From Paraflavitalea soli (GTDB lineage Bacteria > Bacteroidota > Bacteroidia > Chitinophagales > Chitinophagaceae): a stretch of 64,000 bases of DNA. Location of the stretch: assembly GCF_003555545.1 (NCBI RefSeq), contig NZ_CP032157.1, positions 7,940,546-8,004,545 on the forward strand. The letters are read 5' to 3'. The notes under the pieces are model-generated. The model was not told the origin of the DNA, did no database searches, and was given only the letters and a program-made list of their open reading frames with translations. Below, piece after piece: positions 1 through 64,000 of the stretch (its first letter is position 1; each line of letters begins with the position of its first letter). Position numbers and translations under genes: made by a program.

Positions 1-230
1 TGGCTTTGTTCCGCGAAGAAGTGGCCAAAGGTATGAGCCATGCAGCCGAGCAGATGAAACAGGCCAACCTCGATACCAATGTGATCTTGTTCAGCATGTG
101 GACCGAAGCCGTGAAGAACTTTGCCGAATATGGAAAGGGCAATGTCATCTTCCTCGATGGAAGCCCCGATGGCATGGAGCACACCATGAAACAGATTCAG
201 GCCATGATGATGAAGAAAGCAGGAACCTAA
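1..230 (+). CDS. C-terminal end of an SPFH/band-7 (stomatin-like) protein; 5' part outside the window
   Basis: The frame is open from the window edge to TAA at 228-230, so about 75 C-terminal residues are visible and the start lies off the left side. The visible part is helical (AAEQMKQANLDTNVIL) and then reads GNVIFLDGSPDGMEHTMKQ, which resembles the tail of Bacteroidota SPFH-domain proteins. Such proteins form membrane-attached oligomers. The SPFH domain itself is not seen, so the call rests on the tail only; another coiled-coil protein cannot be excluded. Confidence 0.5.
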   Translation, partial: ALFREEVAKGMSHAAEQMKQANLDTNVILFSMWTEAVKNFAEYGKGNVIFLDGSPDGMEHTMKQIQAMMMKKAGT

Positions 231-246
231 TATCTGCCCATGGATG

Positions 247-320
247 TCAGGCTGAGCTTGTCGAAGCCGTCTAAAGAAGCCTGTTGAAGGGTGGGTCGCC
301 CTTCAAGGGCGGCTCACCCT
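247..320. repeat. Spacer repeat plus GGGTG hairpin, copy 1 (hairpin 289-319)
   Basis: After the SPFH gene there is a TCAGGCTGAGCTTGTCGAAG unit followed by a 31-nt hairpin: GGGTGGGTCGCCCTT, one loop base, then AAGGGCGGCTCACCC. The two arms pair throughout if two G-T wobbles are allowed. It lies downstream of a gene where a terminator is expected but has no T-run. Six related hairpins occur in the window. Confidence 0.8.
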
Positions 321-438
321 GATCTGAAGAGTTCATCTTCCCGCATTACGTATATAACAAAGTTTTAAGAAATATAAATAGTGTAAAAATCGTTTTAGGC
401 ACACATTTGATACTTTTACACCACTAAAATAATACTGG

Positions 439-1146
439 ATGAATTGGTTTTTTTTGCAGGTTACCAATCCGGCTGCCACAGTCGCTGATTCACTGAAACA
501 AGTGATGCAAAGTAGTGGTTCTGCGCCTTCTATGAATGTGATGGAAATGCTGGCCCATGGTGGCCCCCTCATGATTCCTTTGGCTCTTTTGTTGGTGCTG
601 GCCGTGTTTTTCTTCTTCGAGCGCCTCATCGCCATCCGCAAAGCCAGTAATATCGACCCCAATTTCATGAATATTATCCGCGACAATGTATTCAGCGGCA
701 ATGTGAGCGCAGCCCGCTCCCTGGCCAAGAATACCTCCAATCCCGTAGCCCGGATGATCGATAAAGGATTACAACGTATCGGCAAGCCCATCGACGCCAT
801 TGAAAAAAGCATGGAGAATGTGGGCAAGCTCGAGATCTATAAAATGGAACGCAACCTGTCCATGCTGTCTCTGGTATATGGTATTGCACCCATGTTTGGT
901 TTTTTGGGTACCATCTTCGGTATGCTCCAGTTGTTTTACAACATCAATGCTTCCGGCGATTTTACCCCCGCCCAGATTGCTGGTGGTATCTATACCAAGA
1001 TGATCACTTCCGCCAGCGGTTTGATCATTGGTCTGTTGGCTTATGTAGGATACAACTTCCTCAATGCCCAGATCGATAAGAACGTGAACAGGATGGAAGT
1101 GGCCAGCGCCGAGTTCATCGATATCCTGCAGGAGCCTACACGATAG
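439..1146 (+). CDS. exbB: MotA/TolQ/ExbB proton channel family protein
   Basis: This 235-residue inner-membrane protein should form the pentameric channel that, with ExbD, turns proton flow into work on a TonB- or TolA-like partner. Three membrane segments are visible: residues about 46-67, 140-165 (GIAPMFGFLGTIFGM, the conserved family core) and 188-207. A soluble helical stretch follows the first segment, as in ExbB/TolQ. The start ATG at 439 gives a short periplasmic N-terminus. An exbD-like gene follows 180 bp downstream in the same direction. No tonB is in view, so whether it serves TonB, Tol or gliding-type motors is not known. Confidence 0.88.
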   Translation: MNWFFLQVTNPAATVADSLKQVMQSSGSAPSMNVMEMLAHGGPLMIPLALLLVLAVFFFFERLIAIRKASNIDPNFMNIIRDNVFSGNVSAARSLAKNTSNPVARMIDKGLQRIGKPIDAIEKSMENVGKLEIYKMERNLSMLSLVYGIAPMFGFLGTIFGMLQLFYNINASGDFTPAQIAGGIYTKMITSASGLIIGLLAYVGYNFLNAQIDKNVNRMEVASAEFIDILQEPTR

Positions 1147-1172
1147 GAAATGATATCAAAAGCCAATCGTAG

Positions 1173-1265
1173 CAAAAGGTATTTTAACCCTGTAGAGGTT
1201 ACCGCTTTGTAGCGTCGGATCAAAAGGTTTTTTTACCCCTTTAGGGGTTAAAGCTTTGTAGTAGA
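1173..1265 (+). repeat. Two tandem 48-bp repeats between exbB and exbD
   Basis: Two units starting near 1173 and 1221 share CAAAAGGT, a small inverted repeat (AACCC...GGTT, then ACCCC...GGGGT) and GCTTTGTAG. The period is 48 bp. They sit inside what should be an exbB-exbD transcript and could form two short hairpins there. Confidence 0.7.
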
Positions 1266-1325
1266 AATTAACAAATACGATTTCATTTGCCCTGTAGCGG
1301 CAATCCTTTTGTAAAATATTTTTGA

Positions 1326-1724
1326 ATGAACTTAAGAAACAGGTTAAGATCACATCCCGAACTGCACGCAGGAGCCTTGAATGACATCCTGTTCATCCTC
1401 CTGTTCTTCTTCCTCATCGTTTCCACCATTGCCAATCCCAATATTGTAAAGGTCAATAACCCCCGTGGTACAAAAGATACCAAGGCCAAACAGCATATTA
1501 CCGTTTCCATCGACAATACCCAGCAGTTCTTCATCGGCACCAAAAAGGCCGATCCCATCCTGTTCGATACCCTGCTGAAAGCAGAGATCGCCAAATTCAA
1601 ACTCAATGTAGATACCCCCGTGGTCGTCATCAATGCCGATACCACCGCTTATTGGGGCGAGATCTTCCGCATCATGCGCATCTCAAAAAGCGTAGGCGCC
1701 AAGGTAGTGGCCAATGTGAAGTAA
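1326..1724 (+). CDS. exbD: ExbD/TolR family biopolymer transport protein
   Basis: This 132-residue protein has one N-terminal membrane segment (about residues 17-38, LNDILFILLFFFLIVS) followed by a periplasmic ExbD/TolR domain ending PVVVINADTTAYWGEI...VGAKVVANVK. Asp20 inside the membrane segment matches the protonatable Asp essential in ExbD/TolR. It is the partner of the ExbB-like protein upstream. The start ATG at 1326 gives a short cytoplasmic tail of 16 residues, normal for the family. No second exbD copy, common in Bacteroidota, follows here. Confidence 0.88.
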   Translation: MNLRNRLRSHPELHAGALNDILFILLFFFLIVSTIANPNIVKVNNPRGTKDTKAKQHITVSIDNTQQFFIGTKKADPILFDTLLKAEIAKFKLNVDTPVVVINADTTAYWGEIFRIMRISKSVGAKVVANVK

Positions 1725-1757
1725 GTAGTAAAGGTCGCCAGAGCATACCCCATTTTG

Positions 1758-1910
1758 TCATCTCGAACGGATATCTATCCCCGTTTTGTCATCTCAAACG
1801 GATATCTATATCCATGTTATCATCTCGAACGGATATCTATCCCCGTTTTGTCATCTCGAACGCAGCGAAGCGGAGTGAGAGATCCGCTATCGAAGCAAAA
1901 GCCCATTCGT
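1758..1910 (+). repeat. GTCATCTCGAACG repeats, 31-bp period
   Basis: Four units start at 1758, 1789, 1820 and 1851, each GTCATCTCGAACGGATATC followed by a short tail. The last unit passes into the long family form CGCAGCGAAGCGGAGTGAGA...ATCGAAGCAAAAG. There are no unique spacers, so it is not a CRISPR array. Related units occur at 6334, 6498, 34448, 42851 and 56426. Confidence 0.85.
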
Positions 1911-1931
1911 TCTTCTTTACGAAGCAAAAGC

Positions 1932-1985
1932 ATTGCCGATTCACGATTGCCGATTGCCGATTGCCGACTGCCGATTCACGATTTC
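1932..1985 (+). repeat. Heptanucleotide repeat, ATTGCCG/ACTGCCG family
   Basis: The segment reads as consecutive 7-mers (ATTGCCG, ACTGCCG, ATTCACG variants). It overlaps the 3' end of the neighbouring minus-strand oxidoreductase, whose TGA stop lies within an ATTCACG unit. Confidence 0.85.
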
Positions 1986-3325
1986 GTCAACCCAATCCTC
2001 CTCCCGATATTCGAATCAAACTTCCCTTCCGGATCATACTTCCTTTTCACCGCCAGCCATTCCGTATACTGCGGATACATTGCCTTAAACATCCCTTCAT
2101 TCAGCAACCCATCTTTACCGAGGTACAACCGCCCGCCGGCATCCAGTACTTTCGCGTCCAGTTTGGGCGTGAAAGCAAACAGCCCATCCGTCACTGGAAA
2201 ATCGATCGCCAGCGTATAACCTTTGAAAGGGAAGGAGAGCAGCCCTTGTCCATCTCCCATTCTTTTAAATACGTTGAGGAAGGGCGTGCAGCCGCTTTGC
2301 GCGATCATGTCCAGTATCTCCGCCAGGTGCTGGCGGCCATTGTCTTCCGGTATCACAAACTGGTATTGTATAAATCCCCGCTTGCCATAACCCCGGTTCC
2401 AGTGGTTGATCGCATCCAGCGGGAAGAAGAACTTTTCGTAATGAATAAACTCTTTCGGTGAGTTCTGCACAAAAGCGATCACCCGGTTCAGCACCTTCAC
2501 CGTAAAGTTGTTGAGCGTAAAAGAGGGCAGGAAGAAAGGCACCGTTAGTTTGCTCGTCTTATGCAATTGCAAGGGATTAGTGCTTAGCTTGGGTGGCAGT
2601 TCCGCCAGCTTCGCAGCATTCCCCAGCGTCAGTACCCCGCTGCCTATTTTGTTACCCCTGGCCATCGCATCAATCCAGGCCACCGAATAGTTGTATTCAT
2701 GATCATATTGATCCAGCGCCTCCAGCATATGGTCCAGCCCCTTGATCACAACCGATTTTTGCTTGAAATAAGTCGTCTCTATCTTGCGCAGTTGCACTTG
2801 TGCTGTTAAGATCACCCCCAGCAAGCCCAGTCCGCCAAAATTGGCCCAGAAAAGGTCTGCATTCTCCGTACGCGAAGCCGTCAGGATACGCCCATCTGCC
2901 AGCAGTATACGAAACGAAAGTACACAGTTCACAAAAGAGCCATCAATATGGTGCGCCTTACCGTGTATATCATTCGCAATCGCTCCGCCGATCGTCACGA
3001 ACTTTGTACCCGGACAGATCATCGGCAGCCAACCCCGCGGTACAAAACTGGTGATGATATCTTCCAGGCTTACCCCCGCTTCACATTCCAGTATACCCGT
3101 TGTTTCGTCCCAGGCCAGCAGGCGGTTCAGCTTCGTACAATCCCCCACATAGTGGTTGTCATTTACTGCCTGGTCTGCATAACTGCGGCCCAGCCCGCGC
3201 GGCACCAGGCTCCCCTGCTGCAACGTCCTGGTCACATCCCCCGCATCCCGCACTTGTACTTTGTAGGATTCCGATACCGGGTAATTACCCCATCCCGACA
3301 GCTTTTCTTTCTTGTATAATGACAT
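1976..3325 (-). CDS. FAD-binding oxidoreductase, DprE1-like (decaprenylphosphoryl-ribose 2-oxidase family)
   Basis: This 449-residue soluble flavoprotein has an N-terminal FAD_binding_4 domain (about 20-180) with VPRGLGRSYAD (41-51) and CPGTKFVTIGGAIANDIHGK (104-123), and a C-terminal ALO-type domain ending YDPEGKFDSNIGRR. The HGK segment resembles DprE1, which oxidises a polyprenyl-phosphate pentose as half of an epimerase. The usual SDR partner DprE2 is not adjacent, so the substrate is inferred only from family resemblance. I chose the ATG at 3325 because the protein then begins MSLYKKEK; the frame upstream is open but lacks homology. The C-terminus runs into a 7-bp intergenic repeat. Confidence 0.8.
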   Translation of the reverse strand: MSLYKKEKLSGWGNYPVSESYKVQVRDAGDVTRTLQQGSLVPRGLGRSYADQAVNDNHYVGDCTKLNRLLAWDETTGILECEAGVSLEDIITSFVPRGWLPMICPGTKFVTIGGAIANDIHGKAHHIDGSFVNCVLSFRILLADGRILTASRTENADLFWANFGGLGLLGVILTAQVQLRKIETTYFKQKSVVIKGLDHMLEALDQYDHEYNYSVAWIDAMARGNKIGSGVLTLGNAAKLAELPPKLSTNPLQLHKTSKLTVPFFLPSFTLNNFTVKVLNRVIAFVQNSPKEFIHYEKFFFPLDAINHWNRGYGKRGFIQYQFVIPEDNGRQHLAEILDMIAQSGCTPFLNVFKRMGDGQGLLSFPFKGYTLAIDFPVTDGLFAFTPKLDAKVLDAGGRLYLGKDGLLNEGMFKAMYPQYTEWLAVKRKYDPEGKFDSNIGRRIGLTKS

Positions 3326-3362
3326 GCGCCAATAATTAAAATTGAATGAAATTGTCACCCTT

Positions 3363-3530
3363 AACGGTTGTCAGCCTGAGCTTGTCGAAGGCGTCTAAAG
3401 AGCTTGTCCCCCTTCGCGGGAAGCCTGTCGAAGCCTTAACATTTGTCAGAGTTTATCCCGCCTTGCGGGACTGAGCCTGTAGAAGCCGTCTAAAGGGTGG
3501 GTCGCCCTTAAAGGGCGGCTCACCCGATCT
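3363..3530. repeat. CTTGTCGAAG spacer repeats and GGGTG hairpin copy 2 (3495-3525)
   Basis: The gap between two minus-strand genes holds three degenerate units built on TGAGCCTGTCGAAG and GTCTAAAG, a CCCGCcttGCGGG mini-hairpin, and a perfect copy of the 31-nt hairpin. The hairpin lies 35 bp past the prmC stop on the minus strand, where a terminator would act. Confidence 0.8.
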
Positions 3531-3560
3531 TACTCGGCCTATTCTTAAATATATTACTTC

Positions 3561-4433
3561 CTAATTAATTTTCATAGCCCTGATCATCCGGTCCTTGCCT
3601 TGCATGTCTTTCTTCAATACCACTGCGAATCCATGCTCCTGGAAAACCTGTACCGTAGCAGCACCAAGATCTTCATGTATCTCCACATAAATACGGCCGG
3701 CCGGCAATAACTTCCCCTGGGCAAACCGGGCAATGTTCCGGTAAAACAGCAGCGGATCATCATTCTCCACAAACAAAGCCAGGTGCGGCTCATGCTCCAA
3801 TACATTGGCGTGCATCGTTGCCTTGTCTTTAACCGGGATATAGGGCGGATTGCTCACGATGATATCAGCCATCGGTAGTACCGCCCACTGATCTACTTGC
3901 AGGAAATCCACCAACAGAAACTCCACAGCTGCAGCTAAGTTGCGTGCATTCTGCCGCGACACCCCCAAGGCTCCCTTACTTACATCACAGCCGTACACCG
4001 TTGCGCCCGGCAATTTCTTTTTCAGTGCAATGGGTATGCAACCACTGCCCGTCCCAATATCAAGGATGACCAACTGCCGACTGCCGATCGCAGACTGCCG
4101 ATTATCAACCTCCGCCACCACCCATTCCACCAGCTCTTCCGTCTCTGGCCGCGGTATCAGCACCTGCTCATCTACATACAGCTTCAGTCCATAAAACCAG
4201 GCCTCGTGCAACACATATTGCACCGGTGTATGTTCCAGCAATTGCGCCTTATATTTTTCCAGCAGCTTGTCTTGCTCCGGGGTGAGCCGTTTTTGTTTGT
4301 GCAGTAACCGGTCGATCTTCTTCAGGCCGCTCAGGTTTTCCATTACCCAATCTGCTATTTGCGCAGCTTCACGCGGTTCGTAGGCCGTACCCAATTGCCT
4401 GGTCAGATCTTGTTGCCCTTCCTGGATCGTCAT
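3561..4433 (-). CDS. prmC: Peptide chain release factor N5-glutamine methyltransferase (HemK family)
   Basis: PrmC methylates the GGQ glutamine of release factors 1 and 2. This 290-residue protein has the helical N-terminal domain (1-90), RPETEELVEW (95-104), the SAM-binding LDIGTGSG (124-131) and the catalytic NPPY at 195-198. Between the two domains, residues 110-121 read NRQSAIGSRQ and are encoded by the genome's CGGCAGT 7-bp repeat, an in-frame insertion in the linker. A TACCTTTG box ends 5 nt before the ATG, giving an almost leaderless mRNA. Confidence 0.95.
   Translation of the reverse strand: MTIQEGQQDLTRQLGTAYEPREAAQIADWVMENLSGLKKIDRLLHKQKRLTPEQDKLLEKYKAQLLEHTPVQYVLHEAWFYGLKLYVDEQVLIPRPETEELVEWVVAEVDNRQSAIGSRQLVILDIGTGSGCIPIALKKKLPGATVYGCDVSKGALGVSRQNARNLAAAVEFLLVDFLQVDQWAVLPMADIIVSNPPYIPVKDKATMHANVLEHEPHLALFVENDDPLLFYRNIARFAQGKLLPAGRIYVEIHEDLGAATVQVFQEHGFAVVLKKDMQGKDRMIRAMKIN
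4071..4107. repeat. Heptanucleotide repeat inside the prmC coding sequence
   Basis: On the plus strand this reads ACTGCCG, ACTGCCG, ATCGCAG, ACTGCCG, ATTATC, the same 7-bp family found between genes at 1932, 6462, 37425 and 43190. It is translated in prmC without breaking the frame. Confidence 0.8.
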
Positions 4434-4438
4434 GCCGG

Positions 4439-4446
4439 CAAAGGTA
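4439..4446 (-). promoter_or_regulatory. TAnnTTTG -7 box of prmC
   Basis: TACCTTTG on the minus strand matches the Bacteroidota -7 consensus. It ends 5 nt upstream of the prmC ATG, implying a very short or absent leader. Confidence 0.55.
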
Positions 4447-4455
4447 GGCGTTTAC

Positions 4456-4580
4456 CGTTTCGGGTGTAGTGTTTCATGTTGGGGCTTCCTGTGTATGAAC
4501 CAATTGACTACTAAAAGACCGGGAATGGCAAAGCGCAGCAGCAACCCAAAACCCGAAACACCAAACTCGAAACCCTAAAC
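4456..4580. repeat. Inverted-arm element of AACCCGA heptads, copy 1
   Basis: The left arm (near 4456, TTTCGGGTGTAGTGTTTC) and right arm (4540-4580, AACCCAAAACCCGAAAC and following) are degenerate inverted copies built from AACCCGA-like 7-mers, with about 60 bp between them. Copies 2 and 3 lie at 41387 and 50527. This copy sits between the divergent prmC and ribD genes. Confidence 0.7.
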
Positions 4581-4585
4581 CACCG

Positions 4586-4593
4586 TATCTTTG
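4586..4593 (+). promoter_or_regulatory. TAnnTTTG -7 box of ribD
   Basis: TATCTTTG matches the -7 consensus exactly. Its last TTG (4591-4593) is in frame with ribD and could be mistaken for a start codon, but it would lie at or before the transcription start. Confidence 0.65.
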
Positions 4594-4629
4594 CGCCTCA
4601 CACAGGAAAACCCTGTCACCATTCATCTT

Positions 4630-5682
4630 TTGACCACCCACGAAACATACCTGCACCGTTGCCTGGAACTGGCCAGTCTGGCCGCCGGCCACACAGCCCC
4701 CAACCCCCTGGTGGGAGCCGTGCTCGTGCACCAGGGCCGCATCATCGGCGAGGGGTTTCACCGGCAATATGGCGGCCCCCATGCCGAGCCCAATTGCATC
4801 AATTCCGTGGCCGCCGCCGACAGCCACCTCATCCCCCATGCCACCCTGTACGTATCCTTGGAGCCCTGTGCCCATTTTGGTAAAACACCCCCCTGTGCCG
4901 ATCTCATTGTGCGCCACCGCATACCCGAAGTCGTCATCGGTTGCCGCGATCCCTTTGTGGAAGTCGATGGCAAGGGCATCGAAAAACTGCAGGCTGCCGG
5001 CATCAGCGTTACCGTAGGTGTATTGGAACAAGCCGCTATCGACCTCAACAAACGATTCTTTACTTTTCATACAGCCCATCGACCTTATATCATCCTCAAA
5101 TGGGCCCAGACCGCCAACCGGTTCATCGGCAATACCGATCATACCCGCCTCCACATCAGTGGTGAGTTGACCAACCGCCTCGTGCACCAGTGGCGCAGCG
5201 AAGAAGCCGCCATCCTCGTGGGCGCCAATACCGCCCTGTGGGATGATCCACAGCTCAACACCCGCCTGTGGACTGGTCCCGATCCCGTGCGACTGGTAGT
5301 GGACAGCGACCTGCGCCTGCCCAGGTCACTGAACTTGTTTGATCAAAAAGTAAGGACCATCGTTTTCAACAGCCTGCAACACCAGCAGCAGGACAACCTT
5401 CTGTATTACCAGGTCACAAAAGAGCGGAGCCTGGTGCAACAGGTCACCAATGCCCTGTACCAGCAAAAGATATTGAGCGTACTCGTGGAAGGAGGTGCGC
5501 AGTTATTACAATCCTTTATCGATGAAGGGTATTGGGACGAAGCCAGGGTCATCACTAACAATGCCTTATTCGTGGATGACGGAATACCAGCACCCGTATT
5601 GCGTTCAGGCACCCTGGTGCAAACACAACAACTAGGAACCGATACTATACAGATCATTAAAAGAAGCGAAGCTGCCTTATAA
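4630..5682 (+). CDS. ribD: Bifunctional diaminohydroxyphosphoribosylaminopyrimidine deaminase / 5-amino-6-(5-phosphoribosylamino)uracil reductase
   Basis: RibD carries out two early steps of riboflavin synthesis. The N-terminal deaminase has APNPLVGAVL (23-32), the zinc-binding HAE (51-53) and the pair Cys80/Cys89 in PCAHFGKTPPC. The C-terminal reductase domain starts at RPYIILKWAQT and ends with LVEGGAQLLQSFI. I place the start at TTG 4630, giving MTTHETYLHRC, the usual N-terminus. The longer frame to 4591 starts inside a -7 promoter box. The next gene follows after 26 bp, probably in the same operon. Confidence 0.93.
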   Translation: MTTHETYLHRCLELASLAAGHTAPNPLVGAVLVHQGRIIGEGFHRQYGGPHAEPNCINSVAAADSHLIPHATLYVSLEPCAHFGKTPPCADLIVRHRIPEVVIGCRDPFVEVDGKGIEKLQAAGISVTVGVLEQAAIDLNKRFFTFHTAHRPYIILKWAQTANRFIGNTDHTRLHISGELTNRLVHQWRSEEAAILVGANTALWDDPQLNTRLWTGPDPVRLVVDSDLRLPRSLNLFDQKVRTIVFNSLQHQQQDNLLYYQVTKERSLVQQVTNALYQQKILSVLVEGGAQLLQSFIDEGYWDEARVITNNALFVDDGIPAPVLRSGTLVQTQQLGTDTIQIIKRSEAAL

Positions 5683-5708
5683 AGCACAGTAGAGCGGGAT
5701 CAAAACAT

Positions 5709-6323
5709 ATGACAACCATGATCGAGCAGGATTTTTATTATACCGTGGAAAAGCCCGCCACCGCCGAGTTCAAAGACAGGGGCAGTAAGTTTATTGCTTT
5801 TGCATTTCCCATCAATACCATTGAGGAGTTTAAGCAGCGCCTGGAAGAAGTGAAGAAAGAACATCCCAAAGCAACCCATCATTGTTTTGCTTATCGTATT
5901 GGCACCGATAAAAATGTTTATCGTGTCAGCGATGATGGCGAGCCTTCCGGTACTGCCGGCAAGCCCATCCTCGGCCAGATCGACAGCAAAGAGCTCACCA
6001 ATGTACTCATTGTGGTCGTTCGTTATTTCGGGGGCACCTTGCTCGGTGTGCCCGGTCTCATCAATGCTTACAAGAGCGCTGCTTCCATGGTCCTCCAGGT
6101 AATGCCCGCCACCCAGCGTTTTATTGAGGTGCCCTATACCGTCAACTTCGATTACTCACAGATGAATGAGGTGATGATCGTCGTCAAGCAGCTCAACTGC
6201 ACCGTGCTCGGGCAGGACCTGGGCCTGTTTTGCCACCTGCGCATCGGTATCTCCAAAGCCCGCCTCCAGGAAGCCCTGTACCGCCTCGGCGATCTCAGAG
6301 GTGTAGAAGTGAAGAAAGCATAA
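5709..6323 (+). CDS. YigZ/IMPACT (UPF0029) family protein
   Basis: This 204-residue protein is full length. The N-terminal IMPACT domain contains GSKFIAFAFPI, HHCFAYRIG, DDGEPSGTAGKPIL (about 75-88) and VVVRYFGGTLLGVPGLINAY (100-119), the family signature. A DUF1949-like ferredoxin-fold domain follows (140-204). Members are linked to translation or proline peptide handling, but no reaction is firmly established for bacterial homologues. It lies 26 bp after ribD. ATG codons at 5709 and 5718 are both possible starts. Confidence 0.85.
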   Translation: MTTMIEQDFYYTVEKPATAEFKDRGSKFIAFAFPINTIEEFKQRLEEVKKEHPKATHHCFAYRIGTDKNVYRVSDDGEPSGTAGKPILGQIDSKELTNVLIVVVRYFGGTLLGVPGLINAYKSAASMVLQVMPATQRFIEVPYTVNFDYSQMNEVMIVVKQLNCTVLGQDLGLFCHLRIGISKARLQEALYRLGDLRGVEVKKA

Positions 6324-6622
6324 TCTTTGTTCATTTCGAACGGAGTTCTATCATTCTGGGTTGTCATTTCGAACGGATCGCAATCTCCCTTCCTTGTCAT
6401 TTCGAACGCAGCGCAGCGGAGTGAGAAATCTGTTATCGAAGCAAAAGAATCCGCAGCAAAAGACTGCCGACTGCCGATTCACGATTGCCTCGCATTTGTC
6501 ATTTCGAACGCAGCGCAGCGTAGTGAGAAATCTGCTCTCAAAGCAAAGGATTCGTAGCAAAAGGTTTTCGTATCAAAAGTATTGCCGATTCACAGCTTGT
6601 CCCGCTATGCGGGAACTGCCGC
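6324..6622. repeat. Mosaic of intergenic repeats between yigZ and hbd
   Basis: The gap is made almost wholly of repeats: three GTCATTTCGAACG units (about 6334-6450), the ACTGCCG heptads (6462-6490), another GTCATTTCGAACG unit (6498-6562) with GAAGCAAAAG tails, and a short TTGTCCCGCtatGCGGGA hairpin near 6598. No gene is seen. Confidence 0.8.
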
Positions 6623-7516
6623 CTATCTAAATCGTTCACTCACCACCAGCTCCTTACTCCCCGACGTATATGTATAAAATCCTTCTCCGCTCTTCATCCC
6701 TAAATAACCCGCTGTCACCATATTCGTCAACAGCGGACAAGGCGCATACTTCGGATTCCCAAATCCTTCATACAATACGTTGAGGATAGAGTAGCAAACA
6801 TCCAGTCCGATAAAATCCGCCAGTTGCAAGGGCCCCATCGGGTGCGCCATGCCTAGTTTCATCACCGTATCGATCCCCTCTACACCCGCCACCCCTTCAT
6901 ACAAACTATAGATCGCTTCATTGATCATCGGCATCAGGATGCGGTTGGCAATAAAGCCCGGGTAGTCATTCACCACACAAGGCACTTTGCCCAGTTGCGT
7001 GCTCAGCGATACGATCGTGTCCGTCACCCCTTTGTCTGTGGCATACCCATTGATGATCTCTACCAGCTTCATCACTGGCACCGGGTTCATAAAGTGCATG
7101 CCGATCACCTTGTTGGCCCTTTTCGTTACCGCAGCAATTTTAGTAATCGAGATCGAGGAGGTATTCGTGGCCAGGATCGCCCCGGCAGGCGCTGCTTCAT
7201 CCAGTTGACGGAATATCTTTAGTTTGAGGTCGATGTTTTCTGTAGCTGCTTCTACTACCAGTTCCGCGTTTTCTACTCCTGCGGCCAGGTCCGTATGCGT
7301 GGTAATATTTCCCAGCGTAGTTTCTTTCTGTGCTTCCGTCAGCGTACCCTTGCTTATTTGCCGGTCGAGGTTTTTGCCGATCGTCTGCACCGCCTTTTCG
7401 AGTTGTGCCCCGTTTACATCAATAAGGTTCACTGTAAAGCCGCTTTGCGCAAATACGTGTGCGATGCCATTGCCCATCGTGCCGGCGCCGATCACTGCGA
7501 TGTGTTGAAGAGACAT
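6623..7516 (-). CDS. hbd: 3-hydroxybutyryl-CoA dehydrogenase family protein
   Basis: The 297-residue enzyme should oxidise or reduce 3-hydroxyacyl-CoA with NAD(H). The Rossmann motif GAGTMGNG is at residues 10-17, the catalytic dyad His141 (IGMHFMNPVP) and Glu153 (KLVEII) are present, and the C-terminal dimerisation domain (185-285) ends GMKSGEGFYTY. The length is that of single-domain Hbd/PaaH enzymes and not of the FadB fusion. A TACATTTG box lies 38 nt upstream. No other beta-oxidation gene is adjacent. Hbd and PaaH cannot be told apart from sequence alone. Confidence 0.9.
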   Translation of the reverse strand: MSLQHIAVIGAGTMGNGIAHVFAQSGFTVNLIDVNGAQLEKAVQTIGKNLDRQISKGTLTEAQKETTLGNITTHTDLAAGVENAELVVEAATENIDLKLKIFRQLDEAAPAGAILATNTSSISITKIAAVTKRANKVIGMHFMNPVPVMKLVEIINGYATDKGVTDTIVSLSTQLGKVPCVVNDYPGFIANRILMPMINEAIYSLYEGVAGVEGIDTVMKLGMAHPMGPLQLADFIGLDVCYSILNVLYEGFGNPKYAPCPLLTNMVTAGYLGMKSGEGFYTYTSGSKELVVSERFR

Positions 7517-7870
7517 GAATGAGTTGATTTGGTATTCAATATGACTAAGCCCGACAAATGTAGCGTAAAAAATCCTGTCCGGCTATCCCCTGCTGGTGTC
7601 AGGCTGAGCAATGTCATCCCGCTTTGCGGGAAGCTTGGCGAAGGGCTGTTGAAGCCGCCATCAGGGTGGGTCGCCCTTTGAGGGCGGCTCACCCTGAGCT
7701 AAAGAACCTTACCACCTCTCTTTGCCCCTTCGCCTCAATGCCTTCCACTCGTTGTCTCCATGCCTCGTTGCCTCTTCCCTCCTGACCAGGATCACCTCCC
7801 CGCTTAACCATTGTCAACTTCTACTAACCCACTCCGTCCGATCTTTATGCCGTAAACAAATCGAATCGTT
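7517..7870. repeat. Intergenic region with CTGAGC repeat and GGGTG hairpin copy 3 (7664-7694)
   Basis: A TACATTTG box on the minus strand (7555-7562) serves hbd. Then come a CAGGCTGAGC unit, an ATCCCGCtttGCGGGA hairpin and the 31-nt hairpin with loop variant CGCCCTttgAGGGCG. From 7700 to 7870 I see no feature apart from the leader of the next gene. Confidence 0.7.
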
Positions 7871-8227
7871 ATGTCAACAACAATCCATCCTTCTACCGTT
7901 CAGTCTTCTTATACCATACCTGCCAAAGGCAATTCCGTTTTCACTCGTTTTATCCATTGGGCCGATGCCCAGCAGGAGAACCGTCTCTTGTGGCTGGCCC
8001 TGGCCCTCGGCGGTTTTGGTTGTGCCCTCACACCCCTCACCATCTTATTGATCGTGGCCCTCACCGGCATGAACCTTTTCCTGTTCATGACAGCCCTGGC
8101 CGCCATGGCCATGTCACTCATCGTCAACCTGGCCGCCATGTCTACTAAGATCACCATCCCCGTGCTGCTGGTCAGCGTGGTGGTCGATCTGGTCGTGATT
8201 GCCGCTGCCGTAAGCATGTCCCTGTAG
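7871..8227 (+). CDS. Small hypothetical membrane protein
   Basis: I do not recognise a family. The 118 residues have a polar N-terminus (1-35) and then three hydrophobic segments at about 41-62, 66-90 and 95-117, ending directly at the C-terminus. Codon use resembles the surrounding genes. It stands alone between hbd and a DUF3592-like gene. The start ATG at 7871 has no clear ribosome site, which is normal in this genome. Confidence 0.6.
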   Translation: MSTTIHPSTVQSSYTIPAKGNSVFTRFIHWADAQQENRLLWLALALGGFGCALTPLTILLIVALTGMNLFLFMTALAAMAMSLIVNLAAMSTKITIPVLLVSVVVDLVVIAAAVSMSL

Positions 8228-8434
8228 CGTTTGTTCTCTTATTCATAATAGCAGGTGTACGTCCTCGCCCGTTGTTTGTGTCGGGTGGGGGCGTTTTGCT
8301 TTTCCTGCACGTCCTTGCTCGAGGCGGAGTAATAGGTAAATCAAGAAGATTTGCACCATGATCTTTTGTAACTGCGGTTTATCGCAATGTGTACCATAAT
8401 TTGATTATCTTTTAGCTTGTTTTCTGATGTAACT

Positions 8435-8845
8435 ATGGCAGTAGCGTATATATTCCTGGCCGTCCTTTTTATTTATACGGCGGTTCATTCAATACGGTTC
8501 TTAAAAACCTACTACACCTTACAAAAAAAAGGGGAGAGAGCTATTGGAACGATTACTAACAATACCTTATCAGGTAAATTTTTTATCAGGAATGCTTTAG
8601 TGCCTACCATCATTTTTTACACCGGGGGCAATAGGAAAATAGTGGGTAGACCCAGACATTCTTTACAAATTGAATTATCCTTTTACCGACATGGTAGTGA
8701 ACACCTTATTTATTATAAGCCTGATGACCCGGCTCTTTTTGTGGTCAGTAATTCGGGCGAAGTATTGGCTACCATTGCCATGCTTTGCGTGGCAATAGGC
8801 TACCTGGGTTGGTTTGGGATAACACAATTGGTACCGATGCTATAA
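8435..8845 (+). CDS. DUF3592-like membrane protein
   Basis: The 136-residue protein has an N-terminal membrane helix (3-22), a soluble beta-rich middle (KKGERAIGTITNN...YYKPDDPALFVV) and a C-terminal helix (108-130). The two helices flanking a small beta domain match DUF3592, whose function is unknown. ATG 8435 is preferred over the in-frame TTG at 8417 because the membrane helix then starts at once. Nine bases separate it from the metallophosphoesterase gene, so they may share a transcript. Confidence 0.6.
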   Translation: MAVAYIFLAVLFIYTAVHSIRFLKTYYTLQKKGERAIGTITNNTLSGKFFIRNALVPTIIFYTGGNRKIVGRPRHSLQIELSFYRHGSEHLIYYKPDDPALFVVSNSGEVLATIAMLCVAIGYLGWFGITQLVPML

Positions 8846-8853
8846 AAATAAAT

Positions 8854-9612
8854 ATGACCATCCAATACTGTTCCGATCTCCACCTCGAGCGGCCTGAGAA
8901 TTATGCCTGGTGGAAGAAAAGGCCCATCCTTCCTGCTGCTGATACCCTCATCCTGGCGGGTGATATCCTGCCTTTTGCCGAAACCGACCAGTTCCTGGAT
9001 TTCTTCCAATACCTGTCCGATCATTTCCAGGCTACCTATTGGCTGCCCGGCAACCACGAGTATTACGGCAGCGATAGCTTGCACCGCAGCGGCCCCTTCC
9101 GCGAAGCCATCCGCCCCAACGTTTTCCTCCTCAACAACCAGGTGGAGCAGCTACAAGATACTACCCTCATCTTTTCCACCCTGTGGTCACATATCAGTCC
9201 GGCAGCCGAGTGGGACATTGCCCGCGCCGTCACCGATTATCGGCTCATCACCCGCGATGGCGAACCCTTCCGCCCCTTGCACAGCAACTGCCTCCATGCC
9301 GAAAGCCGGGCATTTATCGAATCCGCCGTGGCCGCAGCCACCAGCCCGCACGTCATCGTCGCTACCCACCACGTGCCCACCTTCCAGCATTATCCAAAGC
9401 AGTTCCGCGGCTCCATCATCAACGAAGCTTTCGCCACTGAAATGGATGACTATATAGAAACATCACCCATCACCGCCTGGATCTATGGCCATCACCATAC
9501 CAATACCCCGGCGTTCACCATCAGCAACACCCGCTTGCTCACCAACCAACTGGGGTATGTGCGCAAGCGCGCGTATTATGGGTTCAGCAACAAGGCCGTT
9601 TTGTATTGTTGA
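8854..9612 (+). CDS. Calcineurin-like metallophosphoesterase, copy 1
   Basis: The 252-residue protein shows all metal-binding motifs of the family in order: DLHLE (8-12), GDIL (36-39), GNHEYYG (66-72), ATHHVP (near 176) and GHHHTN (near 214). The substrate is unknown. A near-identical copy lies at 12788 and a degraded third copy at 16452. The start is ATG 8854 (MTIQYCSDLH), identical in copy 2. Its 3' end overlaps the convergent RhuM gene by 37 bp, and its last residues differ from copy 2, so the C-terminus may have been rewritten at that junction. Confidence 0.85.
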   Translation: MTIQYCSDLHLERPENYAWWKKRPILPAADTLILAGDILPFAETDQFLDFFQYLSDHFQATYWLPGNHEYYGSDSLHRSGPFREAIRPNVFLLNNQVEQLQDTTLIFSTLWSHISPAAEWDIARAVTDYRLITRDGEPFRPLHSNCLHAESRAFIESAVAAATSPHVIVATHHVPTFQHYPKQFRGSIINEAFATEMDDYIETSPITAWIYGHHHTNTPAFTISNTRLLTNQLGYVRKRAYYGFSNKAVLYC

Positions 9613-10538
9613 TATTCGTCTTCCGCGAGTTGCTTGGCCGCTTCCGGAGTGATAGCTCCCGTATCCTTCAATACCTTGTATTCGTTGAATTGTAAAAAGC
9701 TGTCCAGTTTATCGATCCAGTCCTGCATCTTCATCGGTATCTGGCGTGCAGCCTGGTTTTCTGCATAATACAGGTACATCGTTACGATCCTGCGCAGTGC
9801 TTTCATTTCTTTTTCCGCCAGGTAGTTTTTGGCGATGTTCACATCCGACTTTACGATCTTTCCTATGGGGGCATTTTTCCAGGTTTGCAGTCCCATATGC
9901 CGTACCGTGGCTTTGGCCCTTTCCGCAATGATCTGCGCAGCCGTTTTGCCCGTCACCGCCCAATGCAATTTATTCTGTACCGTCCGGAAGAATTCCTTCG
10001 TAATGACCGCATCCTGCGCATAATCAATGCTGCATTCCTCGTAGATAGCCGTGATCTTTTGGTAGCATTGCTTTTCACTGGTCCGTATTGCCCGGATGCG
10101 GTCCCTCAGATTATCAAAATAACTTTTACCCGGGCTTGTAACTGCTTGCGCCCGATCGTTTTCCAATACAAAACCTTTAATCGTAAATCCGCTTAAAACC
10201 TGGTAAGCCCACAGGCGGAACTGTGTGGCCTTTTTGCTGTTGATCCGGTAGCCCACTGCAATGATGGCGTCCAGGTTATAAAACCGGATGGGGTAGGTTT
10301 TGCCATCCAGGCCAGTTTGTGCAAAAGGGGCGCATACAGCCTGCTCATCCAGTTCGGCGGTGATGAAGATGTTTTGAAAGTGTCGGATGATGGCAGTCCT
10401 GTCCACACCAAATAGTGCCGCCAGCCGTCGCTGGTTAAGCCATAAAGTATTGCGGGCATGCAAAACCACTATCTTCAACGCCGCGTCAGGTACCTGATAA
10501 AAAAAGGTCTCAAAAAAAGCTTGGTTATTGGGGTTCAT
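9576..10538 (-). CDS. RhuM family protein
   Basis: The 320-residue protein matches the RhuM family: VVLHARNTLWLNQRRLAALFGVDRTAIIRH (split here as a helix-turn-helix-like N-terminus, 24-53), YPIRFYNLDAIIAVGYRIN (82-100) and ATQFRLWAYQVL (104-115). The name comes from a Salmonella pathogenicity-island gene; no biochemical role is established. Homologues are often scattered singly and exchanged between bacteria. It lies between the two metallophosphoesterase copies and overlaps the first one tail to tail. A partner gene is not seen. Confidence 0.85.
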   Translation of the reverse strand: MNPNNQAFFETFFYQVPDAALKIVVLHARNTLWLNQRRLAALFGVDRTAIIRHFQNIFITAELDEQAVCAPFAQTGLDGKTYPIRFYNLDAIIAVGYRINSKKATQFRLWAYQVLSGFTIKGFVLENDRAQAVTSPGKSYFDNLRDRIRAIRTSEKQCYQKITAIYEECSIDYAQDAVITKEFFRTVQNKLHWAVTGKTAAQIIAERAKATVRHMGLQTWKNAPIGKIVKSDVNIAKNYLAEKEMKALRRIVTMYLYYAENQAARQIPMKMQDWIDKLDSFLQFNEYKVLKDTGAITPEAAKQLAEDEYQQYKTALLLNP

Positions 10539-10880
10539 AATGCGTGTAGGATTAAGGTAAAATGGAATTATTTGACCCTTTAAATTTACTAATTTATTTA
10601 GTCATTTGGATGCTTTTTTGGCTAATTATTTTGGCTTTTATTAGCCTGTAAATCAATGATTAAATGGCAAATATTAATTCAAGTAATTAGCATTTGTCAA
10701 ATGGAAGTTGCTGCGACTAAGTGCTGCAAATACTATCTTTCTCTAAAAAAATCTTAAATCACCCTCAAACCATTGTGTCCTTTACTTTCTTCCTGTATTT
10801 TACAAAAGCCGGCCAGTTTAGTATCTGTGCGTTTGAGCTATGTAAAGCAAGCAGGCCCTGCATCTCTTTCAAAACCATGT
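10539..10880. other. A+T-rich divergent promoter region
   Basis: This 342-bp gap lies between the divergent RhuM and WG-repeat genes. It is visibly richer in A+T than its flanks and must hold both promoters, but I see no exact TAnnTTTG box and no repeat. Confidence 0.5.
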
Positions 10881-12767
10881 ATGCTCAAATACGCTTTATT
10901 ATTTTTTGCCTGGACCCTCGTAGCATTACCTTCCCTTGCAAGGCAGGATAGTCTGTTCATTATTCACGATCAGGGCAAAACAGGTTATATCAATGCCCGT
11001 GGCCAGGTAGTCATCCCCGCTGTTTATTATGCCGGCCTGGATTTTTCCGAAGGATTGGCTGCTGTCAGGGAAAATGGCCAATACGGGTTTATCGATGCCT
11101 GGGGTAAATATGTGATCAATCCTACCTTCGATAAAGCTTACTCTTTCCACCATAGCGTCACCTTGGTTGTTAAGAACAACGAGACCTATATCATTGATCG
11201 CTCCGGAAAAGCCCTCTTCCCACCCGTTTTTACATCCCTTGAATTCATTAGCCCGCACAAAGCCATCGTTCAAACAAAAAAAGGCAACTATGGTATCATC
11301 GACATACTTGCCCGCAAACTAATTGTCGATACCATTTACTGGCGAATCAATGCTTACGAGGAAGGAGTGGCCATTATACAACTGAATAGATCACATAGGA
11401 GGAAATACCTCAGCCCACGATACGCTGTTATCGACACCTTGGGCAATACCATCGTACCTTTTGGTAAATATGAAGCGATAGAACCATTCGTAAATGGATA
11501 TGCTATGGTTGATATAAAGGCTCCCGGCAAGAAGGATGATTATGATGATGAAGGAGCCATTGACGCTCGGGGTAACCTCCTGTTCAGGCGACCCGCTTCA
11601 GCGCCCGGTTATATAAGCGGCGATTTTCACCAGGGCTTCGCCGTCGTCAACCTCGAAAAGGAAAGAAGTTATGAGGGGTACATCAACCGGCAGGGCCGAC
11701 TCGCGTTGGACGATACCAATTATGTGCGGTGCACCGATTTCTCCCGCGGCCGCGCTTTCATCAGGACAGTTGAAGATAAATACTTCCTCATCGATACCAC
11801 CTTCACCATCCTCAACAAAGAGCCTTTTGATGATGTGGAACAAGCACCCTTTACCGGCCTCTATGCCATTGTCAAAAACGGAGACCGCTGGGCTATTATC
11901 GATACCAGTGGCCGTTACATAATATCACCCTTGTTTCCTTCCATCGACAAGATCATCGGTAATTATTTTGTATACAGTTTCGATGAACCTCAATATACCC
12001 CCAGGCTGTTTGGGATCATGTCCCTCGATAGCCAGGCCCTCACCAATACCATCATCCAGCAATACCATCCTGCCGGCTTTATCAATGGATTGCTCAAGAC
12101 TATCATCGATGGCAAGTCCACCTACCTCGATCGGCGGGGAAAGCAGGTATGGCAGGAGGCGCCCGATACTTCCCGCTTCTTGCGCAAACTCAATATCGAC
12201 TATATCGGTAGTGCCCACTTCAGAGCCTATTCCACGTTGGGGCCTGATGGCGATCACCACAGTGGCGGATGGGCCACCAGCAATAATTTCCCGCAGAAGA
12301 AAAGGCTGCCCCTTTCCATTCCATCCAACCGCTTGTCCCTGCTCATCGATACCGCCCGTGTCGATACCTTTGCCGGCAGGTATTATGGCTTTTCCCTCTA
12401 CCTCACCAATACCACCGCCGATACCTTTTTATTCCGCGGTCAGGATAGCCAGCTCTACATGAAGGTCCAGGCTCAGGATGAAAAGGGCCAGTGGAAAGAC
12501 ATTCAATATATGCCCGAAACCTTTTGCGGCAACAGCTACCATTGGCTGCGCCTTGAACCAGGGGCCTACTGGAAATTTGTGGTGCCCCATTATGAAGGTG
12601 AGTTCAATACCTCCCTCCGCGTCGAGCTCAAATACCCCGATCCGGCCAATTGCAGTAAAGAAAAGGTCCTGTACTCCCAGCCTTTCTGGGGCAGCATCAA
12701 CCTGTCCCAGTTTACTGTTAAGGAGCCTTATTACTCCAGCGGTATCATCGACCCGTATATTGATTAG
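10881..12767 (+). CDS. WG-repeat protein, secreted
   Basis: The 628-residue protein begins with a signal peptide (MLKYALLFFAWTLVALPSLA, cleavage after about 20). From about 30 to 440 it carries degenerate WG beta-hairpin repeats, for example GKTGYINARGQVVIPAVYY and GQYGFIDAWGKYVINPTF. The last 190 residues lack WG units and look like a separate beta domain (YYGFSLYLTNTTADTF...). Function is unknown; WG repeats mediate binding. ATG 10881 is chosen because it precedes the signal peptide. The gene separates two metallophosphoesterase copies and ends 20 bp before copy 2. Confidence 0.82.
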   Translation: MLKYALLFFAWTLVALPSLARQDSLFIIHDQGKTGYINARGQVVIPAVYYAGLDFSEGLAAVRENGQYGFIDAWGKYVINPTFDKAYSFHHSVTLVVKNNETYIIDRSGKALFPPVFTSLEFISPHKAIVQTKKGNYGIIDILARKLIVDTIYWRINAYEEGVAIIQLNRSHRRKYLSPRYAVIDTLGNTIVPFGKYEAIEPFVNGYAMVDIKAPGKKDDYDDEGAIDARGNLLFRRPASAPGYISGDFHQGFAVVNLEKERSYEGYINRQGRLALDDTNYVRCTDFSRGRAFIRTVEDKYFLIDTTFTILNKEPFDDVEQAPFTGLYAIVKNGDRWAIIDTSGRYIISPLFPSIDKIIGNYFVYSFDEPQYTPRLFGIMSLDSQALTNTIIQQYHPAGFINGLLKTIIDGKSTYLDRRGKQVWQEAPDTSRFLRKLNIDYIGSAHFRAYSTLGPDGDHHSGGWATSNNFPQKKRLPLSIPSNRLSLLIDTARVDTFAGRYYGFSLYLTNTTADTFLFRGQDSQLYMKVQAQDEKGQWKDIQYMPETFCGNSYHWLRLEPGAYWKFVVPHYEGEFNTSLRVELKYPDPANCSKEKVLYSQPFWGSINLSQFTVKEPYYSSGIIDPYID

Positions 12768-12787
12768 CAGTTAGTATATTGCTGTCC

Positions 12788-13546
12788 ATGACTATCCAAT
12801 ACTGTTCCGATCTCCACCTCGAGCGGCCAGAGAATTATGCCTGGTGGAAGAAGAGGCCCATCCTTCCCGCTGCCGATACCCTCATCCTGGCGGGCGATAT
12901 CCTGCCTTTTGCCGAAATGGACCAGTTCCCGGACTTCTTTCATTACCTGTCCGATCATTTCCAGGCTACCTACTGGCTGCCCGGCAACCACGAGTATTAC
13001 GGCAGCGATATCCTCCACCGCAGCGGCCCCTTCCGCGAGGCCATCCGCCCCAATGTCTTCCTCCTCAATAACCAGGTGGAGCAATTGGAGGGTATCACCC
13101 TTGTCTTCTCCACCTTATGGTCCCACATCAGTCCGGCCGCGGAGTGGACCATTGCCCGTTACGTCACCGACTTCAGAGCCATCACCCATGGTGGCGAGCG
13201 TTATCTTCCCCTGCACAGCAACCGTCTCCACAAGGAATGTCGGCAATTTATTGAGACCGCCGTTGCTGCTGCGCCAACCTCCAAAATAGTGGTCGCCACC
13301 CATCATATACCCACCTTCCTCAATTATCCGGCTAAATATAAAAACTCACCAGTCAATGAAGCCTTCGCTACCGAGCTCCATGATTTTATTTACCAATCAT
13401 CCATCGATACCTGGATCTTTGGCCATCACCATGTCAATACGCCGGAGTTCAACGTCGGTAATACACGGATGCTGACCAACCAATTGGGGTATGTGAAGCA
13501 AGGGGAGAATAGAGGGTATCGACAGGATGCGGTGATCAAGCCCTAG
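12788..13546 (+). CDS. Calcineurin-like metallophosphoesterase, copy 2
   Basis: This 252-residue paralogue of the protein at 8854 keeps every metal site (DLHLE, GDIL, GNHEYYG, ATHHIP, GHHHVN). The first 120 residues are nearly the same as copy 1 also at DNA level, while identity falls towards the C-terminus. This gradient suggests gene conversion or a recent duplication with selection on the tail. The start ATG 12788 gives the same MTIQYCSDLH. It follows the WG-repeat gene by 20 bp and ends at the left border of the A+T-rich island. Confidence 0.85.
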   Translation: MTIQYCSDLHLERPENYAWWKKRPILPAADTLILAGDILPFAEMDQFPDFFHYLSDHFQATYWLPGNHEYYGSDILHRSGPFREAIRPNVFLLNNQVEQLEGITLVFSTLWSHISPAAEWTIARYVTDFRAITHGGERYLPLHSNRLHKECRQFIETAVAAAPTSKIVVATHHIPTFLNYPAKYKNSPVNEAFATELHDFIYQSSIDTWIFGHHHVNTPEFNVGNTRMLTNQLGYVKQGENRGYRQDAVIKP

Positions 13547-13823
13547 TCTGTTTTCCAATTATTACTTAGTTTGGATAAAATAGATGATTTAATGGTAAAT
13601 TCACTACTGCTCTGATCTCCTCGTGCGAGCTGATAATTTCAAAAACATGATAGAATAGTTGAAATAGCATCACCTTGATGGAGAATAAAAACTTTAATTC
13701 CATTAAATTCGTATGGCTAACAAATAAAAATGAGTGTTTTTATTTGCATATTTTTATCAGCTGTCCCGCATTTTTCGTATGCTTGCATAGAATATTTATT
13801 TAACATACGTAATATTGATAAAA
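13547..13823. other. A+T-rich leader at the island border
   Basis: Base composition changes sharply just after the metallophosphoesterase stop. The stretch has no gene and no repeat I can define; it should hold the promoter of the HNH gene. Confidence 0.5.
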
Positions 13824-15434
13824 ATGAGCTCACATTTTCTTAGCGGACTTAATACTCAGCAATATGGGCAACTAAAAGATAAACTCTTCAACACTCAATC
13901 TGGTAAATGTTTTATTTGTGAAGATATAATTGACCTAAACTTACATAATGGGTCTTTAGATATAGATCATGTAATGCCGCTTAAACTCGGTGGTAAAGAT
14001 GATCCTATGAATTTTGCTTTAACACATTCCAGCTGCAATCGCTCTAAGCAAGATTCTAATTTAGAGGTTGCTAGGGTTCTGAAACGTTTTGAGAAAATAA
14101 AAGAAAAAGCGGAAAAGGATAACCGTGGTCCTAACCTGCAGGATATTCTCGCTACGGAAGGTGGTGGGAAATTTAAACTCAATTTTTCAATGTTTGATGG
14201 AATCATTCGTTATTCTCTTCCTCAGTTAGGTGATAACAGGGTTTATGAAGTACCAGTATATACAGATTACTTAAGTGATGACGAATATTTCTTCGTTCAA
14301 CTTCCTATAGAATATATCTACCATGATGATGTTATTAATCCTCGCTCAATTGGAGATAATATATCAAAGTTGGTTAAAGAGTTTTATAACAAAAATCCAC
14401 AACTTCAGGTATCACTGGGATGGGTTGAAAATCAAAATGGTGATGGATCGGAAGTAAAAGTCTTTGATGGTCAGCATAAGGTTGCTGCTCAAATTTTGTT
14501 AGGCGTGCGAAAGATTCCTATTCGTATTTTCATTAACCCTGATAAAAACAGGCTAACGCTAACTAATTTCCATGCAGGTACTACTTTACGACAAGTTGCG
14601 TTTGATAAATCAGTCCAACGCCATTTAGGTAATACATTATATTCTCAAAGAGTTAAGCGATATCAGGTTGAACATGAATTGCAAGAAGATAATTTGTATT
14701 TTTCTGAAAGAGATTTACTTAATTATTTTAGAGGAGAATCAAAAGAGGTAAAGCGTTATATTCTAGATGCAATTCGGGATGCGATTACTTATAGTCCGGA
14801 TAATAAGCTACGACAGTTTACAGAATTGGGGGGGCGAAGTAACAAATTACCAGTTTCTTATAGTACAATAGAGAAAACTTTCTACTCTTTCTTTATTCAT
14901 CAAGATGTATTAATTACACCGATAGATCATAAACTTGAAGAAGGGGAGAACCCTCGAGAGTTAGAAAAAGATCAAATAACCGAGCTTATGAACATTGTAG
15001 CTGAGGAATTATTTATAGAGCATTTTGATGTTGAACTTGGTACCTATAGAATAGAAAATAGAATTCAGCAAGGGGAAAATATACCAATCAATCATTTACG
15101 AGCTTTGCGAATGGCCAAAGAAGAAATTATGTACACCTGGCTTCGATATATTTCGCAAATAATTAAGAACTATTATATTATGCATGGGAAACCCATCCAG
15201 GAGGATAAACTATTTCAATATAAGTTCGCTGAGCCACTATGGCAAAGAATTCGGTCCTTTATAAGGAATTTAGCTAACCTTCCACTTTGGATTAATAAAG
15301 AAGCTTCAAGTACAATTTTTGGAGGGAAACAAAATTATGGATTTTGGCAAACAATCTTTGAAAGCGGTAAGTCTCCTGCAAACGTCCAAGTTCTTTCAAA
15401 ACCAATTGATTTAATGCAAATGATTGTTGAATAA
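13824..15434 (+). CDS. HNH endonuclease fused to a DGQHK (DndB/ParB-like) domain
   Basis: The 536-residue protein starts with an HNH nuclease: zinc pair CFIC (29-32), LDIDHVMPLKLGG (45-57), Asn63 and a second pair beginning CNRSK (71). The middle has VKVFDGQHKVAAQILLG (211-227), close to the DGQHR motif of DndB/DpdB-like and ParB-like proteins. The C-terminal 250 residues are helical and unknown. Fusion of a nuclease to a DGQHR-type domain suggests cutting of incoming, perhaps modified, DNA, but this is inference. The gene is strongly A+T-rich, with AT-ending codons unlike its neighbours, which points to horizontal transfer. ATG 13824 is preferred to TTG 13815. Confidence 0.75.
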   Translation: MSSHFLSGLNTQQYGQLKDKLFNTQSGKCFICEDIIDLNLHNGSLDIDHVMPLKLGGKDDPMNFALTHSSCNRSKQDSNLEVARVLKRFEKIKEKAEKDNRGPNLQDILATEGGGKFKLNFSMFDGIIRYSLPQLGDNRVYEVPVYTDYLSDDEYFFVQLPIEYIYHDDVINPRSIGDNISKLVKEFYNKNPQLQVSLGWVENQNGDGSEVKVFDGQHKVAAQILLGVRKIPIRIFINPDKNRLTLTNFHAGTTLRQVAFDKSVQRHLGNTLYSQRVKRYQVEHELQEDNLYFSERDLLNYFRGESKEVKRYILDAIRDAITYSPDNKLRQFTELGGRSNKLPVSYSTIEKTFYSFFIHQDVLITPIDHKLEEGENPRELEKDQITELMNIVAEELFIEHFDVELGTYRIENRIQQGENIPINHLRALRMAKEEIMYTWLRYISQIIKNYYIMHGKPIQEDKLFQYKFAEPLWQRIRSFIRNLANLPLWINKEASSTIFGGKQNYGFWQTIFESGKSPANVQVLSKPIDLMQMIVE

Positions 15435-15586
15435 GCTAGGATAATCAAGAATAAGCGATTAAATGTTTGTTTTTACTCTTAAATAATTGATAAAACCGGC
15501 GCACAAAACCAGCATAAATTTGGCATCCTCAAACATTATGGTGCAGTATTGTCTGAAGGAGAATGCCTTATTAGCCTAACAGCGTT

Positions 15587-15661
15587 TCATCGTTCTTCAA
15601 CCGATTTGTCGCCTGCTTCCTGCTTCTTAAATGATTTGAAATCAAAGTTTTTCTTTTCCAT
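15587..15661 (-). pseudogene. Possible transposase N-terminal scrap (IS256-like)
   Basis: On the minus strand an ATG at 15661 opens a 24-codon frame beginning MEKKNFDFKSFKKQ and ending TGA. The start resembles N-termini of Bacteroidota IS256-family transposases, but similarity stops after about 14 residues. It directly abuts the truncated IS66 transposase. Weak call. Confidence 0.2.
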
Positions 15662-15676
15662 TTTGCCAGTTTAAAG

Positions 15677-16387
15677 GTATATCACAACTCCCTAAGCGAA
15701 ATGGTTGTCTTTGACTACCAGCCAGGTCGTGGACGAGAAGGCCCTTCGGACATGTTGAAAAGCTTTAAGGGCCATGTGCAGACAGATGGGTATAGCGGAT
15801 ACAACTTCCTGGATAAAGAGAAGGACATTACTTTATTCCATTGCTGGGCACACGCCAGGCGAAAGTTCTATGATGCCCTGCAAAATGACAAAAGCCGGGC
15901 AGAATGTGCGCTTGAACAGATACAACTATTGTACGCAATTGAAAGGACTGCCAGGGATCAATCCCTCGATGTGCAGCAAACCTTAGCGCTACGGCAACAA
16001 AAAGCTGTTCCCATCCTCAATGCCTTGCATAGCTGGATGAAGAAGACTTACATAGAAACAACGCCTAAAAGTGTCATTGGAAGAGCTCTAGCCTATAGTC
16101 TGAAATTATGGAATGGTCTGGCAACCTATACAACCGACGGAAAACTCAACATCGATAATAACTTAGTAGAAAATGCCATCCGGCCGGTTGCTATCGGAAG
16201 AAAAAATTACCTCTTTGCCGGATCTCATGAAGCCGCTCAAAGAAGCGCCATGCTTTATTCCTTATTTGGTACCTGCAAGCTGCATGGTGTCAATCCTTTT
16301 GAATGGATGAAAGACGTCTTGCAAAAAATACCCGCCTATCCTGTCAACCAGGTAGCACAACTTCTCCTACATAACTGGAACAAATAA
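15677..16387 (+). pseudogene. IS66 family transposase, 5'-truncated
   Basis: Only the C-terminal half of an IS66 TnpC is present. Homology starts at about 15677 (VYHNSLSEMVVFDYQPGRG) without a start codon at a sensible place and without the first catalytic Asp region. The remainder is intact: LQTDGYSGYN-like segment (VQTDGYSGYNFLD), CWAHARRKFYDAL, and LVENAIRPVAIGRKNYLFAG with the catalytic Glu. It ends in LLLHNWNK. Accessory tnpA/tnpB genes are missing, so the element cannot move by itself. It lies between the HNH gene and a decayed metallophosphoesterase and marks a rearrangement site. Confidence 0.88.
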
Positions 16388-16451
16388 GATTGGGTACTTC
16401 CCCGGAGGGATACTCTGCAATTTAGTTTCAGGCATTCCTTTTTAGTCTAAA

Positions 16452-16598
16452 TACCAATCGGCCAACAAAACCTGGATCTTTGGCTATCAACATGCCAATA
16501 CGCCGGAGTTCAGGGGCGGCAATACCAGGATGTTTACGAATCAATTGGGGCATGTAAAGCGGGGGGAAATAGGGGGGATCAGGGGGGTAATGCGGTAA
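16452..16598 (+). pseudogene. Third metallophosphoesterase, C-terminal fragment
   Basis: Forty-eight codons in frame up to TAA at 16596 read YQSANKTWIFGYQHANTPEF and then RGGNTRMFTNQLGHVKRGE, clearly the last fifth of the proteins at 8854 and 12788. The metal-binding GHHH has become GYQH and the extreme end is altered. The rest is gone, cut off about 65 bp beyond the IS66 transposase stop. It has no start codon and is a remnant, not a gene. Confidence 0.85.
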
Positions 16599-16809
16599 CT
16601 CTTTAAATTTATTGAGCAATGATCAAACGTTAAGCACTACAAGCAAATGGCCTTAAATCCTTGGTTAGAAGATGATATAATAGATTGGGCATGAAGTGGT
16701 CAAGCCATTAATCTGAATGTTCAGAAGCAGCAAACTTGAATCCTAAGTTTTATTAGTTATTGCTCCGGGTCAATAACTAATAAAATTTTCTCCGTCGAAA
16801 CTTTTGACT
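16599..16809. other. A+T-rich gap between remnant and nuclease gene
   Basis: No gene is seen. Near 16752-16790 the segment TTATTAGTTATTGCTCCGGG and AATAACTAATAAAATTTT form an inverted repeat (TTTTATTAGTTATT / AATAACTAATAAAA), which could end the minus-strand nuclease-methyltransferase transcript. Confidence 0.5.
16739..16786 (-). terminator. Inverted repeat downstream of the nuclease gene
   Basis: Arms TTTTATTAGTTATTG and CAATAACTAATAAAA pair perfectly around a loop of about 10 bases (ctccgggt). It lies about 25 bp past the minus-strand stop at 16810. The stem is A+T-rich but long. Confidence 0.5.
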
Positions 16810-17781
16810 CTATTTCATTTGTGATAATATGATTCTTATACTATGTTCATCGCTAACTCCTTTTACACTTTCTGTCAACAATTTATAAGCATCTGTTCTA
16901 ATTTCGAGGCTCATACCTTCTTCTTTATGAGTTAGTGGATCAGCTTCCTCCTTAATTTCAATAGAAGAACAAAAAGCTATCAGCTTATCGCTAATTTCAT
17001 CTGGATCAATAGTATTGAATGCCCGTTTAAGTTCTTTAAAAGTGCTATCTGTCAACCAAATTCTAACATACCCTATTCTAACAGCTTCACCAATTACAGT
17101 GAATAAATAAACATTGGGATCTATTGGCGATGGTATATCAAAATACGGTTGAATTTTTGCACCGGCACTCGTGGTTATAGAATATCGCTTTTTTCCCGTT
17201 TTTTTTTCATAAATCCAAAGATTTACACTCCTCTTTCTGCTTCCTCCTCCAACTGTTTCTCTCCATTCAGCAACATATTCTTCAGGGTTCGGTTCTAACA
17301 TTTCCTCTTCGAAATATAAAAACTGCCTTAATGATTCTTGCCATAATAACCAACCTGTTCTCATTTCAACTTCTTGCTCAGTTGTATTCTGCGATGCAAC
17401 CCTCTTTTTACGGTCTTTTACAAGTTGTGAATATTGATTTAATAGATCAGCCATTGCTTGATTAGGATCTTTGGTGTCAGGAATTCTAATAGAGCGAGTT
17501 AAAGAAGGATGCATTTGTGTTGTGCCATAAACATTTGCTAAATCAGAATTAGATCTATAGCATAACATTTTTTGTTCAAGCCCCATATTATTATGTATAA
17601 TATCGATGTCCAAATTGCTCCATCCCTTTTCGGGGATATTTTTTGCTTTACAATATACGTATGACCAATCTCCTTCCTCAAGCTTACGTCCCATCATATG
17701 TGCAACTTTAATACCTAAATATTTTTGGACAAGGCTGTGTTCGGTCTCATTAAAGGCTGATAGAGTCCTGGGTCTTGACAT
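16810..17781 (-). CDS. Putative PD-(D/E)XK restriction endonuclease partner of the adjacent methyltransferase
   Basis: I do not recognise a named family. The 323-residue protein overlaps the end of the upstream methyltransferase by 32 bp, as restriction genes often do. Residues 54-71 read WSNLDIDIIHNNMGLEQK: an Asp followed after about ten residues by E-x-K, which fits the PD-(D/E)XK nuclease core. The middle is beta-rich (SVNLWIYEKKTGKKRYSI) and the end has acidic helices. The role as restriction enzyme is inferred from context and this motif. Codon use is A+T-rich like the whole island. Confidence 0.55.
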   Translation of the reverse strand: MSRPRTLSAFNETEHSLVQKYLGIKVAHMMGRKLEEGDWSYVYCKAKNIPEKGWSNLDIDIIHNNMGLEQKMLCYRSNSDLANVYGTTQMHPSLTRSIRIPDTKDPNQAMADLLNQYSQLVKDRKKRVASQNTTEQEVEMRTGWLLWQESLRQFLYFEEEMLEPNPEEYVAEWRETVGGGSRKRSVNLWIYEKKTGKKRYSITTSAGAKIQPYFDIPSPIDPNVYLFTVIGEAVRIGYVRIWLTDSTFKELKRAFNTIDPDEISDKLIAFCSSIEIKEEADPLTHKEEGMSLEIRTDAYKLLTESVKGVSDEHSIRIILSQMK

Positions 17782-19543
17782 GTTGAATTATTTTGGAAAC
17801 AATATTTCTAAAATTATCAAAAGACAAATTTATGTTATTACTTATTATTTGGTGTGCGATCCACTCTGAATATAGTTTTCTAAAATCTGTTTCAGGGGTT
17901 CGTTCTACATGTATAAAATTTAAAGTATAATCAGACTGTTTTATTTTTTCCTTAACAAATTCCTCAACAGAGCTTATTACTACAGAGCTGTTTTTTATTA
18001 AGATATCTTTTTGGCAATGCAAAATTAAGTCATATCCTACGGCATTATCAGAAACATACATCTTAAAAGTTCCGTGCTGTTTGTCAAATATCTGTGCCTT
18101 GCTAATAAAGAATCCTGCATTATATAATGCTTCTCTTATTGAATCCCATATTTTTCCTGAGGAATTGTGAAAGACAATTGTTAGCCAGGAATTGTCTTTG
18201 AGTACTCTACGCATTTCTTTAAAACTATCGGTCATGAGAGTTTGATAATCCTCAATAGTTTTTTCTTGTATCTTATTTACAATTGCTTCATTTTTATTAT
18301 TTGTAAAGGCTTGCAGCCAGCTTTCCCATAGAAAGTTCATTTCAGAATAATTGATATTTGAACCAAATGGCGGATCTGTAAAAATATAATCTAGTGATTT
18401 ATCTGGGATATGATCCAAATGAGTCGCACTACGAACGCTTATGTGCCTTAATATTGAGTTTTTCCTTGTTTCCTCTAAATGGTAAGCTATTGTTTCAGAT
18501 TTTCTTTTAAATGTTCTAAAAACATTTTGCTCATTCATGATTTGAGGAACATTATAATTTGCAGTATTGCTGCTACCTCCCCAAAACCTGAATTCGGAAA
18601 GAACCGAAACTCTTTGATATAGTGAGGTAAAAGTCCACAGGAGCAAGGGGCGAATTTCTAAATTGTCATGATTAATGCAAGCATGCCATATTTCAGACAA
18701 GGCTAATAATGCTCTATGTGTATATAGTTTATCAACGGAGTCTAATCCGTGATTAATGGGTTGATTTGTATTTACTCCGATTGGGAATTTGTTGGTTGGA
18801 TACCATTTATCAATCTTTATTTTGTCAATTTCTTGCAGCTTTTTAAAATCGTACTCTTTAGGCTGATGTACAGTATCTTTCAGTCCTTTATCACAGCATT
18901 TATAGCCGATCTGAACAGGATAAAGCCTTGTTCGTTTCAATTTCCCTTTTTTAATGAGGCCGTGACAATGAGGACAATTAAATGTAGAAAGGATTTTGCT
19001 TTCCTTATAAGAGGGTTTTTCGTCCCTCGCCACATCCCAAAGAATGAATTCTTTATCGCACTTGTCGCAAGTAAGTCCATAACTCCAAACCGTATAATTC
19101 TGAATGGCGAGTTCGTTGCATTTTTCACATTGGGTTAAGTAAAGCTGTTTTTCTAATTCCGCTAATCTTTCTAAGACTTCCTTTATTGCTTCTCTATATT
19201 CTTTCGCTGAAAAGGAAGTTGTAAAATTCTTAGCAATGAAAACTGCAGCAGGTGAGAGATCTGAAAGTATAACGTTACGTTTTTGTCTTATCGCAGCTAG
19301 TCCCGTCATTCCTGAACCACAAAACGGATCTAACACAACGTCGTTCTCTTTTGTATAATATTTTATAAGCGTTTCAATTCCCTGGGGAGGTACTTTAGTG
19401 TGATATGTATGTGCATCATATGCATAAGAATTCTTTCCAGCTATTATTGAATCGGCATATGGGTCTGCAATTTCGCCTTCATTTGTGTTAAGCAGATCCT
19501 TTATGTCAGGATTTTGAGTTAGAAAATCTTTTATATCGAACAT
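17750..19543 (-). CDS. DNA methyltransferase (N4/N6-type, zinc-ribbon insert)
   Basis: The 597-residue protein has the SAM-binding motif LDPFCGSG (71-78) first and the catalytic TDPPFG (389-394) about 310 residues later, an alpha-class-like order with the target-recognition part between. That insert carries two Cys pairs, C139/C142 with C159/C162, and a second ribbon starting C190/C193 and ending in CC near 216. FWGGSSNTANYNVP precedes motif IV. It should modify adenine-N6 or cytosine-N4 and protect against the overlapping nuclease. ATG 19543 (MFDIKDF) is preferred over upstream in-frame codons. Confidence 0.82.
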   Translation of the reverse strand: MFDIKDFLTQNPDIKDLLNTNEGEIADPYADSIIAGKNSYAYDAHTYHTKVPPQGIETLIKYYTKENDVVLDPFCGSGMTGLAAIRQKRNVILSDLSPAAVFIAKNFTTSFSAKEYREAIKEVLERLAELEKQLYLTQCEKCNELAIQNYTVWSYGLTCDKCDKEFILWDVARDEKPSYKESKILSTFNCPHCHGLIKKGKLKRTRLYPVQIGYKCCDKGLKDTVHQPKEYDFKKLQEIDKIKIDKWYPTNKFPIGVNTNQPINHGLDSVDKLYTHRALLALSEIWHACINHDNLEIRPLLLWTFTSLYQRVSVLSEFRFWGGSSNTANYNVPQIMNEQNVFRTFKRKSETIAYHLEETRKNSILRHISVRSATHLDHIPDKSLDYIFTDPPFGSNINYSEMNFLWESWLQAFTNNKNEAIVNKIQEKTIEDYQTLMTDSFKEMRRVLKDNSWLTIVFHNSSGKIWDSIREALYNAGFFISKAQIFDKQHGTFKMYVSDNAVGYDLILHCQKDILIKNSSVVISSVEEFVKEKIKQSDYTLNFIHVERTPETDFRKLYSEWIAHQIISNNINLSFDNFRNIVSKIIQHVKTQDSISL

Positions 19544-19869
19544 AGTAACCAAAACTTTATGACATGAAAAATAATGTAGAATTGAATTAACTAACAAAGA
19601 AATAATTAAAACGAATTCAGCATCCTTAAAGAATATGGTAAAAATAAGCCATAATCCATTAATAATATGTGATTTAAGTCCTCAATCTGGAAACGTGTAA
19701 TGAACTTCTAGGAAAACTTATAACACGCCTGTCAGGCAAATCTTATCTGTGGTAAATTTATGGACTCCATATTCGAATAATTGATCTCCTAAAGCTAATT
19801 ATTGTAAAAAGTACTCTTCAGTCTCCTTATCCTCACAATAAATATAACACTCCTTCATACCATGTGTCA
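19544..19869. other. A+T-rich gap with no recognised feature
   Basis: About 325 bp between the methyltransferase start and the MazG-like gene stop. It is A+T-rich and should hold the methyltransferase promoter, but I see no repeat, hairpin or reading frame worth naming. Confidence 0.5.
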
Positions 19870-20166
19870 TCAACGTCTTGTAAGTGTTTTTTGCCCTTTT
19901 TTCTCGATCTTATTTAGGATTATACTTGTTACATCCAGTCCTTTTTCATGGGCTAGCAAAAGGGCAAAGGAGAATATGTCGGCCAACTCTTCTTCAATCT
20001 TTTCCTGCTTTGTTTCTTCGGCCGATTTCCAAAGGAACGCTTCGAGGAGTTCGTTGGATTCTATACTAATGGCAATTGCTAGGTCTTTGGCATTGTGGAA
20101 TTGCGCCCAGTCTCTTTCCTCGCGGAACGCCAAAAGTGCATCAGTAAGGGTTTCTATATCGGTCAT
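19870..20166 (-). CDS. MazG-like nucleotide pyrophosphohydrolase (dCTPase-like), C-terminally short
   Basis: The 98-residue protein begins MTDIETLTDALLAFREERDW and has FHNAKDLAIAISIESNELLE and KIEEELADIFSFALLL, with the EExxE..ExxD metal-binding pattern of the all-alpha NTP pyrophosphatases. Such enzymes hydrolyse non-canonical or excess nucleoside triphosphates. It stops after KKGQKTLTRR, where relatives normally continue with a conserved NPVEK..KYxEL tail, so it may be frameshifted near the end. ATG 20166 is the usual start; an upstream in-frame ATG at 20202 is less likely. Confidence 0.75.
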   Translation of the reverse strand: MTDIETLTDALLAFREERDWAQFHNAKDLAIAISIESNELLEAFLWKSAEETKQEKIEEELADIFSFALLLAHEKGLDVTSIILNKIEKKGQKTLTRR

Positions 20167-20429
20167 ACGTCTACTTTGCTTGACTAAATTTTTAGTCTCC
20201 AAATGTAATTAATATAACTGGCTTTTAATTCGAAGAAGAATTTAGTGCTACTGACTGATTGTCAATTAATAATGACTGACGGTAGGCAAAACTACTTTCA
20301 TGGAAAAGTGGAGAAAATTATTTGATAAGCAAGATTTTCGGGTACTATTTTATCTTAAGAAATTGAGAATTACAAGAAGGAAAAGAGCTTGAGCGTAAAA
20401 CAGTTTCATTGGAATTTTCAAAACCAACA

Positions 20430-20450
20430 AAGGCCGCAAAATGCGGCCTT
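20430..20450 (-). terminator. Hairpin at end of structured region
   Basis: Nine perfect pairs (AAGGCCGCA/TGCGGCCTT) around a 3-nt loop, followed on the minus strand by TGTTGGTTTTG, a weak T-rich tail. Confidence 0.5.
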
Positions 20451-20640
20451 GCTGTCCTCCTTTCCTGGCTGAGTGAAAGATGAGGGTACGGATTAAGACA
20501 GAAATGACTCCCACGGTTTGGGTCTTGCGTCACGGTAAGTTTTCCCCACGATCCCCCATGGATGAAGGAAACCCTCCGTCTTAACTAAAACCTTACCTGT
20601 GGGGAGTCTGTTTCTGATTTCCCATTGTTCTCATCGCCTG
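20432..20640 (-). ncRNA. Candidate structured RNA B ending in a hairpin
   Basis: The segment 20499-20616 folds into a long hairpin: 20499-20514 pairs with 20599-20616 (CAGAAA and GACTCCCAC arms with small bulges) and inside it 20534-20543 pairs with 20587-20597 (GGTAAG and TTTT with one bulge). On the minus strand it is followed at 20450-20430 by a perfect hairpin AAGGCCGCA-TTT-TGCGGCCTT. No reading frame of quality overlaps it. The direction is assumed from the neighbouring candidate RNA. Confidence 0.4.
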
Positions 20641-20675
20641 TGCAAAAAGTTGTGTGTAGGTTGGGTATATAAAAT

Positions 20676-20847
20676 AAAAAAGGTGTAGGCCTCAACTTAT
20701 GGTCTTAGAGGCCGGGCAGGCCCGATCACGCATAAGAGAGAACCCACACCAAAAAGGTAGTGGGCTCTTGCTTCTCTTCCCGTGATCTTGAAATGTTGCC
20801 CTTTTCTAAGACAGGAATTAAAGCGAAAGCATCAATATATTTAATGA
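20676..20847 (-). ncRNA. Candidate structured RNA A: long rod with promoter and terminator
   Basis: A TATCTTTG box on the minus strand (20853-20860) is followed by about 170 nt that fold as one rod with five nested helices: 20806-20812/20702-20708, 20797-20801/20714-20718, 20781-20787/20724-20730, 20773-20778/20734-20739 and 20760-20764/20743-20747, about 30 pairs with internal loops. Its 3' part can instead form GGCCTC/GAGGCC (20708-20713/20688-20693) followed by a T-run at 20681-20675, like a terminator. The two folds exclude each other. The shape recalls 6S-type RNA, but no identity is claimed. Confidence 0.45.
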
Positions 20848-20852
20848 CTTCG

Positions 20853-20860
20853 CAAAGATA
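20853..20860 (-). promoter_or_regulatory. TAnnTTTG -7 box of candidate RNA A
   Basis: TATCTTTG on the minus strand, an exact consensus match, lies 113 bp upstream of and divergent from the XRE gene. There is no protein frame behind it on that strand. Confidence 0.5.
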
Positions 20861-20972
20861 CTCATTAGAGTATCGAAGTGTAAATATAGTGTATTTGCTT
20901 TATAAAAGCTCCTTATTCGTCCCGGTCTTATTAGGGGTGGTTTAGGAGACCCGGATTTATTTACTTTAATCC

Positions 20973-21248
20973 ATGAACGGGAAGAAGAAATCAAAGGAAC
21001 CCAAGACTTTATTAGAGGATCAACAAGAAATCATCCAAAAAATTGGTGATCGTATAAAAGAATTGCGGATAAGTCAGGGCCATACTTCCTCCGAAAAATT
21101 TGCCTTCGAGAATGAAATAGACCGTGCCCAGTATGGAAGGTATGAACGGGGAACGGATATGCGCATCAGCACACTTGTTAGAGTACTGCGGGCTTTGAAC
21201 ATAGACATAGAAACCTTCTTCAGCGAGGGCTTCAAAGATAAAAAGTGA
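20973..21248 (+). CDS. XRE-type helix-turn-helix regulator
   Basis: The 91-residue protein has a basic, disordered N-terminus (MNGKKKSKEPK) and an HTH_3 domain from about 22 to 85: IGDRIKELRISQGHTSSEKF, then DRAQYGRYERGTDMRISTLV and VLRALNIDIETFF. Such small single-domain repressors are frequent in Bacteroidota. It stands alone, next to the candidate structured RNAs on one side and two TTGTCAAG inverted repeats on the other. Which of these it binds, if any, is unknown. Confidence 0.82.
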   Translation: MNGKKKSKEPKTLLEDQQEIIQKIGDRIKELRISQGHTSSEKFAFENEIDRAQYGRYERGTDMRISTLVRVLRALNIDIETFFSEGFKDKK

Positions 21249-21442
21249 GCCTGTTGATACAGATCGGAAAGTAAAGGTAGTATGAGTAATCTACAGACCC
21301 ACTACTTAAGTATCTTTTAATACCTGTCAATAACTGATTAATAATCAATTCGTAACATTTCTCCCACTTCATCTTTAATTTAACCTTTTCGCCACATCAG
21401 CAAAGACTTTACTAACTTGAGCTCCTCAAAAACGCAGTTCAG

Positions 21443-21463
21443 TTGTCAAGAAAAGCTTGACAA
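21443..21463. promoter_or_regulatory. Inverted repeat TTGTCAAG-N5-CTTGACAA, site 1
   Basis: The two 8-bp arms are perfectly complementary. A second site lies exactly 100 bp downstream. The form is typical of a dimeric repressor operator; the XRE protein encoded 195 bp upstream is the nearest candidate. Confidence 0.55.
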
Positions 21464-21542
21464 CTACAATAAGCAGCAAGCCATAGGGCTGTATCAATCC
21501 AATGAATTACACCCCAGGTAGTTTATTAATGGCATCTCTTAA

Positions 21543-21563
21543 TTGTCAAGTATTGCTTGACAG
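21543..21563. promoter_or_regulatory. Inverted repeat TTGTCAAG-N5-CTTGACAG, site 2
   Basis: Same as site 1 with one terminal mismatch. Both sites are followed 60-75 bp later by an ACCCC(A/T)GG segment, so the unit of about 100 bp looks tandemly duplicated. Confidence 0.55.
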
Positions 21564-21580
21564 TTCATCTCTAATTAGAT

Positions 21581-21620
21581 ATACCCCTGGAGAGAAATTC
21601 TAATGGTTCTCAGGGGTAGT
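21581..21620. promoter_or_regulatory. Hairpin TACCCCTG...CAGGGGTA
   Basis: Arms TACCCCTGgAGA and TCTCAGGGGTA pair around a loop of about 14 bases. It follows operator-like site 2. There is no T-run, so its role is open. Confidence 0.4.
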
Positions 21621-21802
21621 TTTCAGCACTTCCAAAATGAAAGTTTCAGTCTATTACCACCGCTGGCTTTCAATTCAATGTACGTGGCTGTCCTCAGGAG
21701 TAGGTGCAGATTTTGCACATACTGAATGTTCACACAAATGGATAGTTTTTATAGCTCTTAATCACCAATAAATAATCTTTGCTTCTTCTCTAAAAACAAA
21801 AA

Positions 21803-21824
21803 GCCCCGCATAAAAATGCAGGGC
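21803..21824 (-). terminator. Rho-independent terminator, minus strand
   Basis: GCCCcGCAT/ATGCaGGGC hairpin with an A-run on its left side, so the T-run is on the minus strand. No convincing minus-strand gene lies upstream of it, which suggests a non-coding or decayed transcript. Confidence 0.6.
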
Positions 21825-21829
21825 GTCAC

Positions 21830-22815
21830 TAATCAAATTCGTTAACCATTAAACCTTATCCTTTTTATTATAACAACTAAACCGTGCGATTGTACTAAAC
21901 CGACTACCAACTATTTTTTTAAAAATCCGGGAACAAAAGACGCTTATTGTATAAAGCAAGCGACTACAGCAGCCAGAGCAGTGCAGCCAGAGTAACAGCC
22001 AGAGCTGCCAATCGCCGCAACCCCATACCCGCATCCGGTCAACTGAGCAGACCAATCGATACCTTCCTTTCAACCCATTGCTCCCCAATGCCACCAGCAC
22101 CCCTCCCCGCCAATCCTCCTCACTGCGCCCCTGCACTCCCGCTCCCGCCCACCACAGCTACGCACTTCGCCTCCTTCTTCCTAAAAACATCAAAAAACTG
22201 CCACACAAAGATATTGCGGCATGCCAGCCCACCCTTTCACACCATGTCCCGCATCCTCCTCCACGTCTCATCCCTAAAAGCCCACCCATCCCAACAAGCA
22301 GGCCGCAAAAAGGTACGGCATAAAGCGCCTGTACCAACCAGCAGCGTCCCGGCGCAAACAGATCATATCCACAGCCACCCCAGGTACCGCGCTCAGGCCC
22401 TTTCCACACCCACCCACCACGGTGTACATCACTTGCGCCGGGCAAGCCTGCACCAGCTCCACCTGTAATTCAGCTTCACCAACCCACCCATTTATTCCGC
22501 GTTCCTTTTTGCCTTGCGCTCATGCCGCAATGTCCGCTGCGTGCAGCTTTTGCTGTTATTTTTTAAATATTAAATGTTTTAGTATGAAGTATTACCTCGT
22601 TGCGCGTACCACCTGTGTTATGGTGGGCATTGAACAGTGCCGCATCTTCGTTGTCCGCAGGTCTCAGTGCGCGGCTTTTGAAAAGGCCTTTGCCGGTTAC
22701 ATCCTGCTCGTTGCCTCCAGTGCGCAGGCATTGCCGGCCGCGCCGGTCATCGTATATAAAAAGGGCCCCCAGGCCCTTTCCCTTTTTTCCCGCGTAGTAT
22801 CCTAAAGGAAGACAC
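21830..22815. other. About 1 kb without a credible gene
   Basis: The plus strand from 21950 to 22480 is strikingly C-rich and has CAGCCAGAG three times near 21968-22006. Open frames exist on both strands but show no domain, no usual codon pattern and no start context. At 22760-22779 a hairpin AAAGGGCC-ccca-GGCCCTTT with T-rich flanks looks like a terminator usable in both directions. The region may hold decayed relatives of the proteins at 25-28 kb, but I could not show it. Confidence 0.4.
22758..22790. terminator. Bidirectional terminator-like hairpin
   Basis: Eight perfect pairs (AAAGGGCC/GGCCCTTT) and CCTTTTTT downstream on the plus strand, with ATATAAAAA on the other side. Confidence 0.5.
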
Positions 22816-22969
22816 AAACCAACTCAATCCATCGAAGCAAACCCATTCTCCAGGCGCATCCAATGCCACCCCTCCCCAACGCTCAACCGGCTACTCATCA
22901 ATCGAAGCATACGACTGCCGCTTCCCCGCCTTCGATCGCATCCATCCCACAAATCCCACCCATCCCAGT

Positions 22970-23593
22970 TCAGATAACGGGTTCTCGTAGTATCGTCCTC
23001 AACTTCCCCGCCTCCACCTTCCTGAAATCACTCAGGTAAATTTCATGGTGCAGCCCGTTTTGCCGCAATCCCCTTTCCTCCATAAAAGCCTTCATCACCT
23101 GCAGGCTCACCGGCTCCTGGTCAAAAGGTCCCACATGCAGCATTTGCACACAAGTGCCTTCTTTCATTTCAAGGAACCCGATCTCCGATACCAGCACGAT
23201 CCCTTTTTTCTGCAGCACCACATCTGCCGCCATAGCCACATCTTTCTCCGATACAAATTCCGGCAGCCGGATCAGCAACCGGTATTCCCATTCACTGCGC
23301 GCTATCTTTGTCGGTGCTTCCTCCATCCTTACCCCCGCATATCTTACCTGGTCGTACCACCATTGCCCTTCCAGTTTGGCTACCACAAAATCTTTACCCC
23401 TCCCTTTCCAGGCAAATTTGATCGTATAGGCCGTTGCATACAACGCTTCAATTCGTGCAGCAAACCCTGGCCCCGAAGGATCACCCTTGCCACAGATCGA
23501 AAGGAAAGAAGCCTGCTCAATAGTTACCAGTTTCGGTTTTGCCTTGGCCGTATAATAAGCCTTGTACTCCTTGCTGAGATCCAGTTTTTCCAT
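22970..23593 (-). CDS. GyrI-like small-molecule-binding domain protein
   Basis: The 207-residue protein starts MEKLDLSKEYKAYYTAKAKP and continues with the GyrI-like fold (LVTIEQASFLSICGKGDPSG, FVVAKLEGQWWYD, CVQMLHVGPFDQEPVSL, NGLHHEIYLSDFRK). Stand-alone GyrI-like proteins of this type bind hydrophobic ligands and relate to the effector domain of AraC/MerR regulators; some hydrolyse small electrophiles. There is no DNA-binding domain here. It is a single-gene unit. ATG 23593 is the only sensible start. Confidence 0.85.
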   Translation of the reverse strand: MEKLDLSKEYKAYYTAKAKPKLVTIEQASFLSICGKGDPSGPGFAARIEALYATAYTIKFAWKGRGKDFVVAKLEGQWWYDQVRYAGVRMEEAPTKIARSEWEYRLLIRLPEFVSEKDVAMAADVVLQKKGIVLVSEIGFLEMKEGTCVQMLHVGPFDQEPVSLQVMKAFMEERGLRQNGLHHEIYLSDFRKVEAGKLRTILREPVI

Positions 23594-23669
23594 TGCTGAT
23601 TATTTTTATGTCCCAAAGAAAGGATAGGGCTGTGACAGCCCTATGTCAGCAGGAGTATGACTAATTATT

Positions 23670-24509
23670 TTACTCTCTTTCTAATGAAAGCAAAATGCCG
23701 TCTTTCTCATGGTTACGAAGGAGGTCGAAGCTCTCATTCGCCATTGGCGTGAATATTTGGTGAAATACTTTCTCATTTTGTTCATCTTTCAATATGAAAA
23801 TAATGTCATAAGACATGGCGTTGTAGCCGATTCTCTGTATGGTATAAATCAATTGCCGATGCTCTCCGGTATTGGCCAGATATATAGAGTTGCTATTGAT
23901 TAAAACCCTTCTCTGAATACTTCCGGCTATATCTGCGTTGACATCATGAAAGGTTAACTTCCAATATCCTTCAAATATCTTCTTGGCTGATTTCTCCTTT
24001 AAACTTGTTAACTCATTCTCAGTTTTAGACTTTTCTTGTTTCATGATCGAAACTTGCTTGGTAAGTTCTTCATTCAAATTGCTGAAGGATGATTCCTTTT
24101 CAATCAGCTCCAACAAAATGTTCGTTCTTGCTGAATAATCCTTTCTAAGTTCCATGTATTTGCTCAACGATATAGAACCATTTTTTGATATGGCCAGAGA
24201 TATGCTACTTCCCCATTTATTCACCCATGCCTGAAAAAATTGAATCCCATACCGTACAAAAGGAAATACGAACACATACACAAGGGCAGACGCCAAAGGC
24301 ATCCAAAAAAAATACTTCACAGAACTATACTGCCGGACTAAATCAATCTTAGATTTAAACCCATCAGCAACCAACGCCTCATTGCTATAAAGAAGTACCC
24401 CAAATACCACCTCCCAATTAATAACCAGCCAGGCGATTAAAAATGAAGAGATCAGAGGACTTTTCACCCTAAATTCTATTTCTTTAAAAAATTCTGAAAC
24501 GTTAATCAT
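23670..24509 (-). CDS. Hypothetical membrane protein with coiled coil
   Basis: I do not recognise the family. The 279 residues show an N-terminal amphipathic stretch (MINVSEFFKEIEFRVKSP), membrane helices at about 20-40 and 68-92, a charged coiled coil at about 130-178 (ELIEKESSFSNLNEELTKQV), and a C-terminal soluble beta domain. It is more A+T-rich than core genes. The layout of two membrane helices, coiled coil and a sensor-like end is seen in several uncharacterised accessory proteins. It may have its own promoter; no operon partner is close. Confidence 0.6.
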   Translation of the reverse strand: MINVSEFFKEIEFRVKSPLISSFLIAWLVINWEVVFGVLLYSNEALVADGFKSKIDLVRQYSSVKYFFWMPLASALVYVFVFPFVRYGIQFFQAWVNKWGSSISLAISKNGSISLSKYMELRKDYSARTNILLELIEKESSFSNLNEELTKQVSIMKQEKSKTENELTSLKEKSAKKIFEGYWKLTFHDVNADIAGSIQRRVLINSNSIYLANTGEHRQLIYTIQRIGYNAMSYDIIFILKDEQNEKVFHQIFTPMANESFDLLRNHEKDGILLSLERE

Positions 24510-24580
24510 AATACTTTTAAAACGAGTGAATCCACTTTTTCAACTACTGCGCCGAATCCCACCCATCCCAGGTTCAGACG

Positions 24581-24607
24581 AAAAAGCCCCGCACTTCCGC
24601 GCGGGGC
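24581..24607 (-). terminator. Terminator of the small membrane protein gene
   Basis: GCCCCGC/GCGGGGC hairpin (24586-24592, 24601-24607) followed on the minus strand by TTTTT. It lies 37 bp beyond the stop of the gene ending at 24644. Confidence 0.75.
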
Positions 24608-24643
24608 TACATTCATAGGAACCGGATCAAAAACGGAGCGAAG

Positions 24644-24859
24644 CTATCTTTCTGGTTGGTTTTCCGTTACGGCCTGACTCACCGTACCGGCTACCGCGCC
24701 GGCCACCGCCAGGTAGCCCGCCACCTTCACTACAATGGCCGGCAGCGCCACCGGCGTAGTTAAGATTGCTGCACTGGTAGCCGCCAACACCAGGCCCCAG
24801 TTCCGCAGCTTTACGAAAAAGGGAGGCGTAGGCGATTGCATTCTTTCTTGTATACTCAT
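24644..24859 (-). CDS. Small two-helix membrane protein
   Basis: The 71-residue protein begins MSIQERMQSPTPPFFVKLRN and has two hydrophobic segments (about 22-42 and 46-66) rich in Ala, Val and Gly, then a short polar tail. Similar small proteins often sit next to the family found at 25098, 26304 and 27137, as far as I recall. A holin-like or stress-type membrane role is possible but not shown. ATG 24859 is preferred to an upstream in-frame ATG at 24895 because the conserved part begins there. A strong terminator follows. Confidence 0.65.
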   Translation of the reverse strand: MSIQERMQSPTPPFFVKLRNWGLVLAATSAAILTTPVALPAIVVKVAGYLAVAGAVAGTVSQAVTENQPER

Positions 24860-25097
24860 AAAATGCCATTTTAAAAATGAACGATTGGATTTCAATGGCG
24901 GTACCTGCCAACAACCAACAGCTACCGCTAATACCTAAAAGCCCCCACTCCCCCTATCTGCAGGTATCCCAGGCACGAGCCTGTGTGGGTGAGTGCCTGG
25001 CGTGCACTCCGTCCCCTGTTATTCCCCGTTGTAAAGGGAAGCAGTGGGGGCTGCGCTACCAATCATTGCCACGTTGCAACATGTCACCATATATCCA

Positions 25098-25805
25098 TCA
25101 GGAAGATCGGCCACTTCCGCCCGATGAAATGTTTTTTGCTTTTTTACCGATGGGAGGAGTATTCATCGTTGCCAGGATATGCAATGCCTCACCAGCTTGT
25201 CCGCCCATGCGATACGCACGGCCGTTCACCACCTGGTAAAAAGCAAAGCCCAGCGCCATTATCAAGGGCAGCTTACGGGTTGGTACAAGCCCTACCCGCA
25301 GCCTGGTCCCAACTGGTTCACTGATCGGCAGGAATTCACTGTGCACCGTTTCCAGTGTAAACCGTTCCCGGTCAAAGTCCACAGCTGCAACAGCTGCCGT
25401 GAAACCAATATGCGTATAACTGCCGTCATAGCTGATCCGCTCCTGGGCTGTAAACGCCGGAATATCCACCGTCCAGCAGTCCGCTTTATTACTTACCACA
25501 TGCGATAGGTGCGATCGGAATACACGATAGAAATGACACTTGTCAAAAAAGTCAAAGCCCTCCAGCATACTGATGTCTCCGTCCTGTATCCTGCGCTCTC
25601 CGCGGCCGTTCACCTTATCTCCCTGGATCACTTTAAGCATACGGGCATTTAACCGGCCCGCACGGCTTTGTTCCTTATGGTTCAGCAGCAGGCTGCCAAA
25701 TGCTGCCAGTAATACTCCGCTGCCTGTAGCGGCCAGCTTAAACTCTGCTGCACTTTCTTTTGCCCTGGGCGACAGCGACCGCACTTCCGTTGTTTTGTTT
25801 TTCAT
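25098..25805 (-). CDS. Conserved Bacteroidota protein of unknown function, paralogue 1
   Basis: The 235-residue protein is homologous to the proteins at 26304 and 27137. Shared segments are GERRIQDGDISMLEGFDF (compare GERRAENGDLSQLAAFEF), an aromatic VDIPAFTAQERISYDGSYTH block, and ALGFAFYQVVNGRAY. It lacks the usual N-terminal LRGTIDDLNFY block and instead starts with a charged stretch, and it has an extra C-terminal tail past the family end. No signal peptide is visible and no function is known. It is divergent from paralogue 2 across a 44-bp palindrome. Confidence 0.65.
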   Translation of the reverse strand: MKNKTTEVRSLSPRAKESAAEFKLAATGSGVLLAAFGSLLLNHKEQSRAGRLNARMLKVIQGDKVNGRGERRIQDGDISMLEGFDFFDKCHFYRVFRSHLSHVVSNKADCWTVDIPAFTAQERISYDGSYTHIGFTAAVAAVDFDRERFTLETVHSEFLPISEPVGTRLRVGLVPTRKLPLIMALGFAFYQVVNGRAYRMGGQAGEALHILATMNTPPIGKKAKNISSGGSGRSS

Positions 25806-26303
25806 CGTGTATAGTTTTAAAATGAATGAATGTAATCGACACTAACGTCGCATCACAAACGTACAACTATGGGCATTACTCCTCATTCAGAAATGTCCAA
25901 AATGTCATTTTTTACCAATTTGTCCGGACAATTTGGTAAAAAATGACAATAACGACCAAAACGACCAGCCGCAGGCACCGCAATTCAAAAATTGAATTAC
26001 GTTTGTGTAGCAAGGTGAGAATGCAGGAAAATAATGAGCAGGAAGAAAGAACGAACAGTGCACACCCGACGATGGAAAGAAAAGAGCGGCACAATACTAA
26101 GACGGTGTATGGACGGTGCATCGATATAGCATGGATATTCCATAGATAGAGTATCAAAATAGCGTACCAATAAAAAATGACCGGCTTATGCGATAATAAG
26201 CAGGGACTCTGGCGCCCCTCTTACAACGCAGCAGCCCGTACATAGCCGCAGCACCGCGGGTTGCGGCAGTAGTTACAATTCCAAACCTATAAAAACAAAA
26301 ACA
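25806..26303. other. Divergent intergenic region with long palindrome
   Basis: Nearly 500 bp separate two divergent paralogues. Apart from the 44-bp palindrome at 25904 it contains a GCCGCAgcaccgcgggtTGCGGC hairpin near 26253 and A+T-rich sequence. No gene is supported. Confidence 0.5.
25904..25947. repeat. 44-bp near-perfect palindrome
   Basis: Arms GTCATTTTTTACCAA and TTGGTAAAAAATGAC are exact complements, and the centre TTGTCCGGACAA is itself palindromic; only one T-T mismatch on each side of the centre breaks perfect symmetry. It lies 100 bp upstream of paralogue 1 and 357 bp upstream of paralogue 2. It could be an operator, a recombination site or a cruciform-forming DNA hairpin. Confidence 0.85.
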
Positions 26304-27059
26304 ATGGCAAAACAAGTAAGCCCACTCATCAAACTGAGGGGCACCATCGACGACTTGAATTTCTATGTCTCCGAAGATGGATTCATGGCCAGGGCAAAAG
26401 GAGGCGTGAGTGCCGAACGCATCAAAAATGATCCGAAGTTCAACCTCACCCGCCTCAATGGTCTTGAATTCGGAATAGGAGGGAGGGCCGGTAAATCCTT
26501 ACGCCTGGCCCTCAAAAGCGAGCTCTCAAAAATTGCTGACAAGCGACTTACCAGTCGCCTTACCAAGACAATGATCGCCATCCTGCAAACCGATCCAGTC
26601 AACGACTACGGTGAACGCAGGGCCGAGAATGGCGATCTTTCACAGCTCGCTGCTTTCGAGTTCAATTCCAAACTGCCTTTCAATACAGCTTTTGAACCGC
26701 AGTTTAGCCTCAGTCTCAATCGCGCTACAGGCCAGGGGGCCATCAACCTGCCGGCGTATACTCCCCAGGTTGATATTATATCTCCTGATGGGTCCACCCA
26801 TTACAACCTGTTCGCGGCTGTAGTGCCCGTCAACTTTGCTGTCGAGACCAACACCGCCTTTCGGCAAAGCACCGGCAACCTGCCTTACGACAACAACCCG
26901 GCTACCGCCACTACACTCACCATCAACTTCCCGGCCAGCAGCCCCGATCCCATTTTTGTGGTACTGGGCATCGAGTTCGTGAAGATTGTCAATGGTAAAG
27001 TGTATGAACAAAGTAAGGCGCAGAACGCACTGCAGATCGTAGCAGTCGATGTACCATAA
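26304..27059 (+). CDS. Conserved Bacteroidota protein of unknown function, paralogue 2
   Basis: This 251-residue protein is the most complete family member: MAKQVSPLIKLRGTIDDLNF, MARAKGGVSAERIKNDPKF, TRLNGLEFGIGGRAGKSLR, then GERRAENGDLSQLAAFEF, LPAYTPQVDIISPDGSTHY, and VVLGIEFVKIVNGKVYEQ near the end. The N-terminal third is basic and the rest beta-rich. It has no membrane or signal segment. Many Bacteroidota genomes hold several such genes, usually without annotation. A terminator follows 27 bp after the stop, so it is a single-gene unit. Confidence 0.72.
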   Translation: MAKQVSPLIKLRGTIDDLNFYVSEDGFMARAKGGVSAERIKNDPKFNLTRLNGLEFGIGGRAGKSLRLALKSELSKIADKRLTSRLTKTMIAILQTDPVNDYGERRAENGDLSQLAAFEFNSKLPFNTAFEPQFSLSLNRATGQGAINLPAYTPQVDIISPDGSTHYNLFAAVVPVNFAVETNTAFRQSTGNLPYDNNPATATTLTINFPASSPDPIFVVLGIEFVKIVNGKVYEQSKAQNALQIVAVDVP

Positions 27060-27085
27060 CAGGCCTCATACAGGCATGCCAATAC

Positions 27086-27113
27086 GGAACCGGGTTCGTC
27101 CCGGTTCCTTTCT
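27086..27113 (+). terminator. Rho-independent terminator of paralogue 2
   Basis: GGAACCGGG-ttcgt-CCCGGTTCC, nine perfect pairs, followed by TTTCT. Confidence 0.8.
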
Positions 27114-27136
27114 ATTAATTACAAATTCAATAATGT

Positions 27137-27871
27137 ATGAAACCGAAAAAGATAACCAGGGTCACCAAACGCTGCATTCCCGGCGTCACCCTCCACCCCC
27201 GTGAAGGATATTACCAGGTCCGTCACATTGGCCTCACCCCACAGCGCGTTAAAACAGATCCTGCTTTTGCGCCCACCAGGCGCCAGGCAGCCCGGTTCGC
27301 CCACATCATAAAATGTGCAAAAGCCATTGCCGATGCCCTCCTTCCCCAAACCAACAAACAGCACATCATGCCCCGGCTTATTGCATGTTTGCGTAAGTCC
27401 GTCAGCAACGAACAACTCCTTTCCCCAGAGCTTGCAGTCAACCAATGGGAAGCCCTCCGGCAATTTGAATGCAGCCAACAATATCCCTTACACAAAGTGT
27501 TGAAGCTTGATTACCCATACACCGTAGATACCTTACAGCCCAAGTGTACATTGGTATTGCCTGCATGCATACCAACAGCCGTGATCGAATCACCACCTGG
27601 CGCTACCTATGCCAGGATAGTAGCTATACAGGCTTGCCTGGATCTGCAACAACATACCATCCAACGCACTATGGCACACACCACCATCTTTCCATTGAAA
27701 CCCCTGCACATCCGGCCTGCTGCATTGATAACCGAAATCAATAGTCCCAATGGTACCCACCATTTCCTGGCCCTGTCAATCCAATGGTATGCGCGCCATA
27801 ATAGCAATAATACATTGCAACCATTGTCCCTACCCGTCAGTGCTGCGATCATAAAAACCTGGATCTCCTGA
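27137..27871 (+). CDS. Conserved Bacteroidota protein of unknown function, paralogue 3 (divergent)
   Basis: The 244-residue protein aligns with paralogue 2 in outline: an N-terminal RHIGLTPQRVKTDPAFAPTR like GGVSAERIKNDPKFNLTR, a central NQWEALRQFECS, LPACIPTAVIESPPGATYAR like LPAYTPQVDIISPDGSTHY, and a final FLALSIQWYARHN. Many positions are changed to His, Gln and Cys, so it is evolving fast or decaying. It starts 77 bp after paralogue 2. No function can be given. Confidence 0.6.
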   Translation: MKPKKITRVTKRCIPGVTLHPREGYYQVRHIGLTPQRVKTDPAFAPTRRQAARFAHIIKCAKAIADALLPQTNKQHIMPRLIACLRKSVSNEQLLSPELAVNQWEALRQFECSQQYPLHKVLKLDYPYTVDTLQPKCTLVLPACIPTAVIESPPGATYARIVAIQACLDLQQHTIQRTMAHTTIFPLKPLHIRPAALITEINSPNGTHHFLALSIQWYARHNSNNTLQPLSLPVSAAIIKTWIS

Positions 27872-28194
27872 AACGGTTAAAGAACTTTAACAAATAATCT
27901 TTAATTTTTTTAGCCTGCCCTTGATGGATATTTAAAAAACATATATTAGCTTTGGTTGCAGTATATCGTTATACAGTTAAGGCATTCCACACACGCATTC
28001 CTCAAAAAAGTATAACGGTTATCGTTCATTTACTTCTCCAGGATTTTGTGCATCAGTTTAGTCCCATGTAATCATTTTTTCCGGGTTGCAAAAACCTTCT
28101 ATTACCTCCATTGGATAGGCTGCTAACCATGTTCCTATAACGAACGGGTGGCTATAGGACATTTGCATCCGGGCTTAACTAAAACTTGCTAATA
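27872..28194. other. A+T-rich spacer without recognised feature
   Basis: About 320 bp before a small DNA-binding-like gene. I see no repeat, no hairpin and no exact -7 box. Confidence 0.45.
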
Positions 28195-28413
28195 ATGAAC
28201 AACGATGAAAAATACCTCCATCGCGTCATTCATCCCAGGCACATCCAAATCATATTGGACATGGACAGTCGTCAGGCGCGGCGCGAATTAAAAGAGATTC
28301 GGGAAAGCCTGGGCAAAGAAGAGCACCAATACATCATCCTGAAAGAGTTTCTAAAACATTCAGGCCTTCAATTGCAATCTGTCCTTTCCTTATTAGGGTG
28401 GGGTAATACGTAA
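28195..28413 (+). CDS. Small helix-turn-helix-like protein
   Basis: The 72-residue protein starts MNNDEKYLHRVIHPRHIQII and continues LDMDSRQARRELKEIRESLG, EHQYIILKEFLKHSGLQLQSV. The pattern of an unusual N-terminal helix followed by a winged or excisionase-like HTH is seen in many small Bacteroidota proteins near mobile DNA. It may regulate the cassettes around it. ATG 28195 is preferred to TTG/ATG codons just upstream because the recognisable part begins here. The first TATGGAA-N14-CATCT motif lies 28 bp after its stop. Confidence 0.55.
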   Translation: MNNDEKYLHRVIHPRHIQIILDMDSRQARRELKEIRESLGKEEHQYIILKEFLKHSGLQLQSVLSLLGWGNT

Positions 28414-28750
28414 CCCCAATACAAAAAAATAAAAAATAATATATGGAAATAACTAATCCTTACATCTCAATAGTAGCAGCGTCCATCCAAATGCCTACAA
28501 TGCCCAATAGGCAGGCGTGTGTTGCCTGGAAGGTAAGAAGGCAGTTGAAGTAGCTGCAGGCGAAACGATCGTTCGACAATTCGTTTCCATTTCCTTACTC
28601 CTTTTTTTTAGTACAATTAGTAGTATTCGTTCAAATTTCCTGGAGATCATCGATAGTAATCCTCTCCAGTATAATAGGGGGTTCCTGCATGCGGAACTTC
28701 CTATTATTCCTTGCCTTGTCCTCCATTACCTAACAAGAAAAACAATCTGT
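28414..28750. other. Spacer with A-tract and TATGGAA motif 1
   Basis: It holds an A-rich run, the bipartite motif at 28442, a CAGGCGTGTGTTGCCTG segment, and a TTAGTAGTATTCGTTCAAATT unit related to the array at 29.6 kb. No gene is supported although the downstream frame stays open through it. Confidence 0.5.
28442..28473 (+). promoter_or_regulatory. Bipartite motif TATGGAA-N14-CATCT, copy 1
   Basis: TATGGAA at 28442-28448 and CATCTCAATA from 28463, spacer 14 bp, preceded by an A-tract. Three further copies keep the same spacer. Confidence 0.5.
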
Positions 28751-29428
28751 ATGCGATTTTCAAAACCCAAACAATTCTGGGCCTGGTTCCAGCGCAATAA
28801 AGAATCCTACGAGCAATTACGGACCGCTTCCTCCGCAGAAACCATCTATCATATGCGCGAAATGACCATGCACCTCAACGCGTATGGCCGCTACATCAAT
28901 GCAGAGATATATTGGCAGAGCGATAAAGGGCGCGAAGCAACCGTCCTCGTATTTACTACCTACGCCCGCCCCCGCGATTTTCGCAAGGTCGGACGTTTGG
29001 TCGCCTGCGCACCCCAAATTCCCGGTTGGCGTTTCCTCGAGCTGGATCCCCCGCGTCCAATCGACTTCTTCCTCGAAGAAGACTACGGTCACCTCAATTT
29101 CGATCCCTTCAACCTATGGTTCCTGCCCCCCGATCCTGTCACTGCATTAGATAAGTACAACCTCGATCTTTACATAGATAATTATGCCGACCTGACACCG
29201 GATCACGAAAACGCTGCAAGAGCCGTTGTATACAATTTGCTGGGAGAAAAAGTATACGGACTAAAATTAAGGCGCATCGATCTTGCCCGTGTATGCGATC
29301 TGCCAAAAGAATACAGGGGCGATCTGGTCAACCTGCAACAAATACCCGAATACGTTCAATTACAGGACACGGCCGATTATTATATCGATCAAACCGGCAA
29401 CCTAAAGAAATACCGCCCCAATACCTGA
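28751..29428 (+). CDS. Conserved Bacteroidota protein of unknown function
   Basis: The 225-residue protein begins MRFSKPKQFWAWFQRNKESY and contains MREMTMHLNAYGRYINAEIY, CAPQIPGWRFLELDPPRPID, YGHLNFDPFNLWFLPPDP and VVYNLLGEKVYGLKLRRIDL. I recall similar N-termini in uncharacterised Bacteroidota proteins, but no function is known and no catalytic motif stands out. The frame is open 78 codons further upstream, but that part overlaps repeat DNA and looks non-coding, so ATG 28751 is chosen. A hairpin follows the stop. Confidence 0.65.
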   Translation: MRFSKPKQFWAWFQRNKESYEQLRTASSAETIYHMREMTMHLNAYGRYINAEIYWQSDKGREATVLVFTTYARPRDFRKVGRLVACAPQIPGWRFLELDPPRPIDFFLEEDYGHLNFDPFNLWFLPPDPVTALDKYNLDLYIDNYADLTPDHENAARAVVYNLLGEKVYGLKLRRIDLARVCDLPKEYRGDLVNLQQIPEYVQLQDTADYYIDQTGNLKKYRPNT

Positions 29429-29446
29429 TCTCCCATGATTTTTAAA

Positions 29447-29489
29447 AAAAGAGAATTGGTGTATGGAATAAATTCCATCCCCTCTTTGC
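29447..29489 (+). terminator. Hairpin after the gene ending at 29428
   Basis: AAAGAG ... ATGGAATaaATTCCAT ... CTCTTT: an inner stem of 7 pairs and an outer stem of 6 pairs, followed by GCTTATT. Confidence 0.5.
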
Positions 29490-29535
29490 TTATTGCTGGG
29501 TTCATTAAATAACCTAAAAAAATAATAAAAAGATG

Positions 29536-29566
29536 TATGGAATTAGTAAACAACTTCATCTCAATA
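29536..29566 (+). promoter_or_regulatory. Bipartite motif TATGGAA-N14-CATCT, copy 2
   Basis: TATGGAA at 29536-29542 and CATCTCAATA from 29557, spacer 14 bp, A-tract about 14 bp upstream. Confidence 0.5.
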
Positions 29567-29659
29567 GTAATGATTCCTTAAAAAGCATGGTTAGCCATTC
29601 AACCATATCCTTTCTTCCTTCTTCCTTTTCTCAGCTTCAATATATTGTCAGGTGTCATG

Positions 29660-29820
29660 TTTCCTTGGTGAAGCATTGTTTAGTAGCAAGCGTTCATTTT
29701 CTTATTTTATTCTTTCCTCTTCTTTCTTGGTAAGGCCTTGGTTAGTAGTAACTGTTCAAATTTTATTTTAGTTTCTTCACGTCTCCTTGGTGGAAGCACT
29801 GATTAGTAGCATTTTTTACC
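29660..29820 (+). repeat. Degenerate tandem array with TTAGTAGCA core
   Basis: Three consecutive units of roughly 50-65 bp run CTTGGTgaAGCattgTTAGTAGCA, then a T-rich tail with TTCAnnTTTTATTT. A further unit (TTGGTGAAAGC...TTTAGTAGCA) lies at 30472-30510 and a partial one near 28618. Sequence is loosely conserved except for the core. Confidence 0.55.
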
Positions 29821-30046
29821 TTATTTCCCCGCCTTGTCCCCACACCAATGCCCTGATCCCTGTCCGCAAGACTTTGCCGTTACACCAACGGCAGGCATAC
29901 ATACACATTGGAGAAGCGTGCACCCCACCAGCCACCCCACGAGCATCAAAACAACCATGTCAGGTGAGAGGGTTAGTTCAACCAGTGCCAAAATAAATCC
30001 ATCGCGGCACCCCTCCTGGCGAAAGCCTTAATACACTGATAAAAGA

Positions 30047-30070
30047 AAAGCGCCCCCAGGCGCTTTTTTT
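30047..30070 (+). terminator. Rho-independent terminator in the repeat zone
   Basis: AAAGCGCC-ccca-GGCGCTTT with seven T residues. It is a textbook terminator with no protein gene upstream for 600 bp, supporting a non-coding transcript from the motif at 29536. Confidence 0.8.
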
Positions 30071-30143
30071 ATATCCCCATCCAGGCCTCACCACCAGCTT
30101 ACACAGTACACCCCCGGTCTCCCAAAAAAATATAGAAATTTCT

Positions 30144-30174
30144 TATGGAATCCTGATGCATCTACATCTTAATA
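30144..30174 (+). promoter_or_regulatory. Bipartite motif TATGGAA-N14-CATCT, copy 3
   Basis: TATGGAA at 30144-30150, CATCTTAATATAG from 30165, spacer 14 bp, A-tract 30124-30130. Followed by a GCAGCAACG segment. Confidence 0.5.
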
Positions 30175-30235
30175 TAGAACCCGGCAGCAACGAACCTAGG
30201 ATCTCGGCCTCCCGAAAAAAAATGTAGAAAGTTTA

Positions 30236-30266
30236 TATGGAATCCGCTCGATCGTACATCTTAGTA
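30236..30266 (+). promoter_or_regulatory. Bipartite motif TATGGAA-N14-CATCT, copy 4
   Basis: TATGGAA at 30236-30242, CATCTTAGTATAG from 30257, spacer 14 bp, A-tract just upstream. It is 92 bp from copy 3 and the whole unit between them is repeated. Confidence 0.5.
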
Positions 30267-30655
30267 TAGACACAGCAGCAACAAACGTTCAACCCCCGAA
30301 ACGCCCCAACCAATAGTAGCAGGATTTGTGTTGCCTGGAAGCTAATTAAGCAATGGAGATCACAACAAGCGCATTACGACCATTGAACCATACCTTTTCA
30401 TCATTTTCTCATTCGCCTCATCCTTTTTAAGTCTCTCTTGATTTATTCATAGCTTTTCATTTATCACTAGTTGGTGAAAGCCCTCTTTAGTAGCACTTTT
30501 TCATCTTTCCGGGAGAATCGTTTGATAGCAACCATTCTCCATAAGAGGGAGCTCTTTGGGCAGAGCTTCCTCTTATTTCCACTCGGCTCATTATTCAAAC
30601 AATACAAATAAGCCAACCCCGTTGGCCTCAACTTATACCAGGTCCCCAAAAAACA

Positions 30656-30682
30656 AAACAGCCGGCTCATCACCGGCTGTTT
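30656..30682 (-). terminator. Terminator of the regulatory-domain protein gene
   Basis: AAACAGCCGG-ctcatca-CCGGCTGTTT, ten pairs. On the minus strand it is followed by TGTTTTTT, so it fits the minus-strand gene that ends at 30741. Confidence 0.75.
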
Positions 30683-30693
30683 CTTCTATATAC

Positions 30694-30732
30694 TGGATTC
30701 TGTATTCTGAATTCTGTATTCTGTATTCTTTC
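30694..30732. repeat. Heptanucleotide repeat, ATTCTGT family
   Basis: Consecutive 7-mers of ATTCTGT/ATTCTGA between the terminator and the stop of the next minus-strand gene. Confidence 0.8.
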
Positions 30733-30740
30733 TTTCTTTC

Positions 30741-31382
30741 CTACTTATTATTCTTAAAATCCCCCCGTTTCCACGCCTTGATAAACTCTCCCCACGCAAA
30801 TGGGTTAAAGATATTCTGCGGAGGCGCCTGTCCATAATACGTTGCCCGGCGCGCCCCGTTCTGCAGCAGCATATTCGAGTTCTCACCTCCATCACGCGGC
30901 AGCGTCTTCGCCAGCACACGCCGTTTGCTTTCGTCATTGTTCTTACGCGCCGTTTCCAGGTCATCATCCGGCACCGGCACATTCACAAAATCCCGCTCAA
31001 ACTGCTCCTTCGTAGGCCGTGGCTTGATGATCGTCACCGGCAGGTACTCCGCATCCGTCACCATCAGTTGCAACAGGCTGTATTGATTGCCTTCCAGGTC
31101 CCGGGGGATCTCTGCCAGCTTGGGTTTATAACCGATAGAAGTGAATTCGATAATATCCCCTTTCTGCACCACGATCGAGAACACACCCTGCTCATTCGTC
31201 TGCGTACCCCTTTTCTCCCCTTTGATCGTAATACTCACAGAAGGGATGCCTTTCAGGCTGTCTGCTGTCATCACCACACCATACAATTGAACAACAGAAT
31301 CCTTGAGCTTTTCGAATTGGGCGTTGGCCAGGAACGGAAAAGCTACAGCAAACAAAACGGCGAGTAGTAAATGTCTCTTCAT
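30741..31382 (-). CDS. Carboxypeptidase-regulatory-like (CarboxypepD_reg) domain protein, secreted
   Basis: The 213-residue protein has a signal peptide (MKRHLLLAVLFAVAFPFLANA) and then a CarboxypepD_reg-like beta-sandwich at about 32-110 (VQLYGVVMTADSLKGIPSVS, TNEQGVFSIVVQKGDIIEFT, GYKPK). Such domains anchor or extend outer-membrane proteins in Bacteroidota; alone it is probably a cell-envelope protein of unknown role. The remainder is charged and disordered. ATG 31382 is chosen over TTG 31391 as it directly precedes the signal peptide. A TATATTTG box sits 6 nt upstream. Confidence 0.85.
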   Translation of the reverse strand: MKRHLLLAVLFAVAFPFLANAQFEKLKDSVVQLYGVVMTADSLKGIPSVSITIKGEKRGTQTNEQGVFSIVVQKGDIIEFTSIGYKPKLAEIPRDLEGNQYSLLQLMVTDAEYLPVTIIKPRPTKEQFERDFVNVPVPDDDLETARKNNDESKRRVLAKTLPRDGGENSNMLLQNGARRATYYGQAPPQNIFNPFAWGEFIKAWKRGDFKNNK

Positions 31383-31388
31383 GCGGTT

Positions 31389-31396
31389 CAAATATA
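31389..31396 (-). promoter_or_regulatory. TAnnTTTG -7 box of the regulatory-domain gene
   Basis: TATATTTG on the minus strand, 6 nt from the ATG, with a TTG 21 bp further upstream that fits a -33 box. Confidence 0.6.
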
Positions 31397-31441
31397 CAGA
31401 CTATGAATAAATACTTTCAACAAAATCAGCCCGCTATTGGT

Positions 31442-31449
31442 TAATTTTG
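31442..31449 (+). promoter_or_regulatory. TAnnTTTG -7 box of mrp
   Basis: TAATTTTG, exact consensus, 33 bp before the first mrp ATG. Confidence 0.55.
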
Positions 31450-31482
31450 CAGTAAACTGTTTCATTTTAACAAAACACTTAG

Positions 31483-32586
31483 ATGATGACCCCCGACAAA
31501 GTTTTAGAGGCTTTGAGTAATGTGCAGGAACCTGATCTTGGAAAAGACATTGTGACACTTAATATGGTGAAAGATATTGTCATCGATGGCAATTATGTTT
31601 CTTTCACCGTCGTGCTCACCACCCCCGCCTGTCCCATGAAGGACATGATCCGCATGGCCTGTGTCAACGCCATTAAATTGTTATTAAACAAGGAAGCTAC
31701 CGTAGTCGTCAACTTTACATCCAATACCACCACCAACCGCAGGGATACCCGCGCCGTACTGCCCAATGTCAACAACATCATTGCCGTCGTAAGCGGAAAA
31801 GGCGGTGTAGGCAAATCCACCGTAGCTGCCAACCTGGCACTGGCCTTTGCAAAAAAAGGAGCCCGCGTAGGCCTCATGGATGCTGATATTTACGGCCCCA
31901 GCGTGCCCATTATGTTCGGCGTAAGGGGCGAAAGGCCCATGATGAAACAGGTCGAAGGACAGGAAAAAGGCATGATCGTACCCCTCGAGCGTTACGGTAT
32001 CAAGCTCATGAGTATTGGCCTCCTCGTCGATGAAAAGAACGCGGTCGTCTGGCGCGGTCCTATGGCCAGCAGCGCCATCAAACAGTTTGTGACCGACGTT
32101 TTTTGGGACGAATTAGACTACCTCTTTATTGATATGCCCCCCGGCACCGGTGATATCCACCTCACCCTCCTCCAAACAGCCCCCGTCACCGGCGTGGTCG
32201 TCGTTACCACACCCCAGGATGTCGCCCTGGCTGATGCCAAGAAAGCCATTGCCATGTTTGGACAGGCCCAGATCAAGGTTCCCCTCATCGGTCTCGTGGA
32301 GAACATGAGCTACTTTGTACCTGCCGAGCTGCCCAACAACAAGTACTACATTTTTGGCAAGGAAGGCGGTAAGAAACTGGCCGACGAATATGAGATTCCC
32401 TTTTTGGGACAAATCCCCCTCGTCCAGTCCATCCGCGAAGGCGGCGACCTCGGTATCCCCGCCATGGTAGGCGATGATGCTATCACCAAACAGGCTTTCG
32501 AAGAATTTGCCGCCAATACCATCCGCTCCATTTCCATGCGCAATGCCAACCTCAACTCCCAAAAAGTTGCGGAAGTCATTGATTAA
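31483..32586 (+). CDS. mrp: Mrp/NBP35 family ATP-binding Fe-S cluster carrier
   Basis: The 367-residue protein has an N-terminal MIP18-like domain (1-90, LEALSNVQEPDLGKDIV) and a P-loop NTPase with SGKGGVGKSTVAANLALAF (103-121), DADIYGPSVP (131-140), IDMPPGTGDIHL (about 220) and LVENMSYF (about 274). It should carry iron-sulfur clusters to apoproteins in the cytoplasm. The CxxC pair of many relatives is absent at the expected place (FVPAELPNNKYYIFG), as in other Bacteroidota I recall. No nifU-like partner follows. ATG at 31483 or 31486 may be used. Confidence 0.93.
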   Translation: MMTPDKVLEALSNVQEPDLGKDIVTLNMVKDIVIDGNYVSFTVVLTTPACPMKDMIRMACVNAIKLLLNKEATVVVNFTSNTTTNRRDTRAVLPNVNNIIAVVSGKGGVGKSTVAANLALAFAKKGARVGLMDADIYGPSVPIMFGVRGERPMMKQVEGQEKGMIVPLERYGIKLMSIGLLVDEKNAVVWRGPMASSAIKQFVTDVFWDELDYLFIDMPPGTGDIHLTLLQTAPVTGVVVVTTPQDVALADAKKAIAMFGQAQIKVPLIGLVENMSYFVPAELPNNKYYIFGKEGGKKLADEYEIPFLGQIPLVQSIREGGDLGIPAMVGDDAITKQAFEEFAANTIRSISMRNANLNSQKVAEVID

Positions 32587-33234
32587 ACTAAACGTTTTAT
32601 TTATACCCCGGCCCTCTTCAGTTTGCATAAGTGGTTGACATATAATGCAATTGAAGCTGGGGAGGCCCGTATTGTAGTAGAATCCAGTGCTGCTTAAAAG
32701 ATAGTAGGCCGTTTACAAGCATCGGGCTATTACAAAGATTGCAGGCTGCTTCAAGGTAACAGGCTGCCTATATCAATAATCAAAGCTACACCTGAGGAGG
32801 CGTGACTCGCCAAACCGCAAGCTGCGTAAGTCAATGATAAAGAGCGCAGAAATGAAATTGACGTCGTTGCGAAAGTAAAATAGAAGTGTGTTTTAATCAA
32901 TAATCAAAGCTACACCTGGGGAGGCGTGGGCTGGCAGGCTCCCGCAATAAGCGGGAGAGCGATCGGGCCTGCCTTGATTTTTTGGTTCTTTTGCATCAAG
33001 GCAAAAGAACGAAGCGATCTGCATCAAGGCAAAGAAAGTGACAAACCTCTTGCCACAAAACTTGGATTATTTACCTTCGCGCCTGTTTCCATGCCAGCTT
33101 GATCTACGTCAAATCGCCAGTAAGCGAAAAGAAAGCTGCCCATGCCCCACCAGGAGGGCAGTCAGCCGGGAACATCACAATTATTTAAACCAAAACTAGC
33201 CCTGGGCATTGATCAGAAGCTGTAATCTTGATAT
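32587..33234. other. Spacer with partial and full two-hairpin element
   Basis: A partial copy of the element (32780-32830, only the AAAGCTACACCTG..GAGGCGTG start) precedes the full copy at 32905. From 33013 to 33234 I see only short A+G-rich sequence and, just before the next gene, TAATCTTG (33221), one base off a -7 box. Confidence 0.5.
32905..33012 (+). repeat. Two-hairpin element, copy 1
   Basis: Starts AAAGCTACACCTGGGGAGG. Hairpin 1: GGCAGGC (32933-32939) with GCCTGCC (32967-32973), enclosing an inner TCCCGC/GCGGGA stem. Then CTTGATTTTTTG and hairpin 2: GTTCTTTTGC (32985-32994), loop ATCAAG, GCAAAAGAAC (33001-33010). Confidence 0.85.
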
Positions 33235-34167
33235 ATGAAAGGAACGAAAGAAGTAATCGAACTGGTTTTAATTGTAGCCCTCATCGTGAGCTGTCACGCC
33301 ACCCGCAAAACCACCAACGAGGTGCAAACCACAGATAAGCCGAATACCTCAATCGATCTGCCTTCTTTCGACAAAGAAGCCCACCGCGGCGGCCGTGGCC
33401 TGATGCCCGAAAACACCATCCCCGCCATGCTGCACGCCATCGACCTGGGTGTCAACACCCTCGAAATGGATGCCGTGATCACCAAAGATGGCCAGGTCAT
33501 CCTGTCCCATGAGCCATTTTTCAGCGCCGCCATCGCCACAAAGCCCGATGGTACCCGCGTCACCCCCCAGGAAGAGCGCAGCCTGAATATTTTCCAGATG
33601 ACCTATGCCGAAACCCAGCGTTACGATGTGGGCCTGGCCGTCAACCCCGGTTTTAAGGATCAGCAAAAACTGGCTGCCACCAAGCCCTTGCTCAGTAAAG
33701 TGATCGACTCCGTCGAAGCCTATACCAAAAAGAAAAAGAGCACCCCTGTATTTTACAATATAGAGACCAAGACCAATCCCAGGACCGACAACCAATACCA
33801 TCCCGCTCCCGAAGAGTTTGTAGAAAAACTGATGGCTGTCATTCTTCAAAAGCACATCGAAGACCGCGTTATCATCCAGTCTTTTGACTTCCGCACCTTG
33901 CAGATACTGCACACCAAATACCCCGCCATCAGGACCGCCGCCCTCGTGGCTGACAACAAGGGCCTCGAAGAGCACCTGAAGCAACTGCAATTCATCCCCA
34001 CCATTTACAGCCCCCTGTATACCCTGGTCAAACCCGAACTGGTAACCCAATGCCACCAACAGAAGATCAAGGTTCTCCCCTGGACCGTCAACGACAAACC
34101 CACCATCGAAAAACTAAAAGCCCTCGGCGTCGACGGCATCATCTCCGATTACCCCAATTTATTCTAA
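33235..34167 (+). CDS. Glycerophosphodiester phosphodiesterase, lipoprotein
   Basis: GDPD enzymes split glycerophosphodiesters to glycerol-3-phosphate and an alcohol. The 310-residue protein begins with a lipoprotein signal (VLIVALIVSC, Cys20) and has the family core HRGGRGLMPENT (50-61, His50 and Glu59), LEMDAV (76-81, Glu77 and Asp79) and SHEPF with His92. The C-terminus KALGVDGIISDYPNLF is typical of GDPDs. It is probably fixed to a membrane facing the periplasm. It is a single-gene unit between repeat zones. Confidence 0.92.
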   Translation: MKGTKEVIELVLIVALIVSCHATRKTTNEVQTTDKPNTSIDLPSFDKEAHRGGRGLMPENTIPAMLHAIDLGVNTLEMDAVITKDGQVILSHEPFFSAAIATKPDGTRVTPQEERSLNIFQMTYAETQRYDVGLAVNPGFKDQQKLAATKPLLSKVIDSVEAYTKKKKSTPVFYNIETKTNPRTDNQYHPAPEEFVEKLMAVILQKHIEDRVIIQSFDFRTLQILHTKYPAIRTAALVADNKGLEEHLKQLQFIPTIYSPLYTLVKPELVTQCHQQKIKVLPWTVNDKPTIEKLKALGVDGIISDYPNLF

Positions 34168-34834
34168 CAGCCTCCTCACCGAAGTAAAAGATTACCGACT
34201 GTCGACTGCTGACTGCCAATTGCCAATTGTCGGTTCGCGACTGCTGATTCGCGATTGCCTCATATTGCCATTTTTCCTTTTGTTGTATCTCAACCTTTAT
34301 TGTCATCCTACCCTTTGGTTGTCATTCGACTCTTTGTTGGAATCCTGGCCTTTGTTGTCATCTCTCCCTTTCTTGTCATCCTACCCTTTGGTTGTCATTC
34401 CACTCTTTGTTGGAGTCCTGGCCTTTGTTGTCATCTCTTCAAGTGTTGTCATCCCTTCCTTTCTTGTCATCCCGACCGTAGGGAGGGATCTGCTATCGAA
34501 GCAAAACTAGTCCCACTCCGTCGAACCCATTTCCGCTTCACAGCTTAACTATTTCGTCAATATCTGAAGAAGTGATTTATGAACAATAAATAACCAGTGA
34601 GCAACAAGTACTCCGGGATACTGCATTGGAGAGATCCCCCAATCAGTCTGTTGCCAGCAGTGATCCGTTCCACAGCATAAAAAGCCTGTATTTAATAAGC
34701 AAAGCCGCACCGGGGGAGGAGTTGGCCCGCCAGGCCGCCCGGAGGGATCGGGCCTGGCTTGATTTTTTGGTTCTTTTGCATCAAGGCAAAAGAACGAAAA
34801 GAATACCTTTGCCCCATTTCCAAACCCATTCTAT
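34168..34834. repeat. Repeat mosaic between GDPD and SDR genes
   Basis: In order: degenerate GCCGACT heptads (34189-34258); two 73-bp tandem units (34301-34373, 34374-34446) of TTGTCATCCTACCCTTTGG and following; a GTCATCCCGACC..GAAGCAAAAC unit (34448-34507); a CAATAAATAACCAGTGAGC segment (34580); and the two-hairpin element (34700). No gene is supported; the hydrophobic frames here are read from the repeats. Confidence 0.8.
34700..34796 (+). repeat. Two-hairpin element, copy 2
   Basis: AAAGCCGCACCGGGGGAGG, hairpin 1 GCCAGGC (34729-34735) with GCCTGGC (34752-34758), then hairpin 2 GTTCTTTTGC (34770-34779), ATCAAG, GCAAAAGAAC (34786-34795). It ends 40 bp before the SDR start codon. Confidence 0.85.
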
Positions 34835-35620
34835 ATGAATACCTCACTACAGGGAAAGACCGCCGTCATTGGCGGCAGCACACAGGGCATCGGCCTCGCC
34901 ATCGCACAGGAACTGGCCGCCCTCGGCGCCACCTGCATCCTGCTGGCCCGCAATGAGCAGTCACTGCAGGCCGTCACCGCTGCCTTGCCCACACCATACC
35001 AGCAAACCCACAGCTATCAGGTAGCCGATTTCGCTCATCCCGGCCAGGTGAAGCAGGTCATCACTGCCATTGTAGCCGTTACCCCCGTACATATATTGAT
35101 CAACAATACCGGTGGCCCGCCTCCTGGCCCCATCACCGAAGCCACCGGAGAGGCCTTCCTCGCTGCTTTCAACCAACACATTATTTGCAACCAGCTCTTG
35201 GTGCAGGCCGTGATCCCCGGTATGAAGCAGGCTGCTTATGGGCGCATCATCAATGTGATCTCTACCTCGGTGCGGATACCCGTTAAGAACCTCGGCGTGT
35301 CCAATACCATTCGCGGCGCTACCGCTTCCTGGGCCAAGACCATGTCCAACGAGCTTGCTGCTTTTGGCATCACCGTCAACAATATATTGCCCGGTTATAC
35401 CAAAACCCAGCGCCTCGACAGCCTCATACAGAGCAATGCCGCGAAGCGCAACGTAGCCCCTGCCGTCATTGAAGAAGAGATGTTGAAAGAGATACCCGCG
35501 AAGCGTTTTGGCGATGCCGCAGAACTGGCCGCTGTTGCAGCCTTCCTGGCTTCCCCCGCTGCCGCCTACGTCAATGGTGTCAGCATCCCCGTCGACGGCG
35601 GCAAAACCGGAACCATATGA
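34835..35620 (+). CDS. SDR family oxidoreductase with atypical active site
   Basis: The 261-residue protein has the NAD(P)-binding GGSTQGIG (13-20), ILINNTGGPPPGP (about 86-98) and C-terminal VNGVSIPVDGG. The active-site Ser is present in NVISTSVR, but at the position of the YxxxK motif it reads SNTIRGATASWAK: Tyr is Asn and Lys is Arg. A sister group of SDRs shares this change, so activity as a normal dehydrogenase is doubtful. ATG 34835 fits the family start. The gene is flanked by two-hairpin elements on both sides. Confidence 0.88.
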   Translation: MNTSLQGKTAVIGGSTQGIGLAIAQELAALGATCILLARNEQSLQAVTAALPTPYQQTHSYQVADFAHPGQVKQVITAIVAVTPVHILINNTGGPPPGPITEATGEAFLAAFNQHIICNQLLVQAVIPGMKQAAYGRIINVISTSVRIPVKNLGVSNTIRGATASWAKTMSNELAAFGITVNNILPGYTKTQRLDSLIQSNAAKRNVAPAVIEEEMLKEIPAKRFGDAAELAAVAAFLASPAAAYVNGVSIPVDGGKTGTI

Positions 35621-35828
35621 TGAACTATATAAAGCTATCAAAGTCAGTTATTATTCAATAAGCGGTTCATCATTCATTCAAAGCAAAGGTGGTAACTGAT
35701 GGACAATGATAAACGAGCAATGAATAGGCCGTTCATTTAACCACCTAAAGCTAAAGTGCTAAATGATAAGAATGCAACGAGACAGGCCTTTCATCAACCA
35801 TTTAAAGCAAAGGCTATAAGTAATAAGT

Positions 35829-35928
35829 GATCAAAGCCGCACCCGGGGAGGAGCTGGCCAGTCTGGCCGCCCGGAGGGATCGGGCCAGACTTGACTTTTT
35901 GGTTCTTTTGCGTCAAGGCAAAAGAACA
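35829..35928 (+). repeat. Two-hairpin element, copy 3
   Basis: AAAGCCGCACCCGGGGAGG, hairpin 1 GTCTGGC (35861-35867) with GCCAGAC (35884-35890), hairpin 2 GTTCTTTTGC (35902-35911), GTCAAG, GCAAAAGAAC (35918-35927). Confidence 0.85.
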
Positions 35929-36041
35929 GAAGAAAAAAGTGCCGCAGGCACCCCTGCCCAAAGAAAAGAGGGATCGAAAGCACAGAAGATCGAAAGAATA
36001 GAGGATCAAAAGAACAAAAACCTATCAAAGCAAACGGTTTT

Positions 36042-36112
36042 ACCTAACAGCTAAACGCTAACAGCTAAAAGCTAACAGCTATCAGAGCTAACCGCTAAAA
36101 GCTAGTAGCTCT
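36042..36112. repeat. Heptanucleotide repeat, TAACAGC/TAAAAGC family
   Basis: About nine consecutive 7-mers (TAACAGC, TAAACGC, TAAAAGC and variants), ending 18 bp before the kynU start codon. Other members: 41558, 49652, 52338, 54570 and 56488. Confidence 0.85.
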
Positions 36113-36129
36113 AAAAAAAGCAACCACCA

Positions 36130-37410
36130 TTGGAAAACAATCTCCCATACGCACAAAGTCTCGACGCCCAAGATCCCCTGGCCCCCTTCAGGAACGAATT
36201 CCTCATCCCTGAACACAAGGGCAGTCAGCAGATCTACTTCCTCGGCAACTCCCTCGGTCTCCAACCCCGGCGCACCCAGGCCCGCCTCCAGGAGGTATTA
36301 AATGCCTGGGCCCAATACGGCGTAGAAGGTTTTTTCATGGGCGGGCAACCCTGGCTCCAATACCACGATACCCTTACCGCACCACTCGCTACCATCGTAG
36401 GCGCCCTGCCCCATGAAGTGGTGGTGATGAACCAGCTCACCGTCAACCTCCATTTGCTAATGGTAAGTTTTTACCGGCCCCAGGGCCGCCGCCGCAAGAT
36501 CATCTGCGAGGCCAAAGCTTTCCCCAGCGACCAGTACATGTTCGAGACCCACGTAAAGCACTTGGGTTTCCATCCCGAAGAAGTGATCATAGAAGTAGGT
36601 CCCAGGGTAGGGGAGCACACCATCAGAACAGAAGACATCCTGCAGGCTATAGATCAGCACAAAGACGAGCTCGCCCTCGTATTATGGGGCGGCATCAATT
36701 ATTATACAGGTCAGTTGTTCGATATGTCTGCCATTGCCAAAGCAGCCCAGGCCGCCGGTGCAAAGGTCGGCTTCGACCTTGCCCATGCAGCCGGCAATGT
36801 GCCCCTGCAATTGCACCAGTGGAACGTCGACTTTGCCTGCTGGTGCAGTTACAAGTACTTAAACTCAGGTCCCGGCGCCATTGGCGGCGTGTACATCCAT
36901 GAGCGTTACCACCACGATCCCGAGATACATCGTTTTGCCGGTTGGTGGGGATACCAAAAAGATACCCGCTTCCTCATGCAAAAAGGCTTTGTGCCCATCC
37001 CTTCTGCCGAAGGCTGGCAACTCAGCACACCTTCCCTCTTGTTGTATGCTGCCCACAAAGCAGCCCTGGAAATAGTGAGCGAAGCAGGGTGGGACCAGCT
37101 CCAGCAAAAAAGAAAAAAACTCAACGACTGGTTATGGTTCCTCCTCGAAGACCTCGAAAAAGCCACTGGCGGTGCAGCCATTGAGTTCATCACCCCGCGT
37201 GAAGAAACAGCCCGCGGCTGCCAGGTGTCCATGCTCATGTTGCGTGATGGCAAGCAGCTATTTGACCAGCTCACTGCCGCCGGCATCATGGTCGATTGGC
37301 GCGAACCCAATGTCATTCGCCTCGCCCCCGTACCTTTGTACAATACCTTCGAAGAGGTCTGGCGTTTTGTGGATACCTTAAAGAAATTAATAGAACAACA
37401 GGTAAAGTAA
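36130..37410 (+). CDS. kynU: Kynureninase
   Basis: KynU is a PLP enzyme that splits kynurenine or 3-hydroxykynurenine to (hydroxy)anthranilate and alanine. The 426-residue protein starts at TTG 36130 (MENNLPYAQSLDAQDPLAPF), has FLGNSLGLQPR (37-47), FFMGGQPW, the PLP-binding block FDLAHAAGNVPLQLHQWNVD and the lysine segment CSYKYLNSGPG (near 240). No other tryptophan-catabolic gene is adjacent, though a glutaryl-CoA-type dehydrogenase lies 5 kb away. The TTG is accepted because no ATG gives a normal N-terminus. Confidence 0.94.
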   Translation: MENNLPYAQSLDAQDPLAPFRNEFLIPEHKGSQQIYFLGNSLGLQPRRTQARLQEVLNAWAQYGVEGFFMGGQPWLQYHDTLTAPLATIVGALPHEVVVMNQLTVNLHLLMVSFYRPQGRRRKIICEAKAFPSDQYMFETHVKHLGFHPEEVIIEVGPRVGEHTIRTEDILQAIDQHKDELALVLWGGINYYTGQLFDMSAIAKAAQAAGAKVGFDLAHAAGNVPLQLHQWNVDFACWCSYKYLNSGPGAIGGVYIHERYHHDPEIHRFAGWWGYQKDTRFLMQKGFVPIPSAEGWQLSTPSLLLYAAHKAALEIVSEAGWDQLQQKRKKLNDWLWFLLEDLEKATGGAAIEFITPREETARGCQVSMLMLRDGKQLFDQLTAAGIMVDWREPNVIRLAPVPLYNTFEEVWRFVDTLKKLIEQQVK

Positions 37411-37420
37411 AAAGGCTTAC

Positions 37421-37463
37421 GTACCGGCCAATTGCCGATTGCCGATTCACGACTGCCGATTTA
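37421..37463. repeat. Heptanucleotide repeat, ATTGCCG family
   Basis: CCAATTGCCGATTGCCGATT, then CACGACTGCCG: the same 7-mers as at 1932. It separates kynU from pyrF. Confidence 0.85.
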
Positions 37464-37488
37464 AAATAATAAGTACAAATAAAAAATA

Positions 37489-38292
37489 ATGACACGCAAA
37501 GAACTCATAGAACAGATCCGCCTCAAAAAATCCTACCTCTGCGTAGGCCTTGATACCGACATCACCAAAATACCCAGGCATTTATTATCTTCCCCCGAAC
37601 CCGTATTCGAGTTCAACAAGCGCATCATCGATGCCACCAAAGATTATTGCGTCAGCTACAAGATCAACACCGCTTTTTACGAAGCCCTTGGCCTGGTAGG
37701 CTGGGAAGCCATGGAAAGGACCGTCGATTACATTCCGTCCACCCACTTCACCATCGCCGATGCCAAGCGCGGCGATATTGGCAATACCTCCTCCCAATAT
37801 GCCAAAGCCTTTTTCGAGACCCTCAACTTCGACGCCATCACCGTAGCCCCTTACATGGGCGCCGACAGCGTCAGGCCCTTCCTCGAATACCAAGACAAAT
37901 GGACCATCCTCCTCGGCCTCACTTCCAACAGTGGCGCAGCCGATTTCGAACTACAGCAGGCAGGAGAAGGACTCCTCTATGAAAAAGTATTGACCACTGC
38001 TGCACAATGGGGCACGCCCGACAACCTCATGTATGTGGTAGGCGCCACCCAAAGCGATTGGTTTACCAACATCCGTAAATTGACCCCCGATCATTTTTAC
38101 CTCGTGCCCGGTGTGGGTGCCCAGGGCGGCAGCTTGAAAGAGATCTCCGAAAAAGCCATGAACAACGATGTGGGCATCCTCATCAATGCCAGCCGCGCCA
38201 TCATCTATGCTTCAGATAAGGAAGATTTTGCAGAAAAAGCCAGCGAAGTAGCCAAAGAGTACCAGGCAGAAATGGCTACCTATTTGAAGTAA
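37489..38292 (+). CDS. pyrF: Orotidine 5'-phosphate decarboxylase (subfamily 2)
   Basis: PyrF makes UMP from OMP, the last step of de novo pyrimidine synthesis. The 267-residue protein has LCVGLDTD (17-24), YKINTAFYEALG, the catalytic IADAKRGDIGNTSSQYA (about 85-101), VAPYMGADSV and LVPGVGAQGG near the end. Length and motifs fit the long bacterial subfamily. It stands alone after kynU with a repeat between them. Confidence 0.95.
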   Translation: MTRKELIEQIRLKKSYLCVGLDTDITKIPRHLLSSPEPVFEFNKRIIDATKDYCVSYKINTAFYEALGLVGWEAMERTVDYIPSTHFTIADAKRGDIGNTSSQYAKAFFETLNFDAITVAPYMGADSVRPFLEYQDKWTILLGLTSNSGAADFELQQAGEGLLYEKVLTTAAQWGTPDNLMYVVGATQSDWFTNIRKLTPDHFYLVPGVGAQGGSLKEISEKAMNNDVGILINASRAIIYASDKEDFAEKASEVAKEYQAEMATYLK

Positions 38293-38361
38293 TAGCCATT
38301 ATTGATTATTACCAGCAGTCAGCAACTAATAATCAATAATTAGTAATCAATAATCAACCAA

Positions 38362-38709
38362 TTACAACCCCAATAACTTTTTGGTTTTTGCGGGAAGTTT
38401 CGCCGCCGTGAGCGTATAAGCTTGCTGCGCAAAATACGTCCATTCCTTTTTGTTCAGCCGGTTGATATCATCCACATACACCCATTTGTAGCGCGCCAGA
38501 TAAGGAGCTGGTTTAAACCCCGTCCGGCTGCTCACTTCATCAAACTCCTCATCCGATACTTTGAACGAGGCCGTCACCGGTACCATATCCGGCGACGTCA
38601 CCAGGAACATTTTATCACCCACATTAAAACAAAGATGATTCTCCCATTTAATATCTTCTGTCATACCCTTGAATTGTTGACAGATCGATTGTATCCCTTC
38701 AATCGTCAT
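38362..38709 (-). CDS. MmcQ/YjbR family protein
   Basis: The 115-residue protein starts MTIEGIQSICQQFKGMTEDI and continues KWENHLCFNVGDKMFLV, FKVSDEEFDEVSSRTGFKPA, YKWVYVDDINRLNKKEW. These match the MmcQ/YjbR (CyaY-like fold) family, often described as DNA-binding, with no settled function. A TAGATTTG box lies 17 nt upstream of the ATG. It is a single gene facing away from pyrF's end. Confidence 0.88.
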   Translation of the reverse strand: MTIEGIQSICQQFKGMTEDIKWENHLCFNVGDKMFLVTSPDMVPVTASFKVSDEEFDEVSSRTGFKPAPYLARYKWVYVDDINRLNKKEWTYFAQQAYTLTAAKLPAKTKKLLGL

Positions 38710-39145
38710 AACAAATGTTTAGGCGACAAATCTACTCCTAATCCCGAAACCAACCACCTGCTACAACAACCCCCTACAACAATCAGTTACAGCTTCCGAT
38801 AAATCCGCCCCTTTCCTGTTAGTCATCAACCCACACCTGAAGAATCCTAAATCCTAAATCCTAAATTCTATAATAAAAAAACGGGGCAACACCCGTTTCC
38901 GGGGCACCCCGCCTGTAGAGAGTCGTTCGACTCTGCTGACTGCAAGACTTGAACTTTGTTTTGCTGGCTATTACTTTCTGCGCTTGGCCGGCTTTCACCT
39001 GGCCTATAAAAAAATTAGATAATACGCTAGTCTTCCTTCATCCCACAGCTAGCACCAAACTCTTGTATTCTAAATGCTGGATGCTATATGCTCGATTCTG
39101 TATTCTGTATTCTGTATTCTATATTCTGTATTCCGTATTCTCTCC
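38710..39145. repeat. Intergenic region with ATCCTAA and ATTCTGT heptads
   Basis: ATCCTAA repeats four times at 38846-38872, and ATTCTGT-type 7-mers run from about 39075 to 39143, up to the stop of the next minus-strand gene. Between them is a GGGGCAACACCCGTTTCCGG segment without clear structure. The MmcQ promoter is at 38727-38734. No gene. Confidence 0.8.
38727..38734 (-). promoter_or_regulatory. TAnnTTTG -7 box of the MmcQ/YjbR gene
   Basis: TAGATTTG on the minus strand, exact consensus. Confidence 0.5.
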
Positions 39146-40132
39146 CTAAATATTCCTCGTCTTCTCCTTCCTTTTCTTATCATCCGCATTCACATCAAAG
39201 TCAATATTATGACCGATCGTTACATCACCAAAGCTGGCTTTTACCCGCACACGCGTATTGCCGCTGCCTGCTTTACCCGAATAATGGAAGTCAAACTTAG
39301 GGCCGCTCCGGTCATCATCATCCCCTTCCTTCTTGATGTCAAAGCTCGTTTTGTTCTTCACATCACAAAAGCTCGTGCTGATGTCGAAGTTGGCCGATAG
39401 GTTCGTATTGACGTCCAGGTACAATTGAGTAAAGCTGTTCTTAATATCAATGTTTTTAAGGTCGTTTTCCACACCCAGCTTCACGCTGCTGTGTTCAAAA
39501 TTCGCTTTCACATCACCCGACAGGTTGTTGACCAGCCCACGGGAGAATTTGATCGTGAGGCTGCCGCCCACCATGCTGCCAATAGTGGCTTTGCCAAACT
39601 CTACATTCACATTGCCTTCACCGCTCAGGTTGCCCGCTGTCAGGCTGCCGAATTTACTTTCCAGCCATATTTTTCCTTTAAAGTCACCGATCGATAGAGG
39701 GCCAAATTCATTGCGGGCGTCTACAGTGCCCGAGGCCGGTACATACACCACATAATCAATATGGAAACTTTGCTTTTCACCCTTGCCCCGGTCATTGTTA
39801 TTGTTGTTGCCGATCTTCGTCTTGAAGTACACCCCGCTGCCACTCTTGCCATCCTGGATATTGATAATGTCCAGCAGTTGCTGCGCCCGTTCATCCGAGC
39901 CCGCTTCCGTCGTGATCGTCACATCTACTTTCACTTCACCCTTGTCCCAGGTACTGATCTTCATCTCTCCAAACTGATTGCTCAGCGAGATCTTGTCCGA
40001 GTTGCTCACAGCATACGATTTGCTGTACGTCTTTTTCTTCTCCACCATGGGGTCCCCTGCAGCCATTACCTGTGTCCCAAATGCCAGCGCAGTGATCAAT
40101 AAGGTTACTCTATACGCTTTTTGAATTTTCAT
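39146..40132 (-). CDS. DUF4097-like secreted adhesin/beta-helix protein
   Basis: The 328-residue protein has a signal peptide (about 1-25) and a long run of short beta-strand repeats such as ISLSNQFGEMKISTWDKG, VDARNEFGPLSIGDFKG, WLESKFGSLTAGNLSGEG and VNVEFGKATIGSMVGG. This periodic pattern is that of DUF4097 proteins, which form beta-helices. It ends in a charged tail. It is the last gene of a three-gene operon, overlapping the anti-sigma-like gene by 23 bp, so it is probably an envelope product or sensor of that sigma system. Confidence 0.82.
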   Translation of the reverse strand: MKIQKAYRVTLLITALAFGTQVMAAGDPMVEKKKTYSKSYAVSNSDKISLSNQFGEMKISTWDKGEVKVDVTITTEAGSDERAQQLLDIINIQDGKSGSGVYFKTKIGNNNNNDRGKGEKQSFHIDYVVYVPASGTVDARNEFGPLSIGDFKGKIWLESKFGSLTAGNLSGEGNVNVEFGKATIGSMVGGSLTIKFSRGLVNNLSGDVKANFEHSSVKLGVENDLKNIDIKNSFTQLYLDVNTNLSANFDISTSFCDVKNKTSFDIKKEGDDDDRSGPKFDFHYSGKAGSGNTRVRVKASFGDVTIGHNIDFDVNADDKKRKEKTRNI

Positions 40133-40724
40133 CGCTTCCCGATTTAGATTTTTTGATTTGTTGAATGATCTGGAGCTGTTGATTCAGTAATTCCGTCTGC
40201 AGTCGTAAATTCTGTATCATCGCTTCCAGCAGTTGTTCCCGGTTGGCATTCGTGGGCAGCTCCTGCTTCAAAGCATTGTAAGAACTGTCCAGTTTTGTAA
40301 TGTCACTTAGGAACTGTTTGTATAAGGCAGGATTATCCTTTTCTATTTGCTTCAGCTCGTTTTGCTTCAGTTCAATGAGCTGTGTGAAATGGTACACTTC
40401 TTTCGCATACGTTGGGTCGATGTCCTTGAGCAGTACATCACCCTCATCTTTCTTAGGTGTTTCTTGGGTCCTGGCCACCTTCGGATCATTAGTTGAGGTG
40501 GATGTTTGTGGATTGAACAAATGGAAAACCCCCAGTCCGGCCAATACCAGTATAGCCGCGGCAGCACTCCACCGCACGATCGTCGTCATCGTGAATACTT
40601 TCCCTTTTTTTTCAGGCGCGGGTACCAGTTCCTGCTCCAGTTTCTTCCAAACCTGTGGGCCTGGTTCTTCTGAATCAAATTCATCCCGGTGGTCACGCAT
40701 AAATTGTTCTAAACCGTTGCTCAT
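40110..40724 (-). CDS. Anti-sigma-factor-like membrane protein
   Basis: The 204-residue protein has a soluble N-terminus (EQFMRDHRDEFDSEEPGPQV), one membrane helix at about 50-68 (VRWSAAAAILVLAGLGVF) and a periplasmic coiled coil (ELKQNELKQIEKDNPALYKQ). It starts within the end of the upstream sigma gene (ATGA overlap at 40721-40724). That arrangement and topology fit a membrane anti-sigma factor, although no ZAS zinc motif is visible. It should hold the sigma factor at the membrane until an envelope signal arrives. Confidence 0.78.
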   Translation of the reverse strand: MSNGLEQFMRDHRDEFDSEEPGPQVWKKLEQELVPAPEKKGKVFTMTTIVRWSAAAAILVLAGLGVFHLFNPQTSTSTNDPKVARTQETPKKDEGDVLLKDIDPTYAKEVYHFTQLIELKQNELKQIEKDNPALYKQFLSDITKLDSSYNALKQELPTNANREQLLEAMIQNLRLQTELLNQQLQIIQQIKKSKSGSDENSKSV

Positions 40725-41287
40725 GACAATCCTCCTTGTTTTATTATCGTCAGTAATTTTTGTTTCGCTCTTACATATTGCGTACGCACCGTATTGTGCG
40801 TGATACCCAATATGCCTGCTATTTCTTCATGGTCATAGCCCTCCAGCAGGTAGAGGCTGATCACCGCCCGGTAGCCATCCGGCAGCTTTTGTATCGCTTT
40901 CTTCACATTCGCTACCTGGTACGCCAGTTCCGCTTCGTCCACTTGTTCTTCCTGTGCCAGCGCCATTACCCCGTTATCACTATCCTCATCGATCTCTACA
41001 AGATACCCCCGCCTTTTACGCAGCGTATTGATCGACTTGTTGATCACGATCTTCTTCAACCAGGCCCCGAAGGTCGAGCGGTAGTGAAAATCATTCAACG
41101 ATCGGAAGGCGTCCAGGAAGGCTTCCTGTAATACGTCTTCTGCGTCTGCCGAATTGTTCACGATCCGTAGACTCGTGTTGTACATCGCTTTGGAATATCG
41201 TTGGTATAACAATTGATAGCTCAGGCTGTCACCCTGTTTACATCGTTCTACCAATTCATCCCGGATAGTGTTTGCAGTCAGCTCCAA
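40721..41287 (-). CDS. ECF-type RNA polymerase sigma factor
   Basis: The 188-residue protein has region 2 (LYQRYSKAMYNTSLRIVNNSADAEDVLQEAF, with DAEDVLQEAF at 48-57) and region 4 (LPDGYRAVISLYLLEGYDHEEIAGIL, then THNTVRTQYVRAKQKL). It lacks a signal-receiving extension. It heads an operon with the anti-sigma-like gene (4-bp overlap) and the DUF4097-like gene. ECF sigma factors often control their own operon. ATG 41287 gives a normal N-terminus. Confidence 0.93.
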   Translation of the reverse strand: MELTANTIRDELVERCKQGDSLSYQLLYQRYSKAMYNTSLRIVNNSADAEDVLQEAFLDAFRSLNDFHYRSTFGAWLKKIVINKSINTLRKRRGYLVEIDEDSDNGVMALAQEEQVDEAELAYQVANVKKAIQKLPDGYRAVISLYLLEGYDHEEIAGILGITHNTVRTQYVRAKQKLLTIIKQGGLS

Positions 41288-41637
41288 AATGAATGTTTTA
41301 ATTGTTGTTCAGTATAAGAGACATAGACATCGAAAGGATGTTGCATTTCAGCTAAAAATAATTGAACATACCTGAATTAGCGTTTCGCGTGTCGGGTGTA
41401 GCGTGTCGGGTTGCTCCGCGTTTTGGACTTACTTTCAATTACTTATTTACCAACACCCACTTGCTTTTGCAGGAAATCGCAGGTAATAATGCTGTTACAC
41501 CCAAAGAACCCGAAACCCGAAACCCCAAACACAAAACCCGAAAACATATCCATAACTGCCTAACAGCTAACACCTAAAAGCTAACACCTATTAGCTATTT
41601 TTCCTACTTTAGCACCATATTGTCAAAACCAGTTACC
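41288..41637. repeat. Divergent region with AACCCGA element and TAACAGC heptads
   Basis: It holds the inverted-arm element copy 2 (41387-41545) and TAACAGC/TAACACC heptads (41558-41602). TACTTTAG near 41611 is one base from a -7 box and fits the gene starting at 41638. Confidence 0.7.
41387..41545. repeat. Inverted-arm element of AACCCGA heptads, copy 2
   Basis: Left arm GTTTCGCGTGTCGGGTGTAG and on; right arm AACCCGAAACCCGAAACCCC and on. The arms are degenerate inverted copies with about 95 bp between them. Confidence 0.75.
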
Positions 41638-42819
41638 ATGGCCGCCAAAACCGATCAGTTCGTTAGCCCCGATTACTTTGCCCTCGATGAATTGTTGACC
41701 GAAGAGCAGAAACTCATCCGCGAATCCGTCCGCAATTACGTCAAAAAGGAGATTTCCCCCATTATTGAGGACTATGCCCAAAAGGCCGAGTTTCCTCAGC
41801 AGATCGTAAAGCAATTGGGCGATCTGGGCTGCTTTGGCCCCACCATCCCCGCCGAATACGGCGGTGGCGGCCTCGATTACATCAGCTACGGCCTCATGAT
41901 GCAGGAACTCGAGCGCGGCGATAGCGGCGTTCGTTCCACCGCCTCCGTACAGGGCTCCCTTGTCATGTTCCCCATTTATGAATATGGCAGCGAAGAACAG
42001 CGCCACAAATACCTGCCCAAACTCGCCAGCGGCGAATGGCTGGGCTGTTTCGGCCTCACCGAGCCCGACCACGGTTCCAACCCTGCCGGCATGCTCACCA
42101 ATATCAGGGACGCCGGCGATCATGTCATCCTCAACGGCGCCAAAATGTGGATCTCCAACGCTCCCTTTTCCCAGGTGGCTGTTGTTTGGGCCAAAGATGA
42201 ACAAGGCGACATCCGCGGTGTTATTGTTGAGCGGGGTATGAAGGGGTTTTCCACCCCTACCACCCATGGCAAATGGAGCCTGCGCGCTTCAGCCACCGGT
42301 GAGCTCGTATTCGACAATGTAGCCGTACCCAAAGAGAATATATTGAACGTAAAAGGACTGAAAGGTCCCTTAAGCTGTTTGACAAGGGCCCGTTATGGCA
42401 TAGCCTGGGGATCCGTAGGTGCCGCCATGGATTGTTACGATACCGCCCTGCGCTATTCACTCGAGCGTGTGCAGTTTGATCGCCCTATTGGTGCGTTCCA
42501 GCTCCAGCAGAAAAAACTGGCCGAGATGATCACCGAGATCACCAAAGCCCAATTGCTCAACTGGCGCCTGGGCGTATTGATGAATGAGCACAAAGCCAGC
42601 CCCCAGCAGGTGTCCATGGCCAAGCGCAATGGGTGCGAGATCGCAGCCAATATTGCCCGCGATGCCAGGCAGATGCTCGGCGGCATGGGCATCACCGGCG
42701 AATATTCCATCATGCGCCACATGATGAACATCGAAAGCGTCATCACCTACGAAGGCACCCACGATATCCACCTCCTCATCACAGGAATGGACGTCACCGG
42801 CCTGAACGCATTCAAGTAA
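41638..42819 (+). CDS. gcdH: Acyl-CoA dehydrogenase, glutaryl-CoA dehydrogenase-like
   Basis: The 393-residue flavoenzyme has the N-terminal helical domain, GCFGLTEPDHGSNP (about 140-153) and WISNAPFSQVAVVWAK in the FAD/substrate region, LTRARYGIAWGSVGAA (Arg of the glutaryl-binding group) and the catalytic Glu in TYEGTHDIHLLI. Overall it is closest to glutaryl-CoA dehydrogenases, which convert glutaryl-CoA to crotonyl-CoA in lysine and tryptophan breakdown. ATG 41638 is preferred over TTG 41620, which lies close to the probable promoter. The sub-family is assigned with moderate certainty. Confidence 0.88.
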   Translation: MAAKTDQFVSPDYFALDELLTEEQKLIRESVRNYVKKEISPIIEDYAQKAEFPQQIVKQLGDLGCFGPTIPAEYGGGGLDYISYGLMMQELERGDSGVRSTASVQGSLVMFPIYEYGSEEQRHKYLPKLASGEWLGCFGLTEPDHGSNPAGMLTNIRDAGDHVILNGAKMWISNAPFSQVAVVWAKDEQGDIRGVIVERGMKGFSTPTTHGKWSLRASATGELVFDNVAVPKENILNVKGLKGPLSCLTRARYGIAWGSVGAAMDCYDTALRYSLERVQFDRPIGAFQLQQKKLAEMITEITKAQLLNWRLGVLMNEHKASPQQVSMAKRNGCEIAANIARDARQMLGGMGITGEYSIMRHMMNIESVITYEGTHDIHLLITGMDVTGLNAFK

Positions 42820-42850
42820 CAGTAATAGGGTAGAGGCGTAACACCCTTCG

Positions 42851-43180
42851 TTGTCATTCCGAACGCAGCGCAGCGTAGTGAGGAATCTGCTTGCGATGCA
42901 AACGCTCGAAGCAATCGTCTCGAAGCAAACAGATCACCCTTCGTTGTCATTCCGAACACAGCGAAGTAAACAGTTCTTACTTTGTTGTCATTCCGAACGC
43001 AGCGCAGCGTAGTGAGGAATCTGCTTGCGAAGCAAACGCTCGAAGCAATCGTCTCGAAGCAAACAGATCACCCTTCGTTGTCATTCCGAACACAGCGAAG
43101 TAAACAGTTCTTACTTTGTTGTCATTCCGAACGCAGCGCAGCGTAGTGAGGAATCTGCTTGCAAAGCAAACGCTCGAAGC
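42851..43180 (+). repeat. 134-bp tandem repeat of GTCATTCCGAACG family
   Basis: Units start at 42851, 42985 and 43119, a period of exactly 134 bp, 2.5 copies, nearly identical. Each contains TTGTCATTCCGAACGCAGCG, GTAGTGAGGAATCTGCTTGC, GAAGCAAACGCTCGAAGC and TTCCGAACACAGCGAAG. High identity shows a recent duplication. Confidence 0.9.
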
Positions 43181-43186
43181 AAAAGA

Positions 43187-43240
43187 TTCCCGACTGCCGA
43201 CTGCCGATTCACGATTCACGATTGCCGACTGCCAACCAAA
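43187..43240. repeat. Heptanucleotide repeat, ACTGCCG/ATTCACG family
   Basis: ACTGCCG, ACTGCCG, ATTCACG, ATTCACG, ATTGCCG, ACTGCCA in perfect 7-bp register, ending 14 bp before the GNAT start codon. Confidence 0.88.
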
Positions 43241-43253
43241 CCAGCAACATCCA

Positions 43254-43748
43254 ATGAGTTCAACCGAGATCATAGAATACGACCTACAATACCAGCAGGA
43301 AACCATCGACCTCATCGTAGGTATCCAGGCTGGCGAATTTGGCGTTCCCATCACCGCCGAAGACCAGCCCGACCTCCGCAACGTGCACGCCTTCTACCAA
43401 CAGCGCAATGGCAATTTCTGGCTCGCCATCGACAACAATAAAGTAGTAGGCACCATTGCCCTCATCGATATTGACAATAACCAGGTAGCTTTGCGCAAAA
43501 TGTTCGTCCACCCCGATTACCGCGGTAAGGACAAGGCAGTCGCCTGGCAATTGATGCAGGAGGTATTTGCCTGGTGCAGATTAAAAGGAGTGAAAGAGAT
43601 CTTTCTGGGTACCATCAGCCAGTTCCAGGCCGCACACCGCTTCTACGAGAAGAATGGTTTCCGGGAGATTAAGAAGGAGCAATTGCCCCCCGCATTCCCG
43701 GCCATGCCCCTCGACATTATTTTTTATACATATTCTTTCGATAAATAA
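43254..43748 (+). CDS. GNAT family N-acetyltransferase
   Basis: The 164-residue protein has the GNAT fold: VVGTIALIDIDNNQVALRKM (beta4 with motif A start), FVHPDYRGKDKAVAWQLM (acetyl-CoA loop, here RGKDKA, slightly off the usual Q/RxxGxG/A) and LGTISQFQAAHRFYEKNGFR (motif B). Substrate unknown. ATG 43254 is chosen; the frame upstream is open only because it reads through repeats. The shikimate kinase gene begins 6 bp after its stop, so the two are probably cotranscribed with the next gene. Confidence 0.9.
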   Translation: MSSTEIIEYDLQYQQETIDLIVGIQAGEFGVPITAEDQPDLRNVHAFYQQRNGNFWLAIDNNKVVGTIALIDIDNNQVALRKMFVHPDYRGKDKAVAWQLMQEVFAWCRLKGVKEIFLGTISQFQAAHRFYEKNGFREIKKEQLPPAFPAMPLDIIFYTYSFDK

Positions 43749-43754
43749 CAGCAG

Positions 43755-44264
43755 ATGAGGATTATCCTGATAGGTTTCATGGGCTCTGGAAAGACACACT
43801 GGGGAAAACAGGTGGCCCACCGCCTTCAATTGCCCTTCTTCGACCTCGATGAAGAAGTGGTGAAAGCCGAAGGCCAGTCCGTCACCGATATCTTTGCCAC
43901 CTTTGGCGAAGAACATTTCCGCCTCAAAGAAAAAGAGACCCTCGAAAGACTGGTAGAAGAACATGAATCACTCGTCCTCTCCTGTGGTGGTGGCACTCCC
44001 TGCTTTTTCAACAACATCGATTACATGAAAAAAGTAGGTATCGTCGTTTGGCTCAATACCCATGTCGATGTGCTCCTCCAGCGCCTGCTCAAAGAGAAGG
44101 CCAAGCGTCCCCTCATCAAGGATATCGACGACGATGGCTTGCGCGCCTACATCATCCGCAAGCTCAACGAGCGCCGGATGTACTATGAGCAGGCCGATGT
44201 CGTCCTCGACAAGGAAGATGCCATTTCCATGAATGATTTTATTCAAACCGTTTTACATGCATAA
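43755..44264 (+). CDS. aroK: Shikimate kinase
   Basis: AroK phosphorylates shikimate on the way to chorismate. The 169-residue protein shows the P-loop GFMGSGKTHWG (7-17), the shikimate-binding DLDEEV (near 32), EEHFRLKEKETLERL (Arg near 57), SCGGGTPCF (near 77) and the lid RPLIKDID (near 117). It starts 6 bp after the GNAT gene and its last 8 bp overlap the start of the DUF423 gene, indicating one transcript of three genes. Confidence 0.95.
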   Translation: MRIILIGFMGSGKTHWGKQVAHRLQLPFFDLDEEVVKAEGQSVTDIFATFGEEHFRLKEKETLERLVEEHESLVLSCGGGTPCFFNNIDYMKKVGIVVWLNTHVDVLLQRLLKEKAKRPLIKDIDDDGLRAYIIRKLNERRMYYEQADVVLDKEDAISMNDFIQTVLHA

Positions 44265-44643
44265 AGGATTTTTGCTCACGTCCACTTTGCTGGGCGCCCT
44301 GTCTGTGGCCCTCGGTGCTTTTGGCGCCCATGGCCTCAAAAAACTCGTACCCGTAGAGACCATCGGCACTTTTGAGACCGGTGTCCGTTACCAGTTTTAC
44401 CACGTTTTCGCCTTGCTGGCAGTAGCCATCTTAATAGAGAAGTTTCCCGGCGATTGGATGCGCTGGGCCGGTATCCTGTTCATTATTGGCATCATTCTCT
44501 TTTCAGGCTCTTTATACATCCTCACTGCCCTCAAAGCCACCAATACCGTTGGCCTCAGCGGCATCGGCGCCATCACCCCCTTCGGCGGCCTCTTCCTGAT
44601 CGCCGGTTGGATCGCCATGTTCGTCGCCATCATTAAGAAGTAA
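44257..44643 (+). CDS. DUF423 family membrane protein
   Basis: The 128-residue protein begins MHKGFLLTSTLLGALSVALG and carries AFGAHGLKK, ETGVRYQFYHVFALLAV and GIGAITPFGGLFLIAGW, with four membrane helices. This is DUF423 (YgdD-like), function unknown. It starts at ATG 44257, inside the end of aroK (ATGCATAA), so translation is probably coupled. It is the last gene of the operon. Confidence 0.9.
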   Translation: MHKGFLLTSTLLGALSVALGAFGAHGLKKLVPVETIGTFETGVRYQFYHVFALLAVAILIEKFPGDWMRWAGILFIIGIILFSGSLYILTALKATNTVGLSGIGAITPFGGLFLIAGWIAMFVAIIKK

Positions 44644-44913
44644 GCGATAAACGATCAATAGACAGTGCGAAATAAATAAAGTGAGCTATTAGTAACCACT
44701 GGACAATAAAGCTCAGTGGGCAATAAGTAGTCAGTGTGTATTAAATAACCGCGGGCAACAAATAGTCAGTGGGTAAAAGGTAATAAATAGTCGGTGGGCA
44801 ATGAAAAATCAGTGAGTAATAAATTCTCAACGACCCCGCATAGGAGTAACCTACAATACCAGCCGTCGCCGGCATGCATCCACTTCAAAGCATAAAAGCC
44901 CATATTTAGTAAC
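44644..44913. repeat. Degenerate AATAGTCAGTGGGCAAT repeats
   Basis: From 44655 to 44830 a unit of about 20 bp, (C)AATAAATAGTCAGTGGG, recurs around seven times with drift. Similar pieces lie at 34580 and 35700. It leads into two-hairpin element copy 4. Confidence 0.65.
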
Positions 44914-45010
44914 CAAAGCAAAACCTGGGGTGGCGTGGGCGGCAAACCGGCCGGAGGCATTCGGGTTTGCCTTGATTTTTTGGTTCTTTTGCATCAAGGC
45001 AAAAGAACAG
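44914..45010 (+). repeat. Two-hairpin element, copy 4
   Basis: AAAGCAAAACCTGGGGTGG, hairpin 1 GGCAAACC (44941-44948) with GGTTTGCC (44964-44971), hairpin 2 GTTCTTTTGC (44983-44992), ATCAAG, GCAAAAGAAC (44999-45008). A short second GCATCAAGGCAAAAGAAC follows at 45018. Confidence 0.85.
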
Positions 45011-45044
45011 AAAAAATATGCATCAAGGCAAAAGAACGGAAGCC

Positions 45045-47015
45045 TCAGAGAGGCGCCTCAAACGTCAGCACACACTGCCCCTCACACTCAATCGTAAACG
45101 ACCCTCCGATATTATCCATGCGCCGCCGCATATTGCTCAGCCCATTGCCAAAGCGGCGCAGCTGTTCCGTATTGATGCCGATCCCATTATCCGTAATGCG
45201 GATCACCAGCAGGTGCTCCCTGGCCACAATATCAATATGCAGTTGCGTAGCCTGCGAATGTTTCATCGCATTGTTCAGCGCCTCTTTCACACTCAGGAAG
45301 ATATTCCGCCGTTTTTCCCCGCTGATATCCGATTGCGGTATCACCGCCGGCAGCCGCACCGTGCACTCGATCGGTGTGCTGTCGAAGTATTCGATCGCAT
45401 GTGCCCGGATATAGGCGATCAGGCTTTCTACCGTATCATTCGAGCTCTTCATCGTCCAGATGATCGTATTCATCTTGCCCAGCAACTCATTCGCGTTGCT
45501 CGATATTTTATCCAGTTCCGGGATCGACTGACTCTTCATTTTCGTTTTCAGGATCTCACTCATCAGCCGGATCGCCGTTACACCCGAGCCCAGCTCATCG
45601 TGCATATCTGCCGAGATCCGGTCACGTTCTCCCTGCATCGCCGTTACCACCGCCATCTGCTTTTCAAATTCCTTCCGTTCATTTTCCAGCTTCAGCCTTT
45701 CCCGCTCTTTTACCCGCTCTACGATATCACGCCGGTTTTTCCAGGCAAGCCCGCTCAGGAAGAACGAGAGTTCCAGCACCAGCCCCAGCTCATAATAAAA
45801 GATCGACCGGTTGAATATACTCCACCGCGACTCACTGTCCGCCACCCCCCATTTGAAGATCATGATCAGCAGCGAGATGATCGAGAACACCACCAGCGCC
45901 AGGTTGCCCAGCGCCAGGTAATTGAGCAGCGTATCTTTCTTCTTGATGCTGTATACAATGAACGTGATGCCCACCACAAAGAAGACCAGTTTCATCACCA
46001 GGTTCTCCATCGTGTTGAGCACAATATATTTTTCCGTAAAGAAATACAGGAACGTGAAAACCGCGCTGAACACGATCATCACCAGCTTCGACCAGCGCAG
46101 GAATTTATCCAGCCCCGGATGGTTTTCCTTCGTATTGAGAAACTGCCGCACAAAGAACAGGTACGTGAATACACTGGCCGTCATCATCATAAAATCCAGG
46201 TACTCCTCATAGAAATAATGGAAAGCCGAGCCCGTTAAGTTCAGGTACGATTTCAGGAACAACAGAAACGCCGTACACAGCGTATACAACGCATAAAAGA
46301 TGAACTCCTTATTCTGGTTTTGCAGGTACACCGCCAAAGAATAGAAGATCATCATCAGCAGGATACCCGTGGCTACATAACTCACAATGTCCAGCAGGTA
46401 ATCCCGGTCCCTGACCGACGACCGCCATTGCCGGAAATAGTCCTTCTCTATGATCCGCGGAATGATATTGTTTACATTCGTACGCACGAAGTTGAACCGG
46501 CAGTAATACACCGTGGTAGTATGCGGGGCCACTTGGATATTGATGGCACCCAGGAACCGCGGGCTGCGGGCCACCGTATCCACTACCGGCGTCAGTTGCC
46601 CCGTAGGATGATCCGCAGCCGCGCTGAACAATTCAATATTCCGGCAATAGAATCCTGGTAAAAAGAATATTTCTTTCGCCGTATCCCCGCTGTTCGTCAG
46701 CGTGAACCGCTGGAAAATATCCCTTTCCATATAGCTGCCCGGCAACTGTTTGCTGAGTGGTTTGAATGCGAGCGAAGTAATAGCATCATTCCTTGTAGTC
46801 CCCTTGGCCTGCGTGGCTACCTCGAAATGACTGACATCTGATCTGAAAAAACGTATTTTAGCAATGTCAATGGCGTTGGTAACTGCCTGGCCATAACTGC
46901 TGATAGGAGAAGCGAGCAGACAAAGGAAAGATCCGGCGAATAGCACTACAGCCATGCGAAGACGGCGGGTAAGGTGACTGCCCGATGGTAGTGATAGGTG
47001 CTCCCGGAGTTTCAT
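45045..47015 (-). CDS. 7TM-DISM sensor histidine kinase
   Basis: The 656-residue protein has a signal-like start, an extracellular DISM-type beta domain (about 60-190), seven membrane helices (about 195-400), a coiled coil (KERERLKLENERKEFEKQM), and a HisKA_3/HATPase unit: phospho-acceptor His in SADMHDELGSGVTAIRLMSE, N-box EALNNAMKHS, G1 TDNGIG and G2 FGNGLSNMRRRM. It belongs to the LytS/NarL-type group of Bacteroidota kinases. No response regulator is adjacent. ATG 47015 has a clear AGGAGG at 47025-47030, rare in this genome. Confidence 0.92.
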   Translation of the reverse strand: MKLREHLSLPSGSHLTRRLRMAVVLFAGSFLCLLASPISSYGQAVTNAIDIAKIRFFRSDVSHFEVATQAKGTTRNDAITSLAFKPLSKQLPGSYMERDIFQRFTLTNSGDTAKEIFFLPGFYCRNIELFSAAADHPTGQLTPVVDTVARSPRFLGAINIQVAPHTTTVYYCRFNFVRTNVNNIIPRIIEKDYFRQWRSSVRDRDYLLDIVSYVATGILLMMIFYSLAVYLQNQNKEFIFYALYTLCTAFLLFLKSYLNLTGSAFHYFYEEYLDFMMMTASVFTYLFFVRQFLNTKENHPGLDKFLRWSKLVMIVFSAVFTFLYFFTEKYIVLNTMENLVMKLVFFVVGITFIVYSIKKKDTLLNYLALGNLALVVFSIISLLIMIFKWGVADSESRWSIFNRSIFYYELGLVLELSFFLSGLAWKNRRDIVERVKERERLKLENERKEFEKQMAVVTAMQGERDRISADMHDELGSGVTAIRLMSEILKTKMKSQSIPELDKISSNANELLGKMNTIIWTMKSSNDTVESLIAYIRAHAIEYFDSTPIECTVRLPAVIPQSDISGEKRRNIFLSVKEALNNAMKHSQATQLHIDIVAREHLLVIRITDNGIGINTEQLRRFGNGLSNMRRRMDNIGGSFTIECEGQCVLTFEAPL

Positions 47016-47024
47016 GTTGTTTGA

Positions 47025-47030
47025 CCTCCT
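47025..47030 (-). promoter_or_regulatory. Shine-Dalgarno site of the histidine kinase gene
   Basis: AGGAGG nine bases before ATG on the minus strand. Most genes here lack such a site, so it supports the choice of 47015 over the upstream TTG at 47039. Confidence 0.6.
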
Positions 47031-47096
47031 AAAATACAATATTTACGGGCTCCCCAACGCTTTTATTTGTTTATAGCCCCGTTTTGTTCAACTACT

Positions 47097-47104
47097 TATC
47101 TTTG
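47097..47104 (+). promoter_or_regulatory. TAnnTTTG -7 box of ftsK
   Basis: TATCTTTG, exact consensus, ends 5 nt before the ftsK ATG, implying a nearly leaderless mRNA. Confidence 0.6.
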
Positions 47105-47109
47105 TACCC

Positions 47110-49653
47110 ATGGCCAATCGCTTAAAATCCGGAAAAAGCAAAACTCCTGACACTGATAAACTGAAACCTGAGAAGGAAGAGCAGGTGACCGTAAAACAAT
47201 TGGTAAAAGACGAACGTACCCATAAGATTGCCGGCACCATGGCACTGCTGGCAAGCCTGTTCCTGTTTATCGCCTTCACTTCTTACCTGTTTACCTGGCG
47301 CGAAGACCAGGACAAGGTATTCAAAGGCGCTTCCATATTAATGCCTTCGGCAGGTGTCAAGACTACCAACCTGCTGGGCAATATCGGCGCCTATATATCC
47401 CATCAGTTTTTTTACAATGGGTTTGGACTTGCCTCCTTTCTCTTTTGCACCCTCTTTTTTGTCATGGGCGCCAACGCCCTTTTTGGCAAGAAGATATTCT
47501 CTGTCTGGCGCAACGTACGCTACCTCATTGTAGGCGTAGTGTTCTTCAGCGTGGCTTGTGCCTTTGTATCCGGCAACAGCCAGTTTGCCTGGGGTGGGGC
47601 AGTAGGCACCATGATCAGCGACTGGCTCGTAAGCCTCATCGGTAAAATAGGCACCGCAGCCCTCCTCCTGGTGGGTGGCCTCGCCTACGTCATCTGGCGT
47701 TTCAATCCAGTATTCAAAGTACCCACCATACCGCGTAAACCTGCATCCCTCGAAGAGGCCGTATTGCCGGTCAATGAAGAAGAACAGGAAGCCGCTCCCA
47801 AACCCAAAAAGACCAATAAGCTCAAAAAAGGCGAACAGCCTTCACCCCTCCTGGCCCCCAAGCTGGAAATAGACGAGGACCTCCTCGAAGACATGCAGCT
47901 GGTTGAGCGCGCCGAAGAGCAGGACGAGCCCCCTTTTGAGCCCAATACACCGGCCCCGCCCGTGGTGATACCCCCACCCGTGGTTACCCCGTCCCTCAAC
48001 AAAAAACAGGAAAAGGCCCAGCAGGCAGCCGCCTCCCTCGAGCTGGAGATCAAATCCATGCCCGAAGAGCCCATATCAGCCGATGAAGAAGTAGAACCCG
48101 CAGAAGAGGAAGAGGAATCTATCGAAGAGAAAAAGCCCATCATCACCACCCCATACGAACCTACCCTCGATCTGAAGGATTATCAATATCCCTCCCTCGA
48201 GCTCCTGGAACAGCATGGTAGCGAAAAGATCATCCAGGATGCGGCCGAACTGGAGACCAACAAAAACCAGATCATCACCACCCTCAAGAATTATGATATC
48301 GACATCCAGAAGATCAGTGCTACCGTAGGCCCCACCGTCACCCTGTACGAGATCGTACCCGCTGCCGGTGTACGGATCTCCCGGATCAAGAACCTCGAAG
48401 ACGATATTGCCCTGAGCCTCGCGGCCCTCGGTATCCGCATCATTGCCCCCATACCCGGTAAAGGCACCATTGGTATCGAAGTGCCCAATGTGAAGAAGAC
48501 CGTGGTGAGTATGAAGACCCTCCTGGCTTCTGAAAAGTTCCAGGCCAACAATTTCAGCTTGCCCGTGGCCATCGGTAAGAAGATCGACAACGAGAATTTC
48601 ATTGTCGACCTCACCACCATGCCTCACTTGCTCATGGCCGGTGCCACCGGTCAGGGTAAATCAGTTGGGTTGAACGCCATCCTGGTGTCCCTCCTCTATA
48701 AGAAGCACCCCTCCCAGCTGAAGCTCGTACTCGTCGATCCCAAAAAAGTAGAGTTGACCCTCTACCGTACCATCGAGAACCACTTCCTGGCCAAGCTTCC
48801 CGGAGAAGAAGAAGCCATCATCACCGATACCAAAAAAGTTATCCATACCCTCAATGCCCTGTGTATTGAGATGGACAACCGCTACGACCTCCTCAAAGAA
48901 GCCGGCACCCGCAATATTCGTGAGTACAATGAGAAGTTCGTCAAGCGCAGGCTCAACCCCGAAAAAGGCCACCAGTTCCTGCCCTTTATCGTGCTCGTGG
49001 TCGATGAGTTTGCCGATCTCATCATGACCGCCGGCAAGGAAGTGGAAATGCCCATCGCCCGCCTGGCCCAGTTGGCCCGGGCCGTAGGTATTCACCTCAT
49101 CATCGCCACCCAGCGCCCTTCTGTCAACATCATTACCGGTACCATCAAGGCCAACTTCCCGGCACGGATTGCCTTTAAGGTATCCTCCAAGATCGACTCC
49201 CGTACCATCCTCGATATCGGTGGCGCCGAACAGCTCATCGGTAAGGGCGATATGCTGATCTCTTATAATGGCGAGCTTACCCGCCTCCAGTGCGCTTTTG
49301 TCGACACCCCCGAAGTGGAGAGCGTATGCGACAACATCGGCGCCCAGAACGGGTATCCCCAGGCATTCATGTTGCCCGAATACGTCGATGAAAAAGAACT
49401 GGAAAAGGATTTTGACATCGGCGACCGCGATTCCCTCTTTGAGGATGCCGCCCGCATGATCGTCACCAGCCAGATCGGTTCTACCTCCCTGCTCCAGCGC
49501 CGCATGAAACTCGGTTACAACCGCGCCGGCCGCCTCATGGACCAGCTCGAAGCCGCCGGCATTGTAGGCCCCAGCCAGGGTAGCAAGGCCCGCGACGTGC
49601 TCATTCGCACCGAAATGGACCTCGAACAGCATTTAGCGAATTTTAATACCTAA
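47110..49653 (+). CDS. ftsK: DNA translocase FtsK/SpoIIIE
   Basis: FtsK pumps chromosomal DNA at the division septum and activates dimer resolution. The 847-residue protein has four N-terminal membrane helices (about 43-195), a Pro/Glu-rich linker (225-350), an FtsK alpha/beta motor with Walker A AGATGQGKSVGLN (about 510-522) and Walker B IVLVVDEFADL (about 624-634), ATQRPSVNIITG, and the winged-helix gamma domain (RMIVTSQIGSTSLLQRRMKL, GYNRAGRLMDQLEAAGIVG). Its stop codon is part of a TAACCGC/TAAAAGC heptad run. Confidence 0.96.
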   Translation: MANRLKSGKSKTPDTDKLKPEKEEQVTVKQLVKDERTHKIAGTMALLASLFLFIAFTSYLFTWREDQDKVFKGASILMPSAGVKTTNLLGNIGAYISHQFFYNGFGLASFLFCTLFFVMGANALFGKKIFSVWRNVRYLIVGVVFFSVACAFVSGNSQFAWGGAVGTMISDWLVSLIGKIGTAALLLVGGLAYVIWRFNPVFKVPTIPRKPASLEEAVLPVNEEEQEAAPKPKKTNKLKKGEQPSPLLAPKLEIDEDLLEDMQLVERAEEQDEPPFEPNTPAPPVVIPPPVVTPSLNKKQEKAQQAAASLELEIKSMPEEPISADEEVEPAEEEEESIEEKKPIITTPYEPTLDLKDYQYPSLELLEQHGSEKIIQDAAELETNKNQIITTLKNYDIDIQKISATVGPTVTLYEIVPAAGVRISRIKNLEDDIALSLAALGIRIIAPIPGKGTIGIEVPNVKKTVVSMKTLLASEKFQANNFSLPVAIGKKIDNENFIVDLTTMPHLLMAGATGQGKSVGLNAILVSLLYKKHPSQLKLVLVDPKKVELTLYRTIENHFLAKLPGEEEAIITDTKKVIHTLNALCIEMDNRYDLLKEAGTRNIREYNEKFVKRRLNPEKGHQFLPFIVLVVDEFADLIMTAGKEVEMPIARLAQLARAVGIHLIIATQRPSVNIITGTIKANFPARIAFKVSSKIDSRTILDIGGAEQLIGKGDMLISYNGELTRLQCAFVDTPEVESVCDNIGAQNGYPQAFMLPEYVDEKELEKDFDIGDRDSLFEDAARMIVTSQIGSTSLLQRRMKLGYNRAGRLMDQLEAAGIVGPSQGSKARDVLIRTEMDLEQHLANFNT

Positions 49654-49740
49654 CCGCTAAAAGCTGACTGCTAATCCGCGACAGATAACAGCTGGTCCGG
49701 GCTTCTGTATACTGGATTCTGGATTCTGTATTCTCTCCCG
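49650..49740. repeat. TAAAAGC and ATTCTGT heptads downstream of ftsK
   Basis: TAACCGC, TAAAAGC, TGACTGC, TAATCCG (49651-49680) are followed by TGTATACTGGATTCTGGATT and CTGTATTCTC (49706-49737). Two different 7-bp families lie side by side. Confidence 0.75.
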
Positions 49741-49814
49741 TTTTCTGTTAAAGTATTCCTAACGACTAAACGGTTCGGGGATAATCGGCGTCTAAGTTTT
49801 TGCCGCTTAACCAA

Positions 49815-49822
49815 TATCTTTG
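49815..49822 (+). promoter_or_regulatory. TAnnTTTG -7 box of lolA
   Basis: TATCTTTG, exact consensus, 37 bp before the ATG. Confidence 0.6.
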
Positions 49823-49859
49823 CGGCTTTTAGACCAGAAATCACTCATAATCACTCATA

Positions 49860-50528
49860 ATGAAAGCAGTACTTTTATTCTTTAGCACGATTCTGACAGC
49901 ATTGGTAGGTTTTTCACAAACCGGCGATAAGCCTGTGAGCAGCGATCCCGCCGCCAAAAAGATACTGGATGAGGTCAGTGCTAAGTTTAAGACCTACAAA
50001 GCTGTACAGGCCGCTTTCGTGTTGAAAAATGAGGACAGCAAAGGTAAAGTGCTGGATACCAAGAAGGGAACCGTGTCTATGAAGGGCTCTAAATACAAAG
50101 TGAGCCTCGTGGGCGGTGCCGAGATCTTCTGCGATGGCGCCAATGTTTGGACCTTCGATAAGTCTTCCAACGAGGTCACCATCACCAAACTCGAAGGGTC
50201 TGCCAGCATGATCACCCCCACAAAATTGTTCACCAATTTTTACGACAAAGACTTCCTCTATAAACTCAATGGAGAAAAGAAAGAAGGCAACAAGACCCTC
50301 GTAGAAATAGAAATGACCCCCGTAGATAAGACCAAGCCATTCCATAAAGTATTCGTCCTGGTCGACAAAACTGCCAAAACAATCTACAGCACCCGCGTGC
50401 TCGATAAGAGCGGTACTAAGATCACCTACACCGTTACTACCCTCAATGGCAAAGCCGCCCTCACCGATGCCCTGTTTGTTTTCGACAAAAGCAAATATCC
50501 CGGCGTAGAAGAAGTAGATCTTCGGTAG
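49860..50528 (+). CDS. lolA: Outer-membrane lipoprotein carrier LolA-like protein
   Basis: LolA escorts lipoproteins through the periplasm to the outer membrane. The 222-residue protein has a signal peptide (1-19), then AAKKILDEVSAKFKTYKAVQ, FVLKNEDSKGKVLDTKKGTV, YKVSLVGGAEIFCDGANVWT and NEVTITKLEG, in line with the LolA half-barrel family in Bacteroidota. LolB is not seen. A related role in another envelope carrier cannot be ruled out. Confidence 0.85.
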   Translation: MKAVLLFFSTILTALVGFSQTGDKPVSSDPAAKKILDEVSAKFKTYKAVQAAFVLKNEDSKGKVLDTKKGTVSMKGSKYKVSLVGGAEIFCDGANVWTFDKSSNEVTITKLEGSASMITPTKLFTNFYDKDFLYKLNGEKKEGNKTLVEIEMTPVDKTKPFHKVFVLVDKTAKTIYSTRVLDKSGTKITYTVTTLNGKAALTDALFVFDKSKYPGVEEVDLR

Positions 50529-50656
50529 GTTTCGTGTTTTGCGTTTGAAGTTTCGGGTTGCTCCCGCGATGTAAGCAGCATTCCTGTTTGGCAATTGCAT
50601 TTAATTAGCCTGCAACACACCAAGAACCCGAAACCCGGCACACTAAACTCGAAACA
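50527..50656. repeat. Inverted-arm element of AACCCGA heptads, copy 3
   Basis: Left arm from GTTTCGTGTTTTGCGTTTGA to GTTTCGGGTTGCT; right arm from AACCCGAAACCCGGCACAC to CTCGAAAC. It lies between the convergent lolA and ubiX genes and could end both transcripts. Confidence 0.75.
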
Positions 50657-50661
50657 GTAAG

Positions 50662-51246
50662 CTACTCCCCCCATCTGTACGTACTGATATCCAGTCCCGC
50701 CAGGTCAAGCACCCGGTCCGCCACCGTAGCAGCCACTTCCTCGATCGTTGTAGGACGGCTGTAAAACGAAGGAGAGGCCGGGCAAATGATCCCGCCGGCC
50801 AGCGTCACCGTTTCCATATTGCGGATATGGATCAGGTTGTAAGGCGTATCCCGGATCATGCAGATCAGTTTGCGGCGCTCCTTCAGCACCACATCCGCAG
50901 CCCGCGTGATCAGGTCCGTCGATACACCCGTGGCAATACGCCCCAGCGTACCCATCGAGCAGGGCGCGATGATCATCGTATTGAACCGGCCCGATCCCGA
51001 AGCAAAAGGTGCGTTAAAGTCCATCGTCGAATAAAATTGAATGCCCTGCTTCCCCTTATCCGCGAGGGCCATAAAATCCTTATAATCTGCCATCCCCAGC
51101 TCCGTTTCCCATACCTGCTTGGCATTTTCCGTCATCACCACCGCCAGTTCCTCCCATTGAGCCGATACCGTCAGCAGTTTGCGCAACAACAACCGCGGAT
51201 AGATAGAACCACTTGCCCCCGTAATGGCCAGCACAATTTTATGCAT
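50662..51246 (-). CDS. ubiX: UbiX family flavin prenyltransferase
   Basis: UbiX makes prenylated FMN, the cofactor of UbiD-type decarboxylases. The 194-residue protein has the Rossmann-like ITGASGSIYPRLLLRKLL (8-25), SGSGRFNTMIIAPCSMGTLG (about 83-102), RKLICMIRDTPYNLIHIRNM and ICPASPSFYSRP. All family blocks are present and the length is normal. No ubiD is adjacent. ATG 51246 gives the standard MHKIVLAITGASG start. Confidence 0.93.
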   Translation of the reverse strand: MHKIVLAITGASGSIYPRLLLRKLLTVSAQWEELAVVMTENAKQVWETELGMADYKDFMALADKGKQGIQFYSTMDFNAPFASGSGRFNTMIIAPCSMGTLGRIATGVSTDLITRAADVVLKERRKLICMIRDTPYNLIHIRNMETVTLAGGIICPASPSFYSRPTTIEEVAATVADRVLDLAGLDISTYRWGE

Positions 51247-51442
51247 GCGATTTGAGTTAACTTTAATAGATCAAATAAAGGTACACTGTCAGGCTAAACC
51301 TTCGAAACCTTAACGAATGTCAGCCTGTCGAAGGCATCTAAAGGTGCTTGTCGAAGTCGCTAGCTGCTTAGCAGCTAGCTTCTGTGCAAATCAGTGTGAT
51401 CTGTGAGCTGCCTTTACCGGATACCCTAAAACAAAATTAAGT
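51247..51442. repeat. CTTGTCGAAG repeat and perfect palindrome (51359-51379)
   Basis: Between divergent genes: GTCAGCCTGTCGAAGGCATC and CTTGTCGAAGTCGC units, then the palindrome GCTAGCTGCT-t-AGCAGCTAGC (10 bp arms, 1-nt centre). Confidence 0.7.
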
Positions 51443-51970
51443 ATGCAAACCTTGAAACCCGCCCTTTTGTTTGCCTGGATCATTGTTTTTTCCTGCGGCC
51501 AGCGGCCCCTGGAAACCAACGACAAAACCCAATGGATGACCCTGCAGCAGGTGTCCGACAGCCTCCGGAAGCAAAAGAAGCCCGTGCTCATTGACCTGTA
51601 TACCGACTGGTGCGGCTGGTGCAAGGTGATGGACAAAAAGACATATGCCAACAAGAAAGTAGGCGCCTACCTCAACGATAAATTCTACACAGCCAAAGTC
51701 GATGCAGAGACCAAAAGCGCCATTACCTGGAAGGGCAGAACCTATACCTTCAACCAAAACTATCGGACCAACGATTTTGCAGTATACCTCACAAAAGGTC
51801 AGTTATCCTATCCAACGACCGTCATCATTCCTGTCGATGGCGAACCACAAGCTATTCCCGGTTACCTCACACCACCCGAACTCGAATTGCTCGTTAAATA
51901 TTTCGGAGAAGGCCAGGATGCTAAAATAGGATTCGAAGAGTACCAGAAGAAGTTTAAAGCAAGTTGGTAG
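51443..51970 (+). CDS. Thioredoxin-fold lipoprotein
   Basis: The 175-residue protein has a lipoprotein signal (LLFAWIIVFSC, Cys18), then a thioredoxin domain with VLIDLYTDWCGWCKVMDKKT: the active site is CGWC within DWCGWCK. Residues 70-150 contain the thioredoxin_7/DsbD-gamma-type elements including the cis-Pro in SYPTTVII. It should act as a periplasmic thiol-disulfide reductant or oxidant attached to a membrane. No partner gene is adjacent. Confidence 0.9.
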   Translation: MQTLKPALLFAWIIVFSCGQRPLETNDKTQWMTLQQVSDSLRKQKKPVLIDLYTDWCGWCKVMDKKTYANKKVGAYLNDKFYTAKVDAETKSAITWKGRTYTFNQNYRTNDFAVYLTKGQLSYPTTVIIPVDGEPQAIPGYLTPPELELLVKYFGEGQDAKIGFEEYQKKFKASW

Positions 51971-52231
51971 CCTGTTGAAAACAGGTGGTAAGAATGGCAA
52001 ATGTTAAAATAGGTTAACAGTAGGCGAATATTAGTATACCTCGAAAACATGATAAGAATAACGGTTTAGCAGCCAATCTTTAAATTTGCGACTGTCCGCA
52101 AACGTTTGCATATCCATGGTAAAAGTTTATGCTGTATTCGTTGAAGGTAAACCCTTTATTCATGTGTTGACCTAAATCAATTAGTACAAAAATATTCTCA
52201 TTGTGCAACCATTGTTTCACATTGATCATCT
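51971..52231. other. A+T-rich spacer without gene
   Basis: No reading frame of quality. It leads to the candidate small RNA at 52240. Confidence 0.45.
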
Positions 52232-52239
52232 TATATTTG
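52232..52239 (+). promoter_or_regulatory. TAnnTTTG -7 box of a candidate small RNA
   Basis: TATATTTG with a TTG 17 bp upstream (52212-52214), a good match to the Bacteroidota promoter. No start codon with a real frame follows. Confidence 0.45.
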
Positions 52240-52243
52240 AATT

Positions 52244-52317
52244 TTCATAGGATAAGGTTTAATGGTTAATGGTATTTGATTAGTGCAGTCCCGCAGCAAT
52301 GCGGGACTCTTTTTTTA
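52244..52317 (+). ncRNA. Candidate small RNA ending in a strong terminator
   Basis: From the promoter at 52232 a transcript of about 74 nt would end at the perfect terminator at 52287-52317. The 43 nt before the terminator (TTTAATGGTTAATGG and similar) encode no protein. Only sequence signals support it. Confidence 0.35.
52287..52317 (+). terminator. Rho-independent terminator
   Basis: AGTCCCGCA-gcaa-TGCGGGACT followed by CTTTTTTT, nine pairs. Confidence 0.85.
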
Positions 52318-52332
52318 TGCCCGCTCCAACCC

Positions 52333-52384
52333 AATGCTAATAGCTAACCGCTAAAAGCTAACTCCTAAAAGCTAATAGCCATTC
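52333..52384. repeat. Heptanucleotide repeat, TAAAAGC family
   Basis: TAATAGC, TAACCGC, TAAAAGC, TAACTCC, TAAAAGC, TAATAGC in exact 7-bp register, ending at the stop of the next minus-strand gene. Confidence 0.88.
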
Positions 52385-52816
52385 CTACTGCTTCAAGATC
52401 TCCAGCTTGCTCAAATTGATGGGTTCTACCGGGATCACCGCCAGGCCGGGTGTGAAAGTGCTGCTTTTTTGAATGCGGTAAGTAAATACATTGCTGTGCC
52501 GGCGGTTGACATAAGTGAGTTCATTGAAGTTTTCCCGGCCCGCCCCCAGGCAGTATACTTCTATATAATAACGGGCAGGTGGCACTTTAGCAATAACGAT
52601 CTCATTGTTGACCGGGTAATAGATGCCTTTGATCGTGCCCGCCCCGCTATGATCATAGCGGTCAAAGATCACCAGCACAGAATCAGTAACAACACTCCTG
52701 GCAGCATTGCTGAGACGGATAGTAACATCCACACTATCAGTGGGGCGTTTTCGCTGCGCATGAACAGAACTGCCGCAAAGAAAACACAATACCAGTAAGA
52801 CAATAACTGCTCTCAT
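52385..52816 (-). CDS. Secreted hypothetical protein
   Basis: The 143-residue protein has a signal peptide (MRAVIVLLVLCFLCGSSVHA) and a small beta-rich domain (VDVTIRLSNAARSVVTDSVL, KVPPARYYIEVYCLG, SNVFTYRIQKSSTFTPGLAV). The pattern looks like an immunoglobulin- or prealbumin-like sandwich, but I do not recognise a family. It lies alone between the terminator region and the SPT-like gene. Confidence 0.65.
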   Translation of the reverse strand: MRAVIVLLVLCFLCGSSVHAQRKRPTDSVDVTIRLSNAARSVVTDSVLVIFDRYDHSGAGTIKGIYYPVNNEIVIAKVPPARYYIEVYCLGAGRENFNELTYVNRRHSNVFTYRIQKSSTFTPGLAVIPVEPINLSKLEILKQ

Positions 52817-52990
52817 GAAGCCGGGTTTAAGGGGAAGGGGGCCCTTTTCGAGATAAAAACGATTATTTGGGGAGAAAAGTACATATTATATCAGGCTTAT
52901 ACCTGGGGTCTTTGCACAAAAACGATGAACTGACCGATAATAACGATCAACCTGCTAAACAATACGTTGGAGGGTTGGATAATTAAGAAA

Positions 52991-53031
52991 GGGTGGGTCG
53001 TCCCGTACTTCACAGTCGGGACGGCTCACCC
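52991..53031. repeat. GGGTG hairpin, copy 4 (long, with T-run)
   Basis: GGGTGGGTCGTCCCG, an 11-nt loop, CGGGACGGCTCACCC, then TTTTTT. The inner stem GTCCCG/CGGGAC replaces GCCCTT/AAGGGC of other copies on both arms, so pairing is kept while sequence changes. Confidence 0.85.
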
Positions 53032-53066
53032 TTTTTTGATATCCATCAAATTTGATATAGAACAAT

Positions 53067-54326
53067 CTACTGTACTTCCGCCATATCAGGGATCGCTTCT
53101 ACTTTGTAAGCGCCCGCATCCAGCTTCTTCTTTGTCTCCTCAAAAGCTGTCAATGTCAGCTGGATATCTTCATCATTGTGTGCTGCTGTAGGGATCAGCC
53201 TATAGATGATATGCCCCTTGGGAATAACCGGGTACACCACGATCGAACAGAAGATACCATAGTTCTCCCGCAGGTCCATCACCATCGCCGTGGCTTCTTC
53301 TACCCCGCCATTCATATATACCGGTGTTACAACCGAGTCCGTTTTGCCAATATTAAAGCCCTTCTCCTTGAGCCCCTTTTGCAGTTTCAATGCATTCTCC
53401 CACAGCTTGTTCTTGAGCTCAGGACGCGTGCGCAGCAATTCCAGCCGCTTCAGGTTGCCGATCACCAAAGGCATCGGTAAGCTCTTCGCAAAGATTTGGC
53501 TGCGGATATTGTACCGGATATAATCGATGATCGATTTGGTGCCGGCTACAAAGGCGCCGATAGAGGCCATCGATTTGGCAAAAGTGCTAAAATACAGGTC
53601 GATGCCGTCCTGCACTCCTTGTGCTTCACCGGCGCCGGCGCCTGTTTCACCCAGCGTACCAAATCCATGCGCATCATCCACCAGCAGCCTGAAATCATAT
53701 TTATCTTTCAGCTCCACGATCTCTTTGATCTTGCCCTGGTCGCCTGCCATGCCAAATACACCTTCCGTGATCACCAGTATGCCACCTGCTTTTTGCTTTT
53801 CTACCAGTGCAGTGGCCCGCTGTAATTGTTTTTCAAAATCTTCCAGGTCATTGTGCTTGTATACATAGCGATGGCCGGGGTGCAACCGCAATCCATCGAT
53901 AATGCAGGCATGACTCTCCGCATCATATACGATCACATCATGACGACCGCACAGCACATCAATAATGCTCACCATACCCTGGTATCCAAAATTGAGCAGG
54001 ATCGCATCTTCCTTGCTTTCAAATTCGGCCAATTGTTGTTCCAGCAGCTCATGGTAATTCGTATTGCCACTCATCATCCGGGCACCCATCGGGCTGGCCA
54101 GGCCAAACTGCGCTGCGCCATCAGCATCCGCTTTACGTACTTCGGGGTGATTGGCCAGTCCAAGGTAATTATTCAGGCTCCACACTACCATCTCCTTGCC
54201 CCGGAACTTCATGCGGCTCCCGATCTCTCCCTCCAGTTTGGGGAAAGCAAAATACCCATGCGCTCGTTCACGGTGCTGGCCGATAGGGCCATAGTTTTTC
54301 AACAATCTTTCGAAAATGTCTGCCAT
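53067..54326 (-). CDS. spt: Alpha-oxoamine synthase, probable serine palmitoyltransferase
   Basis: The 419-residue PLP enzyme joins an amino acid to an acyl-CoA. It has NNYLGLANHPEV (52-63), GSRM..-type start, LLNFGYQGMVSIIDVL, YDAESHACIIDGLRLHPG, VDDAHGFGTLGETGAG and the lysine segment FSTFAKSMASIGAFVAG. Relatives are KBL, BioF, HemA and SPT; overall form and Bacteroidota context suggest SPT for sphingolipid synthesis, but KBL activity is possible. A TATTTTTG box lies about 43 nt upstream of the ATG. No other sphingolipid gene is adjacent. Confidence 0.85.
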   Translation of the reverse strand: MADIFERLLKNYGPIGQHRERAHGYFAFPKLEGEIGSRMKFRGKEMVVWSLNNYLGLANHPEVRKADADGAAQFGLASPMGARMMSGNTNYHELLEQQLAEFESKEDAILLNFGYQGMVSIIDVLCGRHDVIVYDAESHACIIDGLRLHPGHRYVYKHNDLEDFEKQLQRATALVEKQKAGGILVITEGVFGMAGDQGKIKEIVELKDKYDFRLLVDDAHGFGTLGETGAGAGEAQGVQDGIDLYFSTFAKSMASIGAFVAGTKSIIDYIRYNIRSQIFAKSLPMPLVIGNLKRLELLRTRPELKNKLWENALKLQKGLKEKGFNIGKTDSVVTPVYMNGGVEEATAMVMDLRENYGIFCSIVVYPVIPKGHIIYRLIPTAAHNDEDIQLTLTAFEETKKKLDAGAYKVEAIPDMAEVQ

Positions 54327-54369
54327 ATTATGGATTTGTTAAAGGTTAGATGACGATGATCCGAAGGCG

Positions 54370-54377
54370 CAAAAATA
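54370..54377 (-). promoter_or_regulatory. TAnnTTTG -7 box of the SPT-like gene
   Basis: TATTTTTG on the minus strand, exact consensus. Confidence 0.5.
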
Positions 54378-54479
54378 ACGTTTTTGCCGTAATGGCTGGT
54401 ATACAGCATCCTTGTAAAAAAGCCAAAAGATAGCGTGGGACCCATTTTTAGCCAATAAGTTGAAAGAATGTTAAAAAAG

Positions 54480-54634
54480 AGAATGTAGAATTCAGAATAC
54501 AGCATGCAGAATGAAATGCTGCTGCTTGCACGGACCCACCCCTTGTACAAGATCAAACCCTGAGAGGCTAATAACTAAAAGCTAACTGCTAACTGCTCAA
54601 TTCTGTATCCTGTATGCTGAATTCTGTATTCTCC
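54480..54634. repeat. Inverted-arm element of ATTCTGT heptads
   Basis: Left arm GAGAATGTAGAATTCAGAAT and following; right arm ending GAATTCTGTATTCTC. The arms (about 34 bp) are inverted copies; the interior includes TAAAAGC/TAACTGC heptads (54570-54598). It lies between divergent genes. Confidence 0.75.
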
Positions 54635-54699
54635 CCCGCAAGCAAAAAAACGCAATCGTTTGTTGATCAAATTTTAATACGCCAATATAAGAGGGCCTA

Positions 54700-54707
54700 T
54701 ATCTTTG
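54700..54707 (+). promoter_or_regulatory. TAnnTTTG -7 box of pafA
   Basis: TATCTTTG, exact consensus, 17 nt before the ATG. Confidence 0.6.
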
Positions 54708-54724
54708 CCGGAAAATAGTAAGTA

Positions 54725-56377
54725 ATGCGAAAATTACTCCTGAGCTCCTTTTTTGTAACGCTTGCAATCACCTCCTTTGCCCAACGGCGCGCCAAAACCA
54801 CCGATGTAAACACCCCCAACCGCCCCAAATTGGTGGTGGGTATCGTGGTCGACCAGATGCGCTGGGATTATCTCTATCGCTATTATGATCGCTATAAATC
54901 CGATGGTGGCTTTAAACGTTTCCTCCAGCAGGGTTTTACAGCAGAGAATACCCTCATCCCGTATACACCCACCATCACCGCCTGCGGACACACCTGTATC
55001 TACACCGGCAGCGTCCCCGCCGTTCATGGCATCACCGGCAATGCCTGGTGGGACAGAGACCTGCAACGCAGCGTTTACTGCGCAGAAGACAAGACCGTAA
55101 AGTCAGTAGGTACCACCGGCGTCAATGGTGAAATGAGCCCCCGCAACATGCTCACCAATACCATTTGCGATGAACTCCGCCTCGCTACCAATTTCAGGAG
55201 CAAAGTGGTGGGCATCGCCATTAAAGACCGCGGTGGTATCCTCCCCGCCGGCCATTCAGCCAATGCCGCTTATTGGTACGATAGCAAAACCGGCGACTGG
55301 ATCACCTCTACTTATTACATGAACGACCTGCCTCAGTGGGTAAAGGATTTCAACGCACAGAAGGTCGTTGATAAATATTATGCACTCGACTGGAACCTCC
55401 TCTATCCCAAAGATACTTATGTGCAAAGCACTGCCGATGAAAAGCCCTATGAAGGCAAATCATTTGGCGCTGACCAAAAAGGGTTTCCTTACGACCTGAA
55501 GAAATTCATTGGTAAGAACTATGGCGCCATCGCCAGCACACCGTATGGCAACTCCATGACAGCCGACATGGCCAAAGCAGCCGTGATCAATGAGCAGCTG
55601 GGTGCTGATGACATCACCGATTTCCTCGCCGTGAGCTTTTCTTCTCCCGATTATGTAGGCCATTCTTTTGGTCCCAACTCCATAGAGCAGGAAGATGACT
55701 TCCTCCGCCTCGATACCACCTTTGGCAACCTCTTCCGTTTCCTCGATGAGAAAGTAGGCAAGGGCGAATACCTCGTATTCCTGAGTGCCGACCACGGCGT
55801 GGCCCATGTGCCCGGGTTTATGAAGGAAAACAAATTACCAGGCGGTACCATTGATGACGAGCGTTGGGCCAAAGAGATCAACAAAGGTCTCCTGGACAAT
55901 TTTGGTATTACCGGCAAAGCCATTGTCAGCAATTACAACTACCAGATACACCTCAACCATGCCCTGCTCGATTCCATGAAGCTCGACAAGAAAGCCGTCA
56001 AGCAATGGATCGTTGATTACCTCGGCAAACAGGAAGGTATATCCCGCGCTTTTGCCATTGATGAGATCATGAATGTGCCCCTCACTTCCAAACAGCGTGA
56101 GATGATGGTCAATGGCTGGTATCCCCGCCGCAGCGGCGATATCCAGATCGTGCTCCAGCCAGGCTGGATCGATGGAGGTCCCACCGGTACCACCCACGGC
56201 ATCTGGAATCCCTATGATGCCCACATCCCCATGTTGTTTTATGGTTGGGGTATCAAACCCGGCCGCACCAACCGCGAAACCTATATGAGCGATATTGCCC
56301 CTACCATTGCCGCTTTACTCCATATCCAGATGCCCAACGGCACCACCGGTAAGGTAGTGGAAGAAGTGATGAAGTAG
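54725..56377 (+). CDS. pafA: Alkaline phosphatase PafA
   Basis: PafA is the calcium-tolerant, zinc-dependent periplasmic phosphatase of Bacteroidota. The 550-residue protein has a signal peptide (1-19), GIVVDQMRWDYLYRYYDR (39-56, first metal Asp), the nucleophile region TPTITACGHTCIYTG (81-95), DFLAVSFSSPDYVGHSFGP, FLSADHGVAHVPGF and TTHGIWNPYDAHIPMLFYGW. All metal ligands expected in the family seem present. The single-gene unit has its own promoter and ends in a repeat zone. Confidence 0.94.
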   Translation: MRKLLLSSFFVTLAITSFAQRRAKTTDVNTPNRPKLVVGIVVDQMRWDYLYRYYDRYKSDGGFKRFLQQGFTAENTLIPYTPTITACGHTCIYTGSVPAVHGITGNAWWDRDLQRSVYCAEDKTVKSVGTTGVNGEMSPRNMLTNTICDELRLATNFRSKVVGIAIKDRGGILPAGHSANAAYWYDSKTGDWITSTYYMNDLPQWVKDFNAQKVVDKYYALDWNLLYPKDTYVQSTADEKPYEGKSFGADQKGFPYDLKKFIGKNYGAIASTPYGNSMTADMAKAAVINEQLGADDITDFLAVSFSSPDYVGHSFGPNSIEQEDDFLRLDTTFGNLFRFLDEKVGKGEYLVFLSADHGVAHVPGFMKENKLPGGTIDDERWAKEINKGLLDNFGITGKAIVSNYNYQIHLNHALLDSMKLDKKAVKQWIVDYLGKQEGISRAFAIDEIMNVPLTSKQREMMVNGWYPRRSGDIQIVLQPGWIDGGPTGTTHGIWNPYDAHIPMLFYGWGIKPGRTNRETYMSDIAPTIAALLHIQMPNGTTGKVVEEVMK

Positions 56378-56688
56378 ACTCTCTCTTCCTGTCGTTTCGA
56401 ACGCTTCCTTTTTTTGAACGCTCCCTTCTTTGTCATTTCGAACGAAGCGCAGCGCAGTGAGAAATCCGCTATCGAAGCAAACGCCCTAACAGCTAAATGC
56501 TAACAGCTAATACCCACAAACGGGTGGGTCGCCCTCCAAAGGGCGGCTCACCCGTTTCCTTTGATACCCAACCCTATACTTACCATGAAAGCGTGGTAAA
56601 TGGGTAAATAGATCCATTTTTACCGCATTTTTATAAAAGGACGTATTTTGCTAGGCTGTACAGATATATTTGTGCAGTTAAAACAAAC
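56378..56688. repeat. Repeat mosaic after pafA with GGGTG hairpin copy 5 (56522-56553)
   Basis: In order: GTCATTTCGAACG unit (56426-56480), TAACAGC heptads (56488-56512), then the hairpin with extended arms AACGGGTG...CACCCGTT. The M16 protease promoter follows at 56665. No gene. Confidence 0.8.
56665..56672 (+). promoter_or_regulatory. TAnnTTTG -7 box of the M16 protease gene
   Basis: TATATTTG, exact consensus, 16 nt before the first ATG. Confidence 0.6.
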
Positions 56689-59574
56689 ATGATTATGAAC
56701 AAACCCTTCGCTGCCTTTTCACGATGGCTGCTGCTGCTTGTAGCCATTTTTTCCACCAGGTCAGCCATCACTCAAAACACCAATCCCGATCTGCGGGCCA
56801 CCATTCCCGTGGATCCCAAAGTAAAGATTGGCAAGCTCGAGAATGGCCTTACTTACTACATTCGCCAAAACAAGAAGCCCGAACAGAAAGTAGAGCTCCG
56901 CCTCGTGCTAAATGCCGGTTCCATCAATGAAGATGATGACCAGCAGGGCCTGGCCCACATGGCCGAGCACATGGCCTTCAATGGTACTACCCATTTTAAG
57001 AAGAACGACATCGTTTCTTTCCTCCAGGATATCGGCGTTGGTTTTGGCAACGACCTCAATGCCTTTACCAGCTTTGATGAGACCGTGTACATCCTCCCCA
57101 TACCGACCGATAAGCCCGGCAACCTCGAAAAAGGTTTCCAGGTGCTGGAAGATTGGGCACACAATGTTACCTACCTCGATGATGATATCCAGAGCGAGAA
57201 GCCCATCATCCTCGAAGAGAGCCGTTTGGGCAAAGGCGCCAACGACCGCATGTTCAAGAAGATCTACCCCAAATTGTTTGAAGGTTCCAAATATGCCAAA
57301 CGTTTACCAATTGGCGTAGACACCATCATCCGCAATTTCAAACCCGATGTCATCCGTCGCTTTTACAAAGACTGGTACCGGCCCAATCTCATGGCCGTGA
57401 TCGTAGTAGGGGATATCGAACCTGCCAAAGCGGAGGAATTGATCCGCAAGCACTTTGCAGGTATGACCAATCCCGCTTCACCCCGCACCAGGGAGTATGC
57501 CGATGTACCTCCGTATGCTTCTACCGATGCCATGGTCGTTACCGATAAAGAAGCTACCAGCTATACCGTATCCATCAATTACCCCGCTTTCAAAGAAGCC
57601 GCTGCTTCCAATGTAGGCGGCTACCGCGATCACCTGGTAAAGCAAATGTTTGTATCCCTTACCAACCAGCGCCTGCAGGAGCTTACCCAGCAAACAAACC
57701 CGCCTTTTCTCTTTGGTTCCGTTAGCTTCGGTTCTTATGCCCGGGGTTATGATGCCTTTGGCGCCTTTGCCGCTGCCGGTACCGGTGATGTGAACAAAGC
57801 CCTCAATGCCTTAGTCGAAGAGATTGAAAGAGTAAAAAGGTTTGGCTTTACTGCGGCCGAACTGGACCGCGCTAAAAAGACCATGCAGGCCAATTTCGAA
57901 CGCGCCTGGAACAACAGGGATAAGACCGAGTCCGACAATTATGTAGAAGAATACACCAATCACTTCCTCCAGCAGGAACCTATTCCCGGCATCGACAAGG
58001 AATACGAATACATAAAGACCCTCGTGCCCGGCATTACACTCGATGAAGTGAATGCTGTATCCAAAAAGTTCAAAGACGACAAGAACCGTTTCGTATACGT
58101 ACAAGGTCCTGAGCCCAAAGCTGGTGATAAACTGCCTGAAGGCAAAGACCTCCTCGCTGTTATTGATGCCAAAGAGAAAGCCGACATCAAGCCTTATGAG
58201 GAAAAAGCCGTGGCTACCACTTTATTGACCAAACTGCCAGTAGCCGGTAAAGTCATTTCCAAAACAAAGAATGCCTTACTCGGTACTACCGAACTGAAAC
58301 TCTCCAATGGCGTTACCGTCACCCTCAAGCCTACCGATTTTAAGAACGATCAGATCTTAATGGGCGCTACCAGGCCCGGCGGTAAGAACAATTACGGCCT
58401 CGCCGATAAGTTCAATGCAGAATATGCTATCCAGTTGGTAAGCACCATGGGTATAGGCGATTTTTCTCCTACCGATCTCCGCAAGGTACTGGCTGGTAAG
58501 ACTGCCAGCGTCAATCCTACCTTCTCTGCTATTGCAGAAGGCATGAGAGGCACTTCCAGCGTGAAGGACCTGGAGACCATGTTCCAGCTATCTTACCTGT
58601 ATTTTACCGCTCCCCGCAAGGATACCGCCCTCTTCCGTTCTTATGTACAGCGCAACAAATCCCAGTTTGCCAATATCAGCGCCAATCCCCAGGCCGTATT
58701 TATTGACACCATGTACAAGACCATGTATGGCAATAATCCCCTGGCCCCGATAGCCGTGCCCAACAGCGCTTTCTTCGATCAGATCAACCTCGATCGTTCC
58801 CTGGCTATCTACAAAGAACGTTTTGGCGATGTGAACGGTATGAACTTCGTTTTTGTAGGTTCCTTCAAGGAAGAAGAGATCATCCCTTATATCGAGAAAT
58901 ACGTAGCCAGCCTGCCTGCTACCAGCAAGAAGTTCTCCCTGGTTGATAACAAAGTGCGTCCTGTGGGTGGTAAGCAAAACCTTACCATCAACAAGGGTAA
59001 GGAAGAGAAAAGCCTCATCCTGGCTTTCTATTCCGGCGAAATGCCGTACAGCGAAGAGATGGACCTGAAAGCACAGGCCCTGAGCGAAGTACTGAACATC
59101 CGCATCATCGAAGAACTGCGCGAAAAAGTACAGGGTATTTATGGTGGTGGTACAAACGGTGGTTTGGAAAAATACCCCTATACCAATTACACATTCGTAT
59201 TGCAGCTTCCTTGTGGTCCCGAGAAAGTAGACACCCTGCTCAAGGCCGTGAAGAAAGAGTTTGCTGATATCGCTGCCAAAGGCCCCGATACCAGTTACCT
59301 CAACAAGGTCAAGATCCAGTGGCTGGAACAAAACAAGGTCAAGATGAAAGAAAACGCTACCTGGCTGGGCGCCCTGATGGACATTAAGTTCAAAGGAGAT
59401 GATCCCGACCGTTTCGTGCATGCCGAAAAGTACATTAACAAGCTAACGGTGAAGGATGTACAGCAAGTAGCCAAATTGATCCTCGACGGTAAGAACCAGT
59501 TCTATGCAGTACAAATGCCCGAAAACTACAGCGGCAAGACAGCGCCCGCTGAGCCCGCTAAGAAAGGATTTTGA
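56689..59574 (+). CDS. M16 family zinc metalloprotease (insulinase/pitrilysin type), two-repeat form
   Basis: The 961-residue secreted protein has a signal sequence (about 1-29) and an active M16 half with the inverted zinc motif HMAEH (90-94, AHMAEHMAFNGT) and a distal Glu in ILEESRLGKGAND. The second half (about 510-945) keeps the fold without the zinc site, as in pitrilysins, and includes FYSGEMPYSEEMDLKAQALS. It should clear peptides in the periplasm. ATG 56689 or 56695 may be used. It is a single-gene unit with a terminator at 59601. Confidence 0.93.
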   Translation: MIMNKPFAAFSRWLLLLVAIFSTRSAITQNTNPDLRATIPVDPKVKIGKLENGLTYYIRQNKKPEQKVELRLVLNAGSINEDDDQQGLAHMAEHMAFNGTTHFKKNDIVSFLQDIGVGFGNDLNAFTSFDETVYILPIPTDKPGNLEKGFQVLEDWAHNVTYLDDDIQSEKPIILEESRLGKGANDRMFKKIYPKLFEGSKYAKRLPIGVDTIIRNFKPDVIRRFYKDWYRPNLMAVIVVGDIEPAKAEELIRKHFAGMTNPASPRTREYADVPPYASTDAMVVTDKEATSYTVSINYPAFKEAAASNVGGYRDHLVKQMFVSLTNQRLQELTQQTNPPFLFGSVSFGSYARGYDAFGAFAAAGTGDVNKALNALVEEIERVKRFGFTAAELDRAKKTMQANFERAWNNRDKTESDNYVEEYTNHFLQQEPIPGIDKEYEYIKTLVPGITLDEVNAVSKKFKDDKNRFVYVQGPEPKAGDKLPEGKDLLAVIDAKEKADIKPYEEKAVATTLLTKLPVAGKVISKTKNALLGTTELKLSNGVTVTLKPTDFKNDQILMGATRPGGKNNYGLADKFNAEYAIQLVSTMGIGDFSPTDLRKVLAGKTASVNPTFSAIAEGMRGTSSVKDLETMFQLSYLYFTAPRKDTALFRSYVQRNKSQFANISANPQAVFIDTMYKTMYGNNPLAPIAVPNSAFFDQINLDRSLAIYKERFGDVNGMNFVFVGSFKEEEIIPYIEKYVASLPATSKKFSLVDNKVRPVGGKQNLTINKGKEEKSLILAFYSGEMPYSEEMDLKAQALSEVLNIRIIEELREKVQGIYGGGTNGGLEKYPYTNYTFVLQLPCGPEKVDTLLKAVKKEFADIAAKGPDTSYLNKVKIQWLEQNKVKMKENATWLGALMDIKFKGDDPDRFVHAEKYINKLTVKDVQQVAKLILDGKNQFYAVQMPENYSGKTAPAEPAKKGF

Positions 59575-59600
59575 GTTAAATCAATGATATGCCTACACGA

Positions 59601-59640
59601 AGGCCCTGACGATTGTCATTCAATTGTCAGGGCCTTTGAT
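59601..59640 (+). terminator. Terminator of the M16 protease gene
   Basis: AGGCCCTGAC and GTCAGGGCCT pair perfectly (10 bp), with an inner ATTG/CAAT, followed by TTGATTT. Confidence 0.75.
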
Positions 59641-59958
59641 TTAGAAGAATATAGCAGATTATAAAAAGCAGTCGATACACAATGGCCGATACCCACATAC
59701 CTTAGTGCTGTACCGAATGCAGTATCCTAAGCCTCCGTAATTTCCTCATTTGTATTTCGGAATTCCGACATCTGCAACTTAGTTGTTATAATAATAGTTT
59801 AACGTTTTCTTTTTCGTACTAACTTACAAGCATAGTTGGTTTCTATTCTTTCCCCCTAACGTTCCTGATTTTTTGGTAGCAACTCTCCCGCAACATTGTG
59901 TGTAGTTACTCTGCATACTGTCATTCTATTTTTTGTTAACCAAAAAAAGCAAAAGCAC
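59641..59958. other. Spacer without recognised feature
   Basis: About 320 bp, A+T-rich in its second half. A promoter for the M57 gene is expected; no exact -7 box is visible. Confidence 0.45.
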
Positions 59959-60765
59959 ATGAGAAGTCTTCTAAAAGTGGCAGCCGTATTTGCCCTGCTC
60001 ACAGTCGTATTTTTTTCCTGTAAGAAAGATGCTAAGGAACAAGCTCCCGTACAAGAGGAGATCTCCAAACAAGTATTGGACAAGATCTATGCCCTGGGTT
60101 TTGGTACCCAAAACGTGTCCAGGCACCCCGAAGGTTACCTGGTGGAAGGGGATATCGTTATTACCGAGGATGACCTGTCTCAGACTCCCGACCGCAAGTT
60201 GATCCGCGTAGGCGATGAAGAACAATACCGTACCACCAATACGGTAACTGGTTTGCCGCGGAACATCACTATCCGCGTCAATTCTTCCCTGCCCGCCAGG
60301 TACATTACCGCTACCGACGCTGCCATTGCCCGGTACAATGCCCAGGCCTTGCGCATTACTTTTTCAAGGGTTACCTCCGGCGGCAACATCGTGATCAACC
60401 CCGCTCCCTCAGGAGCAGGTTACCTGGCTTCTGCCGGTTTCCCCACTTCCAGCGGTAATCCTTACAACTCTGTATTGGTCAACAGGAGTTACCTCGACAC
60501 CTGGAACATCAATACCGTTACTTCCATCATCGCCCATGAAGTAGGCCATTGTATTGGTTTCCGTCATACCGACTATGCCAACCGCGCTTATAGTTGCGGC
60601 GGATCGGCCGTTAATGAAGGTCAGGCAGGCGTTGGCGCTATCCTGATCCCCGGAACACCTTCTACCAATGCCGTAGCCGGCTCCTGGATGCTGGCCTGCA
60701 TCGGTAATGGCGTAAACCGTCCATTCATCAGCAGTGATATTACTGCCCTGAATTACATCTATTAA
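59959..60765 (+). CDS. M57-like zinc metalloprotease lipoprotein
   Basis: The 268-residue protein has a lipoprotein signal (FALLTVVFFSC, Cys21) and the metzincin-type motif HEVGHCIGFRHTD (193-205: His193, Glu194, His197, His203). Upstream are RNITIRVNSSLPARY and ITFSRVTSGGNIVINPAP, typical of Bacteroidota M57 (dual-action HEIGH) peptidases. It probably acts at the cell surface or is released. ATG 59959 is chosen because it precedes the lipobox; the frame is open to 59896. A hairpin repeat and a terminator follow. Confidence 0.9.
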   Translation: MRSLLKVAAVFALLTVVFFSCKKDAKEQAPVQEEISKQVLDKIYALGFGTQNVSRHPEGYLVEGDIVITEDDLSQTPDRKLIRVGDEEQYRTTNTVTGLPRNITIRVNSSLPARYITATDAAIARYNAQALRITFSRVTSGGNIVINPAPSGAGYLASAGFPTSSGNPYNSVLVNRSYLDTWNINTVTSIIAHEVGHCIGFRHTDYANRAYSCGGSAVNEGQAGVGAILIPGTPSTNAVAGSWMLACIGNGVNRPFISSDITALNYIY

Positions 60766-60786
60766 TTCGGACTGAGTTTCTCCGAA

Positions 60787-60817
60787 GAGTGGGTCGCCCT
60801 TCAAGGGCGGCTCACCC
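60787..60817. repeat. GGGTG hairpin, copy 6
   Basis: GAGTGGGTCGCCCTT, one base, AAGGGCGGCTCACCC; one arm base differs (A). It lies 22 bp past the M57 stop. Confidence 0.85.
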
Positions 60818-60895
60818 TGATCTAAGGAGTACGCCGATGCCCTTCGGCACACTCAGCACCATCATCTAATCCCCGTATGTGGGGCGACTACACAA

Positions 60896-60927
60896 AAGCC
60901 GGTAAGTTTAATTGCCGGCTTTTTTTA
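60896..60927 (+). terminator. Rho-independent terminator
   Basis: AAAGCCGG-taagtttaattg-CCGGCTTT and TTTTT; eight pairs. It should end the M57 transcript. Confidence 0.8.
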
Positions 60928-61023
60928 TGATTATACTTTGTTAAGGATTACTGTATTAACAAATTGTCAATAGAATGGGGCATATGCTTTGGAATAATAT
61001 ACACAGAACCAAATCAAAAGATT

Positions 61024-61515
61024 ATGAAACGAATAGGTGTAGTATTATTACTGGCAACAGGATGCTCCCTCGCCGTGATGCAGGCCAGCGCACAGGTAAG
61101 CGTAAGTGTGAATATCGGCACACAGCCACAATGGGGTCCCGTAGGCTACGACCGGGCCGACTATTATTACCTGCCCGATGTGGAAGCTTATTATTACGTA
61201 CCCCGCCAGCAGTTCATTTACCTCGATGCCGGCCGCTGGGTATTTGCTGCCAGCCTTCCCGGAAGGTACCGTGGGTACGATCTCTACGGTGGATACAAAG
61301 TAGTGATCAATGAACCCAGGCCTTACGATCACTTTTATGATCACCGCAACAGGTATGCCCGTTACAGGGGATGGCGCGGCCGCCAGGATTGCATCCGCGA
61401 CTATCACCGGCCCAGGTATGATAATGACCGCGACTACCGTCGCGACCGGGATCGTGGCCATGGACACGGCCGCGGACATGGAAGAGGTCGCGGACATGAC
61501 AGAGATTGGGACTAA
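61024..61515 (+). CDS. Secreted Tyr-rich protein, tandem paralogue 1 (Arg/Asp/His-rich tail)
   Basis: The 163-residue protein has a signal peptide (1-24) and a conserved core: VNIGTQPQWGPVGYDRADYY, YLPDVEAYYYVPRQQFIYLD, GRWVFAASLPGRYRGYDLYG and GYKVVINEPRPYDHFYDH. The tail is a low-complexity run of Arg, Asp, His and Gly (RDRGHGHGRGHGRGRGHD). The core is shared with the next gene. Function unknown; an envelope or matrix role is possible. ATG 61024 precedes the signal peptide. Confidence 0.75.
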   Translation: MKRIGVVLLLATGCSLAVMQASAQVSVSVNIGTQPQWGPVGYDRADYYYLPDVEAYYYVPRQQFIYLDAGRWVFAASLPGRYRGYDLYGGYKVVINEPRPYDHFYDHRNRYARYRGWRGRQDCIRDYHRPRYDNDRDYRRDRDRGHGHGRGHGRGRGHDRDWD

Positions 61516-61546
61516 TACAATACAACAGTCTGCCATACAGCCCTGA

Positions 61547-61565
61547 GCGATCAGGGCTTTTTTAT
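61547..61565 (+). terminator. Terminator between the tandem paralogues
   Basis: GCCCTGAgcgaTCAGGGC (61541-61558) followed by TTTTTTAT. Confidence 0.75.
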
Positions 61566-61697
61566 GTGTAACAAGGCCCGCAAATAAAGCGTAGTGAAAT
61601 CACTAATCTAAGTTATCTCCTGCATTATCAATCTTTTGACATCGCTCTCATAAAAGGGCACACCGTTTGAATAAGAGAAGGCGAAAACACTTTGTAT

Positions 61698-62204
61698 ATG
61701 AAACGATTAATGTCAGCATTACTGCTCATAGCCGGATTGCTGCTATCTGGCCGGCAAACCCACGCCCAGGTAAATGTAAATATCAATCTCGGCACACAGC
61801 CCTTATGGGGCCCCGTAGGGTATGATGAAGTAGAATACTATTACCTGCCCGATGTGGAAGCCTATTATTATGTACCGCGCCACCAATTTGTTTATTTAAA
61901 TGGTGGTAAATGGATATTTGCTACCAGCCTCCCTGCACGGTACCGGACCTATGACCTCTATTCAGGATATAAGGTGGTGATCAATGAACCAAAGCCCTAT
62001 ATTCACTTTACCGACCATAAGGTGAAATACGCAAAATACAAAGGCGTACATGGAAAACAAGTGGTTATACGGGATAGCCGTGATCCTAAGTATTACGTGG
62101 TAAAAGGTCATCCCGGAAATAGCAACAAAGGTAATGGTCCTAATAAGGGAAAGGGAAATGGAAAGGGCAACGGTAATGGAAAAGGTAAAGGGAAAAATAA
62201 ATAA
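61698..62204 (+). CDS. Secreted Tyr-rich protein, tandem paralogue 2 (Gly/Asn/Lys-rich tail)
   Basis: The 168-residue protein repeats the core of the gene at 61024 (VNINLGTQPLWGPVGYDEVE, YYLPDVEAYYYVPRHQFVYL, GYKVVINEPKPYIHF) after a signal peptide (1-26). Its tail is a Gly/Asn/Lys run (NGKGNGNGKGKGKNK) in place of the Arg/Asp/His tail of the sister protein, so charge is kept positive but composition changed. Its terminator-separated position shows independent transcription. Function unknown. Confidence 0.75.
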   Translation: MKRLMSALLLIAGLLLSGRQTHAQVNVNINLGTQPLWGPVGYDEVEYYYLPDVEAYYYVPRHQFVYLNGGKWIFATSLPARYRTYDLYSGYKVVINEPKPYIHFTDHKVKYAKYKGVHGKQVVIRDSRDPKYYVVKGHPGNSNKGNGPNKGKGNGKGNGNGKGKGKNK

Positions 62205-62225
62205 ATAAGAGCAACGCCTGGAACA

Positions 62226-63707
62226 TCAATGATCGATCCTGATCAATTGATTATTACCGGGCGGGTAGGTTTTCAATACTTCATACCGCAGCCCCAGTTG
62301 CTGCAGGCATTGCAATGTCACCGGGAAAGCCGTGATCACATAATCACTGCGTTGCAATGCTTCCCGCAAGGCAGGGGCCGCAACGTCCGGGTTTTGGTCT
62401 GGCAGGTTACCCGGCATGGATTGAAACCTTTCATCAATAAGGCTGTAATAGTTGATATGCACACCTCCCAGCGAAAAGCCCAGGGAAGCATGTTGCGGCT
62501 GCTGCGCATACAGGTCGTACAAGGCCTGCCGGCTGTTCGCTTGCAATGACCATTCAAAGCAGAAAGCCCTGTCGGCCCGCGTATAAAAATGGGCTCCCAT
62601 GATCAGTGCAACCACCACCGCTATGCCCCTGCCTGCCCACCGCGTACTATTGACTGCCGGCACCCATTCACTGCCGGCCACACAAAGCAATAAAATGCCC
62701 GGTACATACCATTGCAGCGCCGTACGTCCCAATAGATACGGGTTATTGAGCACCAGGTGAAACACCATGTTCAGGACCACGATGCCTGCAAAAAGAATAG
62801 CTAGTATAAAGCCTGTGCTGATCTTTTTATGGCGCAGGGCCTGCCAGCCATACCACCCGCTCACTACCAGCAGCAGGAAGAAAGAACAATACGTAAGCGC
62901 CGGCAACAGATCACCATAAGCGGCGCCATAAAGACTGCCTTCCCACACCGAGCCCATTAGCGAAGCGATCAGTTGGTCATCACCGCCAAAGCCGAGGTCC
63001 TTGCCGTAATATTTGATGAACAGCAGATCAGCCACCGTACCCAGCAACAGCAAGCCATACAATACCAGTATCCGGATGAGCCCTTTGCTCACCGGCTGGC
63101 GACGCATAAGCGAAGTAATGAATACACAACCACAAAAGCCTGCCATACCGATCGCCGTATAGAAATAACTAAGGTTGGCGGCGATCATCAGTGCATTCAT
63201 CAGCCACACCATCAGCCAGCTTCGGTAATGGAATGCCGGGGCCTGCGCTGCTTTGATAAAATAATAAAGACTCCAGGCCTGGAACGTCATGGCCAGTCCA
63301 TAACCACGCGCCAGCGAAAAGAAATCCAGCACATAGGGGTTCAGCAATACCAATGCCCAAAAAATAATGGCCCCGGCCCTTGCTTTGATCAAATTGCCCA
63401 GCCGGTACAAGGCCCAGGCAAAGAAGGGAAAGGCCAGTACCGAATGAAGCCGTACCCAGCCAGGCCCATCACCAAACAGGTCATTGAATAGCTCCATAAA
63501 GAAACTATTCAACCAATGGTTATTGGCAGTGCCAAACAGCGCAATGAAATAATTCGTTTTGATCAGCCGGAAAGAATACGCTTCATCATGCGTCATGTCC
63601 ATGCCAAAAGCATGTACCCACACAAACCCCCATAGCACCACCGTTACCAATACATACAGCAGGAGAGACAGTTGTTGTGGACCCGTAAGTGAGCGGAAGC
63701 GTACCAT
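62226..63707 (-). CDS. Multi-pass membrane glycosyltransferase-like protein (GT39/ArnT-like)
   Basis: The 493-residue protein has about eleven membrane helices from residue 15 to 385 and a short periplasmic C-terminal part. After the first helix it reads HAFGMDMTHDEAYSFRLIKT: the Asp-Glu pair in the first loop is the catalytic-type signature of PMT/ArnT glycosyltransferases. FFSLARGYGLAM and NPYVLDFFSLARGYG match this group. It should move a sugar from a lipid carrier; acceptor unknown. ATG 63707 is preferred; 20 nt upstream lies a 17-bp perfect hairpin. Confidence 0.8.
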   Translation of the reverse strand: MVRFRSLTGPQQLSLLLYVLVTVVLWGFVWVHAFGMDMTHDEAYSFRLIKTNYFIALFGTANNHWLNSFFMELFNDLFGDGPGWVRLHSVLAFPFFAWALYRLGNLIKARAGAIIFWALVLLNPYVLDFFSLARGYGLAMTFQAWSLYYFIKAAQAPAFHYRSWLMVWLMNALMIAANLSYFYTAIGMAGFCGCVFITSLMRRQPVSKGLIRILVLYGLLLLGTVADLLFIKYYGKDLGFGGDDQLIASLMGSVWEGSLYGAAYGDLLPALTYCSFFLLLVVSGWYGWQALRHKKISTGFILAILFAGIVVLNMVFHLVLNNPYLLGRTALQWYVPGILLLCVAGSEWVPAVNSTRWAGRGIAVVVALIMGAHFYTRADRAFCFEWSLQANSRQALYDLYAQQPQHASLGFSLGGVHINYYSLIDERFQSMPGNLPDQNPDVAAPALREALQRSDYVITAFPVTLQCLQQLGLRYEVLKTYPPGNNQLIRIDH

Positions 63708-63726
63708 GGATCGGAAAAATACAAAA

Positions 63727-63775
63727 AAGAGGTGACACCTTTCCTTTTCGATGCAAACGAAAGGTGTCACCTCTT
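63727..63775. repeat. Perfect 17-bp inverted repeat before the glycosyltransferase gene
   Basis: AAGAGGTGACACCTTTC (63727-63743) and GAAAGGTGTCACCTCTT (63759-63775) are exact complements with a 15-nt loop. Each arm also contains a shorter palindrome (GGTGaCACC). On the minus strand the hairpin is followed by TTTTTTGTATTTTTCC, so it may terminate the aldolase transcript; it may instead sit in the leader of the downstream gene. Confidence 0.85.
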
Positions 63776-63780
63776 GTACT

Positions 63781-63823
63781 GTTTAAGGGTGGGTCGCCTT
63801 TCAAAGGCGGCTCACCCTTAAAC
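63781..63823. repeat. GGGTG hairpin, copy 7 with extended arms
   Basis: GTTTAAGGGTGGGTCGCCTTT, one base, AAAGGCGGCTCACCC TTAAAC. The inner stem GCCTTT/AAAGGC is a compensatory variant, and the outer arms are extended by six perfect pairs. Confidence 0.85.
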
Positions 63824-63832
63824 TTCATTAGA

Positions 63833-64000
63833 TTAAGCTACCGTAATATCTTTATCCAGATACACATCCTGCGTAGCGTTCAGGAGCGCCACCCCTTCAT
63901 TGAAGGGTCGCTGGAAAGCTTTCCGTCCCAGGATCAACCCCATGCCACCGGCCCGTTTATTGATCACTGCCGTGTACACAGAATCCTGCAGGTCACTCGC
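63833..64000 (-). CDS. fbaB: Class I fructose-bisphosphate aldolase (FbaB/DhnA type), C-terminal end
   Basis: Reading from the right edge, 55 residues are visible: [54 protein letters not shown], stop TAA at 63833. This is the C-terminus of FbaB-type aldolases, which split fructose-1,6-bisphosphate through a Schiff base; the catalytic Lys lies outside the window. The stop is 10 bp before the extended hairpin copy 7. Confidence 0.88.

Follow-up and report, generated by a model that had tools for sequence, protein, structure and literature searches.

Short, non-coding, intergenic repeats in many copies are described from the Bacteroidota as the MITEs BrickBuilt and 464/PgRS of Porphyromonas gingivalis, which the element reported here resembles in these traits and, in some lineages, in its inverted ends (PMC4596501). 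By contrast, the defining trait given for BrickBuilt is its internal 23-nt tandem repeats, and that paper never uses the word pseudoknot (PMC4596501). The element is also comparable to small, strongly structured interspersed repeats such as BOX, RUP, SPRITE, and ERIC (PMC3049150) and CIR, RUP, and YPAL/RU-2 (PMC2229807); some repeats of this kind are transcribed with neighboring genes, and orientation effects are reported (PMC3049150, PMC2229807). Those repeats differ in belonging to other phyla and having other sequences, and neither source uses the word pseudoknot. With REP/RAYT repeats (PMC3733652) the element shares extragenic palindromes and variable stems, but it is far longer and showed no link to Y1 transposases here. 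In its topology and its U-rich linker beside an A-U-rich stem, it is like the H-type pseudoknots with major-groove triples exemplified by SAM-V (PMC6061858).

The locus studied here is a 64,000-nt stretch of Paraflavitalea soli DNA (the window), in which an earlier note had placed four two-hairpin copies; all four were found at their places. That note had suggested an undescribed RNA family or a structure-based mobile repeat, a description supported by the covarying structure, multiple copies, patchy distribution, and transposon ends in some relatives, with RNA function supported only indirectly. The window copies belong to a large family of short DNA repeats that look mobile, occur mainly in Bacteroidota, and have apparently not been described before. 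In our preferred reading, to which we assign a probability of about 0.58, they are non-coding MITE-like mobile repeats with a covarying pseudoknot, for which spread in trans, a plus-strand RNA form, and a role at RNA 3′ ends are inferred.

Copies in the window and their sites

Each copy comprises a head and a variable hairpin (stem 1), the final base of which is the C that opens CTTGA(T/A/C), followed by a T-rich linker and then by stem 2. Directly ahead of the T-run, a six-base segment (A, CTTGAT) is complementary to the stem-2 loop (A′, ATCAAG), which is also six bases long and is enclosed by the stem-2 arms B and B′. The core of copy 1, from head to stem 2, lies on the plus strand at 32905..33010, with stem 1 GGCAGGC/GCCTGCC, whose loop holds a hairpin, TCCCGCAATAAGCGGGA (32940-32956). 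By eye, a left-over A′-B′ half of a long-stem type, TGCATCAAGGCAAAGAAAGTGAC, lies directly 3′ of this copy (33020..33042, plus strand) and corresponds to the stem-2 type of the congener G002, and a truncated older head without stem 2, AATCAAAGCTACACCTGAGGAGGCGTG, lies upstream (32778..32804, plus strand).

Copy 2 (34700..34795, plus strand, as are all its parts) carries a covarying stem 1 in which the 5′ arm GCCAGGCC (34729..34736) pairs with the 3′ arm GGCCTGGC (34751..34758), the final C of the latter doubling as the first base of A. Its A, CTTGAT (34758..34763), complements A′, ATCAAG (34780..34785), and these two covary. Between A and B lies the linker TTTTTG (34764..34769), whose length tracks stem 2 across the family, and stem 2 is formed by B, GTTCTTTTGC (34770..34779), and B′, GCAAAAGAAC (34786..34795). 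Copy 3 (35832..35927, plus strand) has GTCTGGCC/GGCCAGAC as stem 1 and a compensated A/A′ change, CTTGAC/GTCAAG. Copy 4 (44914..45008, plus strand) has GGCAAACC/GGTTTGCC as stem 1, and a repeated A′-B′ half, TGCATCAAGGCAAAAGAAC, is visible by eye on its 3′ side (45019..45037, plus strand).

In line with the earlier note, three copies are followed by a plus-strand gene at a distance of 40-225 nt, but this position is not diagnostic because each of the four is also preceded by a plus-strand gene, 212-533 nt away. The intergenic sites of copies 1-3 are occupied in one congener (G002) and empty in three others (G001, G003, and G004), where the gene order at the copy sites is conserved, so there is no evident host need for the element. 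At the site of copy 4, no element was seen by eye in any of these four genomes.

Distribution in the genome and the phylum

A search of the P. soli genome gave 18 matches at E ≤ 1: eight strong (E ≤ 1.6e-16), one weak (2.7e-7), and nine at E ≥ 0.01, most of which were the same sites read on the opposite strand. Across the phylum, the module was present in 56 of 198 genomes and lay outside predicted ORFs in 137 of 138 cases (70 of 72 in another set); near-identical dispersed copies and tandem arrays were seen among relatives. Beyond cellular genomes, we found a single plasmid match of 34 bases, three viral contigs with the module by pattern, and no element in phages; a genome-contig scan with a head-plus-linker pattern gave no matches. 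Rfam yielded no match above the gathering cut-off in the window, nor did any match coincide with a module in the 16 loci checked, and at E ≤ 5 nothing in four loci came near any gathering score. A described repeat with another explanation, which would have refuted the earlier suggestion, was not found in Rfam or in a targeted literature search.

Stem 1 varies in sequence and remains paired

The earlier note had described stem 1 as different in every copy yet always complementary. This holds within the window; genome-wide, the copies at 44914 and 8340899 share one stem 1. The claim of strong covariation was borne out in an alignment-free comparison, in which at least six contiguous pairs formed in 44 of 45 native elements vs 29% of 1712 chimeric arm combinations (45 of 56 hits from four genomes, 2 having been excluded by hand and 9 lacking a module according to the finder). 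Stem 1 therefore stayed paired in nearly all additional copies, whereas broken pairing would have spoken against the structure. For 44 of the 45 elements, the end of stem 1 fell within 2 nt of where A begins.

In an alignment of 47 elements from five genomes, 96.3% of stem-1 cells were paired, and in seven of eight pairs both partners had changed. For both stems jointly, we counted 179 double-changed cells vs 53.5 in shuffled data and obtained a covariation score of 0.575 vs 0.195 (0/500 shuffles in each case), while the number of further pair types was not unusual (27 vs 25.6; 146/500). This alignment was itself fitted to the structure. Stem 2 and the linker had been called constant, but outside the window stem 2 varies. 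Across the phylum, the outer stem gave only a weak signal of contiguous pairing (114 elements; at least eight pairs in 12% of native vs 1.4%, mean pairs 4.9 vs 4.5). Folding energy was lower in 111 upstream bodies (mean z −2.58) than in 60 control gaps (−1.46), with the caveat that the control gaps were negative too.

A second helix interleaves with stem 2

The first reading of the sequence had overlooked that the bases beside the linker complement the stem-2 loop and change with it, as in copy 3. The helices interleave in the order A-linker-B-A′-B′, which is a pseudoknot topology. Among 103 distinct modules selected by a sequence-and-stem-2 model that was informed of the B/B′ pairs only, 98.7% of A/A′ cells were paired, with 50 double-changed cells vs 12.8 in shuffled data (sd 2.8) and a covariation score of 0.240 vs 0.080 (0/500 shuffles for both); structures slid out of register paired at only 22-44%. 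Since A and A′ already matched in all 14 seeds of the model, with G-U counted as a match, 98.7% overstates the general pairing rate; the covariation, which lies mainly at one pair, is independent of that choice. A separate parse of 104 unique modules included 93 with six-base loops, in which the A6-A′1 pair was formed in 94.6% vs 39.9% after shuffling (maximum 53.8% in 2000 shuffles).

A blind scan, with B, B′, and the linker fixed and A and A′ left free, located 134 places in 121 loci (118 cellular and 3 viral), 92 of which paired at five or more of the six A/A′ positions. Counted as distinct combinations, 28 of 54 paired at no fewer than five positions (shuffled mean 12.2, maximum 19 in 1000 shuffles) and 11 paired throughout (2.9 on average after shuffling, at most 9). 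The other 26 combinations paired at four or fewer, indicating that the stem-2 hairpin can be present when the second helix is not.

Linker length followed stem-2 length closely (r = 0.90, slope 0.73 nt per bp). Two interleaved covarying helices with a linker that tracks stem 2 are as expected of one folded strand in the form of an H-type pseudoknot, and the retention of these interlocking stems while the sequence changes probably reflects action through folded RNA or a single DNA strand. Standard H-type geometry would, however, be strained in the plus strand because no unpaired base separates A′ from B′, and the A/A′ and stem-2 helices may alternate rather than coexist. Telomerase RNA contains an H-type pseudoknot with major-groove triples. 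Unlike the pseudoknots of telomerase RNA and SAM-V, the element has no loop 3, and third-strand pairing is not shown. By eye, a linker C often faces a G of the purine arm of the stem, which a direct repeat explains equally well. The tracking of 0.73 nt per bp would fit a pyrimidine linker lying as a third strand along an A-rich stem, and from this one could envisage a portable RNA 3′-end module that is common to dissimilar mobile repeats across the phylum, protects or ends transcripts, and in places has taken over from a gene's own terminator. We hold this broader view only tentatively and consider it rather unlikely; the data did not separate third-strand pairing of the linker from a direct repeat of stem 2 (mean match 0.86 vs 0.89).

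Ends, target duplications, and orientation

G017, a genome from a related genus, holds 25 copies, of which 7 carry inverted ends of 23 bp (GGCTAATTCTTATTTTGA), and two of these seven are flanked by perfect 9-10-bp target duplications, compared with 0 of 42 cross pairs; the other 18 copies lack good ends. Inverted ends were also found in about 5 of 23 g71 copies and clearly in one of 17 G198 copies. No recognizable consistent transposon ends were seen in the subfamily of the window, in G002, or in G004, nor were target duplications in the window subfamily. At one site, an element of ~530 bp stands in opposite orientations in two species. The element has the MITE traits of being short, non-coding, multi-copy, and intergenic. 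No partner transposase with matching ends came to light: in the one draft genome searched (G017), all 11 end matches with up to three mismatches were at short elements and no longer element carried these ends. Inverted module pairs at two loci (L200 and L266), considered as the bounds of a large element, were rejected, as they enclose host genes.

Mispairs comprised 16 G-U and 5 A-C (binomial p 0.027); a stem-2 G-U excess of 25:2 from a separate parse was set aside because that parse accepted G-U. Between tandem genes, elements were mostly co-directional (37:7, p 5e-6), with one genome contributing 20:1 and the others 17:6 (p 0.035); in other lineages the ratio was 43:24 (p 0.027). Outside that one genome the bias is only weak, and shared ancestry is not accounted for in the p values. 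The preference for G-U over A-C and the co-directional placement point to a plus-strand RNA, indirectly and without RNA data; functional RNA status has no other support and is not shown. In G017, a gene on the same strand lies downstream of 24 of the 25 copies, but a role as a 5′ leader is doubtful because promoter-like TAnnTTTG sites follow some copies.

Transcription termination in Bacteroidota is poorly understood. Three observations do not favor a terminator role for the element. By Fisher test, genes before elements were no more often without a terminator of their own than controls within 80 nt (3/43 vs 28/206, p 0.31), 120 nt (5/43 vs 31/173, p 0.37), or 200 nt (6/42 vs 31/118, p 0.14); 10 of 67 elements lay between divergent genes; and a generic terminator scan was near background (24 vs 15.0, sd 4.8).

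Alternative explanations

A 3′-end structure owned by the host, acting as a terminator or mRNA stabilizer and spread by recombination without any transposon, is unlikely in our judgment but still credible. The hairpin ends at a U-run, a plus-strand gene precedes every window copy, two Tannerella modules likewise each come after a gene on their own strand, and the GDPD-SDR gap contains ordinary terminators in G001 and G003 (by eye) where the window and G002 have the element. Such a structure is hard to reconcile with the inverted ends and target duplications of G017, the near-identical dispersed copies, the tandem arrays, the absence in congeners, and the ordinary terminator that precedes the element in G005. 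Neutral covariation, arising from template switching between hairpin arms during replication without selection, has a published mechanism (PMC8794818) and would suit the arm-sized left-overs after copies 1 and 4 and the whole stems that differ as modules in G198. We nevertheless regard it as improbable, given that two interleaved helices must be kept simultaneously and that neither the tracking of stem 2 by the linker nor the excess of G-U over A-C is predicted by it.

IS200/IS605 elements use guide-target pairing, which the loop-to-upstream complementarity resembles, and the stems are both structured and variable, so that a REP-like single-stranded-DNA element read by a Y1 (RAYT/IS200) transposase, with fold recognition keeping the stems covarying, was considered. 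This link was rejected as very improbable: none of 30 Y1_Tnp loci, searched about 1.5 kb to each side, had a convincing element (one hit, E 0.87), several flanks contained other short palindromes (9 loci, by eye), and Y1_Tnp genes occur in G001 and G003, both without the element. Duplications of 9-10 bp, as at the G017 ends, are what DDE transposases, not Y1 elements, would be expected to leave. Sites of the integron attC kind, marking the bounds of gene cassettes, might be inferred from the shared orientation of the window copies, the single genes between three of them, the definition of such sites by structure, and the arrays elsewhere, but they are scarcely tenable and were rejected on the conserved gene order of G001, G003, and G004 without sites; Kaistella array units, moreover, have no ORF longer than 90 aa except for one inserted gene.

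Implications

Under the preferred reading of MITE-like mobile repeats, non-autonomous copies would be spread by a transposase acting in trans, which is inferred, as none was found. The folded strand would be a plus-strand RNA produced by transcription running into the element, both transcription and folding being inferences. Weakest among the inferred steps, the strong hairpin, U-run, and pseudoknot may stop entering transcripts or protect their 3′ ends and may thereby insulate the element and its neighbors; such insulation would explain the mostly co-directional survival between tandem genes.

A widespread, multi-copy, strongly covarying structure that neither the Rfam nor the literature searches turned up would fill a gap in the intergenic annotation of Bacteroidota. 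Should the pseudoknot act on RNA, the many natural insertions in which stem changes are compensated would serve as ready-made experiments on transcript ends, and the link between fold, orientation, and mobility makes the persistence of structured repeats directly testable.

Structure and covariation of the repeat

The repeat is a real, covarying, structured and mobile-looking element. The four copies claimed in an earlier note are present in the sequence, with plus-strand cores at window positions 32905–33010, 34700–34795, 35832–35927 and 44914–45008. From 5′ to 3′, the element consists of a head (CAAAGC..CACCTGGGGAGG), stem 1, a six-base segment A (CTTGAT) whose opening C is the end of stem 1, a T-rich linker, and stem 2, formed by the arms B and B′ around a six-base loop A′ (ATCAAG) reverse-complementary to A. 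In copy 3, A and A′ have changed jointly (CTTGAC/GTCAAG). We refer to A-linker-B-A′-B′ as the module. A covariance model built from five genome copies found eight strong copies and one weak copy in the 8.44-Mb genome. In the congener G004 (five copies), mutual similarity extends ~107–116 nt 5′ and ~50 nt 3′ of the core.

The note had also described stem 1 as varying yet complementary, which held across four genomes: at least six contiguous Watson–Crick pairs were kept in 44 of 45 elements with 14 distinct arms, as against only 29% of 1712 arm chimeras. In an alignment of 47 elements, both sides had changed at seven of eight stem-1 pairs and 96.3% of cells were paired; one inner pair was unpaired in 11 elements. 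Small hairpins (TCCCGC..GCGGGA and CTCCAAAGGAGTCC..GGGA types) were observed within the stem-1 or stem-2 loop of some copies (window 32940–32956; loci L096, L098, L099, L100 and L102 of the congener G002; L074, L081 and L108 of G017, from a related genus), as if a still smaller element targeted hairpin loops.

Pairing between A and the loop of stem 2

The new point of this analysis is the linker–loop pairing, in which A pairs with A′. A blind pattern fixing B, B′ and the linker but neither A nor A′ matched at least 118 stretches in 84,980 species genomes. Among 80 of the matches listed, record titles were mostly Bacteroidota (Flavobacterium, Chryseobacterium, Elizabethkingia, Mucilaginibacter, Parabacteroides, Saprospiraceae); Clostridia, Oscillospiraceae, Peribacteria, Neomarinimicrobiota and others also occurred among the matches listed. 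In this set, including three viral contigs, five or six of the six A/A′ positions were paired at 92 of 134 places. The same held for 28 of 54 distinct combinations, whereas shuffling the loops among these gave a mean of 12.2 and a maximum of 19 in 1000 shuffles. A/A′ pairing thus far exceeds chance, yet it is missing from about half of the distinct combinations.

In a model alignment of 150 modules (103 distinct), for which the seeds of the selecting model had matching A and A′, the A/A′ helix was 98.7% paired, with 50 double-changed cells versus 12.8 after shuffling; A/A′ and B/B′ jointly gave 207 versus 45.4. Counting A/A′ pairs with a double change was less striking (2 versus 1.1 shuffled; 41 of 500 shuffles). 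One pair carries most of the signal (U-A 50, C-G 25, A-U 22), the adjacent pair adds three more double changes, and the remaining four are nearly invariant and hence carry little information. A separate parse of 104 unique modules agreed on the pairing; because it demanded TTG at A2–A4, only A1, A5 and A6 were free tests.

Linker length mostly followed stem-2 length (Pearson 0.90, slope 0.73), with 6 nt accompanying 10 bp in 62 of 69 modules, 7 nt 11 bp in 10 of 12, 8 nt 12 bp in 4 of 4, and 9–10 nt 13–14 bp in 16 of 16. The 104 modules are not independent cases in this respect because the long forms come from few lineages. On the plus strand no base separates A′ from B′, an arrangement that fits a classical H-type pseudoknot only under strain. 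The identical letters on the minus strand would form a pseudoknot of more usual shape, its loop rich in A; both judgments are inferred from general pseudoknot geometry. Mispairs comprised 16 G-U versus 5 A-C, an excess that favours the plus strand as the folding strand; a single pair accounts for nine of the sixteen G-U mispairs, each from a different locus.

Wider family and known elements

The phylum of the genome is inferred to be Bacteroidota from the earlier note and from the named relatives of the module. A module-only model, for which no more than 32 candidates were scored in any genome, matched in 56 of 198 genomes of this phylum (E ≤ 1e-4, own genome counted). Elements beyond the window's family have a different 5′ body: by eye, its long nested stems frequently terminate in GGC..GCC or GAC..GTC immediately 5′ of TTGAN. 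In Kaistella antarctica, eight pattern matches lie in ~355-nt units without long ORFs, arrayed in tandem with one module each (L253, 1400–6300); an epimerase-like gene breaks the array. Folding of one 271-nt stretch gave z = −5.7. Module spacing in G107, G122, G095 and G151 resembles this array. Matches to Flavo-1 RNA (RF01705) lie ~1–3 kb from modules on two contigs (L187 6113–6197; L219 4555–4631).

Rfam gave no match at an element in the loci checked, phages gave none, and plasmids gave a single 34-base match. A match to a described repeat would have counted against the earlier note; none was found at the elements in Rfam or in the literature searched, a search that did not cover most subscription journals and supplements. 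A published candidate-RNA list (PMC8040213) could include the repeat in its supplements.

Presence, absence and mobility

The first model matched in 9 of 29 genomes (own and relatives), with 17 matches in G002, five in G004 and none in the congeners G001 and G003. By Pfam, three window copies lie between genes for an Mrp-like ATPase, GDPD, SDR and kynureninase, and a histidine kinase gene adjoins the fourth. G002 carries elements at the sites of copies 1–3; G001, G003 and G004 have none at the copy-2 and copy-3 sites or after Mrp, with gene order kept and gaps short, and the site of copy 4 is empty in all four congeners. Left-over A′-B′ halves directly follow copy 1 (33020–33042) and copy 4 (45019–45037). 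The former is of the long-stem type of G002, which suggests that new versions replaced old ones in place. Degenerate intergenic repeats of other kinds crowd the same gaps, which are short in congeners: AACAGCTAAAnGCTA (36030–36115), the TTGTCATCC type (34267–34470) and CAGTGAGTAATAA (44700–44830). A promoter-like TACCTTTG (34804–34811) starts 8 nt past the end of copy 2, before the SDR gene, and also occurs upstream of SDR in G001, G003 and G004.

Many near-identical dispersed copies were found in G190, G065 and G198. The first two, congeners of each other, share a ~530-bp element at one site in opposite orientation (L348, L392), reflecting either two insertions or an inversion across the inverted ends. 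In G017, both 23-bp ends occur at a fixed distance in 7 of 25 copies (≤7 mismatches to a consensus derived from these same copies), spanning 348–359 bp in six and 399 bp in one. Perfect flanking repeats of 9 and 10 bp bound two of the seven, versus 0 of 42 cross pairs (shifts ≤2 allowed). All 11 genome matches to the G017 end lie at short elements and none at a longer element. G198 has a clear 12-bp end pair in 1 of 17 copies; the 9-bp flanking repeat of that copy is offset by two bases from one of the ends. No such ends were found in window, G002 or G004 copies, so their place in the TIR-bounded class rests on core homology. The case for MITE membership is good for some G017 copies; for the window copies it is likely only by homology. 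Separately, Y1_Tnp genes in L148, L160, L167 and L173 are flanked by dense short palindromes, of a type particular to each locus (in L148, GCCCC..GGGGC with TACC and TTTGTAG), apparently those genes' own REPs.

Orientation and possible function

Using a crude ORF-based gene caller, we examined 72 elements, of which 67 had both neighbours: 37 were co-directional with and 7 opposite to flanking tandem genes, 13 lay in convergent gaps and 10 in divergent gaps. The tandem-gene ratio was 20:1 in G017 and 17:6 in the remainder. In other lineages the ratio was 43:24, and convergent and divergent gaps held 19 and 9 elements; this sample took 138 of the 314 matches listed, excluding the window family, weak matches and some duplicates, and lost 42 at locus edges and 1 inside an ORF. 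Stem 1 with TTGATTTTTT looks like a terminator, and in some G198 copies a GC hairpin occupies this position where others carry the outer stem; tests of a terminator role neither supported nor excluded it. Although an RNA function remains an inference, the orientation bias together with the G-U excess suggests that the plus-strand RNA matters.
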